From Fibrobacteria bacterium (lineage in GTDB: Bacteria; Fibrobacterota; Fibrobacteria; UBA11236): a DNA stretch of 64,000 bases. Below are positions 1 to 64,000 of the stretch, piece by piece (position 1 is the first letter of the stretch; every line of letters begins with the position of its first letter). The notes below the pieces were generated by a model. The model had not been told where the DNA came from and did no database searches. It saw nothing but the letters and a program-made list of their open reading frames with translations. Position numbers and translations under genes: made by a program. The stretch is taken from NCBI GenBank assembly GCA_025360005.1, contig JANYDA010000065.1, forward strand, positions 1 to 64,000. The letters run 5' to 3'.

Positions 1-1
1 C

Positions 2-112
2 CCCAAGGGAGAGAAAATATCCGATGACCAAATGGCTGGCTTGAACCTTAAATTAGAAGAATTCCACGGGGATTGGAATTACACAATTCGACCGAGTAGG
101 AAAGGCCGATAA
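2..112 (+). pseudogene. C-terminal end of an ISAzo13-like DDE transposase (cut by window edge)
   Basis: The second reading frame is open from the window edge to a TAA at 110-112. The last residues (an EEFHGDWNYTIRPS motif) resemble the carboxyl terminus of the ISAzo13/Rhodopirellula-type transposases, which end in a similar FHG-W-NYT stretch. Only about 36 residues are visible, so it could be the tail of an intact transposase beyond the edge or an isolated fragment. No terminal inverted repeat can be identified because only one side is present. The neighbouring truncated toxin tail starts almost immediately after it. Family assignment comes from motif memory and is moderately sure. Confidence 0.5.
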
Positions 113-273
113 TTGATCGATTATTGTTTAACGGGCCCTTACCCGAAGGATCTCCCAGTTGGGACGAGATTCTGGATCTTTCTCTCGATGAGGTTATGAA
201 GCGAGCCCAACGGAACGAAACTGGATTTAAGCAGTTTAAGAAGCTCTTAAATGATAAGAGATTCAATAAATAA
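100..273 (+). pseudogene. C-terminal remnant of a probable polymorphic toxin
   Basis: After the stop at 97-99, frame 1 is open to TAA at 271-273 and encodes about 57 residues ending in WDEILDLSLDEVMKRAQ, then GFKQFKKLLNDKRFNK. Carboxyl ends of this shape (W-DEI, a short helix, GF/GY, KLL, KRF) are common in secreted polymorphic (Rhs/CDI-type) toxins. There is no start codon and no amino-terminal delivery region, so this is a leftover of a gene whose front part has been lost, apparently at the transposase junction around 100-112. The immunity-like gene follows 12 bases downstream, the order usual for toxin and immunity pairs. The toxin class and activity cannot be named from this remnant. Confidence 0.45.
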
Positions 274-285
274 AGCAGGGTAGCA

Positions 286-513
286 TTGAAGCGAATGATC
301 GATTTTTTGAATAGGCTCGATATTGCCAAGATTTATTACACCATCGATCACACGAGCGACGATAGTCTCTTAGTTGTGGTTGCAGTTCCTGGACAAAGGT
401 GGGAAGTGCAGTTCATGGCCGATGGTGAGGTGGGGGTTGAAAAATTCTTGAGCAACGGCGAAATACATTCTGAGAATGAATTGGGAAATCTCTTTTCAGA
501 GTTCTCGAATTAA
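286..513 (+). CDS. Small putative immunity protein (75 aa)
   Basis: This 75-residue acidic protein has no signal peptide or membrane segment and a pattern (IDFLNRLDIAKI, VAVPGQRWEVQF, DGEVGVEKF) like small immunity proteins found directly after polymorphic toxins. I chose the TTG start at 286 because an AGCAGGG stretch at 274-280 is well spaced from it; the ATG at 295 would be 15 bases away. It lies 12 bases after the stop of the toxin remnant and was probably co-transcribed with it. If the toxin is dead, this would be an orphan immunity gene still able to protect against kin carrying the intact toxin. Function is inferred from position and size; the family is not named. Confidence 0.55.
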   Translation: MKRMIDFLNRLDIAKIYYTIDHTSDDSLLVVVAVPGQRWEVQFMADGEVGVEKFLSNGEIHSENELGNLFSEFSN

Positions 514-535
514 CCGTCTACGCTTTTCGGCTAAT

Positions 536-898
536 CTACTTTTGTCCCGCTAACCCCTCGACCTGTTTAAGCACTAGCTGCTGTTCAACAGGCTTCAGCT
601 TCTCGAATGCCTTCTGTAACTTGATCGCCCGCCGGTTCGGGCTCACCCTCACCTTAGCCGCCTGGGAGCCGCCCGGCTCTTCTTTGAACAAGTCGGCCAC
701 GCTCACCCCTAAGGCCTTGGCGATCGCCGGAAGCTTGGCCAGCTCCGGGGCTTTGATCCCCATCTCGTAATGCGCCACGGCCGCTTGGCTGGTGCCAATG
801 GCTTCGGCGAGCTGGGCCTGGGTTAGACCTGCTTTTTTCCTTAGCTGCTTCAGCGTGGTTTTGAAGTTCACGCTGTAAAGTATAGTGCCGGTATTCAT
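536..898 (-). CDS. XRE-family HTH transcriptional regulator (120 aa)
   Basis: Residues about 10-70 form a Cro/C1-type helix-turn-helix (KQLRKKAGLTQAQLAEAIGT, then AAVAHYEMG and LGVSVADLF). A basic linker and a short carboxyl helix follow. The ATG at 898 is preferred over the longer frame to 958 because the extra residues would cover the palindromic operator at 911-925. The gene diverges from the CHC2 gene fragment, and the palindrome lies between the two. It most likely represses itself and the divergent gene, as in mobile-element control circuits. Codon use looks like the rest of the element. DNA-binding fold is certain; the regulon is inferred. Confidence 0.85.
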   Translation of the reverse strand: MNTGTILYSVNFKTTLKQLRKKAGLTQAQLAEAIGTSQAAVAHYEMGIKAPELAKLPAIAKALGVSVADLFKEEPGGSQAAKVRVSPNRRAIKLQKAFEKLKPVEQQLVLKQVEGLAGQK

Positions 899-901
899 GC
901 T

Positions 902-931
902 TTGACAAATAGTACTTAAAGTACTTATTCT
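902..931 (+). promoter_or_regulatory. Promoter with embedded palindromic operator
   Basis: A consensus -35 TTGACA (902-907) is followed after 18 bases by TATTCT (926-931), a fair -10. The spacer holds the perfect inverted repeat AGTACTT-A-AAGTACT (911-925). A repressor bound there would block polymerase, so the HTH protein encoded to the left is the natural candidate. The site is also just 12 bases before the ATG of that gene, allowing autoregulation. Confidence 0.6.
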
Positions 932-990
932 TGGCACAAGTAAAAATCTCATTTTCACCCTTGACGGGGTTTTGGGTCAGGAGGCCAAGC

Positions 991-1635
991 ATGCCGAAAA
1001 TCCCGCAGGACGAGCTGGACCGTATCAAAAGCGAGATCGACCTAGTCGCCCTAGTCCGCGCCAAAGGCGTCGAGCTCAAGCCCCACGGTGCGGCCGACCT
1101 CATCGGCCGCTGCCCGTTCCACAACGACAAGACCCCGTCCTTAGTCGTGACGCCGGCGAAGGGCTTGTGGCATTGCCTACGCGCGTGCCAGGTGGGCGGG
1201 AGCGTGGTGGATTGGGTGATGAAGGCCGAAGGGGTTAGCTTCCGCCATGCGATCACTCTGCTGCAAGAAGGCAAAGCGGCCACGCTCCTCAGTGGCGATA
1301 CCATCGTACGCCAGTCCACGCGACCCAAGCTCGCAAGCCCTCTCACCTTAGACGCCGACGATCAAGCCCTGCTCAACCAGGTCACGGCCTACTACCACGA
1401 CACCCTGAAGCAATCGCCCAAGGCCCTGGAATACTTGCGCCAGCGCGGGCTCGACAGCGCCGAGGCCTTGGAAACGTTCAAGACCGGCTACGCGGACCGC
1501 ACCTTAGGCCTTCGCCTCCCGGAGAAAAACCGCGAAGCCGGCGCCGCCATCCGGGACCGCCTGCAAAAGCTTGGCGTGTACCGAAGCAGCGGCCACGAAC
1601 ACCTGACCGGCTTCCCTCGTCGTAACGCCTTCTAA
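991..1635 (+). pseudogene. Truncated CHC2 zinc-finger primase-like protein (214 of a much longer family)
   Basis: An AGGAGG at 979-984 precedes the ATG at 991. The product begins with the DnaG-type CHC2 zinc finger: CPFHNDKTPS, then WHCLRACQVGG, which gives the C-x2-H and C-x3-C ligands, followed by the linker expected in mobile-element CHC2 proteins. The expected product continues through a Toprim-like region for several hundred more residues. Here it ends at GHEHLTG, followed by seven aberrant residues and TAA at 1633-1635. The frame immediately after (1613-1699) encodes a second copy of part of the zinc finger. The gene therefore looks like the product of a recombination or deletion. Any surviving product would keep only the zinc-binding part. 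Confidence 0.75.
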
Positions 1636-1699
1636 GGCCCTGTGGCATTGCCGCTTGGTTTCCAGCCTTAGCGGCTCCTTCGGTTTGAATCCCGCATAG
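1613..1699 (+). pseudogene. Second CHC2 zinc-finger fragment joined in another frame
   Basis: In the frame one base off the preceding gene, the codons from 1613 read SLVVTPSKALWHC, almost identical to SLVVTPAKGLWHC inside the intact zinc finger (about 1138-1173). The DNA is similar but not identical, with differences mostly at third positions, so the source was probably a diverged paralogue and not a recent slip. After the WHC the similarity fades and the frame stops at 1697-1699. This marks the junction where the longer CHC2 gene was broken. Confidence 0.55.
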
Positions 1700-1984
1700 A
1701 TATCCGCTATCTATTTCGGCAGGTATTGGAAGGTATTCTCCTTCAATACCAAAGGTAACTCACACGTTACACCACGGCAGAAGAACGCCTCGGGAACCGT
1801 CCAGGTCTTAGGGCCAAACGCTTGCGAAATGCGAGGCCTGAATCCAAAATGCTTCGGGGGTCTGGGAATGAATCAAATAAATCCGTGCCGAGGAACATAT
1901 TGAACGGACGGGCGTCTTCCTTAGCTATATCATAGGGCGTCGTAGTAAATTGTTGGCTCCGAAGATTTCCCACGAGGCGGATTT
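1700..1984. other. Non-coding stretch with a hairpin
   Basis: No supported gene lies between the CHC2 debris and the YkgJ-like gene. An inverted repeat (GGTATTG at 1722-1728 pairing with CAATACC at 1744-1750, plus inner AAGG/CCTT) makes a stable hairpin, without a T-run after it. A small GTAAC/GTTAC pair lies at 1755-1770. The rest is probably decayed mobile-element sequence or the upstream region of the next gene. Confidence 0.4.
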
Positions 1985-2692
1985 ATGATTGAAGAGAGGA
2001 TCAAGGAGCGCCCCAAATCCAAAGGCCGGTTGCCGACCGAGGGGTTTTCCGAGTGGTTGTCCGGCATCAGGCTGGCGCAGAAAACCGGCGTCGGGGCGAG
2101 CGTCCCTTGCGGCGAATGCCGGGGCTGTTGCACCTCCGCCTATTTCATCCATGTCGGTCCGGAAGAAAAGGAGACGCTCGCCCGCATCCCCAGAAAACTG
2201 GCCTTCGCCGCGCCCGGGCTCCCCAAGGGCCATGTGCTGATGGGCTATGATGAAAAGGGGCATTGCCCGATGTTCATCGACAACAAGTGCTCCATCTATG
2301 CTCACCGGCCGAAAACCTGCCGCCAATATGATTGCCGGATTTTCCCCGCGACCGGACTCGCTGTGGGCGGTGAGAAACCGGTGATTGCCGGGCAATCCGG
2401 GCGCTGGGAATTCTCCTTTCCGGCCGCGCAGGATAGCGAAGAGTTGCGGGCGGTGCGCGCGGCGGCGGCTTTCCTGAATGCGTATGCGGATCTTTTCCCT
2501 GCCGGTTTCGTCCCCAACAATCCCACCCAGCAAGCCATGGTGGCGATCAAAGTTTATCCGGTTTTCCTGGAAGCGATCGCAGCGCCGGAAAAATCGGAGG
2601 CTGGGAAGGCCGATGCGGCAGCCCGCCGGCGGCGTACCGCGGCAGCCATGCTCGCCGCCTATAAGCAGTTCGAGCGCGACCGGGACGGCTGA
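1985..2692 (+). CDS. YkgJ-family cysteine-cluster protein (235 aa)
   Basis: The protein carries the cysteine pattern of the YkgJ/Fli-B-like zinc or iron-binding family: PCGECRGCC near residues 41-49, then GHCPMF, NKCSIYAHRPKTCRQYDCR around 95-120. These are typically CxxCxxCC and CxxY..RPxxC motifs thought to hold an Fe-S cluster or zinc. Length fits the family. The ATG at 1985 has GAGG 7 bases upstream. There is no signal peptide, so the protein is cytoplasmic. It stands alone, convergent with the efflux operon, and has no functional clue from neighbours. The biochemical role of this family is largely unknown. Confidence 0.8.
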   Translation: MIEERIKERPKSKGRLPTEGFSEWLSGIRLAQKTGVGASVPCGECRGCCTSAYFIHVGPEEKETLARIPRKLAFAAPGLPKGHVLMGYDEKGHCPMFIDNKCSIYAHRPKTCRQYDCRIFPATGLAVGGEKPVIAGQSGRWEFSFPAAQDSEELRAVRAAAAFLNAYADLFPAGFVPNNPTQQAMVAIKVYPVFLEAIAAPEKSEAGKADAAARRRRTAAAMLAAYKQFERDRDG

Positions 2693-2720
2693 CCCATCCC
2701 CCTGCCTTTGCGGCGCTGGG

Positions 2721-5700
2721 CTAATGCGGCGCGGGGGCGGTCTCCACGTCCATTTCATCCTTCTTCATCATGATGCCCATCTTCTCTTTGCGCTTTTCCC
2801 ACGAGTAGTAGAAAGTGGGCACCACCACCAGCACCAGCAGGGTGTTGAAGAGCAGGCCCCAGAAAATGCCCCAAGCCATGGGCGCCCACCATAGCGAGGA
2901 CTCGCTCTTGGTCTCGATGCCGAAGTGGATGAAGTCGATCCCTTTTCCCGTGGCCATGGGCAAGAGCCCGATCATGGCCGTCACGGCGGTCAGAAGCACG
3001 GGGCGCAAACGCGTGGCGCCGCCGGTGATGACCGCGTCCCGCAACGGCATACCGTGCCTGCGCAGATGATTGATGAAGTCGATGAGCACAATGCCGTTCT
3101 TGGCCACCACGCCTGCCAAGGCGATGATGCCGATGCCGGTCATCATGATGGCGAAGGTGGTATGCACCAGCAAGAGGCCCCAGAACACGCCGCCCAGCGA
3201 CAGGATGATGCCGATCAGCACCAGGAAGGGCTGCAGCACCGAGTTGAACTGCGCCACCATGGTCAGGAACACCAACGACACGGCGATGAAGAAGGCCTTC
3301 TTGAGGAAGTTGGTGGTATCGTCCTGCTCGCGGTTGCTGCTGCCGGTCTGGATGCGGTAGCCGGGCGGGCAGTTGATCTTCTTGGCTATTTCCGCCGCCA
3401 TGGCCTTGGCCACGGATTCATCCTTGACGCCGGGAGCCATTTCCGCCCATACCTGGATGGTGCGATCGCCTTCCAGATGGTTGATCTTGGCCAGGCTGGC
3501 GCCTTGGGTGATGCGCACCATGGAGGTGAGCGGGATTTGCGCGCCTTCGTGCGGAACGGTGATCTGATCCAGGCCGGAGAAGGCTTCCCGCGTCTTGGGA
3601 TCCAGGCGGATCATCACGTCGTATTCATCCTTGCCCTGGCGGTACTTGGCCGCTTCGATGCCGTGGATGGACCCGCGCACCGCCGTCGCCACGTCCGCGG
3701 TGGTCACGCCCATGGCCATGGCCTGCTCGCGATCGATGTCCACGCGCAGCTCCGGCCGCACGGGTTCGTAATCCCAGTCGATGTTGACCAGGTTGGGGAC
3801 CGTATGCAGCTTAGCCTTAAGCTCCTCCGCCACCTTGGCGATTTCCTTGAAGTCATCGCCCACCACTTCGAAGGAGACCGGGAAGCCCTGGGGCGGGCCT
3901 TCCTGCTGCTGCTTGACGCTCACCTTCCAACCGGGAAGGATGTCCTTCATGTTCTCTTCCATCCAGGCCATCGACTTCCAGGAAGAGACCTTGCGCTCGT
4001 TGTAATCCTGGAAGGCCACGTCCACGTAGGCCTTGTTGGATTCCGGGCTGCGGTCTCCGCCCATGGCGGTCTTGCCGAAGCCGACCACGCCGGAGAAGCT
4101 TTCCACGTCGCCGACGGAATCCGGCATGGTGAAGAGTTTGTTCTCGACGATCTTGAGTACGGAATCGGTTTCGGAAATGTTGATGCCCAGCGGGCCTTCC
4201 ACTTCCACGGCCACCACCAGGGGATCGATCTTGGGGAAGAACACCACGCCCGTGCCCAACTTGCCGTAAGCCATGATGCCGCCGATGACGAAGATGAAGC
4301 AAAACAGAGTGATGAGCCAGGGATGACGGATGGCGCGTTCCAGCACGCTGCTGTACCAGTTCTTCACCTTCTCGAAGCGTTCCCCGCCGCCCTCTTCCAT
4401 GCCTTTGGAATTGCTGCTCATGAACAGGGAAGCGAACACGGGATTGAAGACGAAAGCGACGAACAGCGATCCGGCTAAGGTCACGGACACGGTGATGGGC
4501 AGGTATTTGAAGAACTGGCCCATCATGCCCGGCATCAGCAGCAGCGGGAGAAAAGCGAAGATGGTGGTCAGGGTGGCCGTAGCCACCGGGAGCATCACTT
4601 CCTTGGTGCCGTCGATGGCGGCCTGCACCTTGGTCTTGCCCATTTGCAAGTGCCGGTAGATGTTCTCCACCACCACGATGCCGTCGTCCACCAGCATCCC
4701 CAAGCCTATCACCAGCGAGAAGAGCACCACCATGTTGAGGGTAACGCCCATGTAATCCAGCACCAGGAAACCCATCATCATGGAGAAGGGGATGGCGGTG
4801 GAGATGAAGAAGCTGTTGCGCACGCCCAGGAAAAAGGACAGGATGACCACCACCAGCACCAGGCCGGTGAGGATGTGGTTCTGCAATTCCCTGGCCATGC
4901 GGCGGATGGCGATGGATTGATCGAAGGTGTAGTTGATATGCGTGCCGGCCGGCCAGGAGGGCTTCAACTCTTCCACCGTGCGTTTGGCTTCGTCCACCAG
5001 ATCCACGATGTTGGATCCCGTGCGCTTGGTAACCGCGATGGCCTGGGAGTTCTTGCCGTGCAGGCGGAACACCGTGCTGCGATCGCGCGCATACCCGAAA
5101 TGGACGTTGGCCACGTCGCGCACGCGCACCAGGCTGGCTCCGCTGCCGCGGATGACCAGGTCCGCGAATTCTTCCGGATTGGCGAGCTCGCCGGTGAGCT
5201 GGATGGAGAAGCGGCTGCCGCCGGCTTTCAGGGTGCCGCCGGGGATGTTGCGATGCTGGCCCTGCACGGTCTTCATCAAATCATTGAGACTCACACCGTA
5301 CTGGCGCAGGCGGGCGGGATCCGCGTCGATGGCGACTTCCTTCTCCTGCTTGCCGGTGATCTGCGCGTCCAGCACCCCGGGAATGGTCTTGACCCGATCC
5401 TTGAGCTGCTCCACAACCTTGTCGAGGCGCTCGCTCTCGTAGTCGCCGGAAAGGGACATGACGAAGATGGGGATGTTGGAAAAGTTGAGCTCGCGGACCA
5501 CGGGCTCGTCCGCATCCGTGGGCAGATCCGGCTTGGCCTCGTCCACCTTGTCCTTGACGCGGCGCAGGGCGGTTTCCACGTTGACGTTGGCGTTGAACTC
5601 CACCTGGATGGAGGAGATGCTTTCCATGGACTGGCTGGAAACCTTCTTGACGCCGTCCAGGCCTTCCAGCTTGTCCTCGATCTTGTCCGTCACCGTCTTC

Positions 5701-5873
5701 TCGATATCGTCCGGGGACGCGCCCGCGTACACGACATTGATGAAGATCAACGGGATCTTGACCTCGGGAAAGGATTCCAACGGCATGCTCTTGTACGACA
5801 TGGATCCGGCCAGGAGCAGGATGACCGCCAACACGAGCACGGTGACCGGATTTTTGACTGCGAACTTTGTCAT
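2721..5873 (-). CDS. RND efflux pump inner-membrane transporter (HAE1/AcrB type, 1050 aa)
   Basis: This is a full-length resistance-nodulation-division transporter of the proton-driven drug-efflux branch. It starts MTKFAVKNPVTVL, has the two large periplasmic loops, and in TM4 the proton-relay pair D396-D397 (GMLVDDGIVVVENI). TM10 holds the conserved Lys in VVAKNGIVLIDF. Length is normal for the family. The pump would form a tripartite complex with the MFP (6087-7172) and the TolC-like channel (7169-8620) to expel lipophilic compounds, heavy metals being less likely because the metal-binding methionines of the CusA type are not seen. It lies 213 bases downstream of the MFP, separated by an AT-rich repeat. 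It probably shares the tetR promoter. Confidence 0.93.
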   Translation of the reverse strand: MTKFAVKNPVTVLVLAVILLLAGSMSYKSMPLESFPEVKIPLIFINVVYAGASPDDIEKTVTDKIEDKLEGLDGVKKVSSQSMESISSIQVEFNANVNVETALRRVKDKVDEAKPDLPTDADEPVVRELNFSNIPIFVMSLSGDYESERLDKVVEQLKDRVKTIPGVLDAQITGKQEKEVAIDADPARLRQYGVSLNDLMKTVQGQHRNIPGGTLKAGGSRFSIQLTGELANPEEFADLVIRGSGASLVRVRDVANVHFGYARDRSTVFRLHGKNSQAIAVTKRTGSNIVDLVDEAKRTVEELKPSWPAGTHINYTFDQSIAIRRMARELQNHILTGLVLVVVILSFFLGVRNSFFISTAIPFSMMMGFLVLDYMGVTLNMVVLFSLVIGLGMLVDDGIVVVENIYRHLQMGKTKVQAAIDGTKEVMLPVATATLTTIFAFLPLLLMPGMMGQFFKYLPITVSVTLAGSLFVAFVFNPVFASLFMSSNSKGMEEGGGERFEKVKNWYSSVLERAIRHPWLITLFCFIFVIGGIMAYGKLGTGVVFFPKIDPLVVAVEVEGPLGINISETDSVLKIVENKLFTMPDSVGDVESFSGVVGFGKTAMGGDRSPESNKAYVDVAFQDYNERKVSSWKSMAWMEENMKDILPGWKVSVKQQQEGPPQGFPVSFEVVGDDFKEIAKVAEELKAKLHTVPNLVNIDWDYEPVRPELRVDIDREQAMAMGVTTADVATAVRGSIHGIEAAKYRQGKDEYDVMIRLDPKTREAFSGLDQITVPHEGAQIPLTSMVRITQGASLAKINHLEGDRTIQVWAEMAPGVKDESVAKAMAAEIAKKINCPPGYRIQTGSSNREQDDTTNFLKKAFFIAVSLVFLTMVAQFNSVLQPFLVLIGIILSLGGVFWGLLLVHTTFAIMMTGIGIIALAGVVAKNGIVLIDFINHLRRHGMPLRDAVITGGATRLRPVLLTAVTAMIGLLPMATGKGIDFIHFGIETKSESSLWWAPMAWGIFWGLLFNTLLVLVVVPTFYYSWEKRKEKMGIMMKKDEMDVETAPAPH

Positions 5874-5924
5874 GGAAAGACTCCCTAAGATAAAAGGTGG
5901 GACGGCTTACGTAGGCCTCCCCAA

Positions 5925-6080
5925 GAGAAGTCAAAACGCAAAGCGCAAAATACAGAGTGCAAAATTGCGGAAGTGCGGCCGCGGCCAGGTGCCGGGCGGA
6001 ATGGACTTCCGTTCTTCATTTTCCTTCTCTTCATTTTAAATTTCGCACTTTGAACTTTGACTTTTGAATTTTTAACAACC
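5925..6080. repeat. AT-rich imperfect inverted repeat between MFP and RND genes
   Basis: The gap contains A-rich words near 5931-5970 (AAGTCAAAACGCAAAGCGC and GAGTGCAAAATTG) and T-rich counterparts near 6036-6078 (AATTTCGCACTTTGAACTTTG, then ACTTTTGAATTTT). The two arms are imperfect complements around a GC-rich centre. Base composition is unlike the adjacent genes. It could be a small non-autonomous element or an intercistronic hairpin that lowers pump expression; no ORF is supported inside. Confidence 0.45.
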
Positions 6081-6086
6081 GGCCGA

Positions 6087-7172
6087 CTAGTAGGCAACCT
6101 TGGTTCCGGTCGAGACCTGGAACGCGCCCACGGTGATGATGAGATCGCCTTCTGCGATGCCGCTTTCTATGAGGACGGAATCGCCCAGGCCCGGGCCCAG
6201 ACGCACCGGCACCTGCACGGCCTTGCCGTCGCGGACGACCATGACCATGGTGCCTTCCTGCAGGCGCAATACCGCGTTGGACGGTACCACGATGGCCTTG
6301 TCGTATTTCTTACGGAGGATGCGGGTCTTGCCTACCATGCCGGGGCGCAGCACATTGCCGGAGTTGGGGATGTCGATGCGGGCCATCACCGTGCGGTTAT
6401 GCGCTTCCACGGCGCGGTCGATGCTCTTGAGCTTGCCGCTGAAGACACGCGCGGAATCCTGCACCAGGCTGAACTCGGCGGTCTGACCCTCATGGAAATC
6501 GCGCGCTTCCGATTCCGGAATGGCCACCACGGCCTGCAAGCGCGCGGTAGCGGCGATGCGCACCGTGGGCCCGCCGGGCGCCACGGTCTGGAAGCGCTCG
6601 ATCATGCGGCTCACCAGCACGCCGGAGAAAGGCGCTTGGCAACGGCTGTCTTCATAGGCGCGCTGCGCTTGCAGCATGGACACGCGGGCCTGCTGGAAGC
6701 CCAGTTCGGCCTGGTCCAGCACGGCCTTGCCCACGAAGCCCTTATCGACGTTCACCTTCTGCCGATCGAGTTCGCCCTTGGCCACATCCATGGCGGACTT
6801 GGCGGAAAGCATCATGGCCTGATAGCGTTGGCTCTCGATATCGCATAGCCCTTGGCCGGCCTTGACGGCCATGCCCACTTCGCTGACGTTGGCCACGCGG
6901 CCGCCCTGCATGGGCGCGGCCAGGGTGGCGTCGTCGGAGCCGCGCAGATCGGCGCTGTAGTTGCCCCAATCCTCGAAGGCCATGGGTTTGGCGGTCAGCA
7001 CCACCACGCGGACGGCGGCCGTGGTATCGGCGCCGGCGACGGCATCCTTGGCTTTATCGCCCTTTTTGCAACCCGCCACCAGGGCGGCCGCGACCAGGGC
7101 GAAGATTGGAAGGTAGCCGCCGGTCGGGCGGGCATAGCCGCCGTTGCGGCGGTTGTTGACGTGGTTATTCAT
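6087..7172 (-). CDS. RND efflux periplasmic adaptor (MFP) lipoprotein (361 aa)
   Basis: The amino end has a hydrophobic signal ending in the lipobox LVAGC (Cys35), so the adaptor is anchored as a lipoprotein. After it come the barrel-sandwich/lipoyl half (VANVSEVGMAVKAGQGL), a coiled-coil hairpin (about residues 115-180, MLSAKSAMDVAKGELDRQ), a second lipoyl half (CQAPFSGVLVSRMI) and a beta-barrel plus membrane-proximal domain to the end. Length is typical. The ATG overlaps the TolC-like gene stop as ATGA, which supports translational coupling. It bridges the RND pump and the outer-membrane channel. Assignment to the HlyD/AcrA superfamily is secure; the transported substrate is unknown. Confidence 0.92.
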   Translation of the reverse strand: MNNHVNNRRNGGYARPTGGYLPIFALVAAALVAGCKKGDKAKDAVAGADTTAAVRVVVLTAKPMAFEDWGNYSADLRGSDDATLAAPMQGGRVANVSEVGMAVKAGQGLCDIESQRYQAMMLSAKSAMDVAKGELDRQKVNVDKGFVGKAVLDQAELGFQQARVSMLQAQRAYEDSRCQAPFSGVLVSRMIERFQTVAPGGPTVRIAATARLQAVVAIPESEARDFHEGQTAEFSLVQDSARVFSGKLKSIDRAVEAHNRTVMARIDIPNSGNVLRPGMVGKTRILRKKYDKAIVVPSNAVLRLQEGTMVMVVRDGKAVQVPVRLGPGLGDSVLIESGIAEGDLIITVGAFQVSTGTKVAY

Positions 7173-8620
7173 GGAGCCTCCTCATTAATCAAACCTTTAC
7201 CCATGGCCAGGCGCAATGCGGCCGCGGATCGTACGTGCTGGTAGCGCGCGGCCAGGACGCCGAACTCGGCGTTGCGCAGGCTTTCCTCCGCGGAGAGCAG
7301 ATCGGTAAGCTGGCCTTTGCCGGCGCGGAAATCCTCCGAGAGCAAGGCTTGCGCCTCCTGGGCGGCGGCCACGGCCTGCTCGGAAGCGGACAGGGCGGTA
7401 TCGGCCGCCTGGTATTCGCGGAAGACGCCGTCCAATTCGATTAGCGCGCCCTTGCGGACCTGGCGGGCCGTAAGCCCCAGGCTGCGCGCATCGGACTGGA
7501 TCTGTTTGGCTTGCGAGGAGAGCGCGAAACCGTCGAAGAGCGGCCAGTTGAGCCCGATGCCTACCTGCCATTCGCGGTTGTCGTTGATCTCCTTCAGTTG
7601 GTTCAGCTTGTATGCCAACACGCCCACCTTGCCTTGCGCGCTCAGGGCCGGCAGGTACTGCATCTTGAGATAACGCGCCTGGCCTTCCAGGGATTGCCGC
7701 TGCAGTTCCATCGATTGGATATCGGCGCGCTCCCCGATCATGGCGTCCAGGGCCTGGCTGTCCGGGAGCGATTTGATAGGTTCCATGGGAATATGCGTCG
7801 CCGTGTCCAGGTCCAAGGGAGAGGTCAAAGGCCTTCCCATCAAGCGGTTCAGGGCCATGCGCGCCGCTTCCGCATCCTTCTCGGCGCGGATGCGCTGCGG
7901 CTCCAGGGATTTGAGGGCGGTGACGGCCAACAGCACAATGGAGCGCTGACCCGCTCCCATCTTGAAATTGCTTTCCAGGAAGTTCACCGTTTCCGTCTGC
8001 CGCTTGAGCGCGGACTCCAAGGTGGCCAGGCGCGCCTGCGAGGTCACGGCGCCGTAATAGGCGTCAAGCGTTTTCAATTGCAACTCCTGCACGGAGCGGC
8101 GGCGGGAAGCCCTGTCCGCGCGGTCCTGGATATTGGCGGTATGGATGGCCTGGCCCAAACGTCCGAAGGAGAACAGGGATTGATCGGCCTGGATGCCGTA
8201 GGAGAAACGGTTCTGGGCGATGTTGATCACCGCCGGGCCGGCGTCTTTGGGAGTATGATCGACTGGCACGACCAAGCTTCCATCGGCCAGGGTATCGACC
8301 TTGAGATCGCCGCCGGTGTTCTTCACATAGGTATCGGCCGCCTTGAATCCCAGGGAGGACAGATCGAAGGGCGAAGCGCCGCGGCCCGCATTGGCGTAGG
8401 CGGAGATGTGCGGATAAGCGCTGGCCCAAGCCTGCGCCTTGACGGCGTCGAAGCGGTTTTCCTTCTCCTTGAGGATGAGGGCTTCCTCGCTTTTGGCAAG
8501 CGTTTCCCGGATGGCTTGCTCCAAAGTGAGCGGCTCCGCCCGGAGGGGAACCGCCATGCTGGCGCAAACCGCCAAGGCGGCGATGGCGTGTATGCGGATG
8601 GATTGGCTGCTAGTTGGCAT
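7169..8620 (-). CDS. TolC-family outer-membrane efflux channel (483 aa)
   Basis: The protein has a signal peptide (to about AVPLRAEP) and two homologous halves with the long helical hairpins of TolC, each starting with an EAL/TLEQAI-like segment (LTLEQAIRETLAKSEEALI near residue 33). Length fits the family. I chose ATG 8620 over the longer frame because it gives a clean signal peptide. Its first 11 bases overlap the end of tetR, and its stop overlaps the MFP start, so it sits in the middle of a four-gene operon. It would open the outer membrane for the RND pump. The substrate is not visible from sequence. Confidence 0.92.
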   Translation of the reverse strand: MPTSSQSIRIHAIAALAVCASMAVPLRAEPLTLEQAIRETLAKSEEALILKEKENRFDAVKAQAWASAYPHISAYANAGRGASPFDLSSLGFKAADTYVKNTGGDLKVDTLADGSLVVPVDHTPKDAGPAVINIAQNRFSYGIQADQSLFSFGRLGQAIHTANIQDRADRASRRRSVQELQLKTLDAYYGAVTSQARLATLESALKRQTETVNFLESNFKMGAGQRSIVLLAVTALKSLEPQRIRAEKDAEAARMALNRLMGRPLTSPLDLDTATHIPMEPIKSLPDSQALDAMIGERADIQSMELQRQSLEGQARYLKMQYLPALSAQGKVGVLAYKLNQLKEINDNREWQVGIGLNWPLFDGFALSSQAKQIQSDARSLGLTARQVRKGALIELDGVFREYQAADTALSASEQAVAAAQEAQALLSEDFRAGKGQLTDLLSAEESLRNAEFGVLAARYQHVRSAAALRLAMGKGLINEEAP

Positions 8621-9236
8621 GGTATTCCGCCCTGGCTTTATCGGTGAGCAAGCCCTCGAACAACACCTTGCAGATGGTGTCGTACACATGCGACGGCTTG
8701 AAGGGGAGCCCGGAAAGGACTTCCGGGTTGAGGATGTCCCGCACTACGTGCGAATAGATGAGGATGAACAGGCGCTCGTCCACGTCTTTGCGGAATTGGC
8801 CCTTCTGGCGGCCTTCCTTGATCAAGGTCCCGAAATCGGTTTCGATATTCTTCTGGCGATGCTCTTCCACCTGTTTCCAGATTTCCGGGGCGTTGCGGCG
8901 CAAATCATGCACCAGCGACTCGCTCATCTCGCTGAAGATGCCGGTGACATAGCTCATGGTGAGTTTGAGCCGTTCCAGCGGCGACAGCTCGCGGCGATGG
9001 CAAATGGCTTTCAGCTCGGAATCGCACTCTTCCATATGGGCGGAGGTGACTTCTGCCAGCAGATCTTCCTTGCTCGGAAAATAGCGGTAGAGCGTCTTCT
9101 TGCTCATGCCCAAGGCCTCGGCCGCTTCGTCCATGGTCACCTTGCTGAAGCCATAGCGGAAGAACAGGCCGCGCGCCTCCCTCAGGATCCGCTTCTTGAC
9201 GTCTTCGTCGAGCCTGGTTTCGGTTTGGATGCGCAT
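8610..9236 (-). CDS. TetR-family repressor of the efflux operon (208 aa)
   Basis: Residues about 12-60 are a TetR DNA-binding domain with the recognition segment AAEALGMSKKTLYRYFPSKE. The remaining helical domain would bind an inducer. ATG 9236 was chosen since it gives the normal TetR length; the frame runs on to 9368 but would swallow the promoter. The gene overlaps tolC by 11 bases and leads the operon, so it most likely represses the pump, itself included, through the inverted repeat at 9244-9271. This is the usual local arrangement for TetR-controlled RND pumps. The inducer is unknown. Confidence 0.92.
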   Translation of the reverse strand: MRIQTETRLDEDVKKRILREARGLFFRYGFSKVTMDEAAEALGMSKKTLYRYFPSKEDLLAEVTSAHMEECDSELKAICHRRELSPLERLKLTMSYVTGIFSEMSESLVHDLRRNAPEIWKQVEEHRQKNIETDFGTLIKEGRQKGQFRKDVDERLFILIYSHVVRDILNPEVLSGLPFKPSHVYDTICKVLFEGLLTDKARAEYHAN

Positions 9237-9243
9237 AAACTGC

Positions 9244-9300
9244 GGAAACTCTCTTGGTGTTGTAAGTTTCCATAATAATCGGCGCGCGGGGTCTTGTCTA
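9244..9300 (-). promoter_or_regulatory. tetR-efflux promoter with operator
   Basis: On the minus strand TAGACA (9295-9300), a 17-base spacer and TATTAT (9272-9277) form a strong sigma-70 promoter, each box 5 of 6 to consensus. The inverted repeat GGAAACT...AGTTTCC (9244-9271, arms of 7, spacer 14) covers the start point and first bases of the transcript, fitting TetR autorepression. Confidence 0.7.
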
Positions 9301-9307
9301 GGGGGGG

Positions 9308-9321
9308 CGGAAACATTTCCG
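9308..9321. promoter_or_regulatory. Second palindrome upstream of the efflux promoter
   Basis: CGGAAA-CA-TTTCCG has two 6-base arms and sits just upstream of the -35 box. It shares the GGAAAC core with the repeat at 9244, so it may be a second TetR site, or an operator for the divergent plus-strand module. Confidence 0.4.
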
Positions 9322-9508
9322 GATCGCCGGGGACATAGATAGTAAAGCCGCAAATGGGAGTCATCCACTGACTGAATGGTAAGTGGGCCCGGTCCGGAAA
9401 GCGGGAAAACTGGAAAAGCGGAATAAAGAAAAGCAAACCGATCCGGCCGGAAGACGTACTTTCTACTTCAGTTATACCAATCGATCCTACTTCCATGAAA
9501 GGGAACCC

Positions 9509-9838
9509 ATGTCCAGCTATTACCTGTCCGAAGACCTAGCCCGCTTCGGCGATATGGCGCAAGCCAGCCCGAAATTGTTCGATCATTTCATGAAGTGGTA
9601 CGCCACCACCATGGAACCGGGCGCCTTGGACGCGCGTACCAAGAAGCTGATCGCCTTGGCCGTTTCCTTCGCCATCCAGGAGCCCTACTGCATAGACTCG
9701 TATTCCTCTTCCTGCGCGGACGCGGGCGTTTCCCCGGAAGAAATGGCGGAAGCGGTGAACGTAGCCGCCGCCATCCGCGGGGGCGGGACCATCGCCCATT
9801 GGGTGCAGGCGGGAAACACCCTGGCCCGCAAGGGCTGA
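9509..9838 (+). CDS. Carboxymuconolactone decarboxylase / peroxidase-like protein (109 aa)
   Basis: The short all-helical protein matches the AhpD/CMD fold and in detail the arsenosugar-associated peroxidase-like group (YYLSEDLARFG near the start, LIALAVSFAIQ, then PYCIDSYSSSC, and VNVAAAIRGGG). The usual CxxC is altered: the first cysteine is Glu58 and the surviving ones are Cys61 and Cys69, so a classic CxxC redox pair is absent. Start at 9509 with AAAGGGAA upstream. It is the first gene of a tight module with the FAD, radical SAM and phosphoesterase-like genes and probably serves the same pathway. Family placement rests on recall of the motif pattern; enzymatic activity is not known. Confidence 0.8.
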   Translation: MSSYYLSEDLARFGDMAQASPKLFDHFMKWYATTMEPGALDARTKKLIALAVSFAIQEPYCIDSYSSSCADAGVSPEEMAEAVNVAAAIRGGGTIAHWVQAGNTLARKG

Positions 9839-9854
9839 GGCGCGCGGCTCCGGC

Positions 9855-11078
9855 ATGGATACTATGCGCAAGCGCCTGGTCGTGATCGGCGCGGGTCCCA
9901 TGGGCTTGTACGCGGCCTTCGCGGCCGCGCAGCGAAATCTGGAGGTAACCGTCCTGGAACGGGATCGTATCGGGGAATCCCTCCTCAGCTGGGGATCGAC
10001 CCGTTTCTTTTCGCCTTTGGAAATGAACGTCCCGGCATGGGTGCGCGCGGCTTTGCCCGGACTTCCCTCCGGTGATGCGCTGCTGACGGGCCCGGAAATG
10101 GTGGAGCGCGTCCTGCTTCCCTTGTCGCGCCATCCGCTCGTGAACGATAAAATCAGAACGCGCCACCGGGTGCGGGGAATCGCGCGCGCGGGACTGTCGC
10201 GCGAGGATTTCCCCGCGCATCCCGTGCGGCATGAGAAGGCATTCCGCATCCTGGTGGAAACGCGGGAACCTTTTCCGGCGGAAACGGCGGCGGGCGGCGC
10301 CGCGCCGAACGTCATGCCGGGCGGGGAATACCTGTTGGATGCCGACTTCGTATTCGACGCCACCGGCGGTTACCGCCTCGGCAACGGAATGGGAAGCGGA
10401 GGATTGATGGCCCCGGGAGAAAGCGCTTCGGGACCTGCCGTCATCCGGCGCCTGGGCGATATGGAAGCCGCGTTGCAAGCCATGCGGGGCGGACGCATCC
10501 TGCTGCTGGGGCACGGCCACTCCGCCGCGCACGCCCTGCTGGCCCTCCGGGACGCCTCCCAAGGTAACCGAGAGGTTTCCGTAACCTGGGCGTTTCGATC
10601 CAGGAACATGCGCCCTTTCCGGGAGACCCCCGACGATCCGCTTCCGGGCCGGGCCGCCATAACCGCTCCGGCCAATGCCTTGGCCGCCGCGCCCCCCGCC
10701 TTCCTGGACATCCGGCGCGGGGCGGCGCTGGCCGCCTTGGAGAAATCCGGTTCCCGGCTCAAGGCGCGCTTCGGCGCGGGCGATCCCGTCGAGGTGGACG
10801 CCGTTTTCGCCTTCACCGGGTATCGGCCCGATCTGTCCTTCCTTTCGGAATTGGCTTTGGACCTGGCGCCGGCCACCCAGGGCACGCGCAAGCTGCATGC
10901 CCTCCTCTCCGGCGCCGCCGATTGCCTGTCCGTGCCCGCGCCGGCCGCGGGCGATCTGGAATCCGGAGAACCGGGCTTTTTCCTGTTGGGGGCCAAAAGC
11001 TACGGCCGTTCCAACACGTTCCTGTTGCGGGACGGCATCCTCCAATTGGAAATGATCCTCAAGCATGCCGTTGGATGA
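9855..11078 (+). CDS. FAD/NAD(P)-dependent oxidoreductase (407 aa)
   Basis: There are two nucleotide-binding motifs. The FAD motif VVIGAGPMGLYAA places the GxGxxG at residues 12-17, with an acidic end of the second strand at LERD. A second GxGxS motif (LLLGHGHSAAH) lies near residue 215 and would bind NAD(P)H. A later FTGYRPD segment is like those that close the FAD site in pyridine-nucleotide disulfide-type monooxygenases and reductases. No CxxC disulfide motif follows the first motif, so it is not a thioredoxin reductase. Overlap of 14 bases with the radical SAM gene argues for one operon. It resembles flavoproteins of the FMO type more than metal reductases; substrate unknown. Confidence 0.8.
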   Translation: MDTMRKRLVVIGAGPMGLYAAFAAAQRNLEVTVLERDRIGESLLSWGSTRFFSPLEMNVPAWVRAALPGLPSGDALLTGPEMVERVLLPLSRHPLVNDKIRTRHRVRGIARAGLSREDFPAHPVRHEKAFRILVETREPFPAETAAGGAAPNVMPGGEYLLDADFVFDATGGYRLGNGMGSGGLMAPGESASGPAVIRRLGDMEAALQAMRGGRILLLGHGHSAAHALLALRDASQGNREVSVTWAFRSRNMRPFRETPDDPLPGRAAITAPANALAAAPPAFLDIRRGAALAALEKSGSRLKARFGAGDPVEVDAVFAFTGYRPDLSFLSELALDLAPATQGTRKLHALLSGAADCLSVPAPAAGDLESGEPGFFLLGAKSYGRSNTFLLRDGILQLEMILKHAVG

Positions 11079-11967
11079 GACGCCCGGCTGCGCGGCCGCT
11101 GCCGCCACCCGCTACCCGTCCGCCCCCATGCTCGGCCTGGAAACGGTTTGGTTCCAGGTGGCCGGATCGGTTTGCAATTTGGCCTGCGCCCATTGCTTCA
11201 TATCATGCTCGCCTTCCAACCGTACCCATGCCATGCTGGACCTGGCCGCCGTGGAAGCGCATTTGCGGGACGCGGAAGGGTTGGGAGTGCGCGAATATTA
11301 TTTCACCGGGGGCGAACCGTTCCTTAACCCGGAGATCCTCGCCATCCTGGACGCGGCGCTGCGTTACGGCCCTGCTACCGTGCTCACCAACGGCACTTTG
11401 ATCACGGCTAAGCGGGCGCGGGAATTGCGCGCGCTTTCCGACGCATCCTCGTACAGCCTGGACATCCGCCTTTCCCTGGACGGCTTCGACGCGGCCGGCA
11501 ACGACGCCATCCGCGGCGCCGGCACCTTCGCCCGCATCCTGGAAGCCATCGGCAACCTGTCTTCGGCGGGATTGAATCCCGTGATCACGGTAACGGAAGC
11601 CTGCACGGAGGCGGGCGATTCGCGGGGCCGCGGCCGGCTGCTGGAACGGCTGCGCGCGTTGGGGCTGGAAAGGCCGCGCCTGAAGGTGATGCCGTTGCTG
11701 TTGCTGGGGGCGGAAACCGATCGCACCCGCGGATACGCGGCCGGGGAAACCCTGGCGGGCGTGGCGTTGGAGGAGGCCGATGCGGCGGCCCTGCAATGCG
11801 CTTCCGGCCGCATGGTCACGGCCGAAGGCGTGTTCGTCTGTCCCATCCTCATCGATTCCCCGGAGGCGCGCATGGGGGCTACCCTGGCGGAAACGCTGCG
11901 GCCCTTTCCCCTGCGGCACCGCGCCTGCCATACCTGCCACGCCCAGGGCCTCAATTGCCGGACATGA
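11065..11967 (+). CDS. Radical SAM enzyme with C-terminal cysteine cluster (300 aa)
   Basis: The radical SAM CxxxCxxC motif is at C37-C41-C44 in QVAGSVCNLACAHCF, with a further Cys48. The glycine-rich TGGEP motif is at residues 81-85. Near the end there are five more cysteines (C245, C259, C288, C291, C298), enough for an auxiliary Fe-S site, as in SPASM or twitch-containing enzymes. The pattern differs from ArsS (no DUF3641-type ending), so I do not name it ArsS. The start overlaps the FAD gene by 14 bases and its stop (TGA) overlaps the next ATG. It probably modifies or builds a small molecule together with its neighbours. Confidence 0.85.
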   Translation: MPLDETPGCAAAAATRYPSAPMLGLETVWFQVAGSVCNLACAHCFISCSPSNRTHAMLDLAAVEAHLRDAEGLGVREYYFTGGEPFLNPEILAILDAALRYGPATVLTNGTLITAKRARELRALSDASSYSLDIRLSLDGFDAAGNDAIRGAGTFARILEAIGNLSSAGLNPVITVTEACTEAGDSRGRGRLLERLRALGLERPRLKVMPLLLLGAETDRTRGYAAGETLAGVALEEADAAALQCASGRMVTAEGVFVCPILIDSPEARMGATLAETLRPFPLRHRACHTCHAQGLNCRT

Positions 11968-12815
11968 TGGGTAACCCGTATGTTACCCAGGCGGACAGCC
12001 AGGTTGGGGAGTTCCGCCGGGCGGCCTTTTTCGGAGGCGTCTACTCCAACCACCTGGCGCTGGCGGCCGCCCTGAAGCTGGCGCGATCGCTGCGGGTGGA
12101 CGCGGTTTTCGCCCTGGGGGATTTCGGCGCCTTCGGCCCGCATCCGGATAGAAGCGTGGAAATCCTGCGCGGCAACGGCATCATATCCATCCAAGGCAAC
12201 TACGAGGAGGCCCTTTCCCAAGCGGCCGGGGACTGCCGCTGCGGCTACGTGGATCCGCGCGACAACCATTACGCGCGCCTGTCTTTCGACTATACCGCCA
12301 TGAAAACGGCGGCCGGGCATAAGGCCTGGATGGGCACCCTCCCCCGCAACTTGCGCATGACCCTGGGCGGGCAACGCGTCTTGTGCTGCCATGGATCGCC
12401 GCGCCGCATCAATGAATTCCTGTGGGCCAGCTCCACCTCGGACGCGTTCCTACGCAAGCTTTTGGACGATTACCAGGCCGATTTGCTCCTCTGCACGCAT
12501 ACCGGCCTGCATTGGTCGCGGTTCTTGCCGGCGGAAGGAAACGGCGGACGTTCCGCCCGCGGCATAATCAATGTGGGCGCGTTGGGGCGGCCCGCCAACA
12601 ACGGCCGCACGGAGGTCTGGTTCGCGGTGGTGGAAAGGGCGTCCGGGGAAACCAAGGTCGAGTTCGTACCGGTAGCCTATGACCATGCCAAGCTGGCCTC
12701 AGAGATGGCCGACGAGGGGCTGCCGCCGGAATTCCGCGCGACCATCCTGACCGGTTGGTGGACCACCTGCCTGGAAATCCTGCCTGCCAAGGAACGCGCG
12801 GCCGGAAAGTTTTAA
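11964..12815 (+). CDS. Metallophosphoesterase-like protein with altered metal motifs (283 aa)
   Basis: The fold pattern is that of the calcineurin-like YfcE group: LGDFGAFGPHPD, GNYEEALS, HGSPRRIN and CTHTGLHW correspond to its motifs 2 to 5. However motif 1, normally D-x-H, reads GGVYSN, and the GNHD motif is GNYE, so several metal ligands are changed. Two other blocks look conserved in the family as I recall it: CRCGYVDPRDN, and LTGWWTTCLEILPAKER at the carboxyl end. It starts by ATGA overlap with the radical SAM gene (an ATG also at 11967). It may bind metal in a different way or act as a binding subunit. Role in the module is not known. Confidence 0.7.
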   Translation: MMGNPYVTQADSQVGEFRRAAFFGGVYSNHLALAAALKLARSLRVDAVFALGDFGAFGPHPDRSVEILRGNGIISIQGNYEEALSQAAGDCRCGYVDPRDNHYARLSFDYTAMKTAAGHKAWMGTLPRNLRMTLGGQRVLCCHGSPRRINEFLWASSTSDAFLRKLLDDYQADLLLCTHTGLHWSRFLPAEGNGGRSARGIINVGALGRPANNGRTEVWFAVVERASGETKVEFVPVAYDHAKLASEMADEGLPPEFRATILTGWWTTCLEILPAKERAAGKF

Positions 12816-12850
12816 TTTTAAACCGCTCCCGCGGGAGGAAAGGAGATGTC

Positions 12851-13501
12851 ATGAACATAGCGATATTGGGGACCGGAATGGTGGGTTCCACCATCGGCGG
12901 CAAAATGAGCCAATTGGGCCACAAGGTCAAGATGGGCTCGCGCACGGCGGGCAATGAGAAAGCGGCGGCCTGGGCGCAAGCGGCGGGCGCCGGCGCTTCG
13001 CAAGGCACTTTCGCGGAGGCGGCCGCTTTCGGCGAGATGGTTTTCAATTGCACGTCCGGGACGGGATCGTTGTCCGCCCTCGCCATGGCCGGCGCGGCAA
13101 ACCTCGACGGCAAGATCATCATCGACATTTCCAACCCGCTGGACTTCTCCAAGGGTATGCCGCCCACTTTAGGCATATGCAATACCGATTCGGTGGGCGA
13201 GCAGATCCAGACGGCGTTTCCGGGCGCCAAGGTGGTCAAGACCCTGAACACCACCAATGCCCTGCTGATGGTGAACCCGGCGCAATTGGCGGGCGGCGAT
13301 CATACCATGTTCATGTGCGGCAACGACGCGGAGGCCAAGGCCAAGGTGCTCGATCTTTTGAAGAACGGTTTCGGGTGGAGGGACGTGGTGGACCTGGGCG
13401 ATATCACCGCCGCGCGCGGGCAGGAGATGATACTTCCCATCTGGCTGCGGCTGTGGGGCGCGCTCAAGACGCCGAACTTCAATTTCAAGATCACGCGCTA
13501 A
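12851..13501 (+). CDS. NAD(P)-binding F420-reductase-like protein (216 aa)
   Basis: A Rossmann motif (MNIAILGTGMVGSTIGGK) opens the protein, with a conserved SR at residues 29-30 that often selects NADP. NTDSVGEQIQ and KTLNTTNALLM are as in the F420H2:NADP-type/YqeC-like reductases, sometimes called NADP oxidoreductase coenzyme F420-dependent. There is no sign elsewhere in the window of F420 synthesis, so the name describes the fold only. AAAGGAGA at 12838-12845 is a strong ribosome-binding site. It is 35 bases behind the phosphoesterase-like gene and may be the last gene of that operon or a separate passenger. Confidence 0.75.
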   Translation: MNIAILGTGMVGSTIGGKMSQLGHKVKMGSRTAGNEKAAAWAQAAGAGASQGTFAEAAAFGEMVFNCTSGTGSLSALAMAGAANLDGKIIIDISNPLDFSKGMPPTLGICNTDSVGEQIQTAFPGAKVVKTLNTTNALLMVNPAQLAGGDHTMFMCGNDAEAKAKVLDLLKNGFGWRDVVDLGDITAARGQEMILPIWLRLWGALKTPNFNFKITR

Positions 13502-13534
13502 GGTTTCCCGGGAAGCGGGCAATCCTTCGCGCGC

Positions 13535-14164
13535 CTATTTCTTGTATTTCCACATGCGCGGTTTGCCTTCCGCCATCCACTCCACGGCCGTGGCCAGGCG
13601 GCTGTCCCGGGTGGCATCCGTCTTGGCTTCCTTGATCCATTCCACGTATTCCCGTTTATGGCTGGGGGCTAAAGCCTGGAAGCAGGCCCAGGCCCGCTTG
13701 TCCTTTTTCACCGCCGCCAGGAAATACTTGGGCGTTTCCAACGGCGGTTTGGGTTTGGCGTTCTTGCCGCGCGTGGGGGATTTCACGCCCTCATCGGTCA
13801 AGCGCATGGCGGTTTTGATATAACCGAGCATGGCCTTATCGCCGGGCAAATCCTTCCGCGAGGTGAGCTTGCCGAATTGGCCCATCCCATCTTCCGCCTT
13901 GGGGGCGCCCGCTTTCGCTGCGGCCTTGGCCGCGTCCACCACCAGGGAGCCTTTCCAGAATCCGAATACGGCATGGGCCTTGAAGGCCGCCATGTGGCAG
14001 AGGATCTCCCCCTTGTACAGGAACGCGGGCATGCCCCACTTGATGGCCTCCTCCGCGTCCGGACAGCCGGTATGCACCAGTTTCCGGAGATGGGCGAGGA
14101 TGGGTTTGGCGAAATCGGCGGACTTGTCTATGAAGGCGTCTATGCGGGGATCCGTTATACCCAT
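13535..14164 (-). CDS. YdeI/DUF1801 domain protein (209 aa)
   Basis: The first 110 residues resemble the YdhG/DUF1801 fold (PILAHLRKLVHTGCPDAEE, KWGMPAFLYKG, FGFWKG). The last part has the YdeI-type ending (PLETPKYFLAAVKKD, FQALAPSHKREYVEWI, RLATAVEWMAEGK). This two-part layout is typical of YdeI/OmpD-associated proteins, whose role remains poorly defined. ATG 14164 was picked over the longer frame because it opens the conserved domain. It is cytoplasmic and follows the small lipoprotein gene on the minus strand by 11 bases. Confidence 0.8.
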   Translation of the reverse strand: MGITDPRIDAFIDKSADFAKPILAHLRKLVHTGCPDAEEAIKWGMPAFLYKGEILCHMAAFKAHAVFGFWKGSLVVDAAKAAAKAGAPKAEDGMGQFGKLTSRKDLPGDKAMLGYIKTAMRLTDEGVKSPTRGKNAKPKPPLETPKYFLAAVKKDKRAWACFQALAPSHKREYVEWIKEAKTDATRDSRLATAVEWMAEGKPRMWKYKK

Positions 14165-14175
14165 GTCGCTCCCGG

Positions 14176-14583
14176 TTATTGCAACTCGTTTTTCTTGATG
14201 CGGAAATGCAGGCCGTTCTCCATATAGAGTACGCCTTCCTTGATCGGCAGGTAGCCGGCGGGGAAATGCTCCTTGAAGGAATCCGCCAGGAACCATACCG
14301 TATCATGGACGTAACGGTAACCGCCCTGCGCCTTGAGGTTCTCCTTGACCACCACGAATCCGTATTCGGCCTGCCCGTCCCGGTACAGCCGGATGAATTC
14401 ATTGCCGACCGGGGCGTTGCGCTCGGCTACCAGCACGGGGCTACCTTTGCATCCCGCCAGCAAGGAAAACGCGGCCGTCAGCATCGCCAGCCGGAACGCG
14501 AGGGACGTATGGATGAGCTGGGACCATTGAGCCCGCGTGGCCGCAAAGGCCTCGCGCAATCCGTGCACTTTCACCTGGGCCAT
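14176..14583 (-). CDS. Small lipoprotein with a tautomerase-like N-terminal extension (135 aa)
   Basis: From Met34 on the product is a small lipoprotein: MLTAAFSLLAGC gives a lipobox with Cys45, then an exported domain of about 90 residues (FIRLYRDGQAEYGF, YRYVHDTVWFLADSFKEHF). The first 33 residues (MAQVKVHGLREAFAATRAQW, then SQLIHTSL) closely match the start of tautomerase-family enzymes, which have nothing to do with lipoproteins. It seems a tautomerase gene lost its body and its front became fused to the lipoprotein frame. An internal ATG at 14484 could serve as the actual start but has no good ribosome-binding site. The exported part is of no recognised family. Confidence 0.55.
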   Translation of the reverse strand: MAQVKVHGLREAFAATRAQWSQLIHTSLAFRLAMLTAAFSLLAGCKGSPVLVAERNAPVGNEFIRLYRDGQAEYGFVVVKENLKAQGGYRYVHDTVWFLADSFKEHFPAGYLPIKEGVLYMENGLHFRIKKNELQ

Positions 14584-14585
14584 GG

Positions 14586-15956
14586 CTACTCCGTCCCCTT
14601 GGCTTCCATCTTCGCTTCCATCTGCACGGTGATGCCGTTCTTCTTCATCATGTCGTACAGGGTGGGCCTGGTCAATCCGGTGACCTTGGCGGCCAGGCTG
14701 ATATTGCCCTTGGCCTGCTTCAGGGCATTGAGGAGGAAATTGCGATCGAACATCTGGCGGGCTTCCCGGTAGGAGAGGACCGTGAAGGAGGTTTCCGAAA
14801 GCTGCAGGTCCTCGTTCTCGATAATCTGGGCCGTGCAGGTGATGGAAGCGCGGTTGAGCTTGTTCTCCAATTCGCGCACGTTGCCGGGCCAGCTGTAATT
14901 CTGCAGCATCTGTTCCGCGCGCTTGCCGAGCTTGAGGCGCGGCTGGCCGAATTTGGAGCGGTTGGCCTCGATGATGGCGGCGGCGATGAGCGGGATATCG
15001 TCCTTGCGATCGCGCAAGGGCGGCAGGTGGATCTCGAACTCGCTGAGCCGGTAATAGAGATCGGTCCGCATGGCGGTATTGCCCTTCTCGGACAGGTTGG
15101 TCTTGTTGGTGGCCGCGATGATGCGGACGTTGAGCGACCGGAAGGTGGTTTCGCCCACGCGCTGGAGCCGCTGGTCCTGGAGGAAACGCAGCAGCTTGAC
15201 TTGCAGGGCCATGGGCATGTCGCCTATCTCGTCCAGGAAAAGCGTGCCCTTGTGGGCGGATTCGATGAGGCCCACCTTATCCGTATTGGCGCCCGTGAAA
15301 GCGCCCTTGACGTAGCCGAACAATTCCGATTCCATCAGGCTGGCCGGGATGGATCCGCAATTGATGGGCACGAATATCTCGTTGCGGCGCATGCTGTGGT
15401 AGTGGATGGCGCGCGCGCATAATTCCTTGCCGGTGCCGCTCTCGCCGGTCAGCAGGACGTTCACGCCCGTCTTGGCCAGCTTGCGGATATGCTCGAAGAT
15501 CTTGCGCATGGCTTCGCTCTGGCCGATCATGAGGTTGTCCGCCTCGCTGGGGAGCCCCACCGAGGCTTTCTCCGCCGGGGGCTTCTCGAGCGCGCTCATG
15601 CGCAACGCGCGTTCCAGGATCACCTTGAGCAAGTCTATGTCCACGGGCTTTTGCAGGAAGTCGAATGCGCCGCGTTCCACCGCGTTCCGTCCCAGGTCCG
15701 CGCTCATGTTGGAGGTGATGACGATGATCTTGCTCATGCGATCCTCGCCCAGCACGGCGTCGATTATTTCCAGGCCGCGCTCCGGCTTGTTCTCCAGGCC
15801 CATGTCCAGGCAGATGACGCGCGGCCTTTGTTTGCGCAGGCTTTCCAGGCAGCCGTCCAGGGTCTCCGCTTCCAGCACTTCATAGTCGGAATTGAGCGCC
15901 CATTTCATCTGCTCGCGCAAGCCTGCGTTGTCTTCCACCAAAAGCAATTTGATCAT
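14586..15956 (-). CDS. prsR: Sigma-54-dependent response regulator PrsR (456 aa)
   Basis: The receiver domain (phosphoacceptor Asp51 in VICLDMGL, FDFLQKPVD) is followed by a sigma-54 AAA+ domain with Walker A GESGTGKE, the GAFTGA loop that contacts sigma-54 and Walker B FLDEIGDM. A Fis-type helix-turn-helix closes the protein (AAKVTGLTRPTLYDMM). This matches the PEP-CTERM-box response regulator of exosortase loci. ATG 15956 begins exactly at the receiver domain. The gene partners PrsK at 16832 although a methyltransferase lies between. It should activate sigma-54 promoters of EPS or exosortase substrate genes; I did not see a convincing -24/-12 site in this window. Confidence 0.9.
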   Translation of the reverse strand: MIKLLLVEDNAGLREQMKWALNSDYEVLEAETLDGCLESLRKQRPRVICLDMGLENKPERGLEIIDAVLGEDRMSKIIVITSNMSADLGRNAVERGAFDFLQKPVDIDLLKVILERALRMSALEKPPAEKASVGLPSEADNLMIGQSEAMRKIFEHIRKLAKTGVNVLLTGESGTGKELCARAIHYHSMRRNEIFVPINCGSIPASLMESELFGYVKGAFTGANTDKVGLIESAHKGTLFLDEIGDMPMALQVKLLRFLQDQRLQRVGETTFRSLNVRIIAATNKTNLSEKGNTAMRTDLYYRLSEFEIHLPPLRDRKDDIPLIAAAIIEANRSKFGQPRLKLGKRAEQMLQNYSWPGNVRELENKLNRASITCTAQIIENEDLQLSETSFTVLSYREARQMFDRNFLLNALKQAKGNISLAAKVTGLTRPTLYDMMKKNGITVQMEAKMEAKGTE

Positions 15957-16018
15957 TTGCGGCCCTTCCCCGTTGCCGCGGAAAAAGATAGCAAGGATAC
16001 CCGGCCTATCCGGGGCGA

Positions 16019-16822
16019 TCAGCCGGGCTTGCGCGCCACCAGGGTGATATCGTTGTCGCGGGAAACCGAAAAGACGCGGCCGGTGCGGTCGAAAACCGCC
16101 GAGCCGCCCAGGAATCCCACCGATTCCAGTTGGGCCTGCTGCTGCTTTTCCGTGATGTAATAAATCAGGGTGGCGTAATTGTGGTAGGTATCGTTGACGA
16201 TGCAATAGTCCTCGCATTCCCGTTCCAGCCGTCGGAGGCGGAAGCGGTTCACCAGGCCGGAGGCGGTGTCGCGGAGGAATCCGACCGCGCTCTTGAGAAG
16301 GAGCACCGGGTTGCGGGCGGGCTCCATGGCGGGAAAGCGAAAGCGGCGATTGTGGCCCTCCCTATCCCGGTTTCCGGTGGAGAAGACGAAAGCGCCGCCC
16401 GGCCGCAAAACCCGGTAAACCTCCCGCAGGATGGCCATGCGCCCCTGGTGATCGACCATGCCGATGCCCGTGCAGGAGAAAAAGACCAGGAAGAAGCATC
16501 CATCCGCAAAGCGGGACAAATCCCGGGCATCCCCCTGCACGAATTCCGCGTCGGGATATTTCCGTCGGCACGCTTCGATCATGCCCGCCGTATAGTCCAG
16601 GCCCGTGTAGAGCCGACTGATGGCGCGGAGCGCTTTTACGGTGCGTCCGGCGCCCACGCCCAGATCCAGGATGGGTTGGCCGCGCGCCTCCTCCGCCACC
16701 AAGGCCAACGCGCCTTCTTCGGCGGGGAACAGCGCGTCCTTCCAGGTATTCTCGACAACGGCGTACGCGGTGACCGAAGCGTCCATCGTCTTTCTATTGA
16801 TATCGTCAAGGGAAGCGCGCAT
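16019..16822 (-). CDS. Class I SAM-dependent methyltransferase (267 aa)
   Basis: Motif I (PILDLGVGAGRTV) near residue 50 and the acidic GLDYTAGMIE region that follows are those of class I methyltransferases. The sequence around FFSCTGIGMVDHQGRMAILRE, then RVLRPGGAF, is typical of UbiE-like small-molecule enzymes. It starts 9 bases after prsK and precedes prsR by 62 bases, so it is transcribed with the sensor and regulator. The acceptor is unknown; it could methylate a sugar or lipid of the polysaccharide. Its place inside a two-component pair is unusual. Confidence 0.85.
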   Translation of the reverse strand: MRASLDDINRKTMDASVTAYAVVENTWKDALFPAEEGALALVAEEARGQPILDLGVGAGRTVKALRAISRLYTGLDYTAGMIEACRRKYPDAEFVQGDARDLSRFADGCFFLVFFSCTGIGMVDHQGRMAILREVYRVLRPGGAFVFSTGNRDREGHNRRFRFPAMEPARNPVLLLKSAVGFLRDTASGLVNRFRLRRLERECEDYCIVNDTYHNYATLIYYITEKQQQAQLESVGFLGGSAVFDRTGRVFSVSRDNDITLVARKPG

Positions 16823-16831
16823 GGGATTCCT

Positions 16832-19030
16832 TCAATCGGCCGGCGGTTCGCCGCGGCCGGCGGCGGCGGGGAGCAAAATGCAGAACTCGGTGCCCTTGCC
16901 AAGTTCCGAGTGGCAAAGGATGCGGCCGCCCATGCGTTCCACCAGGGACTTGCATTGGTACAACCCTATGCCCACGCCCTTCTCCTTGGTGGTGGCGAAG
17001 GGTTGGAAAAGCCGGCTGCGCACGAACTCGGCGGCCATGCCCGTGCCCGAGTCCTCCACCAGCACGTAGGCGCCGTAGCTGGAAAAGAACATCTCGCCTC
17101 CGCCGAACAGATCCCGCAGCCGGGCGGGAACGGACTTCTCCAGGAAGCCGTAAGAGATGGCCAGGCGCTCCGGGCGCTCCTCATTGCCTTTGCCCCGCAG
17201 CGCTTCCAAAGCATTGTTCACCAGGTTGCGCATCACGAAGAAAAGCGCCTGCCTGTCCATGGAGACGCGCTCCTCGCTCTCGCCCCGGAACTCCAGCGCC
17301 AGCCCGGGCAGGGAGGCCAGCCCGGAATTGGCGATGACCTCTTCCAACAGCGGTCTCAGGGGATGCGCCGCCATGATCATGTCCTGATGCTTGGGGGCCG
17401 CGGCCAGCCTATCGATAAGGCTTTGCAGGTTGGCGGAGCAGCTCTTGACGGAGCTCATCATGCTGGCCTGGAAGGAAGGATTGCCCATGTTGCGCTCCGC
17501 GTTCCGGAGCAGCAGGCTCAGGGTGGCGATCTGGTTCTTGATGTCGTGGATGATGAAAGAGGCCACATGGTGGAACGATTCGAACTGCTTCTGCTCGATA
17601 CGCTCCTTAAGCACCCGGTTCTTGAAGATGACGTCCCCGATGGAGTTGGTGAACACGGAGATAAGCGCCAGGTCCTCCGGATCGAAAGGCTCTCCGCGCC
17701 CGCCCCGCAAGGCCAGGATGCCGGCCAGGCGTTCGTCGATGAAGATGGGGAAAACGGCGTCGAACCGAAGCAAGGCCGCCAGGGTTTCCGCGCGCACCGC
17801 CGCGCGGGCCGGGCGCCCTTCCGCGTCCTCCACCATCAGGTCCACCGGATTTCCTTCCCGCGCCAGCATGCGGGCCAGCGGACTGTCGCCGCCGATGATC
17901 AGGCCGTGCCGGGTGGACTCCTCCTTGTTCTCGTGCTGGTAGAAATTCCCATCCTGCCAATTGAGGACGAAAACGTAGGCGTCGTCCACGGTCACGGAAT
18001 ACTTCATGTTCTCCACCAGCTCGGTCAGGGCCGAGTTCACATCGGCGCCCGACAGCAGGGTGCGGTGGAGGTTGAAGAATTGCTCGCGGTAATCGTACTT
18101 GCGGGAATAGAGCTGCTTGTTGAGGAACCGGCTGATGCGCCTGCGCATGGTGCCCGATCCCAAGATGAGCAGGGCCAGGAAACACAGCGAGAAGCCGACC
18201 AGGAAGACTTCGAAATACGAGAAGTCCAGGTGAAACCAACGGAAGAGGAAAACCGTGGCAGCCACCCCCAGGAAGGCCGATCCCGTTAGGAAAGCGGTGG
18301 CGGAGGTGTAGATCGTATCGCGCGGCACGGAGATGCTTTCCACTCCCAGCCGATAGCGCAGGAAGCCGGCCAGCACCACCGGGAACACCACCCCGTATAC
18401 CACGGAGGACGCCTCGGCGAAATGCTGCGGCAAGTCCCGGTAGAGCAGCACGCGCGAGAAATAGCAGAGGTGGAATAAGCTCAGCACTCCCAGCCCTATG
18501 AAGCACAACCTGCCGATGCGGCGCTGATAGTCCAAGGCGAACCGGTAAGTGCTTTCCAGGAGATAGAGGGTATACACGGCGATCAGGACGAACAGCACGG
18601 GCACCAGCAGACCCGCTCCCTCGAAGCGGAGGCCGGATCCGATTTCATCCAATCGGACCGTCGCCCGCCCGGGCAGGAACAACAGGAATTCGGCCAGCGC
18701 GGCGCCCGCCGCCAGCAGCGCGAAAAGAGGCGGACGCCTTGCCGATCCGTCGGAGACGGCTTCGTCGCCGCGGAGGAAATTGCGCGCCAGCGCGAGCAGG
18801 CCCAGCGAAGCCGCCAGGTCCAGGCCCAACAGGATCAGGTTGAGATCGAACCAGTGCGCAAGGGAGAGAGCGAAGGCGGCCGAGTAGCCCATCCACAGAT
18901 GGATGGTGAAAAGGCCGGCAACTCCCAGCAGCAAAAACCGCTGGACTTTCCGGTAGGTTTTGAACTGGACCAGGAATCCGAGCGCCAACAGGAGCACGGT
19001 GGCGAGTACCAGGAAACCTAGCAGCAGCAT
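16832..19030 (-). CDS. prsK: XrtA-type histidine kinase PrsK (732 aa)
   Basis: The amino half has about eight transmembrane helices, then a GAF-like domain (DVIFKNRVLKERIEQKQ at its end). A histidine kinase core follows: HDIKNQ as the phosphorylated H box, NLVNNALEAL as N box, DSGTGM and GVGIGLYQCK as G boxes. This layout is the same as in PEP-CTERM system kinases. It pairs with PrsR and probably senses envelope or polysaccharide status. The gene follows the BY-kinase by 54 bases and overlaps nothing. Length is normal for the family. Confidence 0.9.
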   Translation of the reverse strand: MLLLGFLVLATVLLLALGFLVQFKTYRKVQRFLLLGVAGLFTIHLWMGYSAAFALSLAHWFDLNLILLGLDLAASLGLLALARNFLRGDEAVSDGSARRPPLFALLAAGAALAEFLLFLPGRATVRLDEIGSGLRFEGAGLLVPVLFVLIAVYTLYLLESTYRFALDYQRRIGRLCFIGLGVLSLFHLCYFSRVLLYRDLPQHFAEASSVVYGVVFPVVLAGFLRYRLGVESISVPRDTIYTSATAFLTGSAFLGVAATVFLFRWFHLDFSYFEVFLVGFSLCFLALLILGSGTMRRRISRFLNKQLYSRKYDYREQFFNLHRTLLSGADVNSALTELVENMKYSVTVDDAYVFVLNWQDGNFYQHENKEESTRHGLIIGGDSPLARMLAREGNPVDLMVEDAEGRPARAAVRAETLAALLRFDAVFPIFIDERLAGILALRGGRGEPFDPEDLALISVFTNSIGDVIFKNRVLKERIEQKQFESFHHVASFIIHDIKNQIATLSLLLRNAERNMGNPSFQASMMSSVKSCSANLQSLIDRLAAAPKHQDMIMAAHPLRPLLEEVIANSGLASLPGLALEFRGESEERVSMDRQALFFVMRNLVNNALEALRGKGNEERPERLAISYGFLEKSVPARLRDLFGGGEMFFSSYGAYVLVEDSGTGMAAEFVRSRLFQPFATTKEKGVGIGLYQCKSLVERMGGRILCHSELGKGTEFCILLPAAAGRGEPPAD

Positions 19031-19084
19031 GGTTTCATTCCGGTGTTCGCCGGGCGGAACGGGCTCCGGCCGCGGGACATTTCC

Positions 19085-21523
19085 TCAGGAGACGTAGTAG
19101 TGGCCGTACTTATGGTAGTGGTTTTTGACGAAAGGCGATTCCTCGACGGCGTTGACCACGCATCCGATCTTCACGTTGCGGTTGCGTATCAGCTCCAGCG
19201 CCTCCTCGGCGTCCGCGGCGGGAGTAAGGCCGGAGCGGATCACGAAGAGGACGTTGGGGATGACCTTCATGAGATTGAAGGCGTCGGCGGCCACGATGAC
19301 GGGCGGGGTATCGACGATGATGACTTCGAAATCGGTCTTGAGGAGGGCGATGACGGCGTTGATCTTGACCTGCGTGATGGCTTCCACGCTGCCGCCCAGG
19401 CGGTTGCCGTTGGCGAGCAGCATAAGGTTGTTCTCCTGCGTGGGAACGATGGTGCCGAAGAGGAGATCGCGCTGGCTCTGATCGGACAGCCCGGATTCTT
19501 CCAGGATGTCGGAAAGCCCCAGGCTGCTTTCCAGTTGGAAAATCTTCTCCTGGCGGCCGTGCCGGAAATCCGCGTCGATGAGCAGGGTGCGGCGCTTCTT
19601 GCGCGCGAAGCTGACGGCCAGATTGGCCGCGAACAGCGATTTGCCTTCGTAGGGCTGGGTGCTGGTGACGATGATGGCGGAATGCCCCGCGTCCTGGGGA
19701 AAGGAGAAATAGTTCTCCACCTCCGCGCGCACGGATCGGTAGTTTTCGATTTGGATCAGGGTCGAGGATTCGCCGCTGTACAGCAAGCGGTCTTCGATAG
19801 TGCTCCGCTCCTGCTTATCCTCGCTATGCTTCTGGTTGCTGACGGAATAGCTGATGCTCCCCAGCACCTTCACGCGGAGCTTGCGGGTGGCGTCGTCCCG
19901 GTTCCAGACCTTGCCGAAAAGAACCTGCTTGATGATGAACCAGAAAAACGCGGGGAAGAAACCGACCAGGAAGGCGAGGGCGGAAAACAGCAAACGGCGT
20001 TTCAGGTTGGTGGGTATGTATTCCGGCGGACGGGCGGGATCGACGATGGCGACCTTGAAGAGATTCCCGCTGGTGGACAGCTTGGCCCTATCGTAATCCA
20101 TCTGAAGGTTCTCCACGATGTGGGATGTATTGTCCTTCTCCTGGGTCAGCCGCTTGGCTTCCAGATCGGTGGTCACCGGGACGGTCTTGGGAAGGTAGCC
20201 GGCTATCTCCTTATTCAGCCTGTCCAGGCGCTTGTCCACCGTGGCTTGCGCGATAACGAGCAACTTCTCCGCGTCCGCGCTTAGGGCCAGGATTTCCTTC
20301 TCCGCCTCCTCCACCTTGGGGTGGGTGGGGGAAAAGTCATGGATGAGGGCGGCCTTCTTGGTCTCCAGATCGCGGATCTGGGTCTGCAGGGTAAGGACCT
20401 GCACCATGCCGAAGGACTGGAGCAGGTTCACGGCGTCCATCAGCCACAGTCTCTGCTGCTCTTCGGTGGTGACGGCGGCCCGGCGGTTCATGATCTGGGC
20501 CAGCTCCTCGCGGCGCTCGGTCTGCTTGGTCTTCTCCGACTCCGAATTCACAAGGGCATAGGCGTTGCCCTGCGGGTCGGCCGCCTGCAGGGAAGGGGAC
20601 TGGGCGTAGAAGGCCGCCAAGGCATCCTGGGCCTTCTTCTGGTTCTCCCGGGCCAGCTCCAGGTTCTTCTCCATCTTCCCCAGCACGTTGATGTCCTGCA
20701 CCTCGGTGGTTCCGTTGAAGACGGCGATGAAGTTCTTCACCAGTTCGTTGAGGACGTCCGCCACCATGAAAGGATCCCGGTCTTCCAGGAAGATGGTGTA
20801 GTTCACCTTGATCTCGGATTCCTGATCCAGGGCCTTGACGCCCAAACGCTTACGCAGATCCTTGATGACCATAGGCAAAGGCAGAAAATAAGTCTCCACC
20901 TGCGACTCACCGGATTCCAGGATGGAAGGCACCAGCTTGGCGGTGAGCCCGCCGAAGCGGACGGTATTGTCGGCGGGCACTTGGCCTTGGAACACGGTCG
21001 CCTTGGCGGAACCGTCGCCGGCATCGAACAGGATGGTCAGTTCCCGCCCGCGGCCGAATTTGAACAGGTAGGTGCCAAAGCGCGCATCGTCCCCGTACTG
21101 GACCTTCTCGAAGACATAGTTCCGGTAAACGTTCTTGGTTGCGATCCCGAACTGCAAGCCCATGTTCTGGATGGTCTTCGACATCACGTTGTAACTGTGG
21201 AAGAGCGCGACGATGGATTCCAGTTCGGTAATGGAAACGTCCTGGACCATATTGCGCTCCTCGCCCACCAATTTGGGAAAGCGGAGGCTAACGCTGGTCC
21301 AATACGTTTTCGGGATGTCGTAAAACGCCAGGAAGGTGGCGAGCGGTACGCCCATCAGTAACCACGCGATGATTATGACGTAACGCTTGAGCCATAGCAC
21401 GTGGCCGAAGGTGGAAAGGGACGAAACTTTGGATTGCGGATTGAGAAGATCCTGCAGCGAGACGGCGTCTTCTGCGGGTGCTTGTCCTTGCGGGCTGTCC
21501 ATAGGTCCAGTGATTCCCGCCAT
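19085..21523 (-). CDS. Wzz/BY-kinase: polysaccharide chain-length tyrosine autokinase (812 aa)
   Basis: A first membrane helix (YVIIIAWLLMGVPLATFLAF) is followed by a large periplasmic coiled-coil Wzz region (about 80-500), a second helix (LLFSALAFLVGFFPAFF), and a cytoplasmic BY-kinase domain. Walker A reads YEGKS (626-629 for EGKS), Walker A' TLLIDADFRHGR, Walker B VIIVDTPP. The carboxyl end has the tyrosine cluster Y803, Y806, Y809, Y810 for autophosphorylation. It controls chain length and export of the polysaccharide with the Wza-like protein at 55842. It diverges from the TPR gene across a short AT-rich region. M8 at 21502 is an alternative start. Confidence 0.92.
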   Translation of the reverse strand: MAGITGPMDSPQGQAPAEDAVSLQDLLNPQSKVSSLSTFGHVLWLKRYVIIIAWLLMGVPLATFLAFYDIPKTYWTSVSLRFPKLVGEERNMVQDVSITELESIVALFHSYNVMSKTIQNMGLQFGIATKNVYRNYVFEKVQYGDDARFGTYLFKFGRGRELTILFDAGDGSAKATVFQGQVPADNTVRFGGLTAKLVPSILESGESQVETYFLPLPMVIKDLRKRLGVKALDQESEIKVNYTIFLEDRDPFMVADVLNELVKNFIAVFNGTTEVQDINVLGKMEKNLELARENQKKAQDALAAFYAQSPSLQAADPQGNAYALVNSESEKTKQTERREELAQIMNRRAAVTTEEQQRLWLMDAVNLLQSFGMVQVLTLQTQIRDLETKKAALIHDFSPTHPKVEEAEKEILALSADAEKLLVIAQATVDKRLDRLNKEIAGYLPKTVPVTTDLEAKRLTQEKDNTSHIVENLQMDYDRAKLSTSGNLFKVAIVDPARPPEYIPTNLKRRLLFSALAFLVGFFPAFFWFIIKQVLFGKVWNRDDATRKLRVKVLGSISYSVSNQKHSEDKQERSTIEDRLLYSGESSTLIQIENYRSVRAEVENYFSFPQDAGHSAIIVTSTQPYEGKSLFAANLAVSFARKKRRTLLIDADFRHGRQEKIFQLESSLGLSDILEESGLSDQSQRDLLFGTIVPTQENNLMLLANGNRLGGSVEAITQVKINAVIALLKTDFEVIIVDTPPVIVAADAFNLMKVIPNVLFVIRSGLTPAADAEEALELIRNRNVKIGCVVNAVEESPFVKNHYHKYGHYYVS

Positions 21524-21567
21524 AATTTAGATTATAATTTATCCTCGGACAAAATGCGGTCTTCCTG
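21524..21567. promoter_or_regulatory. Divergent AT-rich promoter region
   Basis: Only 44 bases separate the BY-kinase and TPR genes. A TATAAT (21533-21538) lies in the symmetrical ATTATAAT, readable on both strands. No good -35 box is visible at normal spacing on either side, so this is a weak call. Confidence 0.35.
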
Positions 21568-23493
21568 ATGAAAAAAATACTCCTCGGCCTGCTCGCGATA
21601 ACGATGATCGGCGCCGGGGTGATGGCCGCTTATCGTTTCGAGAGTCCCGCCAGACGTTTTGAAAAACATATCGGGAAAGCGCGCATCCTGCTGCGGCGGA
21701 ACGATGCGGCGGGAGCGAAGCGCGAATTCCAGGCAGCCTACGCATTGCGCGGCGGATACCGTCCCACCGTTTCCGAAGAGGTGCTGTCCCTGGAGTTGGA
21801 GTCCCGCCTTAAGGAAAACCGGCGCGAGGAAGCGATTGCCTTGGCCAGGGAGTTCCTGAAAGGCGCGAACGCGCGAAACGCCAAGGTCCGGCTGACGCTG
21901 GCGCGCCTTCTCCTGGAGGGCGGCGACTTCGATGCGGCCTTCTCCCTGCTCAGCGCCATGATCGCGGAAAACCCTTCCGACTTGCGCGCGCGCGGCTTGT
22001 TGGCCGCGGTCCGGACGCGACAGGGACGGCCCGATCTCGCGGAGCAACAGTTCCGACAGATGGTGAAGGCTTATCCGGATTCGGCCTCGCTGCTTATTCT
22101 GCTGGCGGAAAACCTGGAGCTGCAGGGCAACCATGAGGAAAGGCGCGCCTTGCTCCGCCGCGCCTTGGACTTGCAACCCAAGAACCCGCAAGCCCGGCTC
22201 GCGCTGGTGGACGCCTGGTTGAAAGATCAGAAGCCCGACAGCGCCATGCTGGTGCTCGCCGACTGGGAAAATGCCGATACCGCGCTGGGTTACCAGATAG
22301 CCCTGCGCAAATCGGCCGTCCACTCCCTGACCGGCGGATTCGCCGCGGCCCATGCGGACCTCGCCCAGTTTCTGGACCAACAGCCCGCCCATGCGGGCGC
22401 CTATTTCGAAGACGCCGTGATCTTCGCAAAGCAGGGACAATACGACAGCGCCCGCTCGGTTTACCGGATCATGGGCCCGGAGTTCCCCGCCAAATCGGAT
22501 ATCATCGCCCGCTGCGATGCGCTGCTGCTGCTGGTGGAGAAGAAACCGGCCGAAGCCTTGTCCGCCATCCAAACCCGCGACCCGGCGTTGGAGCATGCGG
22601 AGAACCGCGCCATCGCGCTTTACGCCTACCTGGCGCTCGGTGACGAAACCAGGTCCCGGGAAATCGCGGACATGCCCCAGGCGGAAGGGTCGCCGAAAAC
22701 GGATTACCGGAACTTGGTAGCGCAAGCGGAGAAGGATCCCGGCTTCCTTTCCGGCTTGGCGCTGGTGAACTTCTTCCTGCTTGCGCGGCAGCCTTACCAA
22801 ACGCTGAAAGCCTGCGAGCGTTTCCATAAAGCCTATCCCACCAACCCGCTGGCGGTGACGTTGCTTGCCGATCAATACCGGGCCATCGGCAGACCGGACC
22901 TGGTCTACCAGGTGCTGAGCAAGGTTCCCAAGCCCAACCACTCCCAGCGCCTGCTCATGGCGGGCTATCTGCTTGCGGTCCGGCGCGACAGAGAAGCCAT
23001 GGCGCTGCTGGAGAAGGATCTGGCCGATAGCGCCGCCGCGGGCGCCAACTTGATGTTGGCCGAAGCCTATGCCAAATCCGGGAACGCCGATCGCGCGGCC
23101 GGCTACTATGAAAGGGAATTGCTCCTGGACGGCGGCAACATCGCGGCCCTCAACAACCTGGCCTGGCATTACGGCGTGGTGCGCAAAGACCCCGCCCGGG
23201 CGGCCCCTTATCTGGCCAGCCTCCAGTCCCGCGCGCAGTCGGATCCGCGCATCCTGGACACCATCGGCTGGATTTACGCCTTGAACGGGGAAGCGGGGAA
23301 AGGCGAAGCCTTTCTGCGGCAGGCCGCCTGCATCATTCCCGACAATCCCGCGTTCCTATACCATCTCGCCTTCGCGCAGGCGCGCGGCGGAAGCAAGGCC
23401 CAGGCGCGTAGCGGTTTGGAAAAGGCGCTGGCCTCGCCCGAACGCTGGGACGAAAAAGCCGATGCCGCCGCCCTCCTGAAATCCCTGATCTGA
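21568..23493 (+). CDS. PrsT-like tetratricopeptide repeat protein (641 aa)
   Basis: An amino-terminal membrane segment (ILLGLLAITMIGAGVMAAYRF) is followed by TPR-like helix pairs along the whole length, ending with the block ALNNLAWHYG, DTIGWIYALNGEAGKGEAFL and ARGGSKAQARSGLEKALA, as in PrsT of exosortase loci. PrsT is typically a lipoprotein of about 900 residues; here there is no lipobox cysteine and the protein is shorter, so it may be a diverged homologue, anchored by its helix in the inner membrane. It starts an operon with the exosortase and EpsI genes. It is likely a scaffold for polysaccharide or exosortase assembly. Confidence 0.8.
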   Translation: MKKILLGLLAITMIGAGVMAAYRFESPARRFEKHIGKARILLRRNDAAGAKREFQAAYALRGGYRPTVSEEVLSLELESRLKENRREEAIALAREFLKGANARNAKVRLTLARLLLEGGDFDAAFSLLSAMIAENPSDLRARGLLAAVRTRQGRPDLAEQQFRQMVKAYPDSASLLILLAENLELQGNHEERRALLRRALDLQPKNPQARLALVDAWLKDQKPDSAMLVLADWENADTALGYQIALRKSAVHSLTGGFAAAHADLAQFLDQQPAHAGAYFEDAVIFAKQGQYDSARSVYRIMGPEFPAKSDIIARCDALLLLVEKKPAEALSAIQTRDPALEHAENRAIALYAYLALGDETRSREIADMPQAEGSPKTDYRNLVAQAEKDPGFLSGLALVNFFLLARQPYQTLKACERFHKAYPTNPLAVTLLADQYRAIGRPDLVYQVLSKVPKPNHSQRLLMAGYLLAVRRDREAMALLEKDLADSAAAGANLMLAEAYAKSGNADRAAGYYERELLLDGGNIAALNNLAWHYGVVRKDPARAAPYLASLQSRAQSDPRILDTIGWIYALNGEAGKGEAFLRQAACIIPDNPAFLYHLAFAQARGGSKAQARSGLEKALASPERWDEKADAAALLKSLI

Positions 23494-23522
23494 AACCGGA
23501 ACCGGGAGCGGGAGCGGAAACG

Positions 23523-24392
23523 ATGAAGGAGCCCATCGGAAAAACATCCGCCATCCTCCTCGCAAGCCTCCTGGCCGCGGCCCTGATCGCCGCGTATCTG
23601 CCCACCCTGGAATGGATGCGGGAACGGTTCGCCGGGATCGACAGCTACTACGGGCACGGCTACCTGGTTCCCTTTATCTTCGCCTTCCTGCTCTACCGTA
23701 GCCGCGAGGCCTGGCTGCCCCATATCGGCCGCCTTACGCGCGGCGGCGTCGCCCTCTCGGCCGCTTTTTTCGCGGCCGCCATCGCCATGAATTTCCTGGG
23801 ACAAAGGCTGACCATCTTCTTCCTCTCCGGCCTGTCGCTGCCCTTGACCGTGCTGGGCGTGGGCGCCATGCTGTTCAATCCCGCCGGCCTGGCCAGGCTC
23901 CGGTTCCCCTTCCTGTTCCTCTACGCCATGGTGCCGGTTCCCAACGAATTGCTGGAGTTGATCTCCACGCCTTTGAAAATCCTGGTCTCCCGCGCGGCGG
24001 TAGCCACCGTGGACCTGCTGGGCGTTCCCGTGATCCTGAATGGATTCGAAGTGCATCTCCGCTGGGGCCCGCTGATCGTGGGGAACCCATGCTCCGGCCT
24101 GCGCTCCCTGGTCTCGCTGACCGCCTTGGCCGCTCTGGTGGCTTACCTGAGCCCCCTGCGTCCCAAGGCGCGGGCAGCGGTGTTCCTCATGGCCATACCC
24201 ATCGCCATCATTTGCAACTATGCCCGCATCACCACCCTGCTGATGATCGCCGACAGCTGGGGACTGGCCTCCGTGGAGCCGGGCTCGCCGGCCCATGACG
24301 GCTCCGGCTACGCCCTGTTCGCGCTCGCGTTCCTCACTCTCATCGCCGTCTCGCGCTGGTTGGAAAAAAAATGGCCCTCGTCCGCAAACTAG
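23523..24392 (+). CDS. Exosortase (transpeptidase-like membrane protein, 289 aa)
   Basis: Eight or so hydrophobic helices surround the exosortase catalytic residues: Cys190 in GNPCSGLRSL, Arg235 in NYARITTLL, and His258 in AHDGSGYALF. This is the full triad of the EpsH/Xrt family, and length fits the single-domain type. The enzyme cuts the PEP-CTERM tail of secreted proteins, or, in EPS loci, may act on proteins made with the polymer. PrsK, PrsR and PrsT in the same locus indicate the XrtA class. It is followed by epsI with a 22-base overlap. No protein with a PEP-CTERM tail was found in the window. Confidence 0.9.
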   Translation: MKEPIGKTSAILLASLLAAALIAAYLPTLEWMRERFAGIDSYYGHGYLVPFIFAFLLYRSREAWLPHIGRLTRGGVALSAAFFAAAIAMNFLGQRLTIFFLSGLSLPLTVLGVGAMLFNPAGLARLRFPFLFLYAMVPVPNELLELISTPLKILVSRAAVATVDLLGVPVILNGFEVHLRWGPLIVGNPCSGLRSLVSLTALAALVAYLSPLRPKARAAVFLMAIPIAIICNYARITTLLMIADSWGLASVEPGSPAHDGSGYALFALAFLTLIAVSRWLEKKWPSSAN

Positions 24393-25003
24393 CCTTGCTG
24401 CTCGTCCCGGCCGGCATCGGCTTGGCCGTCACCCTGTACGTGAACCGCCCTTTGGAAAAAATCCCCTTCGCATATTCCTCCATTCCGGAAACGCTTGGGG
24501 GGGCCGAAAGCAAAGACGTGCCGGTCACGGATCTGGAATCCGGCATCCTGCTCACCAACCAGATATTCGGGCGCGAATACTCAGGCCCGTCCGGATCGTT
24601 CTTCGTGTCCATCGTCTATTATCCCAACGGGGACGTGAACTTCCACCATCCGGAGGGATGCACGCGCGCCCAGGGCTCCCTCCTCCTGGAGCGCGGCCCT
24701 ATCGCGCTGGAGGGAGGTTGGCCCGGTTCCCGGGGCACCTATTTCCAGATCCGCGATCCGTCGGGCGGCGTGACGCATTTCGCTTATGCGTTCTGTACGC
24801 CCTACCGCGCCATCGGAGACTATATCGGCTTCCGCAAGCACCTGGCGTTGACCAGCCTGCGCCGCGGCCGCACGGCATGCGCGCTGATCCGCATTTCCAT
24901 CCGGGGCGACATGCCGCCGCAGGAGGCGCGGGAAAAATTGCAACGGTTCTGGCGGGCGCTGTCGCCGTACGCATTGAAGGGGTTCGGGGGCGGAGGAGCT
25001 TAA
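24371..25003 (+). CDS. EpsI-family exosortase-associated protein (210 aa)
   Basis: One amino-terminal helix anchors a periplasmic domain with the EpsI signature: HHPEGCTRAQGSLLLERGP resembles the conserved H-P-C region, and FAYAFCTPYRAIGDY the later part. Proteins of this type are encoded next to or fused to exosortases, and probably assist polysaccharide biosynthesis or substrate processing. The start overlaps the exosortase gene by 22 bases, so both are translated together. Length fits. The exact role is unresolved in the literature as far as I know. Confidence 0.85.
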   Translation: MALVRKLALLLVPAGIGLAVTLYVNRPLEKIPFAYSSIPETLGGAESKDVPVTDLESGILLTNQIFGREYSGPSGSFFVSIVYYPNGDVNFHHPEGCTRAQGSLLLERGPIALEGGWPGSRGTYFQIRDPSGGVTHFAYAFCTPYRAIGDYIGFRKHLALTSLRRGRTACALIRISIRGDMPPQEAREKLQRFWRALSPYALKGFGGGGA

Positions 25004-25018
25004 CGGACTTAGGCCGGA

Positions 25019-25828
25019 TCAGGCCAGCATATCCCGCACGCCGGCGAGATGGCGTTCGGTCAGCAAGAAATAATTGACGCTGCGGGCGCCCGGTTGCCAT
25101 TGACGCAACTTGGTCCCATCGAACCAATACACCCGATAGCCTTCCCGCTCGAAGATGCGGAACAACTCGCGGCCCGTGCCGGCCGCATCGTCCGGATCTT
25201 CGTTCACTTCCACGCACCAGGAGGGCAGCCACTTGCGCATGGTTTCCATAGCGCCCCGGATGCAGGGAAGCTCATGCCCTTCGACATCGCACTTGATGAA
25301 GGATATCGGCCGATCCGAAGCGGCGAAGCGGCTGTCCAAGGTGACGGATTTGATGGTCACCTTGCGCAATCCCTGCGTGGCGGATCCGCCTTGCACTATC
25401 TTGGCCATGTAGTAGTTCTCCCCGCCCTTTTCCATGGTGGGGATTTCCATGACCATTTCTTCGCTGCGATCCGAGAAGGCGTAGTTGAGGAGCTTTACGT
25501 TCCGGAGGCCCAGCTTCTTGGCGTTGGAGGAGATGATGGCGAAAGTATCCGGAATGGGTTCCACGGAAGTGACTTGTCCCTGCTCCCCGACCAGGCCGGC
25601 GAGGAACTTCATGTACACGCCGTAGTTCGCGCCTATGTCGATGACGTGTTCGCCGGGTTTCACCAGCTTTTCGATCACGGCGAAATCCTTCTCTTCCTTC
25701 AAATCGAGGTTGCGGAGAAGGTTGAAGTAATGCGTTTTCTTCAGGGGCAGGAGCAAGGCCCGAGGCAGGATCCTCAAGAGGGCGTGCTTGATACCGGCTT
25801 TTACGGAGGATTCGGTCACGGGCTCCAA
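25019..25828 (-). CDS. FkbM-family methyltransferase (269 aa)
   Basis: The central domain has a class I SAM motif (VIDIGANYGVYMKFLAG) and FkbM features (SVEPIPDTFAIISSNAK, ISFIKCDVEGHEL). FkbM-like enzymes methylate sugar hydroxyls in secreted polysaccharides. A TTG at 25828 is the frame start; a GTG at 25819 is also possible. It faces the EpsI gene and follows the sugar dehydrogenase gene closely on the minus strand. Its substrate is likely a sugar of the polymer made here. Confidence 0.85.
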   Translation of the reverse strand: MEPVTESSVKAGIKHALLRILPRALLLPLKKTHYFNLLRNLDLKEEKDFAVIEKLVKPGEHVIDIGANYGVYMKFLAGLVGEQGQVTSVEPIPDTFAIISSNAKKLGLRNVKLLNYAFSDRSEEMVMEIPTMEKGGENYYMAKIVQGGSATQGLRKVTIKSVTLDSRFAASDRPISFIKCDVEGHELPCIRGAMETMRKWLPSWCVEVNEDPDDAAGTGRELFRIFEREGYRVYWFDGTKLRQWQPGARSVNYFLLTERHLAGVRDMLA

Positions 25829-25840
25829 GTTACCTAAACC

Positions 25841-27196
25841 TCATTGTGCGGGCAAGGTGGGAAGGCTTTTTCCTGAGGGCGATACCCGGCGCATAGGCCC
25901 TCCGGGAACGGAGTATTCATAGCAGACGCGGAAGCGCTCCGGCGAGCAAATCCGGAAAACCGGTCGGTTACTTCGACGGGATGGGGAAACGAGGCGGGTG
26001 GCCGCGGGGCCCAGATCGGGATGATCCATCCTGTAGATGATGCCATCGAGCGTCACCACGTACACCCGGTTGTCCAAGTCCATGGCGAAGGAGACGATGC
26101 TGCGCGGACAGTTGGCGATCACCTTCAATTGCTGGGATTTCCCGTCCTTCTCCACCAGGCCCCAAACGTTTCCGGTGGTGTATTCCCCGAAGATATAGAC
26201 GCCGTCGAACTGGGAGCCGGGACTGCGGTAACGGTAGCCGCCGATGATGCTTTTCGCCGGGCCGTTGGGCAAGGTGACGAGCGGAAGCGTCAAACCATCC
26301 TTGACGCACGGCTCGCCCGGCACGTAGCAGGAGTCGCCCTCCATGATCCGCCAGCCGAGATTGTCGCCCTTGCGCACCCTATCGATCTCTTCAAACCGGC
26401 TTTCGCCCACGTCTCCCACCCAAAGGTCCCCGGTAGGCGCATCGATGCTCCATTTCCAGGGATTGCGCAGGCCGTAAGCCCAGATCTCCTTGCGGCCGCC
26501 GCCGTTGGCGTAAGGGTTGTCGGCGGGAATGGAATAGGTCGAATCGCCTTTGGCCCCGTCCACATCGATGCGGAGGATCTTCCCCAGATAGCTTTGCAGA
26601 TCCTGGCCGTTCTTATCGTCGCCGCCGTCGCCCATGCCTATGTAAAGGAATCCGTCGGGGCCGAAAGCGATGGTGCCGCCCTTATGGCGAGGCACTACTT
26701 GATCCATGGCCAGGATTGTCCGCGGCGGCGAACCCGATTCCTTCGTCAAGGTGGGGTCGGCTATTCTTTCCTCGATGTAGGTGTACTCCTTGCCGGCATT
26801 GGTGGGAGGATTATAGTCGAGATAGAATTTACGGTTGGACGCGAACTTGGGGTGGAAGGCCAATCCCAACAGTCCCATCTCGGTGAGGCCCTTATGGACG
26901 GAGACGGTAGCGAACAAGGTCTTAGCGTACCCGGAGCCGTTCGGCTGCACCAGCCAGATCTTGGCGTTCTCGGCGCTGTAGTTGCCCTGTTCCACCACGG
27001 CGAAGGAACCCTTGAGGCCCGGAATCTCGGCCATGCAAAGCGAAGCCTCGAACATGTTCTTGCCATTGCTCTCGAAGACAGGCACCAGGGGCACGCCTCC
27101 TGGAATGTCGGCGCAGACGATAGAGACGATGGAGATCAGGGGAAGGATAAAGGCCGCGAACCCGAATCCGGAGGTGCGCGTCAGTCGTCTTTCCAT
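25841..27196 (-). CDS. Secreted PQQ-dependent sugar dehydrogenase-like protein (451 aa)
   Basis: A signal peptide (FAAFILPLISIVSIVCADI) opens the protein. The body is a six-bladed beta-propeller of the GSDH/sorbosone dehydrogenase type with the repeated motif LGLAFHPKF, GGTIAFGPDGFLYIGMGDGG, LGKILRIDVDG, AYGLRNPWKW and IGGYRYRSPG. These bind Ca and, in true enzymes, PQQ. The last 60 residues (from PSRRSNRPVF) are basic and of no known type. Such proteins oxidise sugars in the periplasm, but many homologues bind no cofactor. It sits beside fkbM within an EPS locus and is alone in pathway terms. Confidence 0.82.
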   Translation of the reverse strand: MERRLTRTSGFGFAAFILPLISIVSIVCADIPGGVPLVPVFESNGKNMFEASLCMAEIPGLKGSFAVVEQGNYSAENAKIWLVQPNGSGYAKTLFATVSVHKGLTEMGLLGLAFHPKFASNRKFYLDYNPPTNAGKEYTYIEERIADPTLTKESGSPPRTILAMDQVVPRHKGGTIAFGPDGFLYIGMGDGGDDKNGQDLQSYLGKILRIDVDGAKGDSTYSIPADNPYANGGGRKEIWAYGLRNPWKWSIDAPTGDLWVGDVGESRFEEIDRVRKGDNLGWRIMEGDSCYVPGEPCVKDGLTLPLVTLPNGPAKSIIGGYRYRSPGSQFDGVYIFGEYTTGNVWGLVEKDGKSQQLKVIANCPRSIVSFAMDLDNRVYVVTLDGIIYRMDHPDLGPAATRLVSPSRRSNRPVFRICSPERFRVCYEYSVPGGPMRRVSPSGKSLPTLPAQ

Positions 27197-27307
27197 TGGG
27201 TATCCCGGACAGGGGTGATTGCCGGCGGCACGGCCCGGTGACTATATTACCTTTTCGATCGGGCGCCAGCAATCGTTTCCTTTCCGTCCCTTTTTCATCT
27301 GCTTCCT

Positions 27308-28558
27308 ATGAGTCGAAACCAAACGCCGGGCCGGATCCCGGTCCTGCTCAGCGACGGCACTACGGCTTTCGGAGGCGCGCGGGTGTGCTTCCGCGATCTC
27401 CTGGAAAACCTGGACAAGGAAAAATTCTCGATCATCGCGCTCATGCGCGACCGGCGTGCGGAATTCGGGGCCATCCCGGGCGTCCGCTTTTGCCATTACC
27501 CCTACTTGCTCCAGTACGAGGTGGGGCTGCAACTCCGCAAGCGGCGCTGGCTGCCCGGGAAGCTTGCCTCGGCGCTGTCCTTCCCCGTGCATGCGGTTTT
27601 CCATTTTCTCCCCTATTCCCTCTTTTTGGCCGGCCTATGCCTGCGCCACCGCATCCGCGTCATCCACCTGAACAACCAATTGCTTTCCAACCTTCCCGCG
27701 TTGTGGATCGCCAGAACTCTGGGAATCCGCACCGCGTCGCATCAAAGGGAGTTCCCGCTTCCAAGCAAGGTCTTCAAGAACCGGCTCTGCGATGCGTTGA
27801 TCCACCGCCATGTAGCCGTGTCGGAATGCATCCGTCAGGCCTTGATCGAGGCCGGCATCCCTGCGGCCAAGGTGGAGGTGATATACGACTCGGTGGACTT
27901 CCATAAGCTCTCGGAAGCGAAAAGAGACAAGGATAAGGATACGTCTGCGGGCGCGCGGATTTCCTCCGGGCAGGAAATCTGCAAGCTGGGCATGTTCGGC
28001 AGGGTGGTCGGCTGGAAGGGGCAGTTGCAGGTGATCCAGGCGGTGGAAATGGCCGCGCTCCGGAATCCCGGGCTCAAGCTTTACATCGTGGGAAACGCAT
28101 CCGACGCCGACGATGGCTATCTGGAAGCGTGCCGGGACTATTGCCGGACGCGCGGGTTGGAAGGACGGGTGGAATTCACCGGATATATTCCGCGGCCCCA
28201 TTTGCTGATGGCGGAGATGGACGTCATTGTGCACAACTCCGTTTCGCCGGAACCGTTCGGAATGGTGGTGGCCGAGGGCATGGCCTTGGGCAAGCTGGTA
28301 CTGGCCTCGCGGCTGGGCGGGCCCGCCGAGATCATCCAGGACGGGATCAATGGGTATCTGGTCAACCCGTTGGATGTCGCCGCGATCGCGGAAAAGCTGC
28401 TTTTCCTGGCAAGCGGCCCCCGCGGGTTGCTCGCCGTGAGGCAAGCGGCGGAGGCCACTGTGCGCGAAAAGTTCAACCTGGAAACCCAGGTAGGCAAGGT
28501 AGGCCGGTTGTATCAGGCATTGCTGGCGGGCCCCCGACGCCCGGCAACAAGCTCTTAG
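27308..28558 (+). CDS. Glycosyltransferase, GT4 family (416 aa)
   Basis: Two Rossmann-like halves are visible. The acceptor half contains TAFGGARVCFRDLLENL and the donor half holds GMFGRVVGWKGQLQVIQAVE plus SPEPFGMVVAEGMALGK, the typical E-x7-E sugar-nucleotide motif. It is a soluble or membrane-associated retaining transferase that adds a sugar to the lipid-linked repeat. It is the first plus-strand gene after the dehydrogenase pair and ends with a hairpin shared with the convergent GT2. Sugar specificity cannot be read. Confidence 0.9.
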   Translation: MSRNQTPGRIPVLLSDGTTAFGGARVCFRDLLENLDKEKFSIIALMRDRRAEFGAIPGVRFCHYPYLLQYEVGLQLRKRRWLPGKLASALSFPVHAVFHFLPYSLFLAGLCLRHRIRVIHLNNQLLSNLPALWIARTLGIRTASHQREFPLPSKVFKNRLCDALIHRHVAVSECIRQALIEAGIPAAKVEVIYDSVDFHKLSEAKRDKDKDTSAGARISSGQEICKLGMFGRVVGWKGQLQVIQAVEMAALRNPGLKLYIVGNASDADDGYLEACRDYCRTRGLEGRVEFTGYIPRPHLLMAEMDVIVHNSVSPEPFGMVVAEGMALGKLVLASRLGGPAEIIQDGINGYLVNPLDVAAIAEKLLFLASGPRGLLAVRQAAEATVREKFNLETQVGKVGRLYQALLAGPRRPATSS

Positions 28559-28577
28559 CGTCCCCTTTCCAACGAGG

Positions 28578-28597
28578 AGCGCTTGCCGGCTAGCGCT
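28578..28597. terminator. Hairpin at convergent junction
   Basis: AGCGCT (28578-28583) pairs with AGCGCT (28592-28597) around an 8-base loop, between the ends of the GT4 and GT2 genes. There is no T-run, so it would be a weak bidirectional terminator. Confidence 0.35.
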
Positions 28598-29720
28598 TGG
28601 AGGGCTCCCACATACGGATGCGTTCGCCGCGCAGATATTTCATCCAGGCCACCGCAGCGGCCAGGTTCGCTTCGATAAAGAAATAGGCGACCTTGACGGG
28701 AGGGATGCGTTGCAGGGAAGGCCAGATTCCGGCGGCGATAACCGAGGCATAGGCGGCCGCTTGTAAGGAGAGGAAGATGCGCCCCGGCATTTCGCCGAAG
28801 CAGGCCGCCAGCGCGCTCACGGCCAAGAGAAGCAGGAGGAAGACGGGCACCAGCCAGCGCATGAGCTTGTGGCTGAAGAGCTGCCAGGCGAACAGGCCGT
28901 AGCGGAACGGGTTGAGCAGGTCCAGGGTGCGGAAGAACACCGTGATGCCGCGGACCATGGTCCTTACCTTGCGCTGGAACTCGCTCTGGCCCTTGCGGAT
29001 GTTGCGGTAATAACCGATCACCTCGTCATCGGCCACGGCCCGGTAGCCCTTTTTGATCGAGTTGAGAACGGTATTGAAATCGGATTGCAGATCGTCGGCC
29101 CAGTCGCGGCAGACCTCGCTGCGAGCCGCGAAGAAGGATCCGCTCAGGCCCACCAGACTGTTCACCTGGTGCTCCAGGCGGCGCAGCAGCATCTCGTACT
29201 TGACGTACAATCCTTCGCCTATGACTTCCTCATTGTCGTTGACGATGCGATCGGTGGAGCTGACCGCGCCCACGCTTGCGTCGGCGAAGTTGCGCGCCAG
29301 CAGGCGGATGGCGTTCTTATCGAGCATGGTGCCGGTGTCCGTGAAGATCAGTATCTCGCCCGTGGCCTGCTGCACGGCGAGCTTCTGGGCGTATTCCTTG
29401 CCCTTGCGCATGTCGGCGCGCACCAGCTTTACGCCGGGCGTGGCCTTCACGATTCCGTCGGTGCCATCGGTCGAAGCGTCGGAGGCCACGATGATTTCCA
29501 GGTTGGCGGCCGGATATTCCACCTCGCGGGAGTTCCGCAGCTTCCCGGCGATCTTGGCCTCCTCATTATAGGCCGTGATGATGAGCGAGACCCGCGGCTC
29601 GATGTCGGCCTTGGCTATCTCCTTTCTCTTGATCCCCCGCAAGGCGAACAAAAGCAGGGGATAGAGGAAGTAGGAATAAATGCTGAGCAGGAATAATACC
29701 GCCATCAGACCCGTCCACAT
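28590..29720 (-). CDS. Membrane glycosyltransferase, GT2 family (376 aa)
   Basis: An amino-terminal helix (MWTGLMAVLFLLSIYSYF) precedes a GT-A fold with VSLIITAYNEEAKI and the DXD-like region VASDASTDGTDGIV, and FTDTGTMLDKNA as the catalytic DxD area. Further carboxyl helices (about 280-350) anchor the protein. This architecture is that of inner-membrane transferases that build undecaprenyl-linked repeats. I chose ATG 29720, with GGGTGA upstream; the frame is open to 29771, and ATG 29750 is another option. It follows the SGNH gene on the minus strand and belongs to the O-acetylation operon. Confidence 0.87.
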   Translation of the reverse strand: MWTGLMAVLFLLSIYSYFLYPLLLFALRGIKRKEIAKADIEPRVSLIITAYNEEAKIAGKLRNSREVEYPAANLEIIVASDASTDGTDGIVKATPGVKLVRADMRKGKEYAQKLAVQQATGEILIFTDTGTMLDKNAIRLLARNFADASVGAVSSTDRIVNDNEEVIGEGLYVKYEMLLRRLEHQVNSLVGLSGSFFAARSEVCRDWADDLQSDFNTVLNSIKKGYRAVADDEVIGYYRNIRKGQSEFQRKVRTMVRGITVFFRTLDLLNPFRYGLFAWQLFSHKLMRWLVPVFLLLLLAVSALAACFGEMPGRIFLSLQAAAYASVIAAGIWPSLQRIPPVKVAYFFIEANLAAAVAWMKYLRGERIRMWEPSKR

Positions 29721-29780
29721 ATCGTCACCCGACCTTTCCAAGACCATCATAAATAACTCGCGCCGCCGCAAATGGCAATT

Positions 29781-30734
29781 TCATCGCGCCGGGAGGAGTC
29801 CGGATTTTCCCAGCCTTCCGGCGATCTCGGCCGAGAAGACGCCGGCCCCGGCGCTGTTCAGATGATCCGGATCGTTGAAGAGGCTGTCCTGGGCGATGAA
29901 ACCCTGGTAATCCCAGATGGTTGCGCCCCCGGCCGCCGCGGCGATACCTTCCACTTTGCGATAGTAAGCGGCCCGATCGATCCGCTTGGCATCCACGGCC
30001 TGCAAGTACTGCGGGGTGACCGGAAACTTGAGCAACAGGACCGGAACATGGCGCTCCCGCGTCAGGGCCAATATCCGGGATAGGAATTCCAGCATGGTGG
30101 AATCGATGGCTTGCGGATAATTCGGAAAATGGATGCCGGCCCGCTTCCGGCCCGACAAAGGCTTCTCGGTATCCATCGCGAAATTCTCGCTATGCTTCTG
30201 CCAGCCCTTGATCACCTCGGTGCCGCCTCCGGATGCCATGCCCTTGAACTCCTCCCCGTTGCCGATGAAGGGGAAAACCTTGAAGATCCACAGCGCCGCC
30301 GCCGATTTCCCCGTGATCGCCGCCAGCTCCCGCACGGTAATGAAATCGGACCAGTACCAGATGTCGGCGAACTGGCGTTGGCGGTAATTGGAGAAGGTGT
30401 GGAGATCGAGCGGCATGATAATCAGCTTGAGGTCCGGCATTTCCGGCAACGCCCGGCGAAGTTTGTAAAAGGTCTGCTCAATGGTCTCGGAAGGCAAGGC
30501 ATAATTGAAGGAGCCGGGCACCTGGGCCGGGTTGAGATCATAGGCCGCGTGGGAATCCCCGCAAATGAGGATCTCCGCGTGGAGGCCCATGGCTTGGAAT
30601 TGCGATTCGGACTTGGAGACGTTCATCTTGGGGACCACGCGGGTGGCGTAGATCCATTGCAGCGCGCAGAACAACAGCAAGGTGATGCCGCCCGCCGCCG
30701 CCAGCCGCAGGAAAAAACCGCTCTTACCCGCCAT
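29781..30734 (-). CDS. SGNH-like O-acetylation partner protein (317 aa)
   Basis: An amino-terminal membrane anchor (FFLRLAAAGGITLLLFCALQW) leads to a domain with an SGNH-type block I (LICGDSHAAYDL) and the block V pair NDPDHLNSAGAGVF, giving the Ser/Asp/His set. Such proteins work next to an MBOAT transferase, taking the acetyl group across to the sugar in the periplasm, as AlgJ/AlgX or WssH/WssI-type partners do. The MBOAT gene is 19 bases upstream. The ATG at 30734 or the GTG at 30737 may be used. The acceptor sugar is unknown. Confidence 0.82.
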   Translation of the reverse strand: MAGKSGFFLRLAAAGGITLLLFCALQWIYATRVVPKMNVSKSESQFQAMGLHAEILICGDSHAAYDLNPAQVPGSFNYALPSETIEQTFYKLRRALPEMPDLKLIIMPLDLHTFSNYRQRQFADIWYWSDFITVRELAAITGKSAAALWIFKVFPFIGNGEEFKGMASGGGTEVIKGWQKHSENFAMDTEKPLSGRKRAGIHFPNYPQAIDSTMLEFLSRILALTRERHVPVLLLKFPVTPQYLQAVDAKRIDRAAYYRKVEGIAAAAGGATIWDYQGFIAQDSLFNDPDHLNSAGAGVFSAEIAGRLGKSGLLPAR

Positions 30735-30755
30735 CACGCGCCGCTCCGTCTTCCT

Positions 30756-32237
30756 TCAGAACTGGAAATAGATGAAATTCACGTGCTCGTACACGCCGAA
30801 CAAGGCCATTATGAAAAGGCCCGCGCAATAGGCGCCCCAACGCAGGGCGGGCTGGCGCCCGAACCGTTCCTTGAAGCCGGGATGGGCTCCTACCCATTGG
30901 GCCGCCTCCAAAGCCAGGATCCCGGCGCCGCCCAGAGCCACGTCGCCCATGCGCACGTCCTTGAACTGCAGGCCGGAAAGGCCCGAGCCCAGATCCCACC
31001 TTAGCCCTGAAAGGCAATGCGTGAGCACGTACCAGGCATCGGCCAGCGAATCGGCGCGGAAGAAGATCCATCCCGCGCAAACCAGCGCGAAAGTGGTAAG
31101 CACCTGCAAGGCCGCGTGCAGCCCGGGCGCACGCGTCAGCCCCGACAGGAACGCCACGCGCTCACGGACGCGGCGGGTGGCAAGCGCGAAGATAAGGTAG
31201 CAGCCGTGCAAAGCGCCCCAGATCACGAAATTCCAGCTCGCTCCGTGCCATAGGCCGCTCACCAAAAACACCACGAAGAGGTTGAAATACCAGCGCGGCA
31301 CGCCCACGCGGTTGCCGCCCAGGGGGATGTAGAGATAGTCGCGGAACCAGGTGGAGAGCGAGATATGCCATCGGCTCCAGAATTCGGCGATGGAGCGCGA
31401 GCGGTAGGGCCGGTCGAAGTTCTTCATCAATTCAAAGCCCATCACCTTGGCGGCGCCGATGGCGATGTCCGAGTAGCCGGAAAAATCGCAGAAAATCTGG
31501 AACGCGAAAAAGACGGTGGCCAGGGACAGGAAAAAGGCCGAGTACTCGGTGGGATGGCCGTAGACCGTGGCGACCACCTGGGCCAGGCGGTCGGCGATGA
31601 CGATCTTCTTGAACAGTCCCCAGAACATCAGACGTAACCCTTCCGTTACCCTGGAGGGGTCGAAGCGGTGGAATTCCCGGAACTGGTGCAGCAGGTTCTG
31701 CGGCCGCTCGATGGGGCCCGCCACCAGCTGGGGGTAGAACATCACGTACAGGGCGTAGATGCCCAGATGCCTTTCCGCCTTCTGCCTGCCGAAATAGACT
31801 TCGATGACATAGCTCATGCTCTGGAAAGTATGGAAGGACAGCCCGATGGGCAGGATGATGGAGAGGCTGCCGATGGAATAATTCCAGCCGATCAGCCGGG
31901 CCAGCCCCGCCACGTTTCCGTTCAGGAAATTGAAATACTTGAAGAAGGCGAGGATGAGCACCGTGCACGCCAGGCTGCCGATCAGCAGAGCGCGCCGCTT
32001 GCCACCCGTCCCCGGCTCCACGCTTTCCATCCTTTCCATCCTTTCCATCCATAAAGCCGCCGTATAATCGACCAGGATGGTGAGCGCAAGGATGAGGATA
32101 TAGACGGGCACAAACGCCATGTAGAACGCGCAACTGGCGACCAGTAACATGGACCAGCGGTAGGCGTGGGGCAGCAGGAAATAAACGGAAGTGACCACGA
32201 GGAAAAATAGGGCGAATTCCAGAGAGTTGAACAGCAT
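30756..32237 (-). CDS. MBOAT-family O-acyltransferase (493 aa)
   Basis: About ten transmembrane helices carry the AlgI-like signature: HISLSTWFRDYLYIPLGGNR and the active-site His in GLWHGASWNFVIWG. AlgI-like proteins hand acetyl groups from cytoplasmic acetyl-CoA to periplasmic acceptors. The two downstream genes encode the SGNH partner and a GT2, so this is a complete O-acetylation unit for the polymer. It diverges from the O-antigen-ligase gene with about 100 bases between. The amino-terminal MLFNSLEFALFFLVV start is standard for the family. Confidence 0.92.
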   Translation of the reverse strand: MLFNSLEFALFFLVVTSVYFLLPHAYRWSMLLVASCAFYMAFVPVYILILALTILVDYTAALWMERMERMESVEPGTGGKRRALLIGSLACTVLILAFFKYFNFLNGNVAGLARLIGWNYSIGSLSIILPIGLSFHTFQSMSYVIEVYFGRQKAERHLGIYALYVMFYPQLVAGPIERPQNLLHQFREFHRFDPSRVTEGLRLMFWGLFKKIVIADRLAQVVATVYGHPTEYSAFFLSLATVFFAFQIFCDFSGYSDIAIGAAKVMGFELMKNFDRPYRSRSIAEFWSRWHISLSTWFRDYLYIPLGGNRVGVPRWYFNLFVVFLVSGLWHGASWNFVIWGALHGCYLIFALATRRVRERVAFLSGLTRAPGLHAALQVLTTFALVCAGWIFFRADSLADAWYVLTHCLSGLRWDLGSGLSGLQFKDVRMGDVALGGAGILALEAAQWVGAHPGFKERFGRQPALRWGAYCAGLFIMALFGVYEHVNFIYFQF

Positions 32238-32339
32238 GTCGATGGTCTATGTGGAAGCTTGGGGCATAACCGGCGCCAGGCAGAATTTAGTAAGTTTACC
32301 GGGACTTCAGCGGCAGCCCCCTCGGATGCAAGGTACCCC

Positions 32340-33662
32340 GTGAACGTTTACCGCGCCGGTTACTGGACCACTATCGTTTTTTTCCTGGTCGATCTGGGCC
32401 AAGTGCATACCATGGTGCCCGGGCTGCATTTCCTGAAGCTCGGCTTCGTCTCCCAGATCGTCTTGCTGCCCCTGGTCTTCATGGAGATGGGCAAGGTGCG
32501 CTGGCTCAAGCCCATGGCGGTCGCCCGTCTGGTCTTCTTCCTGGGCGTGGTGGTCTGCACGGTCTTCGCCATCAACACGGGCATGGCCAGACGGGTCATC
32601 ACCTCCGAGTTTTTCCGCGTATTCGCGGGCTTCCTGGGCTTCTGCATTTTCGTGCGCACGGGCGACGATCTTAAGCGCATCCATTGGATCCTGATCTGGC
32701 TCAGCCTCGCCACCGCCGCATGGGCCCTCTTGCACGGCGGCCATGGGCCGGGCATGCTGGCGGATGAAAACGATGTGGCCATGGTCTTGGTCATTCTCCT
32801 ACCGTTCTCTTTCCTCAAAATCTACACCGAGTCCAGCCCCAGGAAGATCGCTTTCCTCATCGGCGTCTTCATGATTACCTTGGGCGGCATCGCGGCCACC
32901 CTTTCCCGGGGCGGGATGGTGGGCGCCCTCCCCTCCTTGCTCTTCATCTGGCTCAAGGCCAAGAACAAAATGCGCAACGCGGTCATCATGGCGCTGCTGC
33001 TGCTGGGCGCGGTTTTCACGGCGCCTCCCAGCCTCGTCTCCGAGTTCGTTTCCATCAAGGACACCGACAAGGGCACCGCGGCCAGCCGCCGTTACTTCTG
33101 GCATCTTTCCACCGAGCTGTTCCTGGCGCGTCCCCTCACCGGCGTCGGCCCGGCCTGCTGGTACCACGGCGTATGGTCGGGGATGATCCCCAATCCCGGG
33201 CAAGTCTCCAACATCACTCCCCACTCCGTCTATTTCCAGCTCATCTCCGAGATGGGCATGGTCGGCATCGTCACCTGGGGCGGCTTCATCGTCACCATGT
33301 GCGTGATTCTTTATGGGATGAGAGATTCACGGCTGAACCGGGAGGCCGGCATCCTTATCGCCAAGGCCGCATCGGACCCCATCGTGATACGGGACATCCA
33401 GCGTGAAAGGATGTTTTTCGGCATCTTCTCCTTGGCGGTTGGCATTGGGCTGGTGGGCTTTCTGCTGTCGGGGACCTTTCTCTCGGTGGTCTTCTATCCG
33501 CAGCTCTTCGCGTTGGGGGCCTTGGCCCAGGCGGTACGCACATGCTGGGACAATGATCTTATGATAGCGCTGGCGACCTTGGGCATGCGCAAATCGGCGA
33601 CCATCCCCTCGGGAGCGCGGGCGATAAGAAACTTGCCGGGGGGCGCGGAAGCTCCTGCTTAG
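32340..33662 (+). CDS. O-antigen ligase / Wzy-like polymerase (440 aa)
   Basis: Roughly ten to twelve transmembrane helices with a long periplasmic loop contain the Wzy_C/WaaL motif: the TGVGPACWYHG stretch, and ITPHSVYFQLISEMGMVG, where the His and Glu are conserved. It would polymerise repeats or attach the glycan to a protein or lipid; exosortase loci often contain such a putative O-glycosylation ligase. I chose GTG 32340 with AAGG upstream; a longer frame from TTG 32259 is possible. Hairpins at the stop suggest a single-gene unit. Confidence 0.85.
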   Translation: MNVYRAGYWTTIVFFLVDLGQVHTMVPGLHFLKLGFVSQIVLLPLVFMEMGKVRWLKPMAVARLVFFLGVVVCTVFAINTGMARRVITSEFFRVFAGFLGFCIFVRTGDDLKRIHWILIWLSLATAAWALLHGGHGPGMLADENDVAMVLVILLPFSFLKIYTESSPRKIAFLIGVFMITLGGIAATLSRGGMVGALPSLLFIWLKAKNKMRNAVIMALLLLGAVFTAPPSLVSEFVSIKDTDKGTAASRRYFWHLSTELFLARPLTGVGPACWYHGVWSGMIPNPGQVSNITPHSVYFQLISEMGMVGIVTWGGFIVTMCVILYGMRDSRLNREAGILIAKAASDPIVIRDIQRERMFFGIFSLAVGIGLVGFLLSGTFLSVVFYPQLFALGALAQAVRTCWDNDLMIALATLGMRKSATIPSGARAIRNLPGGAEAPA

Positions 33663-33719
33663 CACGTTAACGTGCCGCTTCGGAACGCGAACTTCTTTCT
33701 TTAGGACGCGAACGTCCTA
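33662..33719. terminator. Two palindromes between convergent genes
   Basis: GCACGTTAACGTGC (33662-33675) is a perfect palindrome overlapping the ligase stop. TAGGACG-CGAA-CGTCCTA (33702-33719) is a perfect hairpin with a 4-base loop. They lie between the plus-strand ligase and the minus-strand glycosyltransferase and share ACGCGAAC-like words. They may terminate both transcripts or belong to a repeated extragenic palindrome family. Confidence 0.55.
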
Positions 33720-33721
33720 CT

Positions 33722-34861
33722 TCAGGATGCGAGCACTTCCTCGTAGAATGAGAACAGCAGCTCGGAATAACGCTCGGAGTTGAAATCCTTCCTCACCCTT
33801 TCGCTTCCCGCCGTGCCCATGCGCGCGCGCAAATCCCCGTCGCCCATGAGCGTCTCCAGCTTGCGGGCCAAGTCTTCCGGATCCTCGGGCTTGAACAGCA
33901 GCCCGTCCACCCCGTCCTCAATGAGCATGTGGATGCCATCCACGTCCGCGCCCAGCCTGGGTTTGGAGGCGGCCATGGATTCGAGCAGTACTCGCCCGCC
34001 CGCCTCGGATCTCGAGGGCAGCACCAGGAACGCGCAACGGCCGATATGATCCGGCATCTCGTGGTTGTACACCGGGGGATGATGGTAGATCTGGGAGTGG
34101 CCGCCCATGGCGGCGTTGAGCTCCGCCGGATCCGGGAACCAGCCCAGGATCTTGAGCTTCCAATCCGGAAACCTGGGCGCCACGCGCTTGAAGGCGTCGA
34201 TGAGGATGTCCACGCCCTTGCGGCGAAAGGGAAAACCCACGAACAAAACCTCTTTGCGCTCCTCGATGCATTTCATCTTTTCAAAGGAGACCTGGTTGAA
34301 GAAGATGCGGATGACGGGGTTGCGCAGGTAGGGCTTGAACGGTTCTATCTGCGCCGCATATTGGATCTTGATGCCATCGGCCCGGGCCAGCACATAGCGC
34401 ATGATCATCGGATAGAGCAGGAGCTTGACGCGCGCGGCGATGCGGCCTTCGTCGAGATAGTTCTTGGGGGCATGATAGACGCCGTTCACTTCGCAGATGA
34501 ACTTGGCGCCGGTGATACCCTTGAGCAGGGAAGCCAACAGGCCGGTCTTCAATGGGTCGTAGCTGGTGATCAGCTCCGGCGTCCGGCCCTGCTTGCGGGC
34601 CTGGAACGCCACCCCGAGCGCGAAGGCGTAATACCTCAGGTTGCCGAGAAGCCTGGCCGTCCGGCTGACCTTGACGGCTTTCACAGTGATGGACGCTACC
34701 TGCAATTCCAGGGCTTCCGGCATGGAAGTGAGCGCCATGCCCTCGAACCTTGCCGACATGCCCTCGAACTTCTTTTTCATCCAGGGGCTGATTTCAAACA
34801 CGGGTCCGGACAGCACCATCAGGATTTTTCTTTTCCCGGCCGGTTGAGACTTTTCCGTCAT
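33722..34861 (-). CDS. Glycosyltransferase, GT4 family (379 aa)
   Basis: The donor half has GFPFRRKGVDILIDAFKR, then HHPPVYNHEMPDHIGRC and LPSRSEAGGRVLLESMAAS, the E-x7-E region of GT4 enzymes. The acceptor half starts ILMVLSGPVFEISPWMKKK. ATG 34861 has CAGGAGAG upstream and begins the domain; the frame runs to 35038, an extension without conserved features. It faces away from the next GT4 at 35183, leaving a 321-base gap. It is one of several transferases that would build the repeat. Confidence 0.9.
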   Translation of the reverse strand: MTEKSQPAGKRKILMVLSGPVFEISPWMKKKFEGMSARFEGMALTSMPEALELQVASITVKAVKVSRTARLLGNLRYYAFALGVAFQARKQGRTPELITSYDPLKTGLLASLLKGITGAKFICEVNGVYHAPKNYLDEGRIAARVKLLLYPMIMRYVLARADGIKIQYAAQIEPFKPYLRNPVIRIFFNQVSFEKMKCIEERKEVLFVGFPFRRKGVDILIDAFKRVAPRFPDWKLKILGWFPDPAELNAAMGGHSQIYHHPPVYNHEMPDHIGRCAFLVLPSRSEAGGRVLLESMAASKPRLGADVDGIHMLIEDGVDGLLFKPEDPEDLARKLETLMGDGDLRARMGTAGSERVRKDFNSERYSELLFSFYEEVLAS

Positions 34862-35182
34862 CCAATGCTCTCCTGCGGACGGGAATACGAGAGGGCTTTC
34901 CTGGGGCACGATACCGCGGGAGCCGGGGGAATCCCGCGATAACCTGAAGCGAGGGCTCTCACGGCGCCGAAAACTACAATTTTCATACCTGGGTGCAAGG
35001 AAAAAGCGGTTCCCAGAAAGGGGCGAGTTCGTTGGCACACCCCACCTTTTGAGTTAAGTTTTTGCGTCCCTGGGAGGAAGAAATTTCCGGCTTCAAACGC
35101 TCCCTATGAATCAAGACACCCCCCCTAGGTCCCATCGCTGCATCCGCACGCCGTTTCCGTTGATCCCGTTCCGGACAGACCC
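34862..35182. other. Divergent intergenic region with hairpin
   Basis: No gene is supported. CGCGGGA (34915-34921) pairs with TCCCGCG (34932-34938), a 7-bp stem with a 10-base loop near the GT start, possibly a leader hairpin. GTTAAGTTTTTGCG and GGGAGGAAGAAA stretches around 35050-35090 offer weak promoter or ribosome-binding matches. A 28-codon frame from 35107 overlaps the next gene start, but it has no ribosome-binding site and is not called. Confidence 0.4.
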
Positions 35183-36319
35183 ATGCGGGTGATTGCCCAT
35201 GCCATCCATAGCGGCGGTTTTTTCGGCGCCGAAAAGGTGCTATGCGATCTGGCCGCCGAAGCGGTGGGGCTTCCCGGCGTCACCGTCAAGCTGATCGCGT
35301 TCCTGGATCCGGATCAGGAGACCAACGAGATCTGCCGCCGCTTCGGAGCTTTGGGCCTGGAGGTCATCCTCTTTCCCTGCGAAGAGGGGATAGGTCCCAT
35401 TTGCCTGATCCGTTATGCCGCCCTGATCCGCAAGCACGGCATCTCCCTGGTCCACACCCATGGCTACAAGCCGGCCATGTACCATGTCTTCAGCCGGCTG
35501 TGCCGCATGCACCAAGTGCCCATCGTGGCCACCGCCCACGGATTCCAGCGCACCAGTTCCAAATGGAAGGACAAGCTCTACGTCGCAGTGGAACTGTTCG
35601 CCTATGCGCGGGTAGAACAGGTGATCTCCGTGTCCAAGGAAACCGAGGACTTCATCCGCGGCCGGCGCCCGGAAATCAAGGTGAAGACCGTCCCCAACGG
35701 CATCAACACGCACGTTACCCTCAAAAGGGAGGGGCCCTTGCGCAAGTCCCTGCCGGGGTTGACGGAAAAAAGCGTCATCGTGGGTTGCATCGGGCGCTTG
35801 GCGCCCGTCAAGAACCAACGCCTGCTGCTGGCGGCGGTGGCCGATCTCGGGGAGCTTGGGAAGGAGCGCTGCCGCGTGGCCATCATCGGGGATGGTCCCG
35901 ACCGCCACGGTCTGGACCGCTATTGGCGGGAGGTCCTGCCCGGTTCGGAGCCTTGCATACTCTCATTCAAACAGGATATCCTGGAATGGATGAACGATAT
36001 GGACATCATCGTGCTGCCTTCCCTGGCCGAAGGCATGCCCATGACGGTTCTGGAAGCCGGGCTGATGGGCAAGCCCGTGATCGCCACGCAGGTGGGAGGC
36101 CTGCCGGAAATGATCCGGCATGGCGAGAACGGCCTCCTGTTCGCTTCCGGGGATAAAACCGCCTTGACCGCGCTGCTCAAAGGGCTATTGGAGAATCTCC
36201 AGGAGGCCGCGCGGTTGGGCGCGAACCTGCGCGCGCATGTGCTCGCCCATTTCGATCTGAAATCCACCAGCCGCCTCTATTTCCAGGCCTATGAAGATGT
36301 CCTGGGGAAGCGTCCGTGA
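35183..36319 (+). CDS. Glycosyltransferase, GT4 family (378 aa)
   Basis: The acceptor half starts MRVIAHAIHSGGFFGAEKVL and the donor half carries GCIGRLAPVKNQRLLLAAV and VLPSLAEGMPMTVLEAGLMG, a clear GT4 donor-binding motif. Length is typical. It opens a plus-strand run of genes through 39936: three transferases and a flippase. It has a poor ribosome-binding site, so its start is by alignment to the family pattern. Sugar specificity unknown. Confidence 0.9.
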   Translation: MRVIAHAIHSGGFFGAEKVLCDLAAEAVGLPGVTVKLIAFLDPDQETNEICRRFGALGLEVILFPCEEGIGPICLIRYAALIRKHGISLVHTHGYKPAMYHVFSRLCRMHQVPIVATAHGFQRTSSKWKDKLYVAVELFAYARVEQVISVSKETEDFIRGRRPEIKVKTVPNGINTHVTLKREGPLRKSLPGLTEKSVIVGCIGRLAPVKNQRLLLAAVADLGELGKERCRVAIIGDGPDRHGLDRYWREVLPGSEPCILSFKQDILEWMNDMDIIVLPSLAEGMPMTVLEAGLMGKPVIATQVGGLPEMIRHGENGLLFASGDKTALTALLKGLLENLQEAARLGANLRAHVLAHFDLKSTSRLYFQAYEDVLGKRP

Positions 36320-36365
36320 ATCCTTTCGCTTCCCTTCCCGCAACCTCCCGCCGCCTTAGGGGCCC

Positions 36366-37508
36366 ATGCTTAGAATCCTCCAGGTAAGCCACGATCTCAA
36401 TATCGGGGGACTGCAAAGGGTGGTGCTGGACCTGGCCCATGCCCAACGGCGGCTTGGCCACGATGCCCACATCTGTTCCCTGCGGGGAGCCGGACCCTTG
36501 TCGGCGGAAGCCGCGGCCAAAGGCATACCCGTGCATGCCATGCCCTGGCCGGAGCACGGCGTGGATCGCTGGATGTTCTTCAAGGTGCGGAAGCTTTTGC
36601 GCAGCGGCAAGTTCGACGTGATCCACACCCATAATACCCAGGCCTTCCTGGACGGGGGACTGGCCGCCTTACTGGCCCGGACCAAGACGCGCATCCATAC
36701 CGATCATGCGCGCAGCTTTCCGGATCTGAAGAAGTACATGCTCGCGGAGAAGGCGCTTTCCCTAGGCTATGACAAGGTAGTGGCCGTCTCGGCGCATACC
36801 CTTAGGAACCTGGCCGAATACGAAGGCATAGCGGAAAGCCGCATGACCGTGATCCCCAACGGGATAAATGGGGAAGCCTACCGCGCCGCGCGGCGCGCGG
36901 CCGACCGCCAGGGGCTGCGCCGGCAAGCCGGCCTGGATCGTTTTTCCCATGTGTTCGGCCTGGGCGTTAGGCTGGAAGACCAGAAGGGCATCGCCTATCT
37001 GCTCTCCGCGATGCCGGAAATCCTGCGCGCTTTTCCCGCGGCGGGATTGGCCGTGGCCGGCAACGGATCCCTGCTCGAGTCCCTCCGGTCGCAGGCGGTT
37101 GCGCTTGGGGTGGACAAGAACGTGGTGTTCCTGGGGGCTTTGCCCAACCTGATCGAATTCTATTGCCTGCTGGATTTCTTCGTGCTCCCCAGCCTATGGG
37201 AAGGCATGCCGCTGTGCATCCTGGAAGCCATGTGCCTGGGGCTTCCCGTAATCGCCAGCGCCGTGGGCGGCGTGCCGGAACTGCTCACCCAGGGCAAGGA
37301 CGGGCTGCTGGTGCCCGCGCGCGATCCGGACGCGCTAGCGAAAGCGATCCTCACCGTCCTGGGCGATGCCGGGCTGGCCCTATCCATGGGCGAGGCGGCG
37401 GCGCAACGCTTCGACACGCGCTTCGATTTCATGCGCATGGCCGAAGATTATCTGGAACTTTACGGAGCGGGCAACGCCGGGGACAGGGCAAGCCGGTCCT
37501 CGCCATGA
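36366..37508 (+). CDS. Glycosyltransferase, GT4 family (380 aa)
   Basis: MLRILQVSHDLNIGGLQRVV begins a typical GT4 acceptor domain. FGLGVRLEDQKGIAYLLSAM and LPSLWEGMPLCILEAMCLG are the donor-binding motifs. It overlaps the flippase start by ATGA (37505-37508), so expression is coupled. It follows the preceding GT4 by 46 bases. Together the two transferases probably add successive sugars to the lipid-linked repeat. Confidence 0.9.
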   Translation: MLRILQVSHDLNIGGLQRVVLDLAHAQRRLGHDAHICSLRGAGPLSAEAAAKGIPVHAMPWPEHGVDRWMFFKVRKLLRSGKFDVIHTHNTQAFLDGGLAALLARTKTRIHTDHARSFPDLKKYMLAEKALSLGYDKVVAVSAHTLRNLAEYEGIAESRMTVIPNGINGEAYRAARRAADRQGLRRQAGLDRFSHVFGLGVRLEDQKGIAYLLSAMPEILRAFPAAGLAVAGNGSLLESLRSQAVALGVDKNVVFLGALPNLIEFYCLLDFFVLPSLWEGMPLCILEAMCLGLPVIASAVGGVPELLTQGKDGLLVPARDPDALAKAILTVLGDAGLALSMGEAAAQRFDTRFDFMRMAEDYLELYGAGNAGDRASRSSP

Positions 37509-38944
37509 GCACCGGCTCCCCTTCCGGTTCGCCTTCCGTCTTCTCGGCGGTGAAGTCCCTGGCCATCGCCAAGTTCGGGACGCAGCTCCTCTCCTGGGTC
37601 GGCACCTATTACGTAGCCACTGTGCTCATGCCCAAGGACTATGGGCTGTCTTCCATGGCCACCGCCTTCACCCAGTTCGCGCAGCTCTTCGCGGAGATGG
37701 GCATCGGCGTCACCATCGTGCAGCGGCAGAGCATCCCGGAAAAGGAGTTGCACAACCTCTTCACCTTCAGCCTCATGCTGGGCTCCTTCTGCGCGGTGGC
37801 CAGCTTCTTCCTGGCATACCTGGGCGGCTGGTACTTCCGCCGCGCAGACATCATCCCCCTCACCCAGTTCACCTCGGTGGTATTCCTCGCCAACGCCCTC
37901 TCCATCGTGCCCTACAATATCCTCAACCGCGACATGCGTTTCCGCGAAAGGGGGTGGGTGGACATGCACAGCACCTTTATATCGGTGGCGGCGCAGGTGG
38001 CCATGGCGCATGCCGGGATGGGGGCCTGGTCCTTGATCGGCGGCGTGGGCATCCGCGCCGTGGTCCGCACCGCCGCCTCCTTCTACTACTCCAAGTACGT
38101 CCCCACCCTTTTCTTCAATTGGGGTCTGCTCAAAGGGGATCTGGTCTTCAGCCTGCCGGTCACCTTTAACGGCCTGCTGTACGTCCTCAAGGAAAAGAGC
38201 ATCCCCCTGATCCTGGGGCGTTTCTTCTCCGCCGCCCAACTGGGCTATTATGCGCTCGCCAATACGCTGTCCGATATCCCCAACCAGAAAGTGGTGCAGA
38301 TAGTCCGGGAAATCCTGCTGCCGCTGCTTTCGCGCCGGGATCAGGCCGGCCGGGTGGACGGCCTTTTCACCGCGCTCAAGTTCTGCACCCTCTTTATCCT
38401 GCCTGTGTACATCGCCGGCTTCTACTACGGCGCGCCCATCCTCGAAGCGCTTTTCCCCGCCAAATGGTCGGCCATGGCGCAGATATTCGCCGGACTTTGC
38501 CTGGTGCAGATCTTCGTCGTCTTCATCTCCATCGGCACCATCTACGCCACGGCCAGCGGCAAGCCCTTGTTGTCTTCCTACGCAGAGGTCTCCCTGGCCC
38601 TGCTCATCCCAGCCGCCACCTACCTGTTCCACACGCTGCCGTTCAGCTCGCTTCCCTATGTCTGGTCGGTGGTGCATTTCCTGGTCTTCTCGATCTGGAT
38701 TTTCGTGCTCATGCGCGGGAGCGGTCCTTTCCTCATGCGCCTGTTGCGGCTGAACCTGCAAGTGGTGGCCGTATGCCTGGCGGTAGTGGCCGCCGATTTC
38801 GCGCTGTTCCATATCGGCCACCTTTCCCGCTTCGGCCACGCCCAGGCCCTGGCTTTCGTGAGGGCCGCGCTCTATCTGGTCGCCTACCTGGGATTCGTCT
38901 ATTTTTCCCACCGGGAATTCATCTTCACCCTGAGGAAAAAGTGA
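37505..38944 (+). CDS. Wzx-like lipopolysaccharide/oligosaccharide flippase (479 aa)
   Basis: Twelve or so hydrophobic segments spread evenly over the chain with FGTQLLSWVGTYYVATVLMP, LGYYALANTLSDIPNQKVVQ and LPLLSRRDQAG match the MOP-superfamily polysaccharide transporters. This protein would turn the undecaprenyl-linked repeat to the periplasmic side before polymerisation. ATG overlaps the upstream GT gene (ATGA) and its stop overlaps the next start by GTGA (38941-38944), placing it in the middle of an operon. Confidence 0.88.
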   Translation: MSTGSPSGSPSVFSAVKSLAIAKFGTQLLSWVGTYYVATVLMPKDYGLSSMATAFTQFAQLFAEMGIGVTIVQRQSIPEKELHNLFTFSLMLGSFCAVASFFLAYLGGWYFRRADIIPLTQFTSVVFLANALSIVPYNILNRDMRFRERGWVDMHSTFISVAAQVAMAHAGMGAWSLIGGVGIRAVVRTAASFYYSKYVPTLFFNWGLLKGDLVFSLPVTFNGLLYVLKEKSIPLILGRFFSAAQLGYYALANTLSDIPNQKVVQIVREILLPLLSRRDQAGRVDGLFTALKFCTLFILPVYIAGFYYGAPILEALFPAKWSAMAQIFAGLCLVQIFVVFISIGTIYATASGKPLLSSYAEVSLALLIPAATYLFHTLPFSSLPYVWSVVHFLVFSIWIFVLMRGSGPFLMRLLRLNLQVVAVCLAVVAADFALFHIGHLSRFGHAQALAFVRAALYLVAYLGFVYFSHREFIFTLRKK

Positions 38945-39936
38945 CGGGACGGGGCGGCAAGCGCGCGCGGGTCTGGATCGCCTGGGAGACCCAGCGGCGT
39001 TCCCTGAACCTGTCCCGCCGGATGGGCGCGGACCTGGTCATCTTCGATCTGGAGCGGTTGGGCCGATGGCGCTACCTCGTCTCCATCGCCAGGACTTTCG
39101 CAGTGCTCTTCGCGTACCGGGGCCGCACCGTATTCGTACAAAACCCTTCCATGCTGCTGGCGGCCATGGCTTGCCTGCTGCAGCCTCTGTTCGGCTATTT
39201 CCTGGTGGTGGACAGGCATACCGCTTATATGGATGCCGTGCGCGGCGGCCCCCTCGCAAGGCGGATTATGCGGCTGCTCAGCATCCTCACCTTGCGCCAT
39301 GCCGGCCTCACTATCGTCACCAACTCCCAGTTGCTCCGTAAGGTCATGCGCTGCGGAGGCAGGGGTTTTGTGCTTCCGGATCCCTATCCCGAGATGGAAG
39401 CCGCCTCCCGCCGGGAAAAACCGTTCCCGTTCGAGATCCTGCTGGTCTCTTCCTGGGCGCCGGACGAACCCATCGCGGAAATGGCGGAGGCCGCCCGCCT
39501 CCTTGGCCCCGGATTCCGGATCTGGGCCTCAGGCAATCCCAAAACGCGCTTCGCTTCCGTCTTGGCGGCCAAGCCGGAAAATTTCAATTCCACCGGTTTT
39601 CTTCCGGACGCCGCGTATTTTGATTTCATGCGCAAGGTGGATTGCGTGGCCGCCCTGACAAAACGGGGAGCCACTTTGGTATGCGGCGCCTACGAGGCCA
39701 TTAGTTTGGGAAAGCCGATCATTCTTGGGAATTCTAAGGTATTAAAGGAGTATTTTAGTTCCGGGGCGGTCTACTCGGATTGCTCGGCCACGGACCTGGC
39801 GGAAAAAATCCGGCGAATGGCGCAGGGATATGACGAATATCATAGGGAAATCCTCGTTTTCAGGGAGAAAAGCCGTTCCGATTGGGAAAAGTCGCTGCAA
39901 CGGTTTGAAGATTGCATTCGGGACCGGGCGGAGTGA
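38941..39936 (+). CDS. Diverged glycosyltransferase-like protein (331 aa)
   Basis: A GTG at 38941 overlaps the flippase stop and GAGGAAAAA lies just upstream. The protein has a GT4-like layout but weak motifs: RVWIAWETQRRSLNLSRRM at the front, ILLVSSWAPDEPIAEMAEAA as a donor-half start, and VAALTKRGATLVCGAYEAIS, where the common E-x7-E is only partly present. The hydrophobic stretch MLLAAMACLLQPLFGYFLVV may touch the membrane. It is probably a transferase of the same repeat, but the match is less certain than for its neighbours. Confidence 0.7.
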   Translation: MTGRGGKRARVWIAWETQRRSLNLSRRMGADLVIFDLERLGRWRYLVSIARTFAVLFAYRGRTVFVQNPSMLLAAMACLLQPLFGYFLVVDRHTAYMDAVRGGPLARRIMRLLSILTLRHAGLTIVTNSQLLRKVMRCGGRGFVLPDPYPEMEAASRREKPFPFEILLVSSWAPDEPIAEMAEAARLLGPGFRIWASGNPKTRFASVLAAKPENFNSTGFLPDAAYFDFMRKVDCVAALTKRGATLVCGAYEAISLGKPIILGNSKVLKEYFSSGAVYSDCSATDLAEKIRRMAQGYDEYHREILVFREKSRSDWEKSLQRFEDCIRDRAE

Positions 39937-39992
39937 AAATTGACTAAGTACAATCAAGGCTATGCAAGCCGAGAGTTCCGGAGGATCGAACC

Positions 39993-41303
39993 ATGAGACC
40001 GACATCCCTATTCCGCCCCAGCGCGGCGGCTTTCCTATTCCTGTTTTTCGCTTCCCACCAAGCCGAAGCCAAGCGGCTTTACATCGCCACCACCGGCAAC
40101 GATGCCGTGCTCTATGCCGACAACTCAGCCTCCAATCCGTGGAAAAGCGTGGAGAAGGCGTTCTATGAACCTAAGGCCGGCGATACCGCTTGCTTTATGC
40201 CGGGCCAGTACAATATCACCACCCACATCGACCAGGCCCATACGGGAAACTCCGGCACCCCGGATAAACGCATCATCATCACCAGTTGCACCGCCGATGA
40301 GGCGCTGATCATGGGCTCCACCAACCTGGATCCGAACATCGACATCGAGAAGGATTATTATACCGTGCAGAACCTGCGGTTCCAGGGCCCGGGCCGCTTC
40401 TTCCGCGTCGGCTATGATTATTCCGGCACGGCCGCCTATTTCATCAACCTCAAGGTCAAGATGACCAAGGGCGGGGACAATTTCGGCTTCGTTTGGATAG
40501 ACGGCGCGATTGAACCCCATATGGAACGTTGCGTCATCGAAGGCGTGTACCCCTCCGGCGCCGGCACGCCCAATTTCACCTGCGGCATCATCGTCTTCCG
40601 CGGTTCGGGCGCTAAGATACTCCACAACGAATTCCACCATATGGCCACGGGCGTATATTACAAGCATGCCAATGCGACCAAGATCCCGGGGGACATCGAG
40701 ATCGCCTACAACTACATCCATCACACCGATCGCTTTTCCATGCAGCTCAACTGCGACTACGCCAGCGTGCATGACAACCTGATGGGCGTGTCCAATGCCC
40801 AATTCTTCCTCAACGATGCCAACGGCGTGGCCGGCGGTGATTTCAACGTCATCAATCACAACACCCTGTACGATTGCCCCCTGATCCTGCAATACCAGAC
40901 CGAGTCCACGGACCTCACCCCGGGCGCCATAGGGAATACCTTCACCAACAACATCTTCCTGGGTGGGGCTGAATTCCATCGCTACTCCCCGGTCCCGCAT
41001 CAGTCCAAAGCCGATAACAACCTTTGGGCTCCCGGCAGCGTCATCTGGGAGAACCGCATCCAATATACGCTGGCAAGCTGGCAGGCTCATTCAAGCCTGG
41101 AAAAGAAATCCGTCCAGGCCACGCCCATATTCGCGGCCGCCGTACCCGCCACGGCCAACAATTTCCGTCTCAAGGCCGGATCTGCGGGCGCCTTGAAAGG
41201 GACGGACGGCAAGGATCTGGGCGCCGACATCGGTTCGGTGGGTCCCGGCATTTCGACGCCCATAAACCTGGATCCGCATCTCTACCGCGCCATCGCAAAG
41301 TAG
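39993..41303 (+). CDS. Exported right-handed beta-helix protein (436 aa)
   Basis: A signal peptide (FRPSAAAFLFLFFASHQAEA) is followed by a parallel beta-helix: RLYIATTGNDAVLYADNSAS, then NPWKSVEKAF, and repeated blocks such as ERCVIEGVYPSG, ILHNEFHHMATGVYYK and AYNYIHHT, spaced by about 22 residues. Such proteins in polysaccharide loci may be lyases, epimerases of the AlgG type, or binding proteins. No catalytic triad of a named family is clear. It lies between the transferase run and the deacetylase and probably acts on the polymer in the periplasm. Confidence 0.8.
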   Translation: MRPTSLFRPSAAAFLFLFFASHQAEAKRLYIATTGNDAVLYADNSASNPWKSVEKAFYEPKAGDTACFMPGQYNITTHIDQAHTGNSGTPDKRIIITSCTADEALIMGSTNLDPNIDIEKDYYTVQNLRFQGPGRFFRVGYDYSGTAAYFINLKVKMTKGGDNFGFVWIDGAIEPHMERCVIEGVYPSGAGTPNFTCGIIVFRGSGAKILHNEFHHMATGVYYKHANATKIPGDIEIAYNYIHHTDRFSMQLNCDYASVHDNLMGVSNAQFFLNDANGVAGGDFNVINHNTLYDCPLILQYQTESTDLTPGAIGNTFTNNIFLGGAEFHRYSPVPHQSKADNNLWAPGSVIWENRIQYTLASWQAHSSLEKKSVQATPIFAAAVPATANNFRLKAGSAGALKGTDGKDLGADIGSVGPGISTPINLDPHLYRAIAK

Positions 41304-41344
41304 TAGCCGGCGCATTTGCGATTGGAGACCATGGAGGAACCACG

Positions 41345-42325
41345 TTGCAAGCGATGACGAGGATGGGCAGCCGGCTCGCGAAGCTGGCCCGCATGCCTTG
41401 GGTCTCCCTGCGGAACAAATTGGAACCTCCCGTGCTGGTCCTGGCCTACCATCGGGTGGCCGAGCTTTCGGACGATTCCATCGGGATGGCGGTGACGCCG
41501 GAAAACTTCCGGAACCAGCTCATCCACCTGCGGGAGAATTTCCCGATCCTGCGCTTCGAGGCGGACTGGGATCCGGTCAGCCGCCCCTCCGTAGTCATCA
41601 CTTTCGACGACGGCTACGCGGACAACCGCGCTTCGGCCCTGCCCATACTGGAGGAGTTGCGGCTTCCGGCCGCGTTCTTCATCAGTTCCGGCTGGATCGG
41701 ATCTGACCAGGAATTCTGGTGGGACGAACTGGAGAGGATCTTTCAGGGGCGCGGCGCGCTCCCGGAAACCCTTTCCCTGGACGCGGGCGGAATCCGCGGG
41801 GAATGGAACACCTCCGGCCCGGAGACCCGCGCGCGCGCCTATCGCGAATTGCATCTGCGCGCGAAGGGCATGGCGCCGGAACCGCGTTCCGCCCTGCTTG
41901 CCGCATTGCGGGGATGGTCCGGCCGCGGCCAGGCCAGGCCCAGCCATCGCTCCCTGCGCCTGGACGAGCTGAAAGCCCTGGCCTCCTCGCCCTGCGTGAC
42001 CATCGGGGCCCATACCGTATCCCACCCCATGCTTTCCGGCCGCCCCAAAGCGGAACAGGAACGGGAGATCCTGGCCTCGCGGAAAGACCTTGAGACATGG
42101 TTGGAAAGGCCCGTGGACATTTTCTCATTCCCCTTCGGCGCCAAGCGGGATTACAACGCGGAGACGCTGGACATCTGCCGGACCGCGGGCTTCCGGAAAT
42201 CCGCGGCCGCCTATGCCGGACAATGGCGGAAAGGCTCGGATCCCATGCAAATTCCGCGCGTCTTCATCCACAACTGGACGAAGGATCAATTCGCCCGCAA
42301 GCTCACCCTTTTCTTCAACACCTGA
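41345..42325 (+). CDS. Polysaccharide deacetylase (326 aa)
   Basis: The NodB-homology motifs are present: VITFDDGYADN (motif 1), GAHTVSHPMLSG (motif 2 with its two His), and FSFPFGAKRDYN (motif 3). The TTG at 41345 is preferred because GGAGG at 41333-41337 sits 7 bases before it, whereas the ATG at 41354 is 16 away. It lacks a clear signal peptide. It should remove N- or O-acetyl groups, tuning the polymer. It is followed 4 bases later by an acetyltransferase gene. Confidence 0.87.
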   Translation: MQAMTRMGSRLAKLARMPWVSLRNKLEPPVLVLAYHRVAELSDDSIGMAVTPENFRNQLIHLRENFPILRFEADWDPVSRPSVVITFDDGYADNRASALPILEELRLPAAFFISSGWIGSDQEFWWDELERIFQGRGALPETLSLDAGGIRGEWNTSGPETRARAYRELHLRAKGMAPEPRSALLAALRGWSGRGQARPSHRSLRLDELKALASSPCVTIGAHTVSHPMLSGRPKAEQEREILASRKDLETWLERPVDIFSFPFGAKRDYNAETLDICRTAGFRKSAAAYAGQWRKGSDPMQIPRVFIHNWTKDQFARKLTLFFNT

Positions 42326-42329
42326 TCCC

Positions 42330-42953
42330 ATGGCTTCTGGCAACCGCGAGGGATGGGGTGATTTCCGGTGGGATTTGGAAAAATTCTACCAGATCGAATG
42401 CGGCACTTCCACCCCGTCCCTGGGCAGGAAACTGAACGTCTGGTGCAACAGCCTGGGACTGCATTGCGTGGCCATCTTCCGCTTCGCCGACTTCTCCCGG
42501 AAAATCTACCGCCGCAACCGCTTCTCCGGCCTGCCCTTGATGCTCGCGCAGGCTGGGCTCTGTTCCTTCATAAAGCACCATTATCTCACCGATATTTTCG
42601 CCGCCGAGATAGGCCCGGGATTCTACATCAGCCACGTGGGCAACATCTACGTCGGCGCCTGCAAGATAGGATCCAACCTCAGCCTGACTCATAACGTCAC
42701 GTTGGGCACCAACAATGCGGACGGCCTGGAAGGCCTCCCGACGCTGGGATCCTCGGTTTGGATCGGCACGGGAAGCGTCGTATACGGGAAAATCTCCGTC
42801 GGCAACGGCGTTACGGTGAATTGCGGTTCCATCCTTTCCAAGAGCGTCCCCGATAATTGCCTGGTCGGTGGCAACCCGGCCCGGATCATCCAGACGGGCC
42901 ATGATAATTCCAAATCCTTCGCCGGGTTCGCCCCGCCGAAAGCCGCTCCCTGA
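42330..42953 (+). CDS. Serine-acetyltransferase-like hexapeptide acyltransferase (207 aa)
   Basis: The carboxyl half has the left-handed beta-helix: FYISHVGNIYVGACKIGSNL, then SLTHNVTLGTNNADG and LGSSVWIGTGSVVYGKISVG, with the VPDNCLVGGNPARII end. The front is helical as in CysE-like enzymes. It acetylates an amino or hydroxyl group using acetyl-CoA. A second enzyme of the same type lies at 44670, and the two flank a membrane protein. The stop overlaps the next ATG by one base group (TGATG). Probably a sugar O-acetyltransferase. Confidence 0.85.
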   Translation: MASGNREGWGDFRWDLEKFYQIECGTSTPSLGRKLNVWCNSLGLHCVAIFRFADFSRKIYRRNRFSGLPLMLAQAGLCSFIKHHYLTDIFAAEIGPGFYISHVGNIYVGACKIGSNLSLTHNVTLGTNNADGLEGLPTLGSSVWIGTGSVVYGKISVGNGVTVNCGSILSKSVPDNCLVGGNPARIIQTGHDNSKSFAGFAPPKAAP

Positions 42954-44524
42954 TGTTCTCCCAACGCGCCAAAGCCCTCCCCCATATCGCCGTGTGCCTG
43001 CTGGTGGTGCTGCTGGTCACCGGCCATCCTTTCCCGTGGAACAACGAGTGGCTATACATGCTCAATCTGGAAAAGGCCTGGCATCCGGACTTCCTCCGGA
43101 ACGATTGGACCTTTTCCTACCACAGTCCCGATCACCATGTTTTCAATTTCATCTTCGGCCTGCCGCTGCTGGCGCTTTCCATGGAAACCTATGGCTGGCT
43201 GGGACGCATCCTGGTCTGGACCGTCAATCTCTGCGTCTTCTTCCGCCTGGGGCGGCGGTTTTCCCTTCCCCCGGGAGCGGTGACGCTTTGCCTCACGATT
43301 TGGTTGTGCCTGGGACAGCAACTGGTAGGATACGAATGGATCTTCTGGGGGTTCGAGGCGAAAACCGTGGCCTATCCCCTGCTCTTGCTTTCCATCGAAC
43401 GGTTCCTGGATCGGAAAAAACTCTCGGCGGCCATCCTGCTCGGCCTGGCTTTCAGTTTCCACCCCGCGGTGGGCATGTGGGGAGGGCTCGCCTTGGCTTT
43501 CGCGCTCCCTTTCAACGGGTATAAAATCCGGGAACTGATGCTCCCCTTCACCGTAGTTTTCCTATGGGCGCTGCCGGGCGCCATCCCCATGCTGATCGCG
43601 GGGCGCAATTCCCACGATGATTGGGAGGTATGCCGGTTCCTCACGCTGAACCTGATGCCTTTCCACCTGGATCCCGCCGCCTGGGCCCGCCGGGAAATCT
43701 TCACCCTTTACGTTCTGTTCCTGTTCAATTGGCTGCACTACCGCTTGAACCGCGATCACGGGTTCATCCGCATGCTCGCCTATTTCCAGGCGGGCACGGC
43801 CATCATTTTTTCCGCCGGATTGCTTTTACGTTACACGGAAAGCTACCGCCTGCTGGTGCTCATGCCTTTCCGGCTCTTCCCGGTGCTGACCTTCCTGTTC
43901 TTTTTCTTCGCGATCGCGCATGCCTTTCTCCACGCCGGCAGCAAGCGGATAGGCCTGCCCATGGCGCTGGCCGGCCTGGTGGGATTGCTCGGAATGCGAT
44001 CGCCGGTAGCGGGCCTACTGGACCGGATATCCGCGAACGTGGGCGCCTGGAAGGCCAAAGAAGACGATACCCGGAAAAACCTGAGATGGATCGCCGGACA
44101 TACTCCCCAAGACGCCGTCGTCATCATGCCCCCGTGGAGGGATGACGGGTGGTATTACTCCCATCGGGCCCAGATCGTCGAGGCCCGCTTCTTCCTGGTC
44201 GGCAGGACCAAGGAATGGAAGGACAGGCTGGAATCCTTTGTGGGTCCCCTGGGCGGGGAACCCCTGCTGCAGACCTGGCCCGCCATGCAGAAAAGGTACG
44301 AGACGATGACGGTGGAAAAGATCCGCTGGCTGAAGAATGCCTATGGCGCCACCTACCTGCTCACCGATTCGGATTATCCTTTCCAACTGGTATCCAGACT
44401 GGGTGCTTCCAAGGTGTATCTGCTGGAAGCTTGCAAGCCGGGGCCGGGTTGCCAATCCCAGGAGCCTGCGCCCGCACTTTCCGACTCAACGCGGCAGTCT
44501 TCCCATGCAATCCCCGACAGATAA
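42953..44524 (+). CDS. Polytopic membrane protein, GT-C-like (523 aa)
   Basis: About ten to eleven hydrophobic helices (for example PHIAVCLLVVLLVTGH and FFFAIAHAFLHAG) surround a large loop after residue 350. The first loop holds WNNEWLYMLNLEKAWHPDF with acidic and tryptophan residues and SYHSPDHHVFNF, compatible with GT-C transferases such as DUF6798-type proteins. Its carboxyl soluble part has no clear family. A polyprenyl-linked sugar donor would be expected. It is coupled to the acetyltransferase upstream. It may also be a modifying subunit; activity is not proven. Confidence 0.7.
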   Translation: MFSQRAKALPHIAVCLLVVLLVTGHPFPWNNEWLYMLNLEKAWHPDFLRNDWTFSYHSPDHHVFNFIFGLPLLALSMETYGWLGRILVWTVNLCVFFRLGRRFSLPPGAVTLCLTIWLCLGQQLVGYEWIFWGFEAKTVAYPLLLLSIERFLDRKKLSAAILLGLAFSFHPAVGMWGGLALAFALPFNGYKIRELMLPFTVVFLWALPGAIPMLIAGRNSHDDWEVCRFLTLNLMPFHLDPAAWARREIFTLYVLFLFNWLHYRLNRDHGFIRMLAYFQAGTAIIFSAGLLLRYTESYRLLVLMPFRLFPVLTFLFFFFAIAHAFLHAGSKRIGLPMALAGLVGLLGMRSPVAGLLDRISANVGAWKAKEDDTRKNLRWIAGHTPQDAVVIMPPWRDDGWYYSHRAQIVEARFFLVGRTKEWKDRLESFVGPLGGEPLLQTWPAMQKRYETMTVEKIRWLKNAYGATYLLTDSDYPFQLVSRLGASKVYLLEACKPGPGCQSQEPAPALSDSTRQSSHAIPDR

Positions 44525-44669
44525 GAACCAAGGCATGGGGCCCCGGGCGGTTTGCTTGGCACGGGGCCGGGAAAAACCCATATCATCACCGGACAAAGTT
44601 CGATACGCGCAAACAAACGGGCAAGGGCTCCGGGCCCCGTAGCAAGGCGTTCCGGCGGCAGGGGAATTC

Positions 44670-45221
44670 ATGCATAGATTGATCCAAGCGGACCTGAACC
44701 GATACACAGGCGATTGCGCCGGCTGGAAAAGTCTCCGGCGCGGATTCCGCGATCCCGGATTCCGCTTCATGTACGCGTTCCGCCAAGCCTGCCTGCATCG
44801 TAAGTACACCTTGCGCGGATTGTTTTTCCGGTTCCTGGTCACCCGCTATTTCTGGAAATACGGATTCCAAATTTCCCTCAAGACACCGATTGGGGAAGGC
44901 CTTTATATCGGCCATATCGGCAGCATCATCATCAATAGCAATTCCAGCATCGGCAGGAATTGCAACCTGTCCCCGGGAGTGACCATCGGGCAGACCAATC
45001 GCGGCGAAAAAATGGGCTGCCCCCGCATCGGCGATCGCGTTTGGTTCGGAACCAACTCCGTGGTGGTGGGGAGAATAACCATCGGCAGCAATGTTCTCAT
45101 CGCTCCCGGCGCCTTCGTCAATTTCGACGTGCCCGATAATTCCATCGTGATCGGAAATCCTGCCAAGGTGATCCCCAGCGCGGAGGCCACCGCCGGATAC
45201 ATCGAGAATATCCTGGCTTAG
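44670..45221 (+). CDS. Serine-acetyltransferase-like hexapeptide acyltransferase (183 aa)
   Basis: The short helical front is followed by the beta-helix: YIGHIGSIIINSNSSIG, RIGDRVWFGTNSVVVG, RITIGSNVLIAPGAFV, and a typical VPDNSIVIGNPAKVI end. It is closely similar in layout to the 42330 enzyme and most likely arose by duplication. No ribosome-binding site is obvious; an AGGGGAATTC stretch precedes the ATG. A hairpin at 45251-45266 terminates it. It probably acetylates another position of the polymer. Confidence 0.85.
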   Translation: MHRLIQADLNRYTGDCAGWKSLRRGFRDPGFRFMYAFRQACLHRKYTLRGLFFRFLVTRYFWKYGFQISLKTPIGEGLYIGHIGSIIINSNSSIGRNCNLSPGVTIGQTNRGEKMGCPRIGDRVWFGTNSVVVGRITIGSNVLIAPGAFVNFDVPDNSIVIGNPAKVIPSAEATAGYIENILA

Positions 45222-45250
45222 CAGGGGTATTGAAGCGGCCTAGGCGCCCA

Positions 45251-45266
45251 AGCGGCCTGAGCCGCT
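45251..45266. terminator. Bidirectional hairpin AGCGGC-CTGA-GCCGCT
   Basis: A perfect 6-bp stem with a CTGA loop lies between the convergent acetyltransferase and SGNH genes. No long T-run follows, but the position fits a terminator for both. Confidence 0.55.
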
Positions 45267-46126
45267 TACTGGGCGGCCCCAGTAGCGCCGGTGTTACTGG
45301 AGGCGCGGGCCTGCCGCACCGCCAAGGCCAACACCCGCACCATTTCCCGGGCCAAACGCCGGCTACCGCGCGCATTGAGATGGGCGCCGTCGCGGGCGTA
45401 TTCTCCGGCCAGGCAATCCCTCACTTTGCTTCCCTCCGTGAAAGTCGCCCGGGTTCCGTCGGGCCGGACGGCTTCCATGCCGGCGATATCGAAAACCGGC
45501 TCGCCGGGAAAACCGGCCCGCAGGAGCTGGTTGTATTCGTTGCGCCGGATATTGGCGATTTCGGGATTGGGCCTGCCCAGCAGGAGCTTGAGCGGAGACA
45601 GCAGCCTGTCGCGTAGGGATATCGCCGTCAAGGGAACGGTGGCGTGGACGAAAACCGTTTTCGGATACTTCGCCTTGAGCGCCATGACCATCTCCCGGTA
45701 GGTCCGGAAAACCTTGTCGGCATCGGTGCCGCGGTTGAAATCGATGAAACAGAATTTCATCAGCACCACATCGAATCCGGAGGGCGCGGCGGTGGCCAGA
45801 ATGGATTCCACCGCCCGGCATTTGGAATCCGGATGCGTGTTCTCCCCGATGAATGCGGAGACCAGCCGGGCGCCGGTATCCGCGGCCGTTTCCTTCCAGG
45901 TTTCTATCTTCAGACCGTTTTCGCCCGCGTCCTTCAGCAGCGAGGCCAGGCCCTCCATGATGTTCTGACCCACGGACTGGTGCCCGAACAGGATCCTGGC
46001 ATCCTGGATCACTTTCAACTCTTCCCTGAATTGCGCGTCCACTTCCGTGTCCCCTCCCGTCCCTCCGCCGCAACCCCACACCAGGAGCGCCAGCGGAACG
46101 GCGGCCAGCATGATGCGGGATTTCAC
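45266..46126 (-). CDS. SGNH/GDSL-like hydrolase lipoprotein (286 aa)
   Basis: GTG at 46126 overlaps the nadE-type stop (GTGA). The first 20 residues form a lipoprotein signal (SRIMLAAVPLALLVWGC), so the protein is exported and lipid anchored. Inside, LFGHQSVGQNIMEGL is a block I-like motif with Ser, DVVLMKFCFIDFN corresponds to a central block, and DGAHLNARGSRRLA provides the Asp/His pair of block V. The pattern is known in EPS clusters and suggests an esterase or acyltransferase acting on the polymer. It is the last gene of the ACP operon. Confidence 0.75.
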   Translation of the reverse strand: MKSRIMLAAVPLALLVWGCGGGTGGDTEVDAQFREELKVIQDARILFGHQSVGQNIMEGLASLLKDAGENGLKIETWKETAADTGARLVSAFIGENTHPDSKCRAVESILATAAPSGFDVVLMKFCFIDFNRGTDADKVFRTYREMVMALKAKYPKTVFVHATVPLTAISLRDRLLSPLKLLLGRPNPEIANIRRNEYNQLLRAGFPGEPVFDIAGMEAVRPDGTRATFTEGSKVRDCLAGEYARDGAHLNARGSRRLAREMVRVLALAVRQARASSNTGATGAAQ

Positions 46127-47106
46127 GAGACTTCTTCCACGGCGGAAACCAGTTGGGGACGCGCGTGCAGGTAGCCGGTCGCCCTCCGTTTGCTTTCGAT
46201 GTCCCGGTAGACCCATTCGATCTGTTCCGTCCGCATTCCCAGCGCGGCGGCCGCTTCCGCCGCCGGCACCGCGTGGTTCCTGGCGTACAGGCATAGATCC
46301 ATCTTGTCATAAGGCAGGGAGAAATAGAACTCGTCCTGCCCTTGCTCCAGGGAATAGGTATCCGTGGTGGGAGGGCGCTTGCGGATGGTTTCCGGCACGT
46401 CCAGGAATTCCGCCAGATCATAGACCTGGGTTTTGTAGAGATGCGCTATCGGCTTGACATCCGCCAGCCCGTCGCCCTGCTTCACGAAAAAGCCTTGATC
46501 GTATTCCAGGCGGTTGGGCGTGCCGGTGGTGGCATAGTTCAGCCTATCGGCGTGGTAATACTCGAGCATTTTGCGGATGCGCTGCTTGAAGTTGCTGGCG
46601 GCCACCACGCCCAGGTAGGCTTCCAGCGGCAAGCGTTTCTTGAGCAGGGAGCCGTCCGGGGAGCGGGCCACCACCGAGAAGAAATTATAGCCTTTGTTCT
46701 CCGCCGCGCTCGGCAGCACTATCTTGCATTTCCAGTCGGCGCGGTATTCCGGGATCACGGTGCGGATGGCGTCGTCGCGGCGGCGGTAGCAGCCCGCCGC
46801 TTCCAGCATGGCGGTGATGTCTTCCAGTTCCGATGCGACGCCGAAATGATCGGCCACCAGGCGGCTGAAGCCGAGCGTGTCTTCCGACGAATCCCGTTCC
46901 GGCATATGCAATCCGAATACGCGCTCCTTCCCCAGGGCCTTGACGCACAGAGCCAGAGTGACGGAACTGTCGATGCCGCCGGACAGGCCCACGATGAAAC
47001 CTTTGCGCCGATAGGATTGCAGGTAATCCAGCAAGACTTTGCCGATGCGGTCCGCCTCCCTTTCACAGTCCAGATCGAGAACGGCGCTTGAGAAGGCTTT
47101 TGTCAT
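46123..47106 (-). CDS. nadE: NAD-synthase-type ammonia-dependent amide ligase (327 aa)
   Basis: The PP-loop SGGIDSSVTLALCVKALG, GTPNRLEYDQGFFVKQGDG and IAHLYKTQVYDLAEF are those of ammonia-dependent NadE. There is no glutaminase domain. The ATG at 47106 has GGAAG just upstream; a TTG at 47121 is possible. NadE normally makes NAD from deamido-NAD, but here it lies between an acyl carrier protein and an SGNH lipoprotein in an exosortase EPS locus. A paralogue doing an amidation in polysaccharide synthesis is plausible. Sequence alone cannot tell whether it is the housekeeping enzyme. Confidence 0.8.
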   Translation of the reverse strand: MTKAFSSAVLDLDCEREADRIGKVLLDYLQSYRRKGFIVGLSGGIDSSVTLALCVKALGKERVFGLHMPERDSSEDTLGFSRLVADHFGVASELEDITAMLEAAGCYRRRDDAIRTVIPEYRADWKCKIVLPSAAENKGYNFFSVVARSPDGSLLKKRLPLEAYLGVVAASNFKQRIRKMLEYYHADRLNYATTGTPNRLEYDQGFFVKQGDGLADVKPIAHLYKTQVYDLAEFLDVPETIRKRPPTTDTYSLEQGQDEFYFSLPYDKMDLCLYARNHAVPAAEAAAALGMRTEQIEWVYRDIESKRRATGYLHARPQLVSAVEEVS

Positions 47107-47125
47107 GCTACTTCCGGCCAATCCT

Positions 47126-47386
47126 TCAGGGGGTTTTGCGCAGTACGAAAGCGGTCAGGTTCCGTACGGTGTCGAAGTTCTCCGGCAACAGCTCTTCGTC
47201 GGCCACCTCGATGCCCCAGGTTTCCTGGAGAAAGCCAACGAATTCCAGGATGCCGGTGGAATCGACGATGCCGCTCTCCAGGAAGGAATCGTCGTCGCCC
47301 AATTCGGAAGCGCTTTTCCCCAACAGGAAATTACTGGACACGAAAGAGCGCAGCTTGGCTTTGACTTCGCTTTCACTTTTTTCCAT
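47126..47386 (-). CDS. Acyl carrier protein (86 aa)
   Basis: This acidic, helical protein carries the phosphopantetheine site at Ser43 in ESGIVDSTGILEFV, which is the D-S-x motif of ACPs. It lies directly before the nadE-like gene and divergent from an acyl ligase that would load it. ACP plus AMP-forming ligase pairs are known in exosortase loci. It could carry an acyl or aminoacyl group onto the polymer or substrate. It is too short and too specialised to be the fatty-acid ACP, though that cannot be excluded. Confidence 0.88.
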   Translation of the reverse strand: MEKSESEVKAKLRSFVSSNFLLGKSASELGDDDSFLESGIVDSTGILEFVGFLQETWGIEVADEELLPENFDTVRNLTAFVLRKTP

Positions 47387-47597
47387 CGTATCCCGCTCCC
47401 ATGCTACCGTAGCTTACGCCTTCAATCCCGCCGCGCCGCGGCCGGCTCCGTAAAGAGTCGGTTGCGGATGGAGGAATAATAATTATAACATTCCGGCAAA
47501 GGCCGCGCTTGCATGACCTCGCCGAATATCCTACGCTTTTCCGGAATCCCATTCCAAGTCCCTCCCCGACGGCATGCAGCCCCTTGGAGTTTAGCAC
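47387..47597. promoter_or_regulatory. Divergent promoter region of the ACP and ligase genes
   Basis: The 211-base gap has an AT-rich island with TATAAT on the minus strand (47482-47487) and TATAAC on the plus strand (47484-47489). Matching -35 boxes are poor on both sides, so exact promoters are unsure. Confidence 0.35.
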
Positions 47598-49151
47598 ATG
47601 GATAGCCAATACCACCGACTTCTGCACGACAGCCTCTTGGTTTCCTCGGCCAGGCATCCCGGAAAAACAGCGCTGGTGGTGGAGGGAACCCCTTACACCT
47701 ATGCCGCGCTCGAGGATGCCGCGCTGCGCTTGGCCGCCCATCTGGCGGAATCCGGGTTGCAACGCGGGGACCGCGTGGCCATCTACATGGACAACACCTG
47801 GCCCTGCGTGGTAACCATCTTCGGTACCCTGCTGGCGGGCGGCGTATTCCTGGTGGTGAATCCCCAGACTAAAGCCGATAAGCTCCAATACATACTTAAC
47901 GACAGCGGCGCCGCCTTCCTCATCAGCGACGGGCATCTTGCCAAGGTGTTCCTCCCCATCCTGGCCGCCGCGCCTTCCGTGCAATGCGTGCTCTGCTCGG
48001 GAACCATGCCGGAAACCGAAAGCGGCATTTTGCGGCCCTTCGACGCCGCATTGGCGGGATCTCCGGGCGCGCCCAGCGACAAGGTGATCGCCGTGGATCT
48101 GGCCGCGCTCATCTACACTTCGGGAAGCACCGGAAATCCCAAGGGCGTGATGATGACGCATCAGGCCATGACCTTCACGGCCGGCAGTCTGATCGAATAC
48201 CTGCGCCTGGATCCGGATGATCGCATCCTCAATCTCCTTCCGGTGGCGTTCGACTACGGCCTCTACCAGTTGCTGATGTCCGTGCGGCTGGGCGCCACCT
48301 TGGTGTTGGAGCGTTCCTTCACCTATCCGGCCCAGATCTTCAACCGCATCCGGTCGGAGAGCGTCACCGTCTTCCCGGGCGTGCCTACCGTTTACATGAC
48401 CATGCTGGGCATCCATGCCCGCGGCGCGCTGTCCTTCCCCTCGGTGCGGCGCGTCACCAACACCGCCGCCGCGCTGCCCGCGGACATCGTGCCGCAATTG
48501 CGCGAGATCTTCCCCAACGCGCTCATCTTCCGCATGTACGGCCTCACCGAATGTAAACGCGTGTGTTACCTGGAGCCGGAGCTGATAAGCAGCAAACCCG
48601 ATTCGGTGGGCAAGGCCATCCCCGGCACCGAAGTGTTCCTGCTTTCCCCGGAAGGCCTGCCCGTGCCCACCGGGGAAACGGGAATCCTCCACATCCGCGG
48701 CCCGCATGTGATGCTGGGATATTGGAACCAGCCGGAACTCAGCGCCCACATGCTCAAACCCGGCCGCCTGCCCGGGGAACGCATCCTGTGCAGCCAGGAC
48801 TTCTTCCGCATGGACCGGGACGGCTGCCTGTATTTCCAGGGCCGCAGCGACGACATTATCAAGACCCGCGGCGAGAAGGTGAGTCCCATCGAAGTGGAGA
48901 ACTGCCTCCACGGCATCCCCGGCGTGCGCGAAGCGGCCGTGCTGGGCGTACCGGACGCGCTGCTGGGGGAAGCCATCCGCGCCTATGTGTCCCTGCAGGA
49001 AGGCGCCGTACTGACGGAGAAGGAAATCAAGGCAGCCTGCATGGCGCGCCTGGAGAATTTCATGGTGCCCAAGGAAGTGGTCTTCCTGCCCGAGCTGCCC
49101 AAAACCGCCACCGGTAAAATCCGCAAAAAAGGCCTGGGGGAAGCGGCGTGA
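47598..49151 (+). CDS. Acyl-CoA/ACP ligase, AMP-forming (517 aa)
   Basis: ANL-superfamily motifs are complete: P-loop IYTSGSTGNPKGVMMTHQ, MYGLTECKR, RSDDIIKTRGEKVSPIEVE, and the catalytic Lys in KTATGKIRK at the end. This group occurs with ACPs in exosortase-A loci. It would activate an acid with ATP and pass it to the ACP encoded on the other strand. The next gene overlaps by GTGA. The acid could be fatty, hydroxy or aryl; the pocket is not readable. Confidence 0.9.
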   Translation: MDSQYHRLLHDSLLVSSARHPGKTALVVEGTPYTYAALEDAALRLAAHLAESGLQRGDRVAIYMDNTWPCVVTIFGTLLAGGVFLVVNPQTKADKLQYILNDSGAAFLISDGHLAKVFLPILAAAPSVQCVLCSGTMPETESGILRPFDAALAGSPGAPSDKVIAVDLAALIYTSGSTGNPKGVMMTHQAMTFTAGSLIEYLRLDPDDRILNLLPVAFDYGLYQLLMSVRLGATLVLERSFTYPAQIFNRIRSESVTVFPGVPTVYMTMLGIHARGALSFPSVRRVTNTAAALPADIVPQLREIFPNALIFRMYGLTECKRVCYLEPELISSKPDSVGKAIPGTEVFLLSPEGLPVPTGETGILHIRGPHVMLGYWNQPELSAHMLKPGRLPGERILCSQDFFRMDRDGCLYFQGRSDDIIKTRGEKVSPIEVENCLHGIPGVREAAVLGVPDALLGEAIRAYVSLQEGAVLTEKEIKAACMARLENFMVPKEVVFLPELPKTATGKIRKKGLGEAA

Positions 49152-50041
49152 GCGCTCCCGCGGAATTCCAGCCCCTGTTGGACGAAGTCAAAACGTTCTG
49201 GTCTCCGCTCCCGGACAAACCCGAAGAGACGCCGGAGGGATTGCTGCACGCCTTGTGGCTCACCGCGCAGGGCCGGCCCATGTCCGTGCGGAAAGCCGCC
49301 CGCACGGAACTCGCGCCGCTGGACGCCGGCTCCCGGGCGCGTCTCCGCGCTTTGCTCGATGAAAAGAAGTCCGGCGTGCCGCTGGCGCATCTCACCGGCC
49401 GCCAGGAATTCCTGGGACTGGAATTGCTCTCCGGTCCCGGCGCCTTGATCCCGCGCCGGGAAACGGAAATCGTGGGCAATGCCGCGCTGGCCAAGATCAA
49501 AACCCTGGCCCAAAGCCGCGGCCCCCTGCTGGTGCTGGACGTATGCACCGGCAGCGGCAACCTGGCCTTGGCTTATGCCCATCATGAGCCCCTGGCCAAG
49601 GTGTACGGCGCCGATCTTTCCGAGGACGCGGTGGCCCTGGCCCGCCGCAATGCCGGGCATTTGGGATTGGCGGTGGAGTTCCGCGCCGGCGATTTGCTGG
49701 CCCCTTATGATGACGATGCCTTCGTAGGCAAGTTGGATTTCCTCAGTTGCAACCCTCCCTACATCTCCGCGGCCAAGGTGCCGCAAATGCACAAGGAGAT
49801 TTCCGGCTTCGAACCCGGGCTGGCCTTCAACGGCGGGGTCTTCGGGGTATCCGTGCTCACCAAGCTATTGCGGAACGCGCCGCGCTTTCTCAAGCCCGCC
49901 TCCTGGCTCGGCTTTGAAGTGGGCCTGGGACAAGGGCCGGCGCTGGCCAAGCAGTTGGGAAAGAATCCCGCTTTCGCGGAAGTGGAGACTTACGCCGACG
50001 CGGCCGGGGAAATCCGGGCGTTATTGGCCCGCACCGTCTGA
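49148..50041 (+). CDS. PrmC-like N5-glutamine-type methyltransferase (297 aa)
   Basis: An amino-terminal helical domain (AHLTGRQEFLG) and class I fold with VLDVCTGSGNLALAY and the catalytic NPPY motif (SCNPPYISAAK) match PrmC, HemK-like. PrmC acts on release factors next to prfA; here it follows an acyl ligase with a GTGA overlap, in an EPS locus, and probably methylates a different amide or acid. The carboxyl end overlaps the asparagine-synthase gene on the other strand by 21 bases. Confidence 0.82.
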   Translation: MSAPAEFQPLLDEVKTFWSPLPDKPEETPEGLLHALWLTAQGRPMSVRKAARTELAPLDAGSRARLRALLDEKKSGVPLAHLTGRQEFLGLELLSGPGALIPRRETEIVGNAALAKIKTLAQSRGPLLVLDVCTGSGNLALAYAHHEPLAKVYGADLSEDAVALARRNAGHLGLAVEFRAGDLLAPYDDDAFVGKLDFLSCNPPYISAAKVPQMHKEISGFEPGLAFNGGVFGVSVLTKLLRNAPRFLKPASWLGFEVGLGQGPALAKQLGKNPAFAEVETYADAAGEIRALLARTV

Positions 50042-52018
50042 AGCGTGCGGGCCGTCCAAGGCTTCCATAGCCGCGGGCGCCGGGGCCGGCGCCGTTTTTC
50101 CGGTCAGGAAATGGTGGTGCAGCAGCTGGGTGGAAACCATGGCCACCATGGCCATGTCATCGCGGGCGCTGATCTGGCCCTCCGCATTCTTCCTGGCTTT
50201 AGCGATCAGCCTCTCCGCGTTCCCGGGACTGAAATACCCGTACTCGCGGATCTTCTCCGGCGCCAGCATGGTAGCAGCCAGGTTACCCTGGTCTTTCAGG
50301 AAGCATTGGCTGATGGGGGCGCGGTAGGGCTGCTTGGGACGGTTGACGATTCCGGCGGGTAGCAGCTTCCGGTAGGCTTGCTTGAGGATGTATTTCTCCT
50401 CTAGGCTGCGGATTTTGTATTTGGGCGGGATGGTGGCGGCGAACTCGATCACGCGGTGGTCCAGGAACGGGAAGCGGCCCTCCACCGAGTTCCCCATCAT
50501 CATGCGATCGCCCTGGGAGCAAAGCAGGTATCCCGACATGAACAGGACCATCTCCAGGTACTGGGCGCGGCATAACGGGTCCCAACGTTTAATATCCGGA
50601 TCCACGAAGGCGTCCAACTCCGAATACAAATCCTCCTCGCGTCCCATCTTCTCCCGGAACTCCGGGGTGAACATGGGCTTTACCTGGCAGGTGTTGTTCC
50701 AGCGGATGAGGTGCGAGTAATAGGGGTTGCCCGTATCGGTGAGGCCCTTCTTGAAAAACAGCCGCCAGAAAGCCTGGGCCTGGGGATTCTTGTTGATGTA
50801 CGGATACAGGGAAGAAAGGAGCAGGGGCCGGAATTTTGAGTCCGGATCGCGCGCCCAGAAGCGGCGCACCTTGTCCTCGCGGAAGATGTTGTAGCCGCCG
50901 AAGATCTCGTCCGATCCTTCCCCGGTGAGGACCACCTTGATGCCGTGCTTGCGGACCAGTCCGGACAACCGCAGCAGCGGGGCCGGCGCGGTGCGGATCA
51001 TGGGCTTCTCCGCGTACCACATCACGTCCGAGAAAGCCTCGCCGATGTCGGGATAATCCACCTCTATCATGCGGTGATCGGTCCGGAGGAAGTCCACCAT
51101 CTGCTGCTGGTATTGGCGCTCGTCGTAGGCTTTGTCCTTGAAGGCCACGGAAAAGGTGAGCAGGCCCGGGTTGTGATTCTGTTTGACCAGGGCGGTGATG
51201 ATGGAAGAGTCCAGGCCGCCGCTCAGGTAGGCGGCCACGGGCACATCCGCGCGAAGCTGCAAAGTGGTGGCGTCGTAGAGCAGCTCGTTGAGGCGCTCGG
51301 CATAATGCTCGATCGGTTTGTCTTCGTAGTCTCCCGCGTCCGGGAAGCGGTGCTTCCAATAGACGCCGATGCGTACGCCTTCCGGTGCGGCTTCCAGATA
51401 GTGTCCGGCGGGAAGTTCTTTGATGTCCTTGAAAACGGTGCGGGAAGGCACATTGACCCAGAAGGTGAAAATCTGGCTTATGCCGACGGGATCGATCTCC
51501 GCGTCCATGCCGGGATACGCGAACAGCGACTTCATTTCCGAGCCGAAGACCAGGCTTCCATCCGGAGCGGTAGCGTAGAAAAGGGGGCGGATGCCCACGC
51601 GATCGCGGGTCAGGATGAGGCGGCGCTTGCGCTCGTCCCATACGGCGATGGCGAATTGTCCGTTGAGATGCGTGGAAAAGTCCCGGCCGTATTCTTCGTA
51701 AGCGTGGACGATTACTTCGGTGTCGGTATGGGTGTAGAAGCGATGACCTTTTTTCTCCAGGTCTGCCCTAATCTCTACATAGTTGAAAATCTCGCCATTA
51801 AAAATCGTCCATATGGTCTTATCTTCATTATGGATTGGCTGTCTTCCGCCGGCCAGATCGATGATGCTCAGGCGGCGTTGACCCAACCCGAGACCGTCTT
51901 TCAGATAATATCCTTCTTCGTCGGGGCCCCTATGGGTGAGGGAACGAGTCATCAACTGGAGAGTGACCAAATCGGCCGGTTTACCGCTTTGGCTGTAAAT
52001 TCCCGCTATTCCGCACAT
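50021..52018 (-). CDS. asnB: Asparagine-synthase-like amidotransferase (665 aa)
   Basis: A glutaminase Cys2 (MCGIAGIYS) and class II amidotransferase domain (residues 1-215, LTHRGPDEEGY, NGEIFNY) precede a PP-loop synthase domain (YLSGGLDSSIITALVK). Length and layout fit AsnB and the exosortase-A-associated amidotransferases. It is expressed from its own promoter (52088-52116). In this locus it may convert a uronic acid of the polymer into a uronamide, which would fit the Wbp-type diNAc-uronate pathway at 56.7-60.3 kb; real asparagine synthesis is the alternative. Its 3' end overlaps the PrmC-like gene in antisense by 21 bases. Confidence 0.87.
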   Translation of the reverse strand: MCGIAGIYSQSGKPADLVTLQLMTRSLTHRGPDEEGYYLKDGLGLGQRRLSIIDLAGGRQPIHNEDKTIWTIFNGEIFNYVEIRADLEKKGHRFYTHTDTEVIVHAYEEYGRDFSTHLNGQFAIAVWDERKRRLILTRDRVGIRPLFYATAPDGSLVFGSEMKSLFAYPGMDAEIDPVGISQIFTFWVNVPSRTVFKDIKELPAGHYLEAAPEGVRIGVYWKHRFPDAGDYEDKPIEHYAERLNELLYDATTLQLRADVPVAAYLSGGLDSSIITALVKQNHNPGLLTFSVAFKDKAYDERQYQQQMVDFLRTDHRMIEVDYPDIGEAFSDVMWYAEKPMIRTAPAPLLRLSGLVRKHGIKVVLTGEGSDEIFGGYNIFREDKVRRFWARDPDSKFRPLLLSSLYPYINKNPQAQAFWRLFFKKGLTDTGNPYYSHLIRWNNTCQVKPMFTPEFREKMGREEDLYSELDAFVDPDIKRWDPLCRAQYLEMVLFMSGYLLCSQGDRMMMGNSVEGRFPFLDHRVIEFAATIPPKYKIRSLEEKYILKQAYRKLLPAGIVNRPKQPYRAPISQCFLKDQGNLAATMLAPEKIREYGYFSPGNAERLIAKARKNAEGQISARDDMAMVAMVSTQLLHHHFLTGKTAPAPAPAAMEALDGPHASDGAGQ

Positions 52019-52087
52019 TTTGGCTGGCCTTCTGGCGACTCCCCGTCTTCAAAGCCTAAAAGGCCGAGCTTGGGTTTAGCCGTTGAA

Positions 52088-52116
52088 ATGATACGGATTG
52101 CAAGAGGCTCAGTCAA
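52088..52116 (-). promoter_or_regulatory. asnB-like gene promoter
   Basis: On the minus strand TTGACT (52111-52116), 17 bases and TATCAT (52088-52093) form a strong sigma-70 promoter, each box 5 of 6. The leader of about 70 bases has a small GCC/GGC hairpin before the ATG at 52018. Confidence 0.65.
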
Positions 52117-52230
52117 ATTTTCATAAAAGGTGAAATTGTACCGTTAAACTGTCGCCTTTCTTTACACTGGAACGTGTCTCTTATGGCCTTTGTTGATACA
52201 ATAAGTCTCCTCAACCCCTGCAGGCTGCTT

Positions 52231-53097
52231 ATGTATAGAAACACTTTCCTAGTCCTGATACTTAGTCTGGCCACCCTGGGGGCGCAAACGCAAAAGGGCT
52301 TCCTGGTCCGCTTTTTATCGAATCCGGAACCGGTGACCAAATACTCTATCTACCGTTCCACCAACCTGGGTTCGCCCGGAACTAAGGTTGGAGAAATGGC
52401 CCCCAGCGCTATAGATACCCTTGAGTTCGGGGACCTGCAAATCGTAAAGGGCACCGCCTACTTCTATTCAGTAACCAGCACCAATACCAACGGGGTCGAA
52501 AGCGAGTTCTCCAGCCAAAGCGCCGTAGCTTATCCTTCTCTCAATCTTCCCGATACCATCCGCTCCCTTCCGAGCCTGGGTTCGGCCGAATTCGTACTCG
52601 ATGCCAAGTCGGACCCCTTGGCCAATTTCGCGCCGCTGGATGTTCAATTGGAGGGCGCATCCGCGCTCAATGTGGCATATGTCGCGAATACCCACACCTT
52701 GGTTTTCACTTCCAAACTTGGGCAATTGCTAAAGACCAAGGTTAAAGTGCGGGCCCTTTATTATGGCGAGTTTCAAGACCTGGATTCCACCGTCATCGTC
52801 ATTTCAACTTTGGTGTCGGTGAACCCCTCCATACCTGCCTTCCGCCTTGCTCCTTTGATTTCAAATTCCCAACATGGGTCGATCCTCTTCTCCCATTTAC
52901 CCGTCTCCGGGGACTTGCGCATTTTCACCTTGCAGGGTCGTACCGCGTTTCAGCAACAGTTCACCACCCTGGATGGAACCTTAACTTGGGATGGAAAGAT
53001 AGAGGGCGGCGTGCAAGGGTCTCAACTCCTTTCCTACCGTGTTATCGATGAGTCCGGACGTATGGCCGGGAGCGGGCACTTCCAACTCCAGCGCTGA
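52231..53097 (+). CDS. Secreted Fn3-like protein with FlgD/T9SS-like C-terminal domain (288 aa)
   Basis: A signal peptide (MYRNTFLVLILSLATLGAQ) is followed by a fibronectin-III-like domain (TKYSIYRSTNLGSPG, FYSVTSTNTNG). The last 70 residues (ILFSHLPVSGDLRIFTLQGR, then LTWDGKIEGGVQGSQ) resemble the FlgD Ig-like or type A sorting domain ending many secreted proteins of FCB bacteria. If so it is a cell-surface or secreted product. ATG 52231 is chosen because it opens the signal peptide. The gene stands alone between asnB and the operon at 53144. No enzyme domain is visible. Confidence 0.65.
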   Translation: MYRNTFLVLILSLATLGAQTQKGFLVRFLSNPEPVTKYSIYRSTNLGSPGTKVGEMAPSAIDTLEFGDLQIVKGTAYFYSVTSTNTNGVESEFSSQSAVAYPSLNLPDTIRSLPSLGSAEFVLDAKSDPLANFAPLDVQLEGASALNVAYVANTHTLVFTSKLGQLLKTKVKVRALYYGEFQDLDSTVIVISTLVSVNPSIPAFRLAPLISNSQHGSILFSHLPVSGDLRIFTLQGRTAFQQQFTTLDGTLTWDGKIEGGVQGSQLLSYRVIDESGRMAGSGHFQLQR

Positions 53098-53143
53098 GAG
53101 CCTTCCCCGGCTCCCAATTTGAATAAAGCTATTTTACTGGCCC

Positions 53144-54313
53144 ATGGGTATAAAAAAAATGCCCCCCAGCGGAAACGCGGTAGGGGCGTTGGAACTTTGC
53201 TTTTCCAGGGCCGGTGACGGCGTTTTTCCCCGCCGGTTTTCCGCGGCCAGCCGCTTTTCCGCCCAAGACATCCTGTTCACGGGATCCGCGACGGGCGCGA
53301 TGTATCTGGCCTTGCTGGGAATGAAACGGATCCATGCGGACAAGCCGCAAGTGGTGATGCCCGCCTGGTGCTGCCCTTCGGTGGCGCAAGCGGTGCTGCA
53401 AGCGGGATTGCAGCCCGTGTTCGCGGATCTGGATCCCGAAACCTTCGCCTACACAGATGGCCTACGCGCATCGATCAATGATAAAACCCTGGCGGTGCTG
53501 CTGGTTCACTTCTTCGGCATCCGCGTCCCGGTGCCGCAGTTGCCATTGTCTCCGCCGTTTTTTTTGCGGGACTGCGCGCAGGATTTCATGTTCCGCCGCG
53601 GCCGCGAGGAAGACGCCGACCTTCCCGCTTTCTACAGTTTTGGGCGGGGCAAAAGCCTGAACGGCGGCCATGGAGGCGCGCTCTGCCTGCCCGCGGGTTC
53701 GCCCCTCCTCTCCGCGTGCCGGGAGTTGCTGGACGGCTTTCCCTCCGCCGGCAATCCGTTGCTCAAAGCCCTGATCCTCAACGGCCTTTCCCATCCCATG
53801 GCGTTCGGCTTGCTGACCCGCCTTCCTTTCCTCAGCATCGGCGAAACGCGCTGGGAAGATCCCCTGCGGTTCACCCGCATGCATCCGGGGTTTCTCCGGC
53901 TGGCCGCGGCATTGCTCGACGCTCTGGAACGGAACCTGCACGCTTATGCCGGTCTGGTCAGCGAATATGCCCGCCTGCCCGCCTTGTCGCGGGGCGCCGC
54001 GCGGGCTCCCGGGCCCGGTTACGATCGCGGCAACGTGCCCGTCCGCTATCCATTGCTGATCGCGGACCCTTCGTTGCGGCAAAGATTCATGGCGGGTCTT
54101 AACAAAAGCTTCGGAGGCGTCACGGGGCAATATCCGGATTTGCTTACGCGGCTTTCCGGCGCCCCCGCCGGCCTGGCTCCCGGCGGACCTCATCCGGGAT
54201 GCGAACGCATCGCCCGGGAGATAATCACCCTGCCGGTAACCGCCTGGATACGCAACGAGCGCGCCGCCTTTCTCTCCCGCGCGCAAAACCTGCTTGTCGG
54301 CGGGCATGTCTGA
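53144..54313 (+). CDS. DegT/DnrJ-like PLP aminotransferase (389 aa)
   Basis: Fold type I aminotransferase motifs are spread through the protein: GSATGAMYLALLG, DPETFAYTDG, and the PLP-Schiff base Lys170 in FGRGKSLNGGHGGAL. The sequence is diverged from WbpE-type enzymes. The ATG at 53144 lies before a run of eight A (53152-53159) and an ATG at 53159 might also be used. It likely adds an amino group to a keto-sugar, or is a degenerate binding homologue. It overlaps the phosphoesterase gene by 8 bases and leads a three-gene operon. Confidence 0.75.
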   Translation: MGIKKMPPSGNAVGALELCFSRAGDGVFPRRFSAASRFSAQDILFTGSATGAMYLALLGMKRIHADKPQVVMPAWCCPSVAQAVLQAGLQPVFADLDPETFAYTDGLRASINDKTLAVLLVHFFGIRVPVPQLPLSPPFFLRDCAQDFMFRRGREEDADLPAFYSFGRGKSLNGGHGGALCLPAGSPLLSACRELLDGFPSAGNPLLKALILNGLSHPMAFGLLTRLPFLSIGETRWEDPLRFTRMHPGFLRLAAALLDALERNLHAYAGLVSEYARLPALSRGAARAPGPGYDRGNVPVRYPLLIADPSLRQRFMAGLNKSFGGVTGQYPDLLTRLSGAPAGLAPGGPHPGCERIAREIITLPVTAWIRNERAAFLSRAQNLLVGGHV

Positions 54314-55157
54314 CCACCGGCCTTCCGCCGGGCGGACGGCGGCCCCCTTCCTTCTTTCCGCCGCTTTGGTCCTGGCCGCCGCCGCCGCCCTGTTTCTTTA
54401 TGGACTGCTGGTGGAGCCCTCCCGGCTGGTGATCCGCAGGTACGCCATCGCCTCACCGCGGAAGCCCGGCCCGGCCTTCCGCATCGCTTTGCTCTCCGAT
54501 CTGCATCTACCCGCATTCATCCCCCTGCAGGCGAAAATCATCGCGGCCCTGGAGCAGGCGCGCCCGGATCTGGTGTTGATAGCGGGGGATGTGCAAAACC
54601 ACCTCTCCAATCATGCCGCTGCCTTGGACTTTCTGCAGGCCCTGGCCGGCCGCTGGCCCACGGCTATGGTTCCCGGCGACGCCGACGCTTGCGGCGCCCA
54701 AGGGCAATGCCTGTATTGCCTCTACAAATACACCCTGCGGCAGGAGGCGCCCTTCCGCATCCTTCGCAACGCCTGGGCGGAATTCCCGGCCCTCAACCTG
54801 GCCGTTTACGGAGCCGACGATCCGGTTCTGGAACGGGATCGCCTGGATACTTTGGGGCCGCTGCCGCCGGGGCGCTTCAACCTGCTGCTCATCCACAGCT
54901 CCAAACGGCTTTCCGACTCCGAGATGGGGAAGTTCGATCTGGTCCTGGCCGGCAATACCCATGGAGGGCAGATCCGCTTTTTGATTCCGTTCCTGCCTTG
55001 GTACGATCCGCGGGTGGACACGCGGCATCTCCAGGGCCGCTTCATGCTTCCCCAGGGTAACCTGGTAGTTACCTCGGGTACGGGCACGAGCCTGCTGCCC
55101 ATTCGCATCGGCGTACCGCCGGAAATGGCCGTGCTGGATATCAGGGGGACGAAATGA
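54306..55157 (+). CDS. Membrane-anchored metallophosphoesterase (283 aa)
   Basis: One amino-terminal helix (APFLLSAALVLAAAAALFLYG) anchors a calcineurin-like domain with LLSDLHLP (D-x-H), IAGDVQNH, and GNTHGGQIRF. The third motif, usually GNHD, is PGDADA. It resembles YkuE or UDP-diacylglucosamine-type hydrolases. It would cleave a phosphate diester on the membrane, such as lipid-linked sugar pyrophosphates. The gene overlaps the aminotransferase by 8 bases and the next gene by ATGA. Substrate unknown. Confidence 0.8.
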   Translation: MSDHRPSAGRTAAPFLLSAALVLAAAAALFLYGLLVEPSRLVIRRYAIASPRKPGPAFRIALLSDLHLPAFIPLQAKIIAALEQARPDLVLIAGDVQNHLSNHAAALDFLQALAGRWPTAMVPGDADACGAQGQCLYCLYKYTLRQEAPFRILRNAWAEFPALNLAVYGADDPVLERDRLDTLGPLPPGRFNLLLIHSSKRLSDSEMGKFDLVLAGNTHGGQIRFLIPFLPWYDPRVDTRHLQGRFMLPQGNLVVTSGTGTSLLPIRIGVPPEMAVLDIRGTK

Positions 55158-55762
55158 AAGGCCGGGCATCCCTGGGAATGAGAGCTGCCATGAGCGTCCT
55201 GGGCGCATTGATTGCATTGAGCGCGATGGTCGCTCTGGGTTTACTCGCGGCGGGAATGCCTTTGTGCGGCCCGCGCGGATGCGGACATGCTTCCGTGCTT
55301 GCCCGCAAGGACTTCAATGATTCGGCTTCCCTGCAGGGACTGGTATGGAAATGCCATACCGCTTTCAGACTCGGCCGCGACGCTACGACACACCGCGGTT
55401 ACCTGGAGGCCGTCACCTACAAAGAGGAGCCCGGGATGGAATTGCCCTGGCTTAACGGGGACTGGCGGCCGTATCGGAACCTTTGCCTGGAGGCTTCGGT
55501 ACCGGGGAAGGCGGCCGCATTCCGTCTCACGCTTTGGGACGGAGAAGGGGAGTACGGGCCGGAAAATCGGCTGCATTGGGATTTCGATCTGGACTCGGAC
55601 TGGCGCCGGCATTGCGTGGACATCGATAAGACGCGGGCCACGCCTTCCGGGCGGCGCTTGGATCTGGCGCGGATCCGCCGCGTGGTCCTTTTCATGAACG
55701 GCACGAACGACGGGAGGCGGCCATTCCGTTTCCGCTTGGCTTCGGTAGAGGTAAGCCCGTGA
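55154..55762 (+). CDS. Exported carbohydrate-binding-like protein (202 aa)
   Basis: A hydrophobic amino end (MSVLGALIALSAMVALGLLA) is followed by a domain with the beta-sandwich pattern seen in galactose-binding-like modules: WKCHTAFRLGRD, YRNLCLEASVPGKAAAF, RLTLWDGEGEYGP, VDIDKTRATPSG and VLFMNGTNDGRRPF. No enzyme motif is seen. It is coupled to the phosphoesterase by an ATGA overlap. It may bind the polymer in the periplasm. Family is not certain. Confidence 0.6.
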   Translation: MKGRASLGMRAAMSVLGALIALSAMVALGLLAAGMPLCGPRGCGHASVLARKDFNDSASLQGLVWKCHTAFRLGRDATTHRGYLEAVTYKEEPGMELPWLNGDWRPYRNLCLEASVPGKAAAFRLTLWDGEGEYGPENRLHWDFDLDSDWRRHCVDIDKTRATPSGRRLDLARIRRVVLFMNGTNDGRRPFRFRLASVEVSP

Positions 55763-55803
55763 AAACTATTCGCGATGAAAGGGGGCGCGCCAACCTGAAT
55801 GGG

Positions 55804-55835
55804 CCTAAGATTCCGGACTCCGCCGGAACCTTAGG
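55804..55835. terminator. Strong bidirectional hairpin
   Basis: CCTAAGATTCCGG (55804-55816) pairs with CCGGAACCTTAGG (55823-55835), a 13-bp stem with one mismatch and a 6-base loop, between the convergent genes ending at 55762 and 55842. It is the best terminator candidate in the window. Confidence 0.7.
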
Positions 55836-55841
55836 GTTCGT

Positions 55842-56618
55842 TCAAGGGGTGGTGCTCACCTGGTGTTCGAGCACCCGGTAGGTGAGGTAGGCCGTAAGCG
55901 CGGTGGCGGCCACGGAGGCCACCTGGGCGGTGGCGGTCAGGCTTTCCTTGAACCAGTACCAGAAGCCCGCGTTCGGATCCGGCACGGGAATCACGAAGAT
56001 ATCGCCGGACCGGATCCCGGCATTGCGCAGCGAGGTGCCGCGGGAAAACTCATCGGCCAGCACGATAGGCAGTTCCGCCGTGCCGCGCATCACCTTCCAC
56101 TTGTAGATTTTCCGCTCGTAAACGGGAGAGCCCGCCGCCATGCAGGCATCCCATACCGATGCCTCCGGGTTGACGTAATACATCCCCGGTTTTTTCCAGC
56201 TCCCCAGGATCGCCAGCCGTATCACGGGAGAGACGGTGACATGGGTGTCACGCATGTAGGACGACATTTTCTGGCTGATCATGCTTTGGATTTCTTGTAC
56301 GCCCCGGTTATGGATGTAGACCCGCCCCATCACGGGCAAGTTCACGAAACCCATGCTGTCCACGGTATAGTAGCCGTTGAGTACGGAAGCGGTATCCAGC
56401 GGAACCTGGACCGCCATGGTTTCCCCGGCCTTGAACACGGGTTCCAGGTCGTCCGCGACCGCGGAGCCGAACGCATGGGAAAAAAAAGCGCAGAGCAGGG
56501 AAGCCATCGCCAGGATCCGGAAGGCGGAGCGAAGGCGGGGCCTACCGGATCGATCCGGTGGATTTTGGCCGGCAGCGAGTTCGGTTGGATTCAGCTGATA
56601 GGATTGGGAATGATGCAT
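55842..56618 (-). CDS. Wza-like polysaccharide export protein (258 aa)
   Basis: The signal peptide (ILAMASLLCAFFSHAFGSA) and SLBB/poly-export domain (YTVDSMGFVNLPVMGRVYIH, VSPVIRLAILGSWKKPGMYY) match Wza-family outer-membrane proteins, with a carboxyl amphipathic helix (LTATAQVASVAATALTAYL) near the end as in these channels. There is no lipobox cysteine, so it is not a classical lipoprotein. It pairs functionally with the BY-kinase at 19085. ATG 56618 was chosen as it follows GTAGGG; M39 (56504) could also be used. Confidence 0.85.
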   Translation of the reverse strand: MHHSQSYQLNPTELAAGQNPPDRSGRPRLRSAFRILAMASLLCAFFSHAFGSAVADDLEPVFKAGETMAVQVPLDTASVLNGYYTVDSMGFVNLPVMGRVYIHNRGVQEIQSMISQKMSSYMRDTHVTVSPVIRLAILGSWKKPGMYYVNPEASVWDACMAAGSPVYERKIYKWKVMRGTAELPIVLADEFSRGTSLRNAGIRSGDIFVIPVPDPNAGFWYWFKESLTATAQVASVAATALTAYLTYRVLEHQVSTTP

Positions 56619-56710
56619 TGGCCCTACTTCCACGCTAAATCTAATATTTTCGGCCCCGGCCAAAAAGCGGAATCGGAGAGCGCCTCCCACTACAGGGATC
56701 GATCTCCGGC

Positions 56711-57811
56711 TCAGCCCAGGAAGGCTTTTATTTTCCGGACGATTTCCAGGGAAGCGGCTTTGGGCAGATCGATGCTCAAGCGCTTGACCCGCTCGCATTC
56801 TTCCTGATCGCGGAGCAGGGGTTCCGCGGCTTTAAGGATGGCCTCGGTGCCGGTGCCGGTGAGCCGCAGCACTCCGGCCGCGACATAGTGCATGTATTCC
56901 GTTTCATTGCGGATGACCAAGGCGGGGACGCGCAGGACGGCAACCTCTTCCTGCATGCCGCCGGAATCCGTGACGCAGAAGCGCGCGTTCTTCATCAACC
57001 CGATCATTTCCATGTAACCGACGGGTTCGATGATCTTGATCCCCGGGCTTTGGAAGGAGAGGCCGAACTCCCGCATTTTCTTCCCCGTGCGCGGGTGCAA
57101 CGGCAGGATCACCTTCAACGTGGCGGCGATGGATTCCAGCGCGGCCAGCACCCCGGCCAGCCTTTCGGAGTGGTCCACGGTCTCCTGGCGGTGCATGGTC
57201 ACCAGGCAATATTCCCGCGCCGAAAGGCCCAGGCGCGCGAGGATGGCGCGATCGTCCACCAGCTCCGCCGTACGCGTGCAACTGTCCACCACGGTGTTTC
57301 CCGTAACGTGGAAGGAAGCCGGAGCCAGCCCTTCGCGAATGAGGTTGGCCGCGTCCGCCTCGGTAGGGACGAACATCAGATCGCTGATGCGATCCACCAC
57401 CTGGCGGTTGATCTCCTCCGTCTGGAGGAGATTGTGGGAGCGGCAGCCGGCTTCGACGTGGATGATCTTGACTCCGGTCTCCTTGTATTTGGCCGCGGCC
57501 AGGGCGGCCCCCAGGGTGGTGTTGGTATCCCCATGCACCACCACGGCGTCCGGACGGTGCGCCACGATCAATTTCTCCAGCTTGGCCATGATGGCGCCCA
57601 CCTGCGCGGCAGGCAGCATGCCGCCGCAATCGAGCACCTGGTCCGGCTGGCGCAACCGCAGTTCCTCGAAGAAGATCCGATCCATGTTGGGGGAGTAATG
57701 CTGGCCGGAATGCACCAGGACGTGCTGGAACTCCGCGTCGAAGCGGGGAATGAGCGGGGACATCTTGATGATCTCCGGCCGCGTGCCTATCACGGTCATG
57801 AGCGTCCGCAT
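56711..57811 (-). CDS. wbpI: UDP-N-acetylglucosamine 2-epimerase-type enzyme, probably WbpI-like (366 aa)
   Basis: The full motif set of the family is present: GTRPEIIKMSPLIP at the amino end, HGDTNTTLGAALAAAKY, HVEAGCRSHN, TGNTVVDS and VTDSGGMQEEVA. WecB and WbpI share this fold. Because the three preceding genes encode the WbpE, WbpB and WbpD activities, the substrate is more likely UDP-2,3-diacetamido-glucuronate, with the manno isomer as product. It is the last gene of the wbp-like operon and 2 bases behind the acetyltransferase stop. Confidence 0.8.
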   Translation of the reverse strand: MRTLMTVIGTRPEIIKMSPLIPRFDAEFQHVLVHSGQHYSPNMDRIFFEELRLRQPDQVLDCGGMLPAAQVGAIMAKLEKLIVAHRPDAVVVHGDTNTTLGAALAAAKYKETGVKIIHVEAGCRSHNLLQTEEINRQVVDRISDLMFVPTEADAANLIREGLAPASFHVTGNTVVDSCTRTAELVDDRAILARLGLSAREYCLVTMHRQETVDHSERLAGVLAALESIAATLKVILPLHPRTGKKMREFGLSFQSPGIKIIEPVGYMEMIGLMKNARFCVTDSGGMQEEVAVLRVPALVIRNETEYMHYVAAGVLRLTGTGTEAILKAAEPLLRDQEECERVKRLSIDLPKAASLEIVRKIKAFLG

Positions 57812-57813
57812 AT

Positions 57814-58314
57814 TCAGTCCGGGACCCGGTTTCCCATCCGATCGATGCGGCTTACCGGCCGGGCGGGGTTGCCCATGACCAGGGTGTAGGGGGGCACGCT
57901 TTTGGTGACCACGGCTCCGGAAGCGACCATGCAATATTCGCCCAGTTCGACTCCGCACACGATGGTGGCGTTGGCGCCGATGCTGGCGCCTTCCTTGATC
58001 AGGGTGGGCGTGATTTTCCAATCCGCATTGAAGGCCCTGGGCACCTTGTCGTTGGTGAACACGGCGTTGGGGCCGACGAACACATCGTTCCCGATTTCCA
58101 CCCCGTGGTACACGGACACGCCGTTCTGGATCTTGCAGCGGTGCCCGATGCTCACCTGGGCGTCGACGTAGACGTCCTTGGAGAGGATGCAATTCTCCCC
58201 GATGGACGCGTCTTCGCGGATCTGGACATTGATCCATATCTTGGATCCCGCGCCGATTTTCGCCTTCGGCGAGACGTGGGCGCTGGGATGGATGTAGACA
58301 TCGGTCGGGGGCAT
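57814..58314 (-). CDS. wbpD: WbpD-like UDP-sugar N-acetyltransferase (166 aa)
   Basis: This is a left-handed beta-helix protein (VYIHPSAHVSPKAKIGAG, KDVYVDAQVSIGHRCKIQ, GVELGEYCMVASGAVVTK) of the size of WbpD/WlbB enzymes, which acetylate the 3-amino group of UDP-GlcNAc3NA. The catalytic Asn-type residue region FTNDKVPRAF is typical of these. It follows the reductase gene by one base. The assignment to the diNAc-uronate pathway comes from gene context. Confidence 0.82.
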   Translation of the reverse strand: MPPTDVYIHPSAHVSPKAKIGAGSKIWINVQIREDASIGENCILSKDVYVDAQVSIGHRCKIQNGVSVYHGVEIGNDVFVGPNAVFTNDKVPRAFNADWKITPTLIKEGASIGANATIVCGVELGEYCMVASGAVVTKSVPPYTLVMGNPARPVSRIDRMGNRVPD

Positions 58315-58315
58315 G

Positions 58316-59221
58316 TCAGGAACCTTTCTGGCTTCTTTCGATTATCTCCAGGGTGCGGATGCCGTCTGCGGCGGTGGCGAGCTGCCCCGGCTCGCCGGTG
58401 CGCACATAGTTCATGAATGCGGTGACCTCGCTCAGCAACGGTTCCGCCTTGGGGACGTAGCAATCGCGATGGATGAAGGAGTTGTTCATCTTGTAGGCGG
58501 AGTATTCCACCAATGCCTGCGTCATCAGATCGGCTTCGTAATAAGCCTCCGCGGTGGCCACTTCCACCTTGCGCTTCTTGAACGGCGTCAGCCAGTTGGT
58601 AATGATACCAGCCACGACTTCCCGTTCCAGGGAAAAGGACAGGATGGCGTTGTCTTCGTGGTGATCGACCAGCTTTCTGGATTTGAAGATGCGGGAGCCG
58701 ATGATCTCGCGCTTGGAGATGTACCGGATCAGGTCGATGTCGTGCACGGAGAGATCGGTGAGCACGCCCACGTCGGCGATGCGGGGCGGGAAGGGTCCCA
58801 CGCGCGTGATATGGATGCTGTAAAGATCCTTGCCTTCCAGCTCGTTGATCAGGGCGTTGACCACGGGGTTGAAGCGTTCCACGTGGCCCACCGCGATCCT
58901 CACGCCGCTGCCCTGGGCCTTTTCCAAGAGCGCCCGGCCCTGCTCGGAAGTCGAGGCGATGGGCTTTTCGATGAGCAGCGGAATCCCCTTCTCGATGAAC
59001 TTCAAGGCGACCTCGTAATGCATAAAGGTCGGGACGCAGATGATGGCCGCGTCCAGCTTGGTCTTCAGCAGCATCTCGTCCACATCCTGGAACAAAGGCT
59101 CGGGATATTCTTCCGTGGTCATGGAATCGCACAGGGCCGCGATCTTGAACTCGGGGATTTTTTTGGCGATGCGGTAATGGTTCCGCCCCATGGAACCCAA
59201 TCCTACGATGGCAAGACGCAT
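58316..59221 (-). CDS. wbpB: Gfo/Idh/MocA oxidoreductase, WbpB-like (301 aa)
   Basis: The NAD-binding motif VGLGSMGRNHYRIAKK and EKPIA block (LLIEKPIASTSEQGRAL) are the family hallmarks, and VGPFPPRIADVGVL and NSFIHRDCYVPKAEP are in the substrate domain. WbpB oxidises the 3-OH of UDP-GlcNAcA to a ketone before WbpE transaminates it. It lies one base from each neighbour, in the order E-B-D-I. The UDP-GlcNAc 6-dehydrogenase (WbpA) that makes its substrate is not in the window. Confidence 0.82.
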   Translation of the reverse strand: MRLAIVGLGSMGRNHYRIAKKIPEFKIAALCDSMTTEEYPEPLFQDVDEMLLKTKLDAAIICVPTFMHYEVALKFIEKGIPLLIEKPIASTSEQGRALLEKAQGSGVRIAVGHVERFNPVVNALINELEGKDLYSIHITRVGPFPPRIADVGVLTDLSVHDIDLIRYISKREIIGSRIFKSRKLVDHHEDNAILSFSLEREVVAGIITNWLTPFKKRKVEVATAEAYYEADLMTQALVEYSAYKMNNSFIHRDCYVPKAEPLLSEVTAFMNYVRTGEPGQLATAADGIRTLEIIERSQKGS

Positions 59222-59222
59222 A

Positions 59223-60311
59223 TCAGACTATCTCCTTTACGGCCAGGCATATTTCCTCGATTTGGGATTCCGCCATCATGCCGTGCATGGGAAGCGACAT
59301 CACTTCCCGGGCGGCTTGGCTGGCCTGCGGGCATTGCCCATCCTTGATCCCCAGGTGCGCGAACGCCGCCTGCGCATGCATGGGAATGGGGTAATGCACC
59401 GCCGTGGGGATTCCCTTGGCCTGCAAATGCTTCTGGACTTTATCGCGGTCCGGGACCCGGATAGTGTATTGGGCCCAAGCGGAAAAGTTCCCCTCCCGCA
59501 CCAAAGGCGTGGCGACCACGCCCGCCAAACGCTCCGTGTACATGCGCGCCGCGCGATCGCGGTTCCCCAGCTCGCTTTCGAAATGCCTGAGCTTGACGCG
59601 CAGGACAGCGGCCTGGATGCTGTCCAGGCGGCTGTTCACTCCCACCACGCTGTGATGATAACGCTGGGTGGAACCGTGGTTAAGCAAAGTGCGGATGGCC
59701 GCGGCCAGATCGTCATCGGAGGAGAATATCGCGCCGCCATCCCCGTAGCATCCCAGCGGCTTGGCCGGAAAAAAGGACGTGGTGGCCACGCGGGTATGGG
59801 AGCAGGAACGCCGGCCCCGGTAGTCCGCCCCAAAGGATTGGGCGCCGTCTTCCATCACCCACAGTCCGCGCGCCTGCGCCAGGGAGGCAATGCCGTCCAG
59901 GTCCGGGAGCTGCCCGAACAGGGAAACGGGGATGACGCCCTTGGTCTTGGCGCTGATCCTGGCCGCGACGGTATCGGGCGTGACGTTGAAGGTGACGGGA
60001 TCGATATCGGCGAAGACCGGAGTGGCACCGACCAGGGCGACCATCTCCGCAGTGGCGTAGAAAGTGAAGTCCGGAACGATGATTTCATCCCCGGCGCGGA
60101 CGCCCAAGGCCATCAGGGCCGCATGGATGGCGTCCGTCCCGTTGGCGCACGCCAGAACATGCTTGGCGCCGCAAAATGCCGCCAACTCCCCCTCCAACGC
60201 TTTCACCTCGGGGCCGTTGATGAAGGCCGAAGAGAGCAGGACCGAGCGGATGGCCGCATCGATCTCGTCCTGATAGGCCTTGTATTGGACTTTCAGATCA
60301 CAAAACTCCAT
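59223..60311 (-). CDS. wbpE: DegT/DnrJ/EryC1 aminotransferase, WbpE-like (362 aa)
   Basis: Fold type I PLP motifs: INGPEVKALEGELAAFCGAK, PVFADIDPVTFNV, the Schiff-base Lys184 in FFPAKPLGCYGDGGAIF, and NSRLDSIQAAVL. It fits the WbpE/WlbC enzymes that aminate the 3-keto-UDP-uronate. I chose ATG 60311 with AAGGAAG 5 bases away over the longer frame. It leads the operon and has a good promoter at 60342-60369. Length is normal for the family. Confidence 0.87.
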   Translation of the reverse strand: MEFCDLKVQYKAYQDEIDAAIRSVLLSSAFINGPEVKALEGELAAFCGAKHVLACANGTDAIHAALMALGVRAGDEIIVPDFTFYATAEMVALVGATPVFADIDPVTFNVTPDTVAARISAKTKGVIPVSLFGQLPDLDGIASLAQARGLWVMEDGAQSFGADYRGRRSCSHTRVATTSFFPAKPLGCYGDGGAIFSSDDDLAAAIRTLLNHGSTQRYHHSVVGVNSRLDSIQAAVLRVKLRHFESELGNRDRAARMYTERLAGVVATPLVREGNFSAWAQYTIRVPDRDKVQKHLQAKGIPTAVHYPIPMHAQAAFAHLGIKDGQCPQASQAAREVMSLPMHGMMAESQIEEICLAVKEIV

Positions 60312-60611
60312 GCTTCCTTCCATACCCCGGGCAGTGGTTACTATTTAGATCGGAGCGTCCCGTCGTCAAGTATTATGTTAAATATATGTTTGACGGACTT
60401 TGATCACCGACCGTAACACGGGGAAACCCGAAAATTTTTCCCGCGGCTACGGCCGTCGCATCCCCGGACTTGCCAGGGTCCCCATCATAAGATATCCGTT
60501 GACGCCGCGGTTTTCCAATCCGGCATCCTCCCGCGGCGGCGCGGCAACATTAAATCCCGGAACCGCGGACGCCGGATTTATTATTGGATCCGTCTCGGCG
60601 AAAGGTGCGGA
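60312..60611. other. Divergent regulatory region of the wbpE operon and the FAD gene
   Basis: No gene is supported here. The wbpE promoter is at 60342-60369 on the minus strand. CGTCAA (60364-60369) and TTGACG (60390-60395) form an inverted pair around an AT-rich core of 20 bases, so two -35 boxes face apart. The plus-strand -10 near 60413 (GTAACA) is weak. Confidence 0.5.
60342..60369 (-). promoter_or_regulatory. wbpE operon promoter
   Basis: On the minus strand TTGACG (60364-60369), 16 bases and TAAATA (60342-60347) make a fair sigma-70 promoter about 35 bases before the ATG at 60311. Confidence 0.6.
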
Positions 60612-61988
60612 ATGCAAGTTGCAGTAGTAGGAGCGGGCATGTTGGGACTCACCCTGGCATACCGGCTGGCGAAACAAGGGCATCGGGTCAGGGTTTTCGA
60701 GGCCGGCGGCGCGCTCGGCGGGTTGGCTTGCGCCCATGACTACGGGGAGTTCGTCTGGGATCGCTATTACCATTGCATCCTTCCCCAGGACGGGAAACTC
60801 ATCGCCCTGCTCAAGGAACTGGGGCTGGAGCAGGATCTCCGCTGGCGCGCCACCGGCACGGGCTATTATGGACGCGGCAAATTCCACTCCATGAGCAATA
60901 ACCGGGACTTCCTGGCTTTTCCCCTTCTGTCCCTCATCGATAAGGGCCGCTTGGGCGCGGCCATCTTCTACGCCACCCGTTTCGCGGATCCCTATAAGCT
61001 CTACGGCGTCACCGCCAAAGCCTGGCTTACGCGGCTCTGCGGCCGCAAGACCTACCAGGTATTCTGGCTTCCGCTCCTCAAAGCCAAGTTCGGGCCGTTC
61101 CACGATCAGATAGCGGCCGTGTTCATCTGGGCCACCCTGACCCGCTTGTTCGGCGCGCGCACGGCGGGCAAGAACCAGGAGAACCTGGGCTACGTGCACG
61201 GCGGTTATGGAAACATTTTGGGCCGTTTTGAAAAAGAGCTGCAGGCCGCGGGCGTGGAAATCCTACTGGGCACCGCCGTCACGCGCATCCAGGCGCGCGC
61301 GGCCCAGAACGGGAATCCGGCCGTTTGCAGCCTCGCCCTTGCGGGAGGGGAAGGACCGGGAAAAAGCTCCGAGCGGACCCTCGAATTCGATCAGGTTTTT
61401 TTCACCGCCCCCACATCCCTGGCAGAGAAGGTGGCCGGCCCGGAATTGCTTCCTTACGTGAGGCGCATGACGGAATGGTATCCCACCTCCCGCGCCTATC
61501 TGGGGGTCATCTGCCTGGTGTTGGTTCTGAAAAAACCGCTGACGCCTTATTATGTATTGAATATCGGGGAAGACCTGGGGCTTACCGGGCTGATCGAAAT
61601 GACCAATCTCATCGACGCCGCGGAAGAAACCCACGGGCGCAGCCTCGTTTATCTACCCAGGTATCTCGACAGCGGGGACGCCAAATTCCAAGACTCGGAC
61701 GAAAGCATACTGCGGGAGTTCTTGGGCGGCGGGTTGATCAAGCTGTTTCCGGGATTTTCGGAAAAGGAGGACCTGGTCAGTTATTCGGTGCATCGGGCCC
61801 GTTTTGTGCAACCGCTGCCGCTGGCCCGGGAAAACTCTGGGGAAATCCGGCCGGCTCCCGCTTTGGAACGGCCTTTCCAGATCCTGAATACCTCCATGCT
61901 CCGCTGCGCCACCTTGAACAACAACGAGGTGGTGGGCCTGGTGGACGAGTTCCTGAGAAAAAACGCTTTGGCCGTCGGGGCGGACTAA
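60612..61988 (+). CDS. FAD-dependent amine-oxidase/protoporphyrinogen-oxidase-like protein (458 aa)
   Basis: The FAD-binding motif VAVVGAGMLGLTLAYRLAKQ with E31 in VFEAGGALGGL is at the very start. The rest, including TAKAWLTRLCGRKTYQVFWL and a carboxyl NNNEVVGLVDEF, follows the amine oxidase / phytoene desaturase-like fold, typical of oxidoreductases beside EPS genes. It may oxidise a polyprenyl or sugar intermediate; related proteins sometimes act as UDP-galactopyranose mutases, but that signature is not clear. The stop overlaps the next methyltransferase gene on the other strand by 4 bases. Confidence 0.8.
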   Translation: MQVAVVGAGMLGLTLAYRLAKQGHRVRVFEAGGALGGLACAHDYGEFVWDRYYHCILPQDGKLIALLKELGLEQDLRWRATGTGYYGRGKFHSMSNNRDFLAFPLLSLIDKGRLGAAIFYATRFADPYKLYGVTAKAWLTRLCGRKTYQVFWLPLLKAKFGPFHDQIAAVFIWATLTRLFGARTAGKNQENLGYVHGGYGNILGRFEKELQAAGVEILLGTAVTRIQARAAQNGNPAVCSLALAGGEGPGKSSERTLEFDQVFFTAPTSLAEKVAGPELLPYVRRMTEWYPTSRAYLGVICLVLVLKKPLTPYYVLNIGEDLGLTGLIEMTNLIDAAEETHGRSLVYLPRYLDSGDAKFQDSDESILREFLGGGLIKLFPGFSEKEDLVSYSVHRARFVQPLPLARENSGEIRPAPALERPFQILNTSMLRCATLNNNEVVGLVDEFLRKNALAVGAD

Positions 61989-62686
61989 CTTATCCGGGCT
62001 TCATGCGGAAACCGCGCCGCATCAGGAGCCGCCTTCAAGGAGACCGCCTTAGGCTTCAGGGAGAGCGCCTTGTAAAGGCAATGCGATCCCGTGAGGGGCG
62101 GAAAAGTGAGCCGTTTTTCCTCCCGGAAATTTTCCGATAGAGCGGGCAGCAAGGCCTGCCTGCGTTGCCCATAGTCCTTTTCGGCGGACTCTCCGGTAAG
62201 CATCTTGAGGCCGAAATCCACCAATGGGCTATGCCCGGGGGTAACGAGAATGAGACGCCCATCCGGCTTCATTACCCGGCGCATCTCCGCGGAAGCCAGG
62301 TTGATGTTCGGCACGAACTCCAGGCTGCTCACCGCGATGATGCAATCGAAATAGCCGCTGGGGAAATCCAGGTATTCTGCGCTGGCCTTGGAAAGGATCG
62401 CCTCCACCCCCAAACCGGCAAGCGTCCTGGCCACATCTTCATTCCTGGCATGAACATCGATTCCGTAAAGTTCTTTGCAATGGTTGGCCAGCTCCGGCAT
62501 GAAAATGCCGCTGCCGTAGCCTATCTCCAGGAGACGGATAGGCGCCACCGATTTGAGGAGTGAACGTACCAACGCGAACCGGAGGCGTTGGATCCCGCCC
62601 AGCAGGCCGCGGAAATTCCAATCAGCGTGATCGACGTGACCGGTTTTGATCAACTTATCGGGAGATAAAAGGGCGATTTTTCCCAT
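61985..62686 (-). CDS. Class I SAM-dependent methyltransferase (233 aa)
   Basis: Motif I (LLEIGYGSGIFMPELANH) near residue 52, a YDGIDV-like motif (LYGIDVHARNED), FDCIIAVSSLEF and KPDGRLILVTPG are those of UbiE-like methyltransferases. AAGGAAGT stands 3 bases before the ATG. It follows the deacetylase after a 138-base gap with repeats. Substrate unknown; a sugar or lipid of the polymer is likely by context. Confidence 0.85.
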   Translation of the reverse strand: MGKIALLSPDKLIKTGHVDHADWNFRGLLGGIQRLRFALVRSLLKSVAPIRLLEIGYGSGIFMPELANHCKELYGIDVHARNEDVARTLAGLGVEAILSKASAEYLDFPSGYFDCIIAVSSLEFVPNINLASAEMRRVMKPDGRLILVTPGHSPLVDFGLKMLTGESAEKDYGQRRQALLPALSENFREEKRLTFPPLTGSHCLYKALSLKPKAVSLKAAPDAARFPHEARIS

Positions 62687-62708
62687 ACTTCCTTAACTAT
62701 TTAGAGAA

Positions 62709-62759
62709 ATAAATAGTAACAAGCATAAATAGTAACAAGCCGGAAGGGAATTTAATTCC
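62709..62759. repeat. 16-bp tandem repeat and AT palindrome
   Basis: ATAAATAGTAACAAGC occurs twice without gap (62709-62724 and 62725-62740), then GGAATT-T-AATTCC (62747-62759), a perfect palindrome. A TAAATAGTAAC word also stands on the minus strand by the wbpE promoter. Possibly a regulator site or promoter duplication for the minus-strand methyltransferase. Confidence 0.5.
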
Positions 62760-62824
62760 AACAGGATTGCCGCTGGCGGCGGCTGACGGGATTTCCGCGA
62801 CTTGACGATCTTTTTACGTACGCA

Positions 62825-63820
62825 CTAAACGGTAATGGCGGCAGTCGCCGGCAGCGGCATGGCCCGGCGGCGCAACCCGTCCTTCAACAGGGAAGAGCGG
62901 GCGTGTTTTTCCATGGTAATGGGCTCAAAGCTGTTCTTGATATACCCGACCAGGGTATCGAAGAAGGCCAGCTTGTCGCGGGTGTCCAAGTCCATGCCCG
63001 GGAAAAACGACAACTGAGGCACCTTGTCCTTTCCCAGAAAGTCCAGCGGGTGGAGCAACAGTGAAGGCTGCACGCCACGCAGGCGGCAGAGCGCCAGGGC
63101 AGTACGGAAGTAGAGTTCGGCCGCGGGCTTGGAGAACCGCGACAGGTAAAGCACGTAACTCAGGTGGATGGGCGTACGGAAGATGGGCATGGTGGTCACG
63201 GGGATCTCCAGCAGACCTTCGCCTTCTCCCCAGCGGTAGGGCCTCAGCGGCTGGAAGCCGTCGCTGAATTTGCCGAAAAGCCCTTTGCGCTTTTCCTTCT
63301 CGTCCTCCGTGAGATTATCGCTTTTCCAGAAGTAATAGGCCCTGGCCAGCGCTCCGATGAAGGTGGGGAAGGTGGAGGCGTCGTATAGGTAACCGCGGTG
63401 TGACAGTATCTCCAGGGTTTCCCGGCTGAAGCTGAAGCCCGGTCCGCGGAAGCCGATGGGCCTTTTGCCGGTGGCCCTTTCGATGTGGGTTTCCGCCGAG
63501 GCCAGTTCCTCTTCCAGTTCCGACCGGCTATACAGGTGCAGCCAGGGTTCGTGCCGGAAGGAATGGCTGCCGATCTCGTGCCCTTCCGATCCCAGCGCGC
63601 GGAAGGCGCCCGCGTTCTTCTCAAGAGCGGCGTCCTGGCCCACCACGAAAAAGGTGATGGTCATCTTATGCTTGCGCAGCCGCTCCAGCACCACGTCCAC
63701 GAGCGGATCCAGATAGGTGGGATACTCGTCCCAGCCTGCGTCCCCGTGCGTCTTCTGGTAGGACCAGAGATTGTCCATGTCCAGGGATACGCTCATGCCC
63801 GGCTTGGATGGGTTTTTCAT
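62825..63820 (-). CDS. Polysaccharide deacetylase, second type (331 aa)
   Basis: NodB-type motifs: VSLDMDNLWSYQ near the start (D-x-D), HEIGSHSFRHEPW (His pair), and GFRGPGFSFS (motif 3). It lacks a signal peptide and is more like cytoplasmic or membrane-associated deacetylases that act on lipid-linked sugars. ATG overlaps the glycosyltransferase stop by ATGA. It differs in sequence from the 41345 enzyme, so the two are not recent duplicates. Confidence 0.85.
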   Translation of the reverse strand: MKNPSKPGMSVSLDMDNLWSYQKTHGDAGWDEYPTYLDPLVDVVLERLRKHKMTITFFVVGQDAALEKNAGAFRALGSEGHEIGSHSFRHEPWLHLYSRSELEEELASAETHIERATGKRPIGFRGPGFSFSRETLEILSHRGYLYDASTFPTFIGALARAYYFWKSDNLTEDEKEKRKGLFGKFSDGFQPLRPYRWGEGEGLLEIPVTTMPIFRTPIHLSYVLYLSRFSKPAAELYFRTALALCRLRGVQPSLLLHPLDFLGKDKVPQLSFFPGMDLDTRDKLAFFDTLVGYIKNSFEPITMEKHARSSLLKDGLRRRAMPLPATAAITV

Positions 63821-64000
63821 AGTACCACCTTTTCCGGTTTGGGTACGGGCAGGGACTCTTCGCGCATCGCATCCCGCTGGAGCGCAAGCTTCGCCAGGAA
63901 TCGCAAGTGCAGCCCGATGGTGCGCACGATCTTCATTTTCGATTCGCCCAGTATGCGGGACTCCAGGACGGCGGGATGCTCCACGATGCGGCCGTTGATG
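63817..64000 (-). CDS. Glycosyltransferase, GT2 family (C-terminal 61 codons, cut by window edge)
   Basis: The frame is open from the window edge to a TGA overlapping the deacetylase ATG. The visible end (LESRILGESKMKIVRTIGLH) resembles the carboxyl region of DPM1/ArnC-type GT2 enzymes, where a GxSKM motif precedes the membrane-facing helix. The front, with the DXD region, lies outside. It is likely the first gene of the operon with the deacetylase and works on the same lipid-linked sugar. Confidence 0.65.
   Translation of the reverse strand, partial: INGRIVEHPAVLESRILGESKMKIVRTIGLHLRFLAKLALQRDAMREESLPVPKPEKVVL

Follow-up and report, generated by a model that had tools for sequence, protein, structure and literature searches.

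The window (the whole 64,000-nucleotide stretch analysed here) carries a four-gene operon, cmd-fad-rsam-mpe, centred on a radical SAM enzyme from a clade without a name, and its sequence relationships suggest, with a probability that we put at roughly 60%, that this operon makes or detoxifies an organoarsenical. That arsenic is the element handled appears quite probable, because all four genes have relatives in arsenic gene clusters; as the four homologies converge in this way, the evidence is stronger for the element than for any one of the reactions. No publication describing the four-gene set was found in our literature search, in keeping with the preliminary description of this DNA, which had known of no pathway for it; every gene, however, proved to have relatives in arsenic loci. 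Identity to the arsenic-locus proteins is only 25-36%, and it is from relatives at this distance that we infer the operon's substrates, the order of its steps and its product.

Table 1. Features of the operon and of the efflux locus beside it, by position in the window
Feature	Position	Strand	Description
RND pump	2721-5873		efflux locus with tetR
hlyD	6087-7172		efflux locus with tetR
tolC	7169-8620		efflux locus with tetR
tetR	8610-9236	-	divergent neighbour, part of RND efflux locus
inverted repeat GGAAACT-N14-AGTTTCC	9244-9271		conserved, beside tetR start
cmd	9509-9838	+	CMD/AhpD-fold protein, TIGR04169-like, linked to arsenosugar biosynthesis
fad	9855-11078	+	FAD/NAD(P) oxidoreductase, ArsV-like
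rsam	11065-11967	+	radical SAM enzyme, clade without name
mpe	11964-12815	+	metallophosphoesterase-fold protein, Car1-type CxC
npdG-like	12851-13501	+	NADP oxidoreductase, F420_oxidored-type match; not conserved with operon

The locus had been described as a compact module of five genes, three of them overlapping. All five reading frames are present at the positions and on the strand first listed, their assignments (CMD, FAD, radical SAM, metallophosphoesterase and NADP reductase) match our Pfam and profile results (5.5e-16 to the CMD family for cmd and 3.4e-6 to the calcineurin-like metallophosphoesterases for mpe), and the overlaps measure 14 bp between fad and rsam and 4 bp (ATGA) between rsam and mpe. 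The module is indeed compact and conserved, but the unit that is conserved consists of four genes, cmd-fad-rsam-mpe, and not five: npdG does not lie at the syntenic loci of three congeners (G116, G118 and G119) and is therefore not shown to be a member of the unit. The four genes (9509-12815) occur together in four of the six genomes of the genus, namely the host draft genome (4.98 Mb) and these three congeners, in which their order and strand are kept at protein identities of 58-94% (83-94% for cmd); this conservation argues that the arrangement is not due to chance. Fibrobacteres MAGs are the closest named relatives of the host genome. The G119 locus is split across two contigs, one stopping and the other starting within fad. 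A search of 168 genomes from the phylum recovered fad in the same four genomes and no others, rsam in these and two distant phylum members, and a TIGR04169-like cmd in these and in five genomes from other genera that have TIGR04169; in the genus, an mpe of the window type was restricted to the same four. The set was not found in the remaining congeners, G115 and G117, and since the four genes are present or absent together in the genus, the operon appears to have been gained or lost as a block. The complete set is known from this one genus only.

The rsam product (300 aa) has the motif CX3CX2C (Cys37, Cys41 and Cys44), a GGEP motif and a set of C-terminal cysteines, Cys245-X13-Cys259 ... Cys288-X2-Cys291-X6-Cys298. 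Both motifs and the five C-terminal cysteines are common to nine aligned sequences (the window protein and eight relatives that are 26-78% identical to it), with the cysteines invariant, which bears out the carboxyl cysteine cluster reported earlier. The clade falls under no NCBIfam model; the highest-scoring, Rv1681, reaches 93-113 bits against a cut-off of 380. The window protein itself scores 93.3 bits to the Rv1681 family (NF049973) and 48.7 bits to ArsS (TIGR04167, cut-off 300), in each case over the core only, and the ArsS scores across the clade are 49-62 bits where reported, against the same cut-off of 300. In our tree, ArsS lies on a very long branch separate from the clade. Identity with ArsS was therefore rejected on the basis of score and tree, as had been anticipated from the sequence. 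In a profile comparison, the clade and ArsS nevertheless aligned over their full length, and their C-terminal cysteines (C-x13/14-C ... CxxC-x6/7-C) coincided, in a weak match of 22% identity; the MftC control gave a stronger match than ArsS, but over the core only. As judged from these alignments, the C-terminal layout of the clade is ArsS-like and its core is not closer to ArsS. A second comparison is with ArsL, the arsinothricin synthase of arsQML clusters, a radical SAM enzyme that forms a carbon-arsenic bond from inorganic As(III) without the need for ArsM to act first. In BgArsL (428 aa), only the cysteines of CX3CX2C are conserved (PMC8552651), whereas the shorter rsam product has five further invariant cysteines. 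The AlphaFold model of rsam, built on an alignment of four sequences only, has a mean pLDDT of 55.

The clade spans three phyla, and its neighbourhoods recall the ArsS pathway, the members of which are ArsM, the TIGR04167 ArsS, a TIGR04169 peroxidase-like protein and the TIGR04282 and TIGR04283 glycosyltransferases. Relatives of rsam sit with ArsM (arsM-FNR-rSAM in G203) or with the glycosyltransferases (TIGR04282-FAD/NapH-DUF547-TIGR04283-rSAM in G114, and TIGR04282-DUF547-rSAM-rSAM-phnD/E/C-like-mpe on a plasmid of Roseomonas haemaphysalidis). As in the ArsS pathway, the window operon combines a TIGR04169-like gene with a radical SAM enzyme; unlike that pathway, it lacks ArsM and a glycosyltransferase and has additional ArsV-like and Car1-like genes. 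A match to ACR3 was found in all four examined genomes outside the genus that carry rSAM (G114, G203, G126 and G127), three of them above the cut-off and that of G127 partial and below it. Two Sumerlaeota genomes have rSAM without arsenic-type neighbours, one of them on a 3-kb contig. A scan of genome contigs with patterns from close relatives gave only one locus outside the genus, and a search of viral contigs gave distant radical SAM matches only, and no mpe. Matches in Rhizobium and Nocardia were set aside as they covered the core only, as was one in Marinobacter that lay in two frames without arsenic context.

Arsenic operons that include a relative of mpe are found in Adhaeribacter (arsM-mpe-acr3), Paraclostridium (arsR-mpe-arsM), Hymenobacter, Rubrobacter and Mucilaginibacter. 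According to PMC12124457, a metallophosphoesterase of this kind shares about 40% identity with the arsenate reductase Car1 and retains the two cysteines, Cys74 and Cys76, that are essential in Car1. The window protein shares the fold family of this metallophosphoesterase-type arsenate reductase (from Rufibacter, and Orf1 of Paraclostridium) and carries a CxC at the equivalent position, Cys91/Cys93, aligned with Cys74/Cys76 of the Paraclostridium relative; its identity to the members found in ars operons is about 25-31%. Neither a Sinorhizobium relative encoded outside ars loci nor the second of two tandem copies in Mucilaginibacter has the CxC. The metal motifs of mpe differ from those of the Car1 type, in that DxH has become GxY and GHxH has become THxG, with loss of the second His, and both losses are shared with the mpe of the Roseomonas rSAM cluster. 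The AlphaFold model of mpe (mean pLDDT 46) was built on an alignment of only three sequences.

The best relatives of fad outside the genus are FAD proteins that match it over the full length, at 97-98% coverage and with 31-35% identity, and in five of six contexts they lie beside arsR and arsK, arsR and acr3, arsR, or arsR and an MFS gene: arsR-fad-arsK in Ensifer and Rhizobium, arsR-fad-acr3 in Kocuria, arsR-fad-MFS in Rhodococcus and arsR-fad in Herbiconiux. The sixth, padR-fad-MFS in Roseomonas mucosa, is without arsR. From its position beside arsK, we take this FAD protein to be ArsV, a flavoprotein oxidizing organoarsenicals and antimonite. Such activity is stated in the title of Zhang 2022, as cited in PMC11719878, and the naming also draws on titles cited in PMC9144182. 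In the comparison with these relatives, the homology of fad to the ArsV type of flavin monooxygenase (arsR-arsV-arsK loci) extends over the full length of the FAD core and includes the KSYGR region near the C-terminus. The C-terminal cysteine tail TGVC...CC, which is present in all six aligned relatives, is missing from fad of the window and of its congeners.

The resemblance of cmd to proteins linked with arsenosugars, which had been noted at the outset, is borderline by score: cmd reaches 117.6 bits to TIGR04169, the arsenosugar-associated CMD family, just below the cut-off of 120. The best five TIGR04169 proteins of the phylum (134-144 bits) all come from other genera, and in the four of these five loci with resolvable flanks the adjoining gene is ArsS-like, one of the four neighbours having been scored (417.5 bits to TIGR04167). 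The position of cmd beside rsam may correspond to that of TIGR04169 proteins beside ArsS. Its description as peroxidase-like is doubtful. The protein matches the CMD family, but Glu58 replaces the first Cys of the CxxC (QEPYC, compared with CPYC in the TIGR04169 proteins that neighbour ArsS in the same phylum), and this substitution makes an AhpD-type CxxC peroxidase unlikely. The EPYC variant is common to the window protein and two aligned congeners; the second Cys of CPYC (Cys61) is kept, as is Cys69, eight residues on. Altered motifs are found in three of the four proteins, with cmd, fad and mpe each departing from their relatives.

The window genome and its congeners bear on the likely substrate. 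An aqpS-arsC-arsR-arsM locus is present in two congeners, and in the window genome arsM is in pieces (C32:299615-300362), adjoining arsC, with an apparently truncated aqpS. G118 has the operon, and neither arsM nor arsC was found in it at the thresholds used. ACR3 was not found in any genome of the genus, strict co-occurrence of the operon with ArsM or ACR3 was tested within the genus and not found, and the operon contains no ArsR gene. This independence from ArsM favours inorganic As(III), or an arsenical of external origin, as the substrate, as for ArsL. We propose a sequence in which mpe, through its CxC pair, would reduce As(V), as arsenate or in another form, to As(III); rsam would then transfer a SAM-derived group to As(III) or methylated As(III), forming a carbon-arsenic bond; and fad would oxidize the toxic trivalent product to a pentavalent form. 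The transferred group could be the 5'-deoxyadenosyl that ArsS uses or the 3-amino-3-carboxypropyl that ArsL uses, and cmd, instead of acting as an AhpD-type peroxidase, may use the cysteines left to it for thiol or redox chemistry on the arsenical. A bolder version, which we advance tentatively and at somewhat less than even odds, is that the clade is a third class of radical SAM enzymes forming carbon-arsenic bonds, distinct from ArsS and ArsL, and that the operon turns arsenate directly into an undescribed organoarsenical by way of a metallophosphoesterase-derived arsenate reductase with a partly lost metal site. Two such radical SAM enzymes (ArsS and ArsL) appear in the publications consulted, and the clade, with its repeated occurrence next to arsM, arsenosugar glycosyltransferases and Car1-like proteins, is a testable candidate for a third and could offer a handle on organoarsenical synthesis by uncultured bacteria.

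The same homologies would also fit an operon that breaks down or resists organoarsenicals, with the radical SAM enzyme cleaving or modifying an external compound, such as an arsenic-containing antibiotic, and the arsenic released being handled by mpe and fad. The relatives of fad in resistance loci beside arsK and acr3 point this way, as does a genus in which ACR3 is missing and the operon occurs independently of ArsM, so that an in-house methylarsenical is not assured. However, we know of no radical SAM C-As lyase, and the company that rSAM keeps elsewhere (ArsM, TIGR04282 and TIGR04283) is biosynthetic; on balance, we consider breakdown or resistance unlikely. An action on antimony, selenium or tellurium instead of arsenic seems quite unlikely. 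The ArsV title cited in PMC11719878 does name antimonite besides organoarsenicals, and the short name of TIGR04169, perox_w_seleSAM, records a selenoprotein ArsS partner, but the signals from the neighbourhoods are arsM, acr3, arsC and the arsenosugar glycosyltransferases. No selenium pathway appeared in any of the contexts examined.

That the redox genes of the operon are unrelated, brought together by chance or in this lineage alone and sharing no common pathway, we regard as very unlikely. The full set is confined to one genus, in which two of the five other genomes are without it; on the other hand, the genes overlap and come or go as a block, and rSAM is clustered again with an mpe of the CxC type in Roseomonas, which belongs to another phylum and whose mpe groups with that of the window at 99/97 support, although on a long branch. 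The preliminary description had counted it against a common system if the genes were found apart in most genomes. Outside the genus they are often apart, but their contexts, where sampled, are mostly arsenic-related, so that the separated relatives indicate a function rather than remove one. The least probable of the alternatives is a peptide-modifying cluster of the RiPP or quinone-cofactor type, for although the best alignments of the rsam core are with the Rv1681 family and SPASM maturases such as MftC and WgkB, homology to MftC ends with the core, whereas homology to ArsS extends as far as the C-terminal cysteines, no precursor peptide or chaperone gene was recognized in the operon, no conserved small ORF lies near rSAM in the clade loci examined, and the relatives of fad and mpe are arsenic genes.

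The TetR/RND pump locus upstream was considered as a member of the organoarsenical system and rejected. In G117, tetR-tolC-hlyD-RND is kept without the operon, as is tolC-hlyD-RND in G115, where the contig ends; the pump is therefore a neighbour of the operon and not part of it. The inverted repeat beside tetR is also found in the operon-free G117 and is probably the operator of tetR itself.

The operon in G203, a genome outside the genus, is the simplest setting for asking whether a methylated arsenical is the rSAM substrate. Besides two radical SAM proteins, the Roseomonas haemaphysalidis plasmid cluster encodes DUF547 and a TIGR04282 glycosyltransferase, a phnD/E/C-like ABC transporter and a metallophosphoesterase-fold protein lacking DxH; it is itself a candidate gene cluster for organoarsenicals. 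In the window's own genome, arsM is fragmented and shows both a frame change and an in-frame TGA, whereas the adjoining arsC appears intact. Either the ars locus is decaying or the assembly is wrong at this point.

Coordinates of the features discussed
Feature	Position	Source
Larger gene cluster encoding two radical SAM proteins	L013 8971-15931	Roseomonas haemaphysalidis plasmid
Tight operon of arsM, FNR-like reductase and rSAM	L077 4252-6895	G203
Fragmented arsM beside intact-looking arsC	C32 299615-301140 (L123)	Window genome (G000)
Inverted repeat GGAAACT-N14-AGTTTCC, upstream of tetR	9244-9271	Window

The inverted repeat is conserved in the genus, even in one genome that lacks the operon, and is a probable TetR operator.

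Read by eye, window 14586-52018 holds sensor kinase, response regulator, polysaccharide chain-length, glycosyltransferase and asparagine-synthase-like genes, suggesting that an exopolysaccharide (exosortase-type) cluster occupies much of the window.
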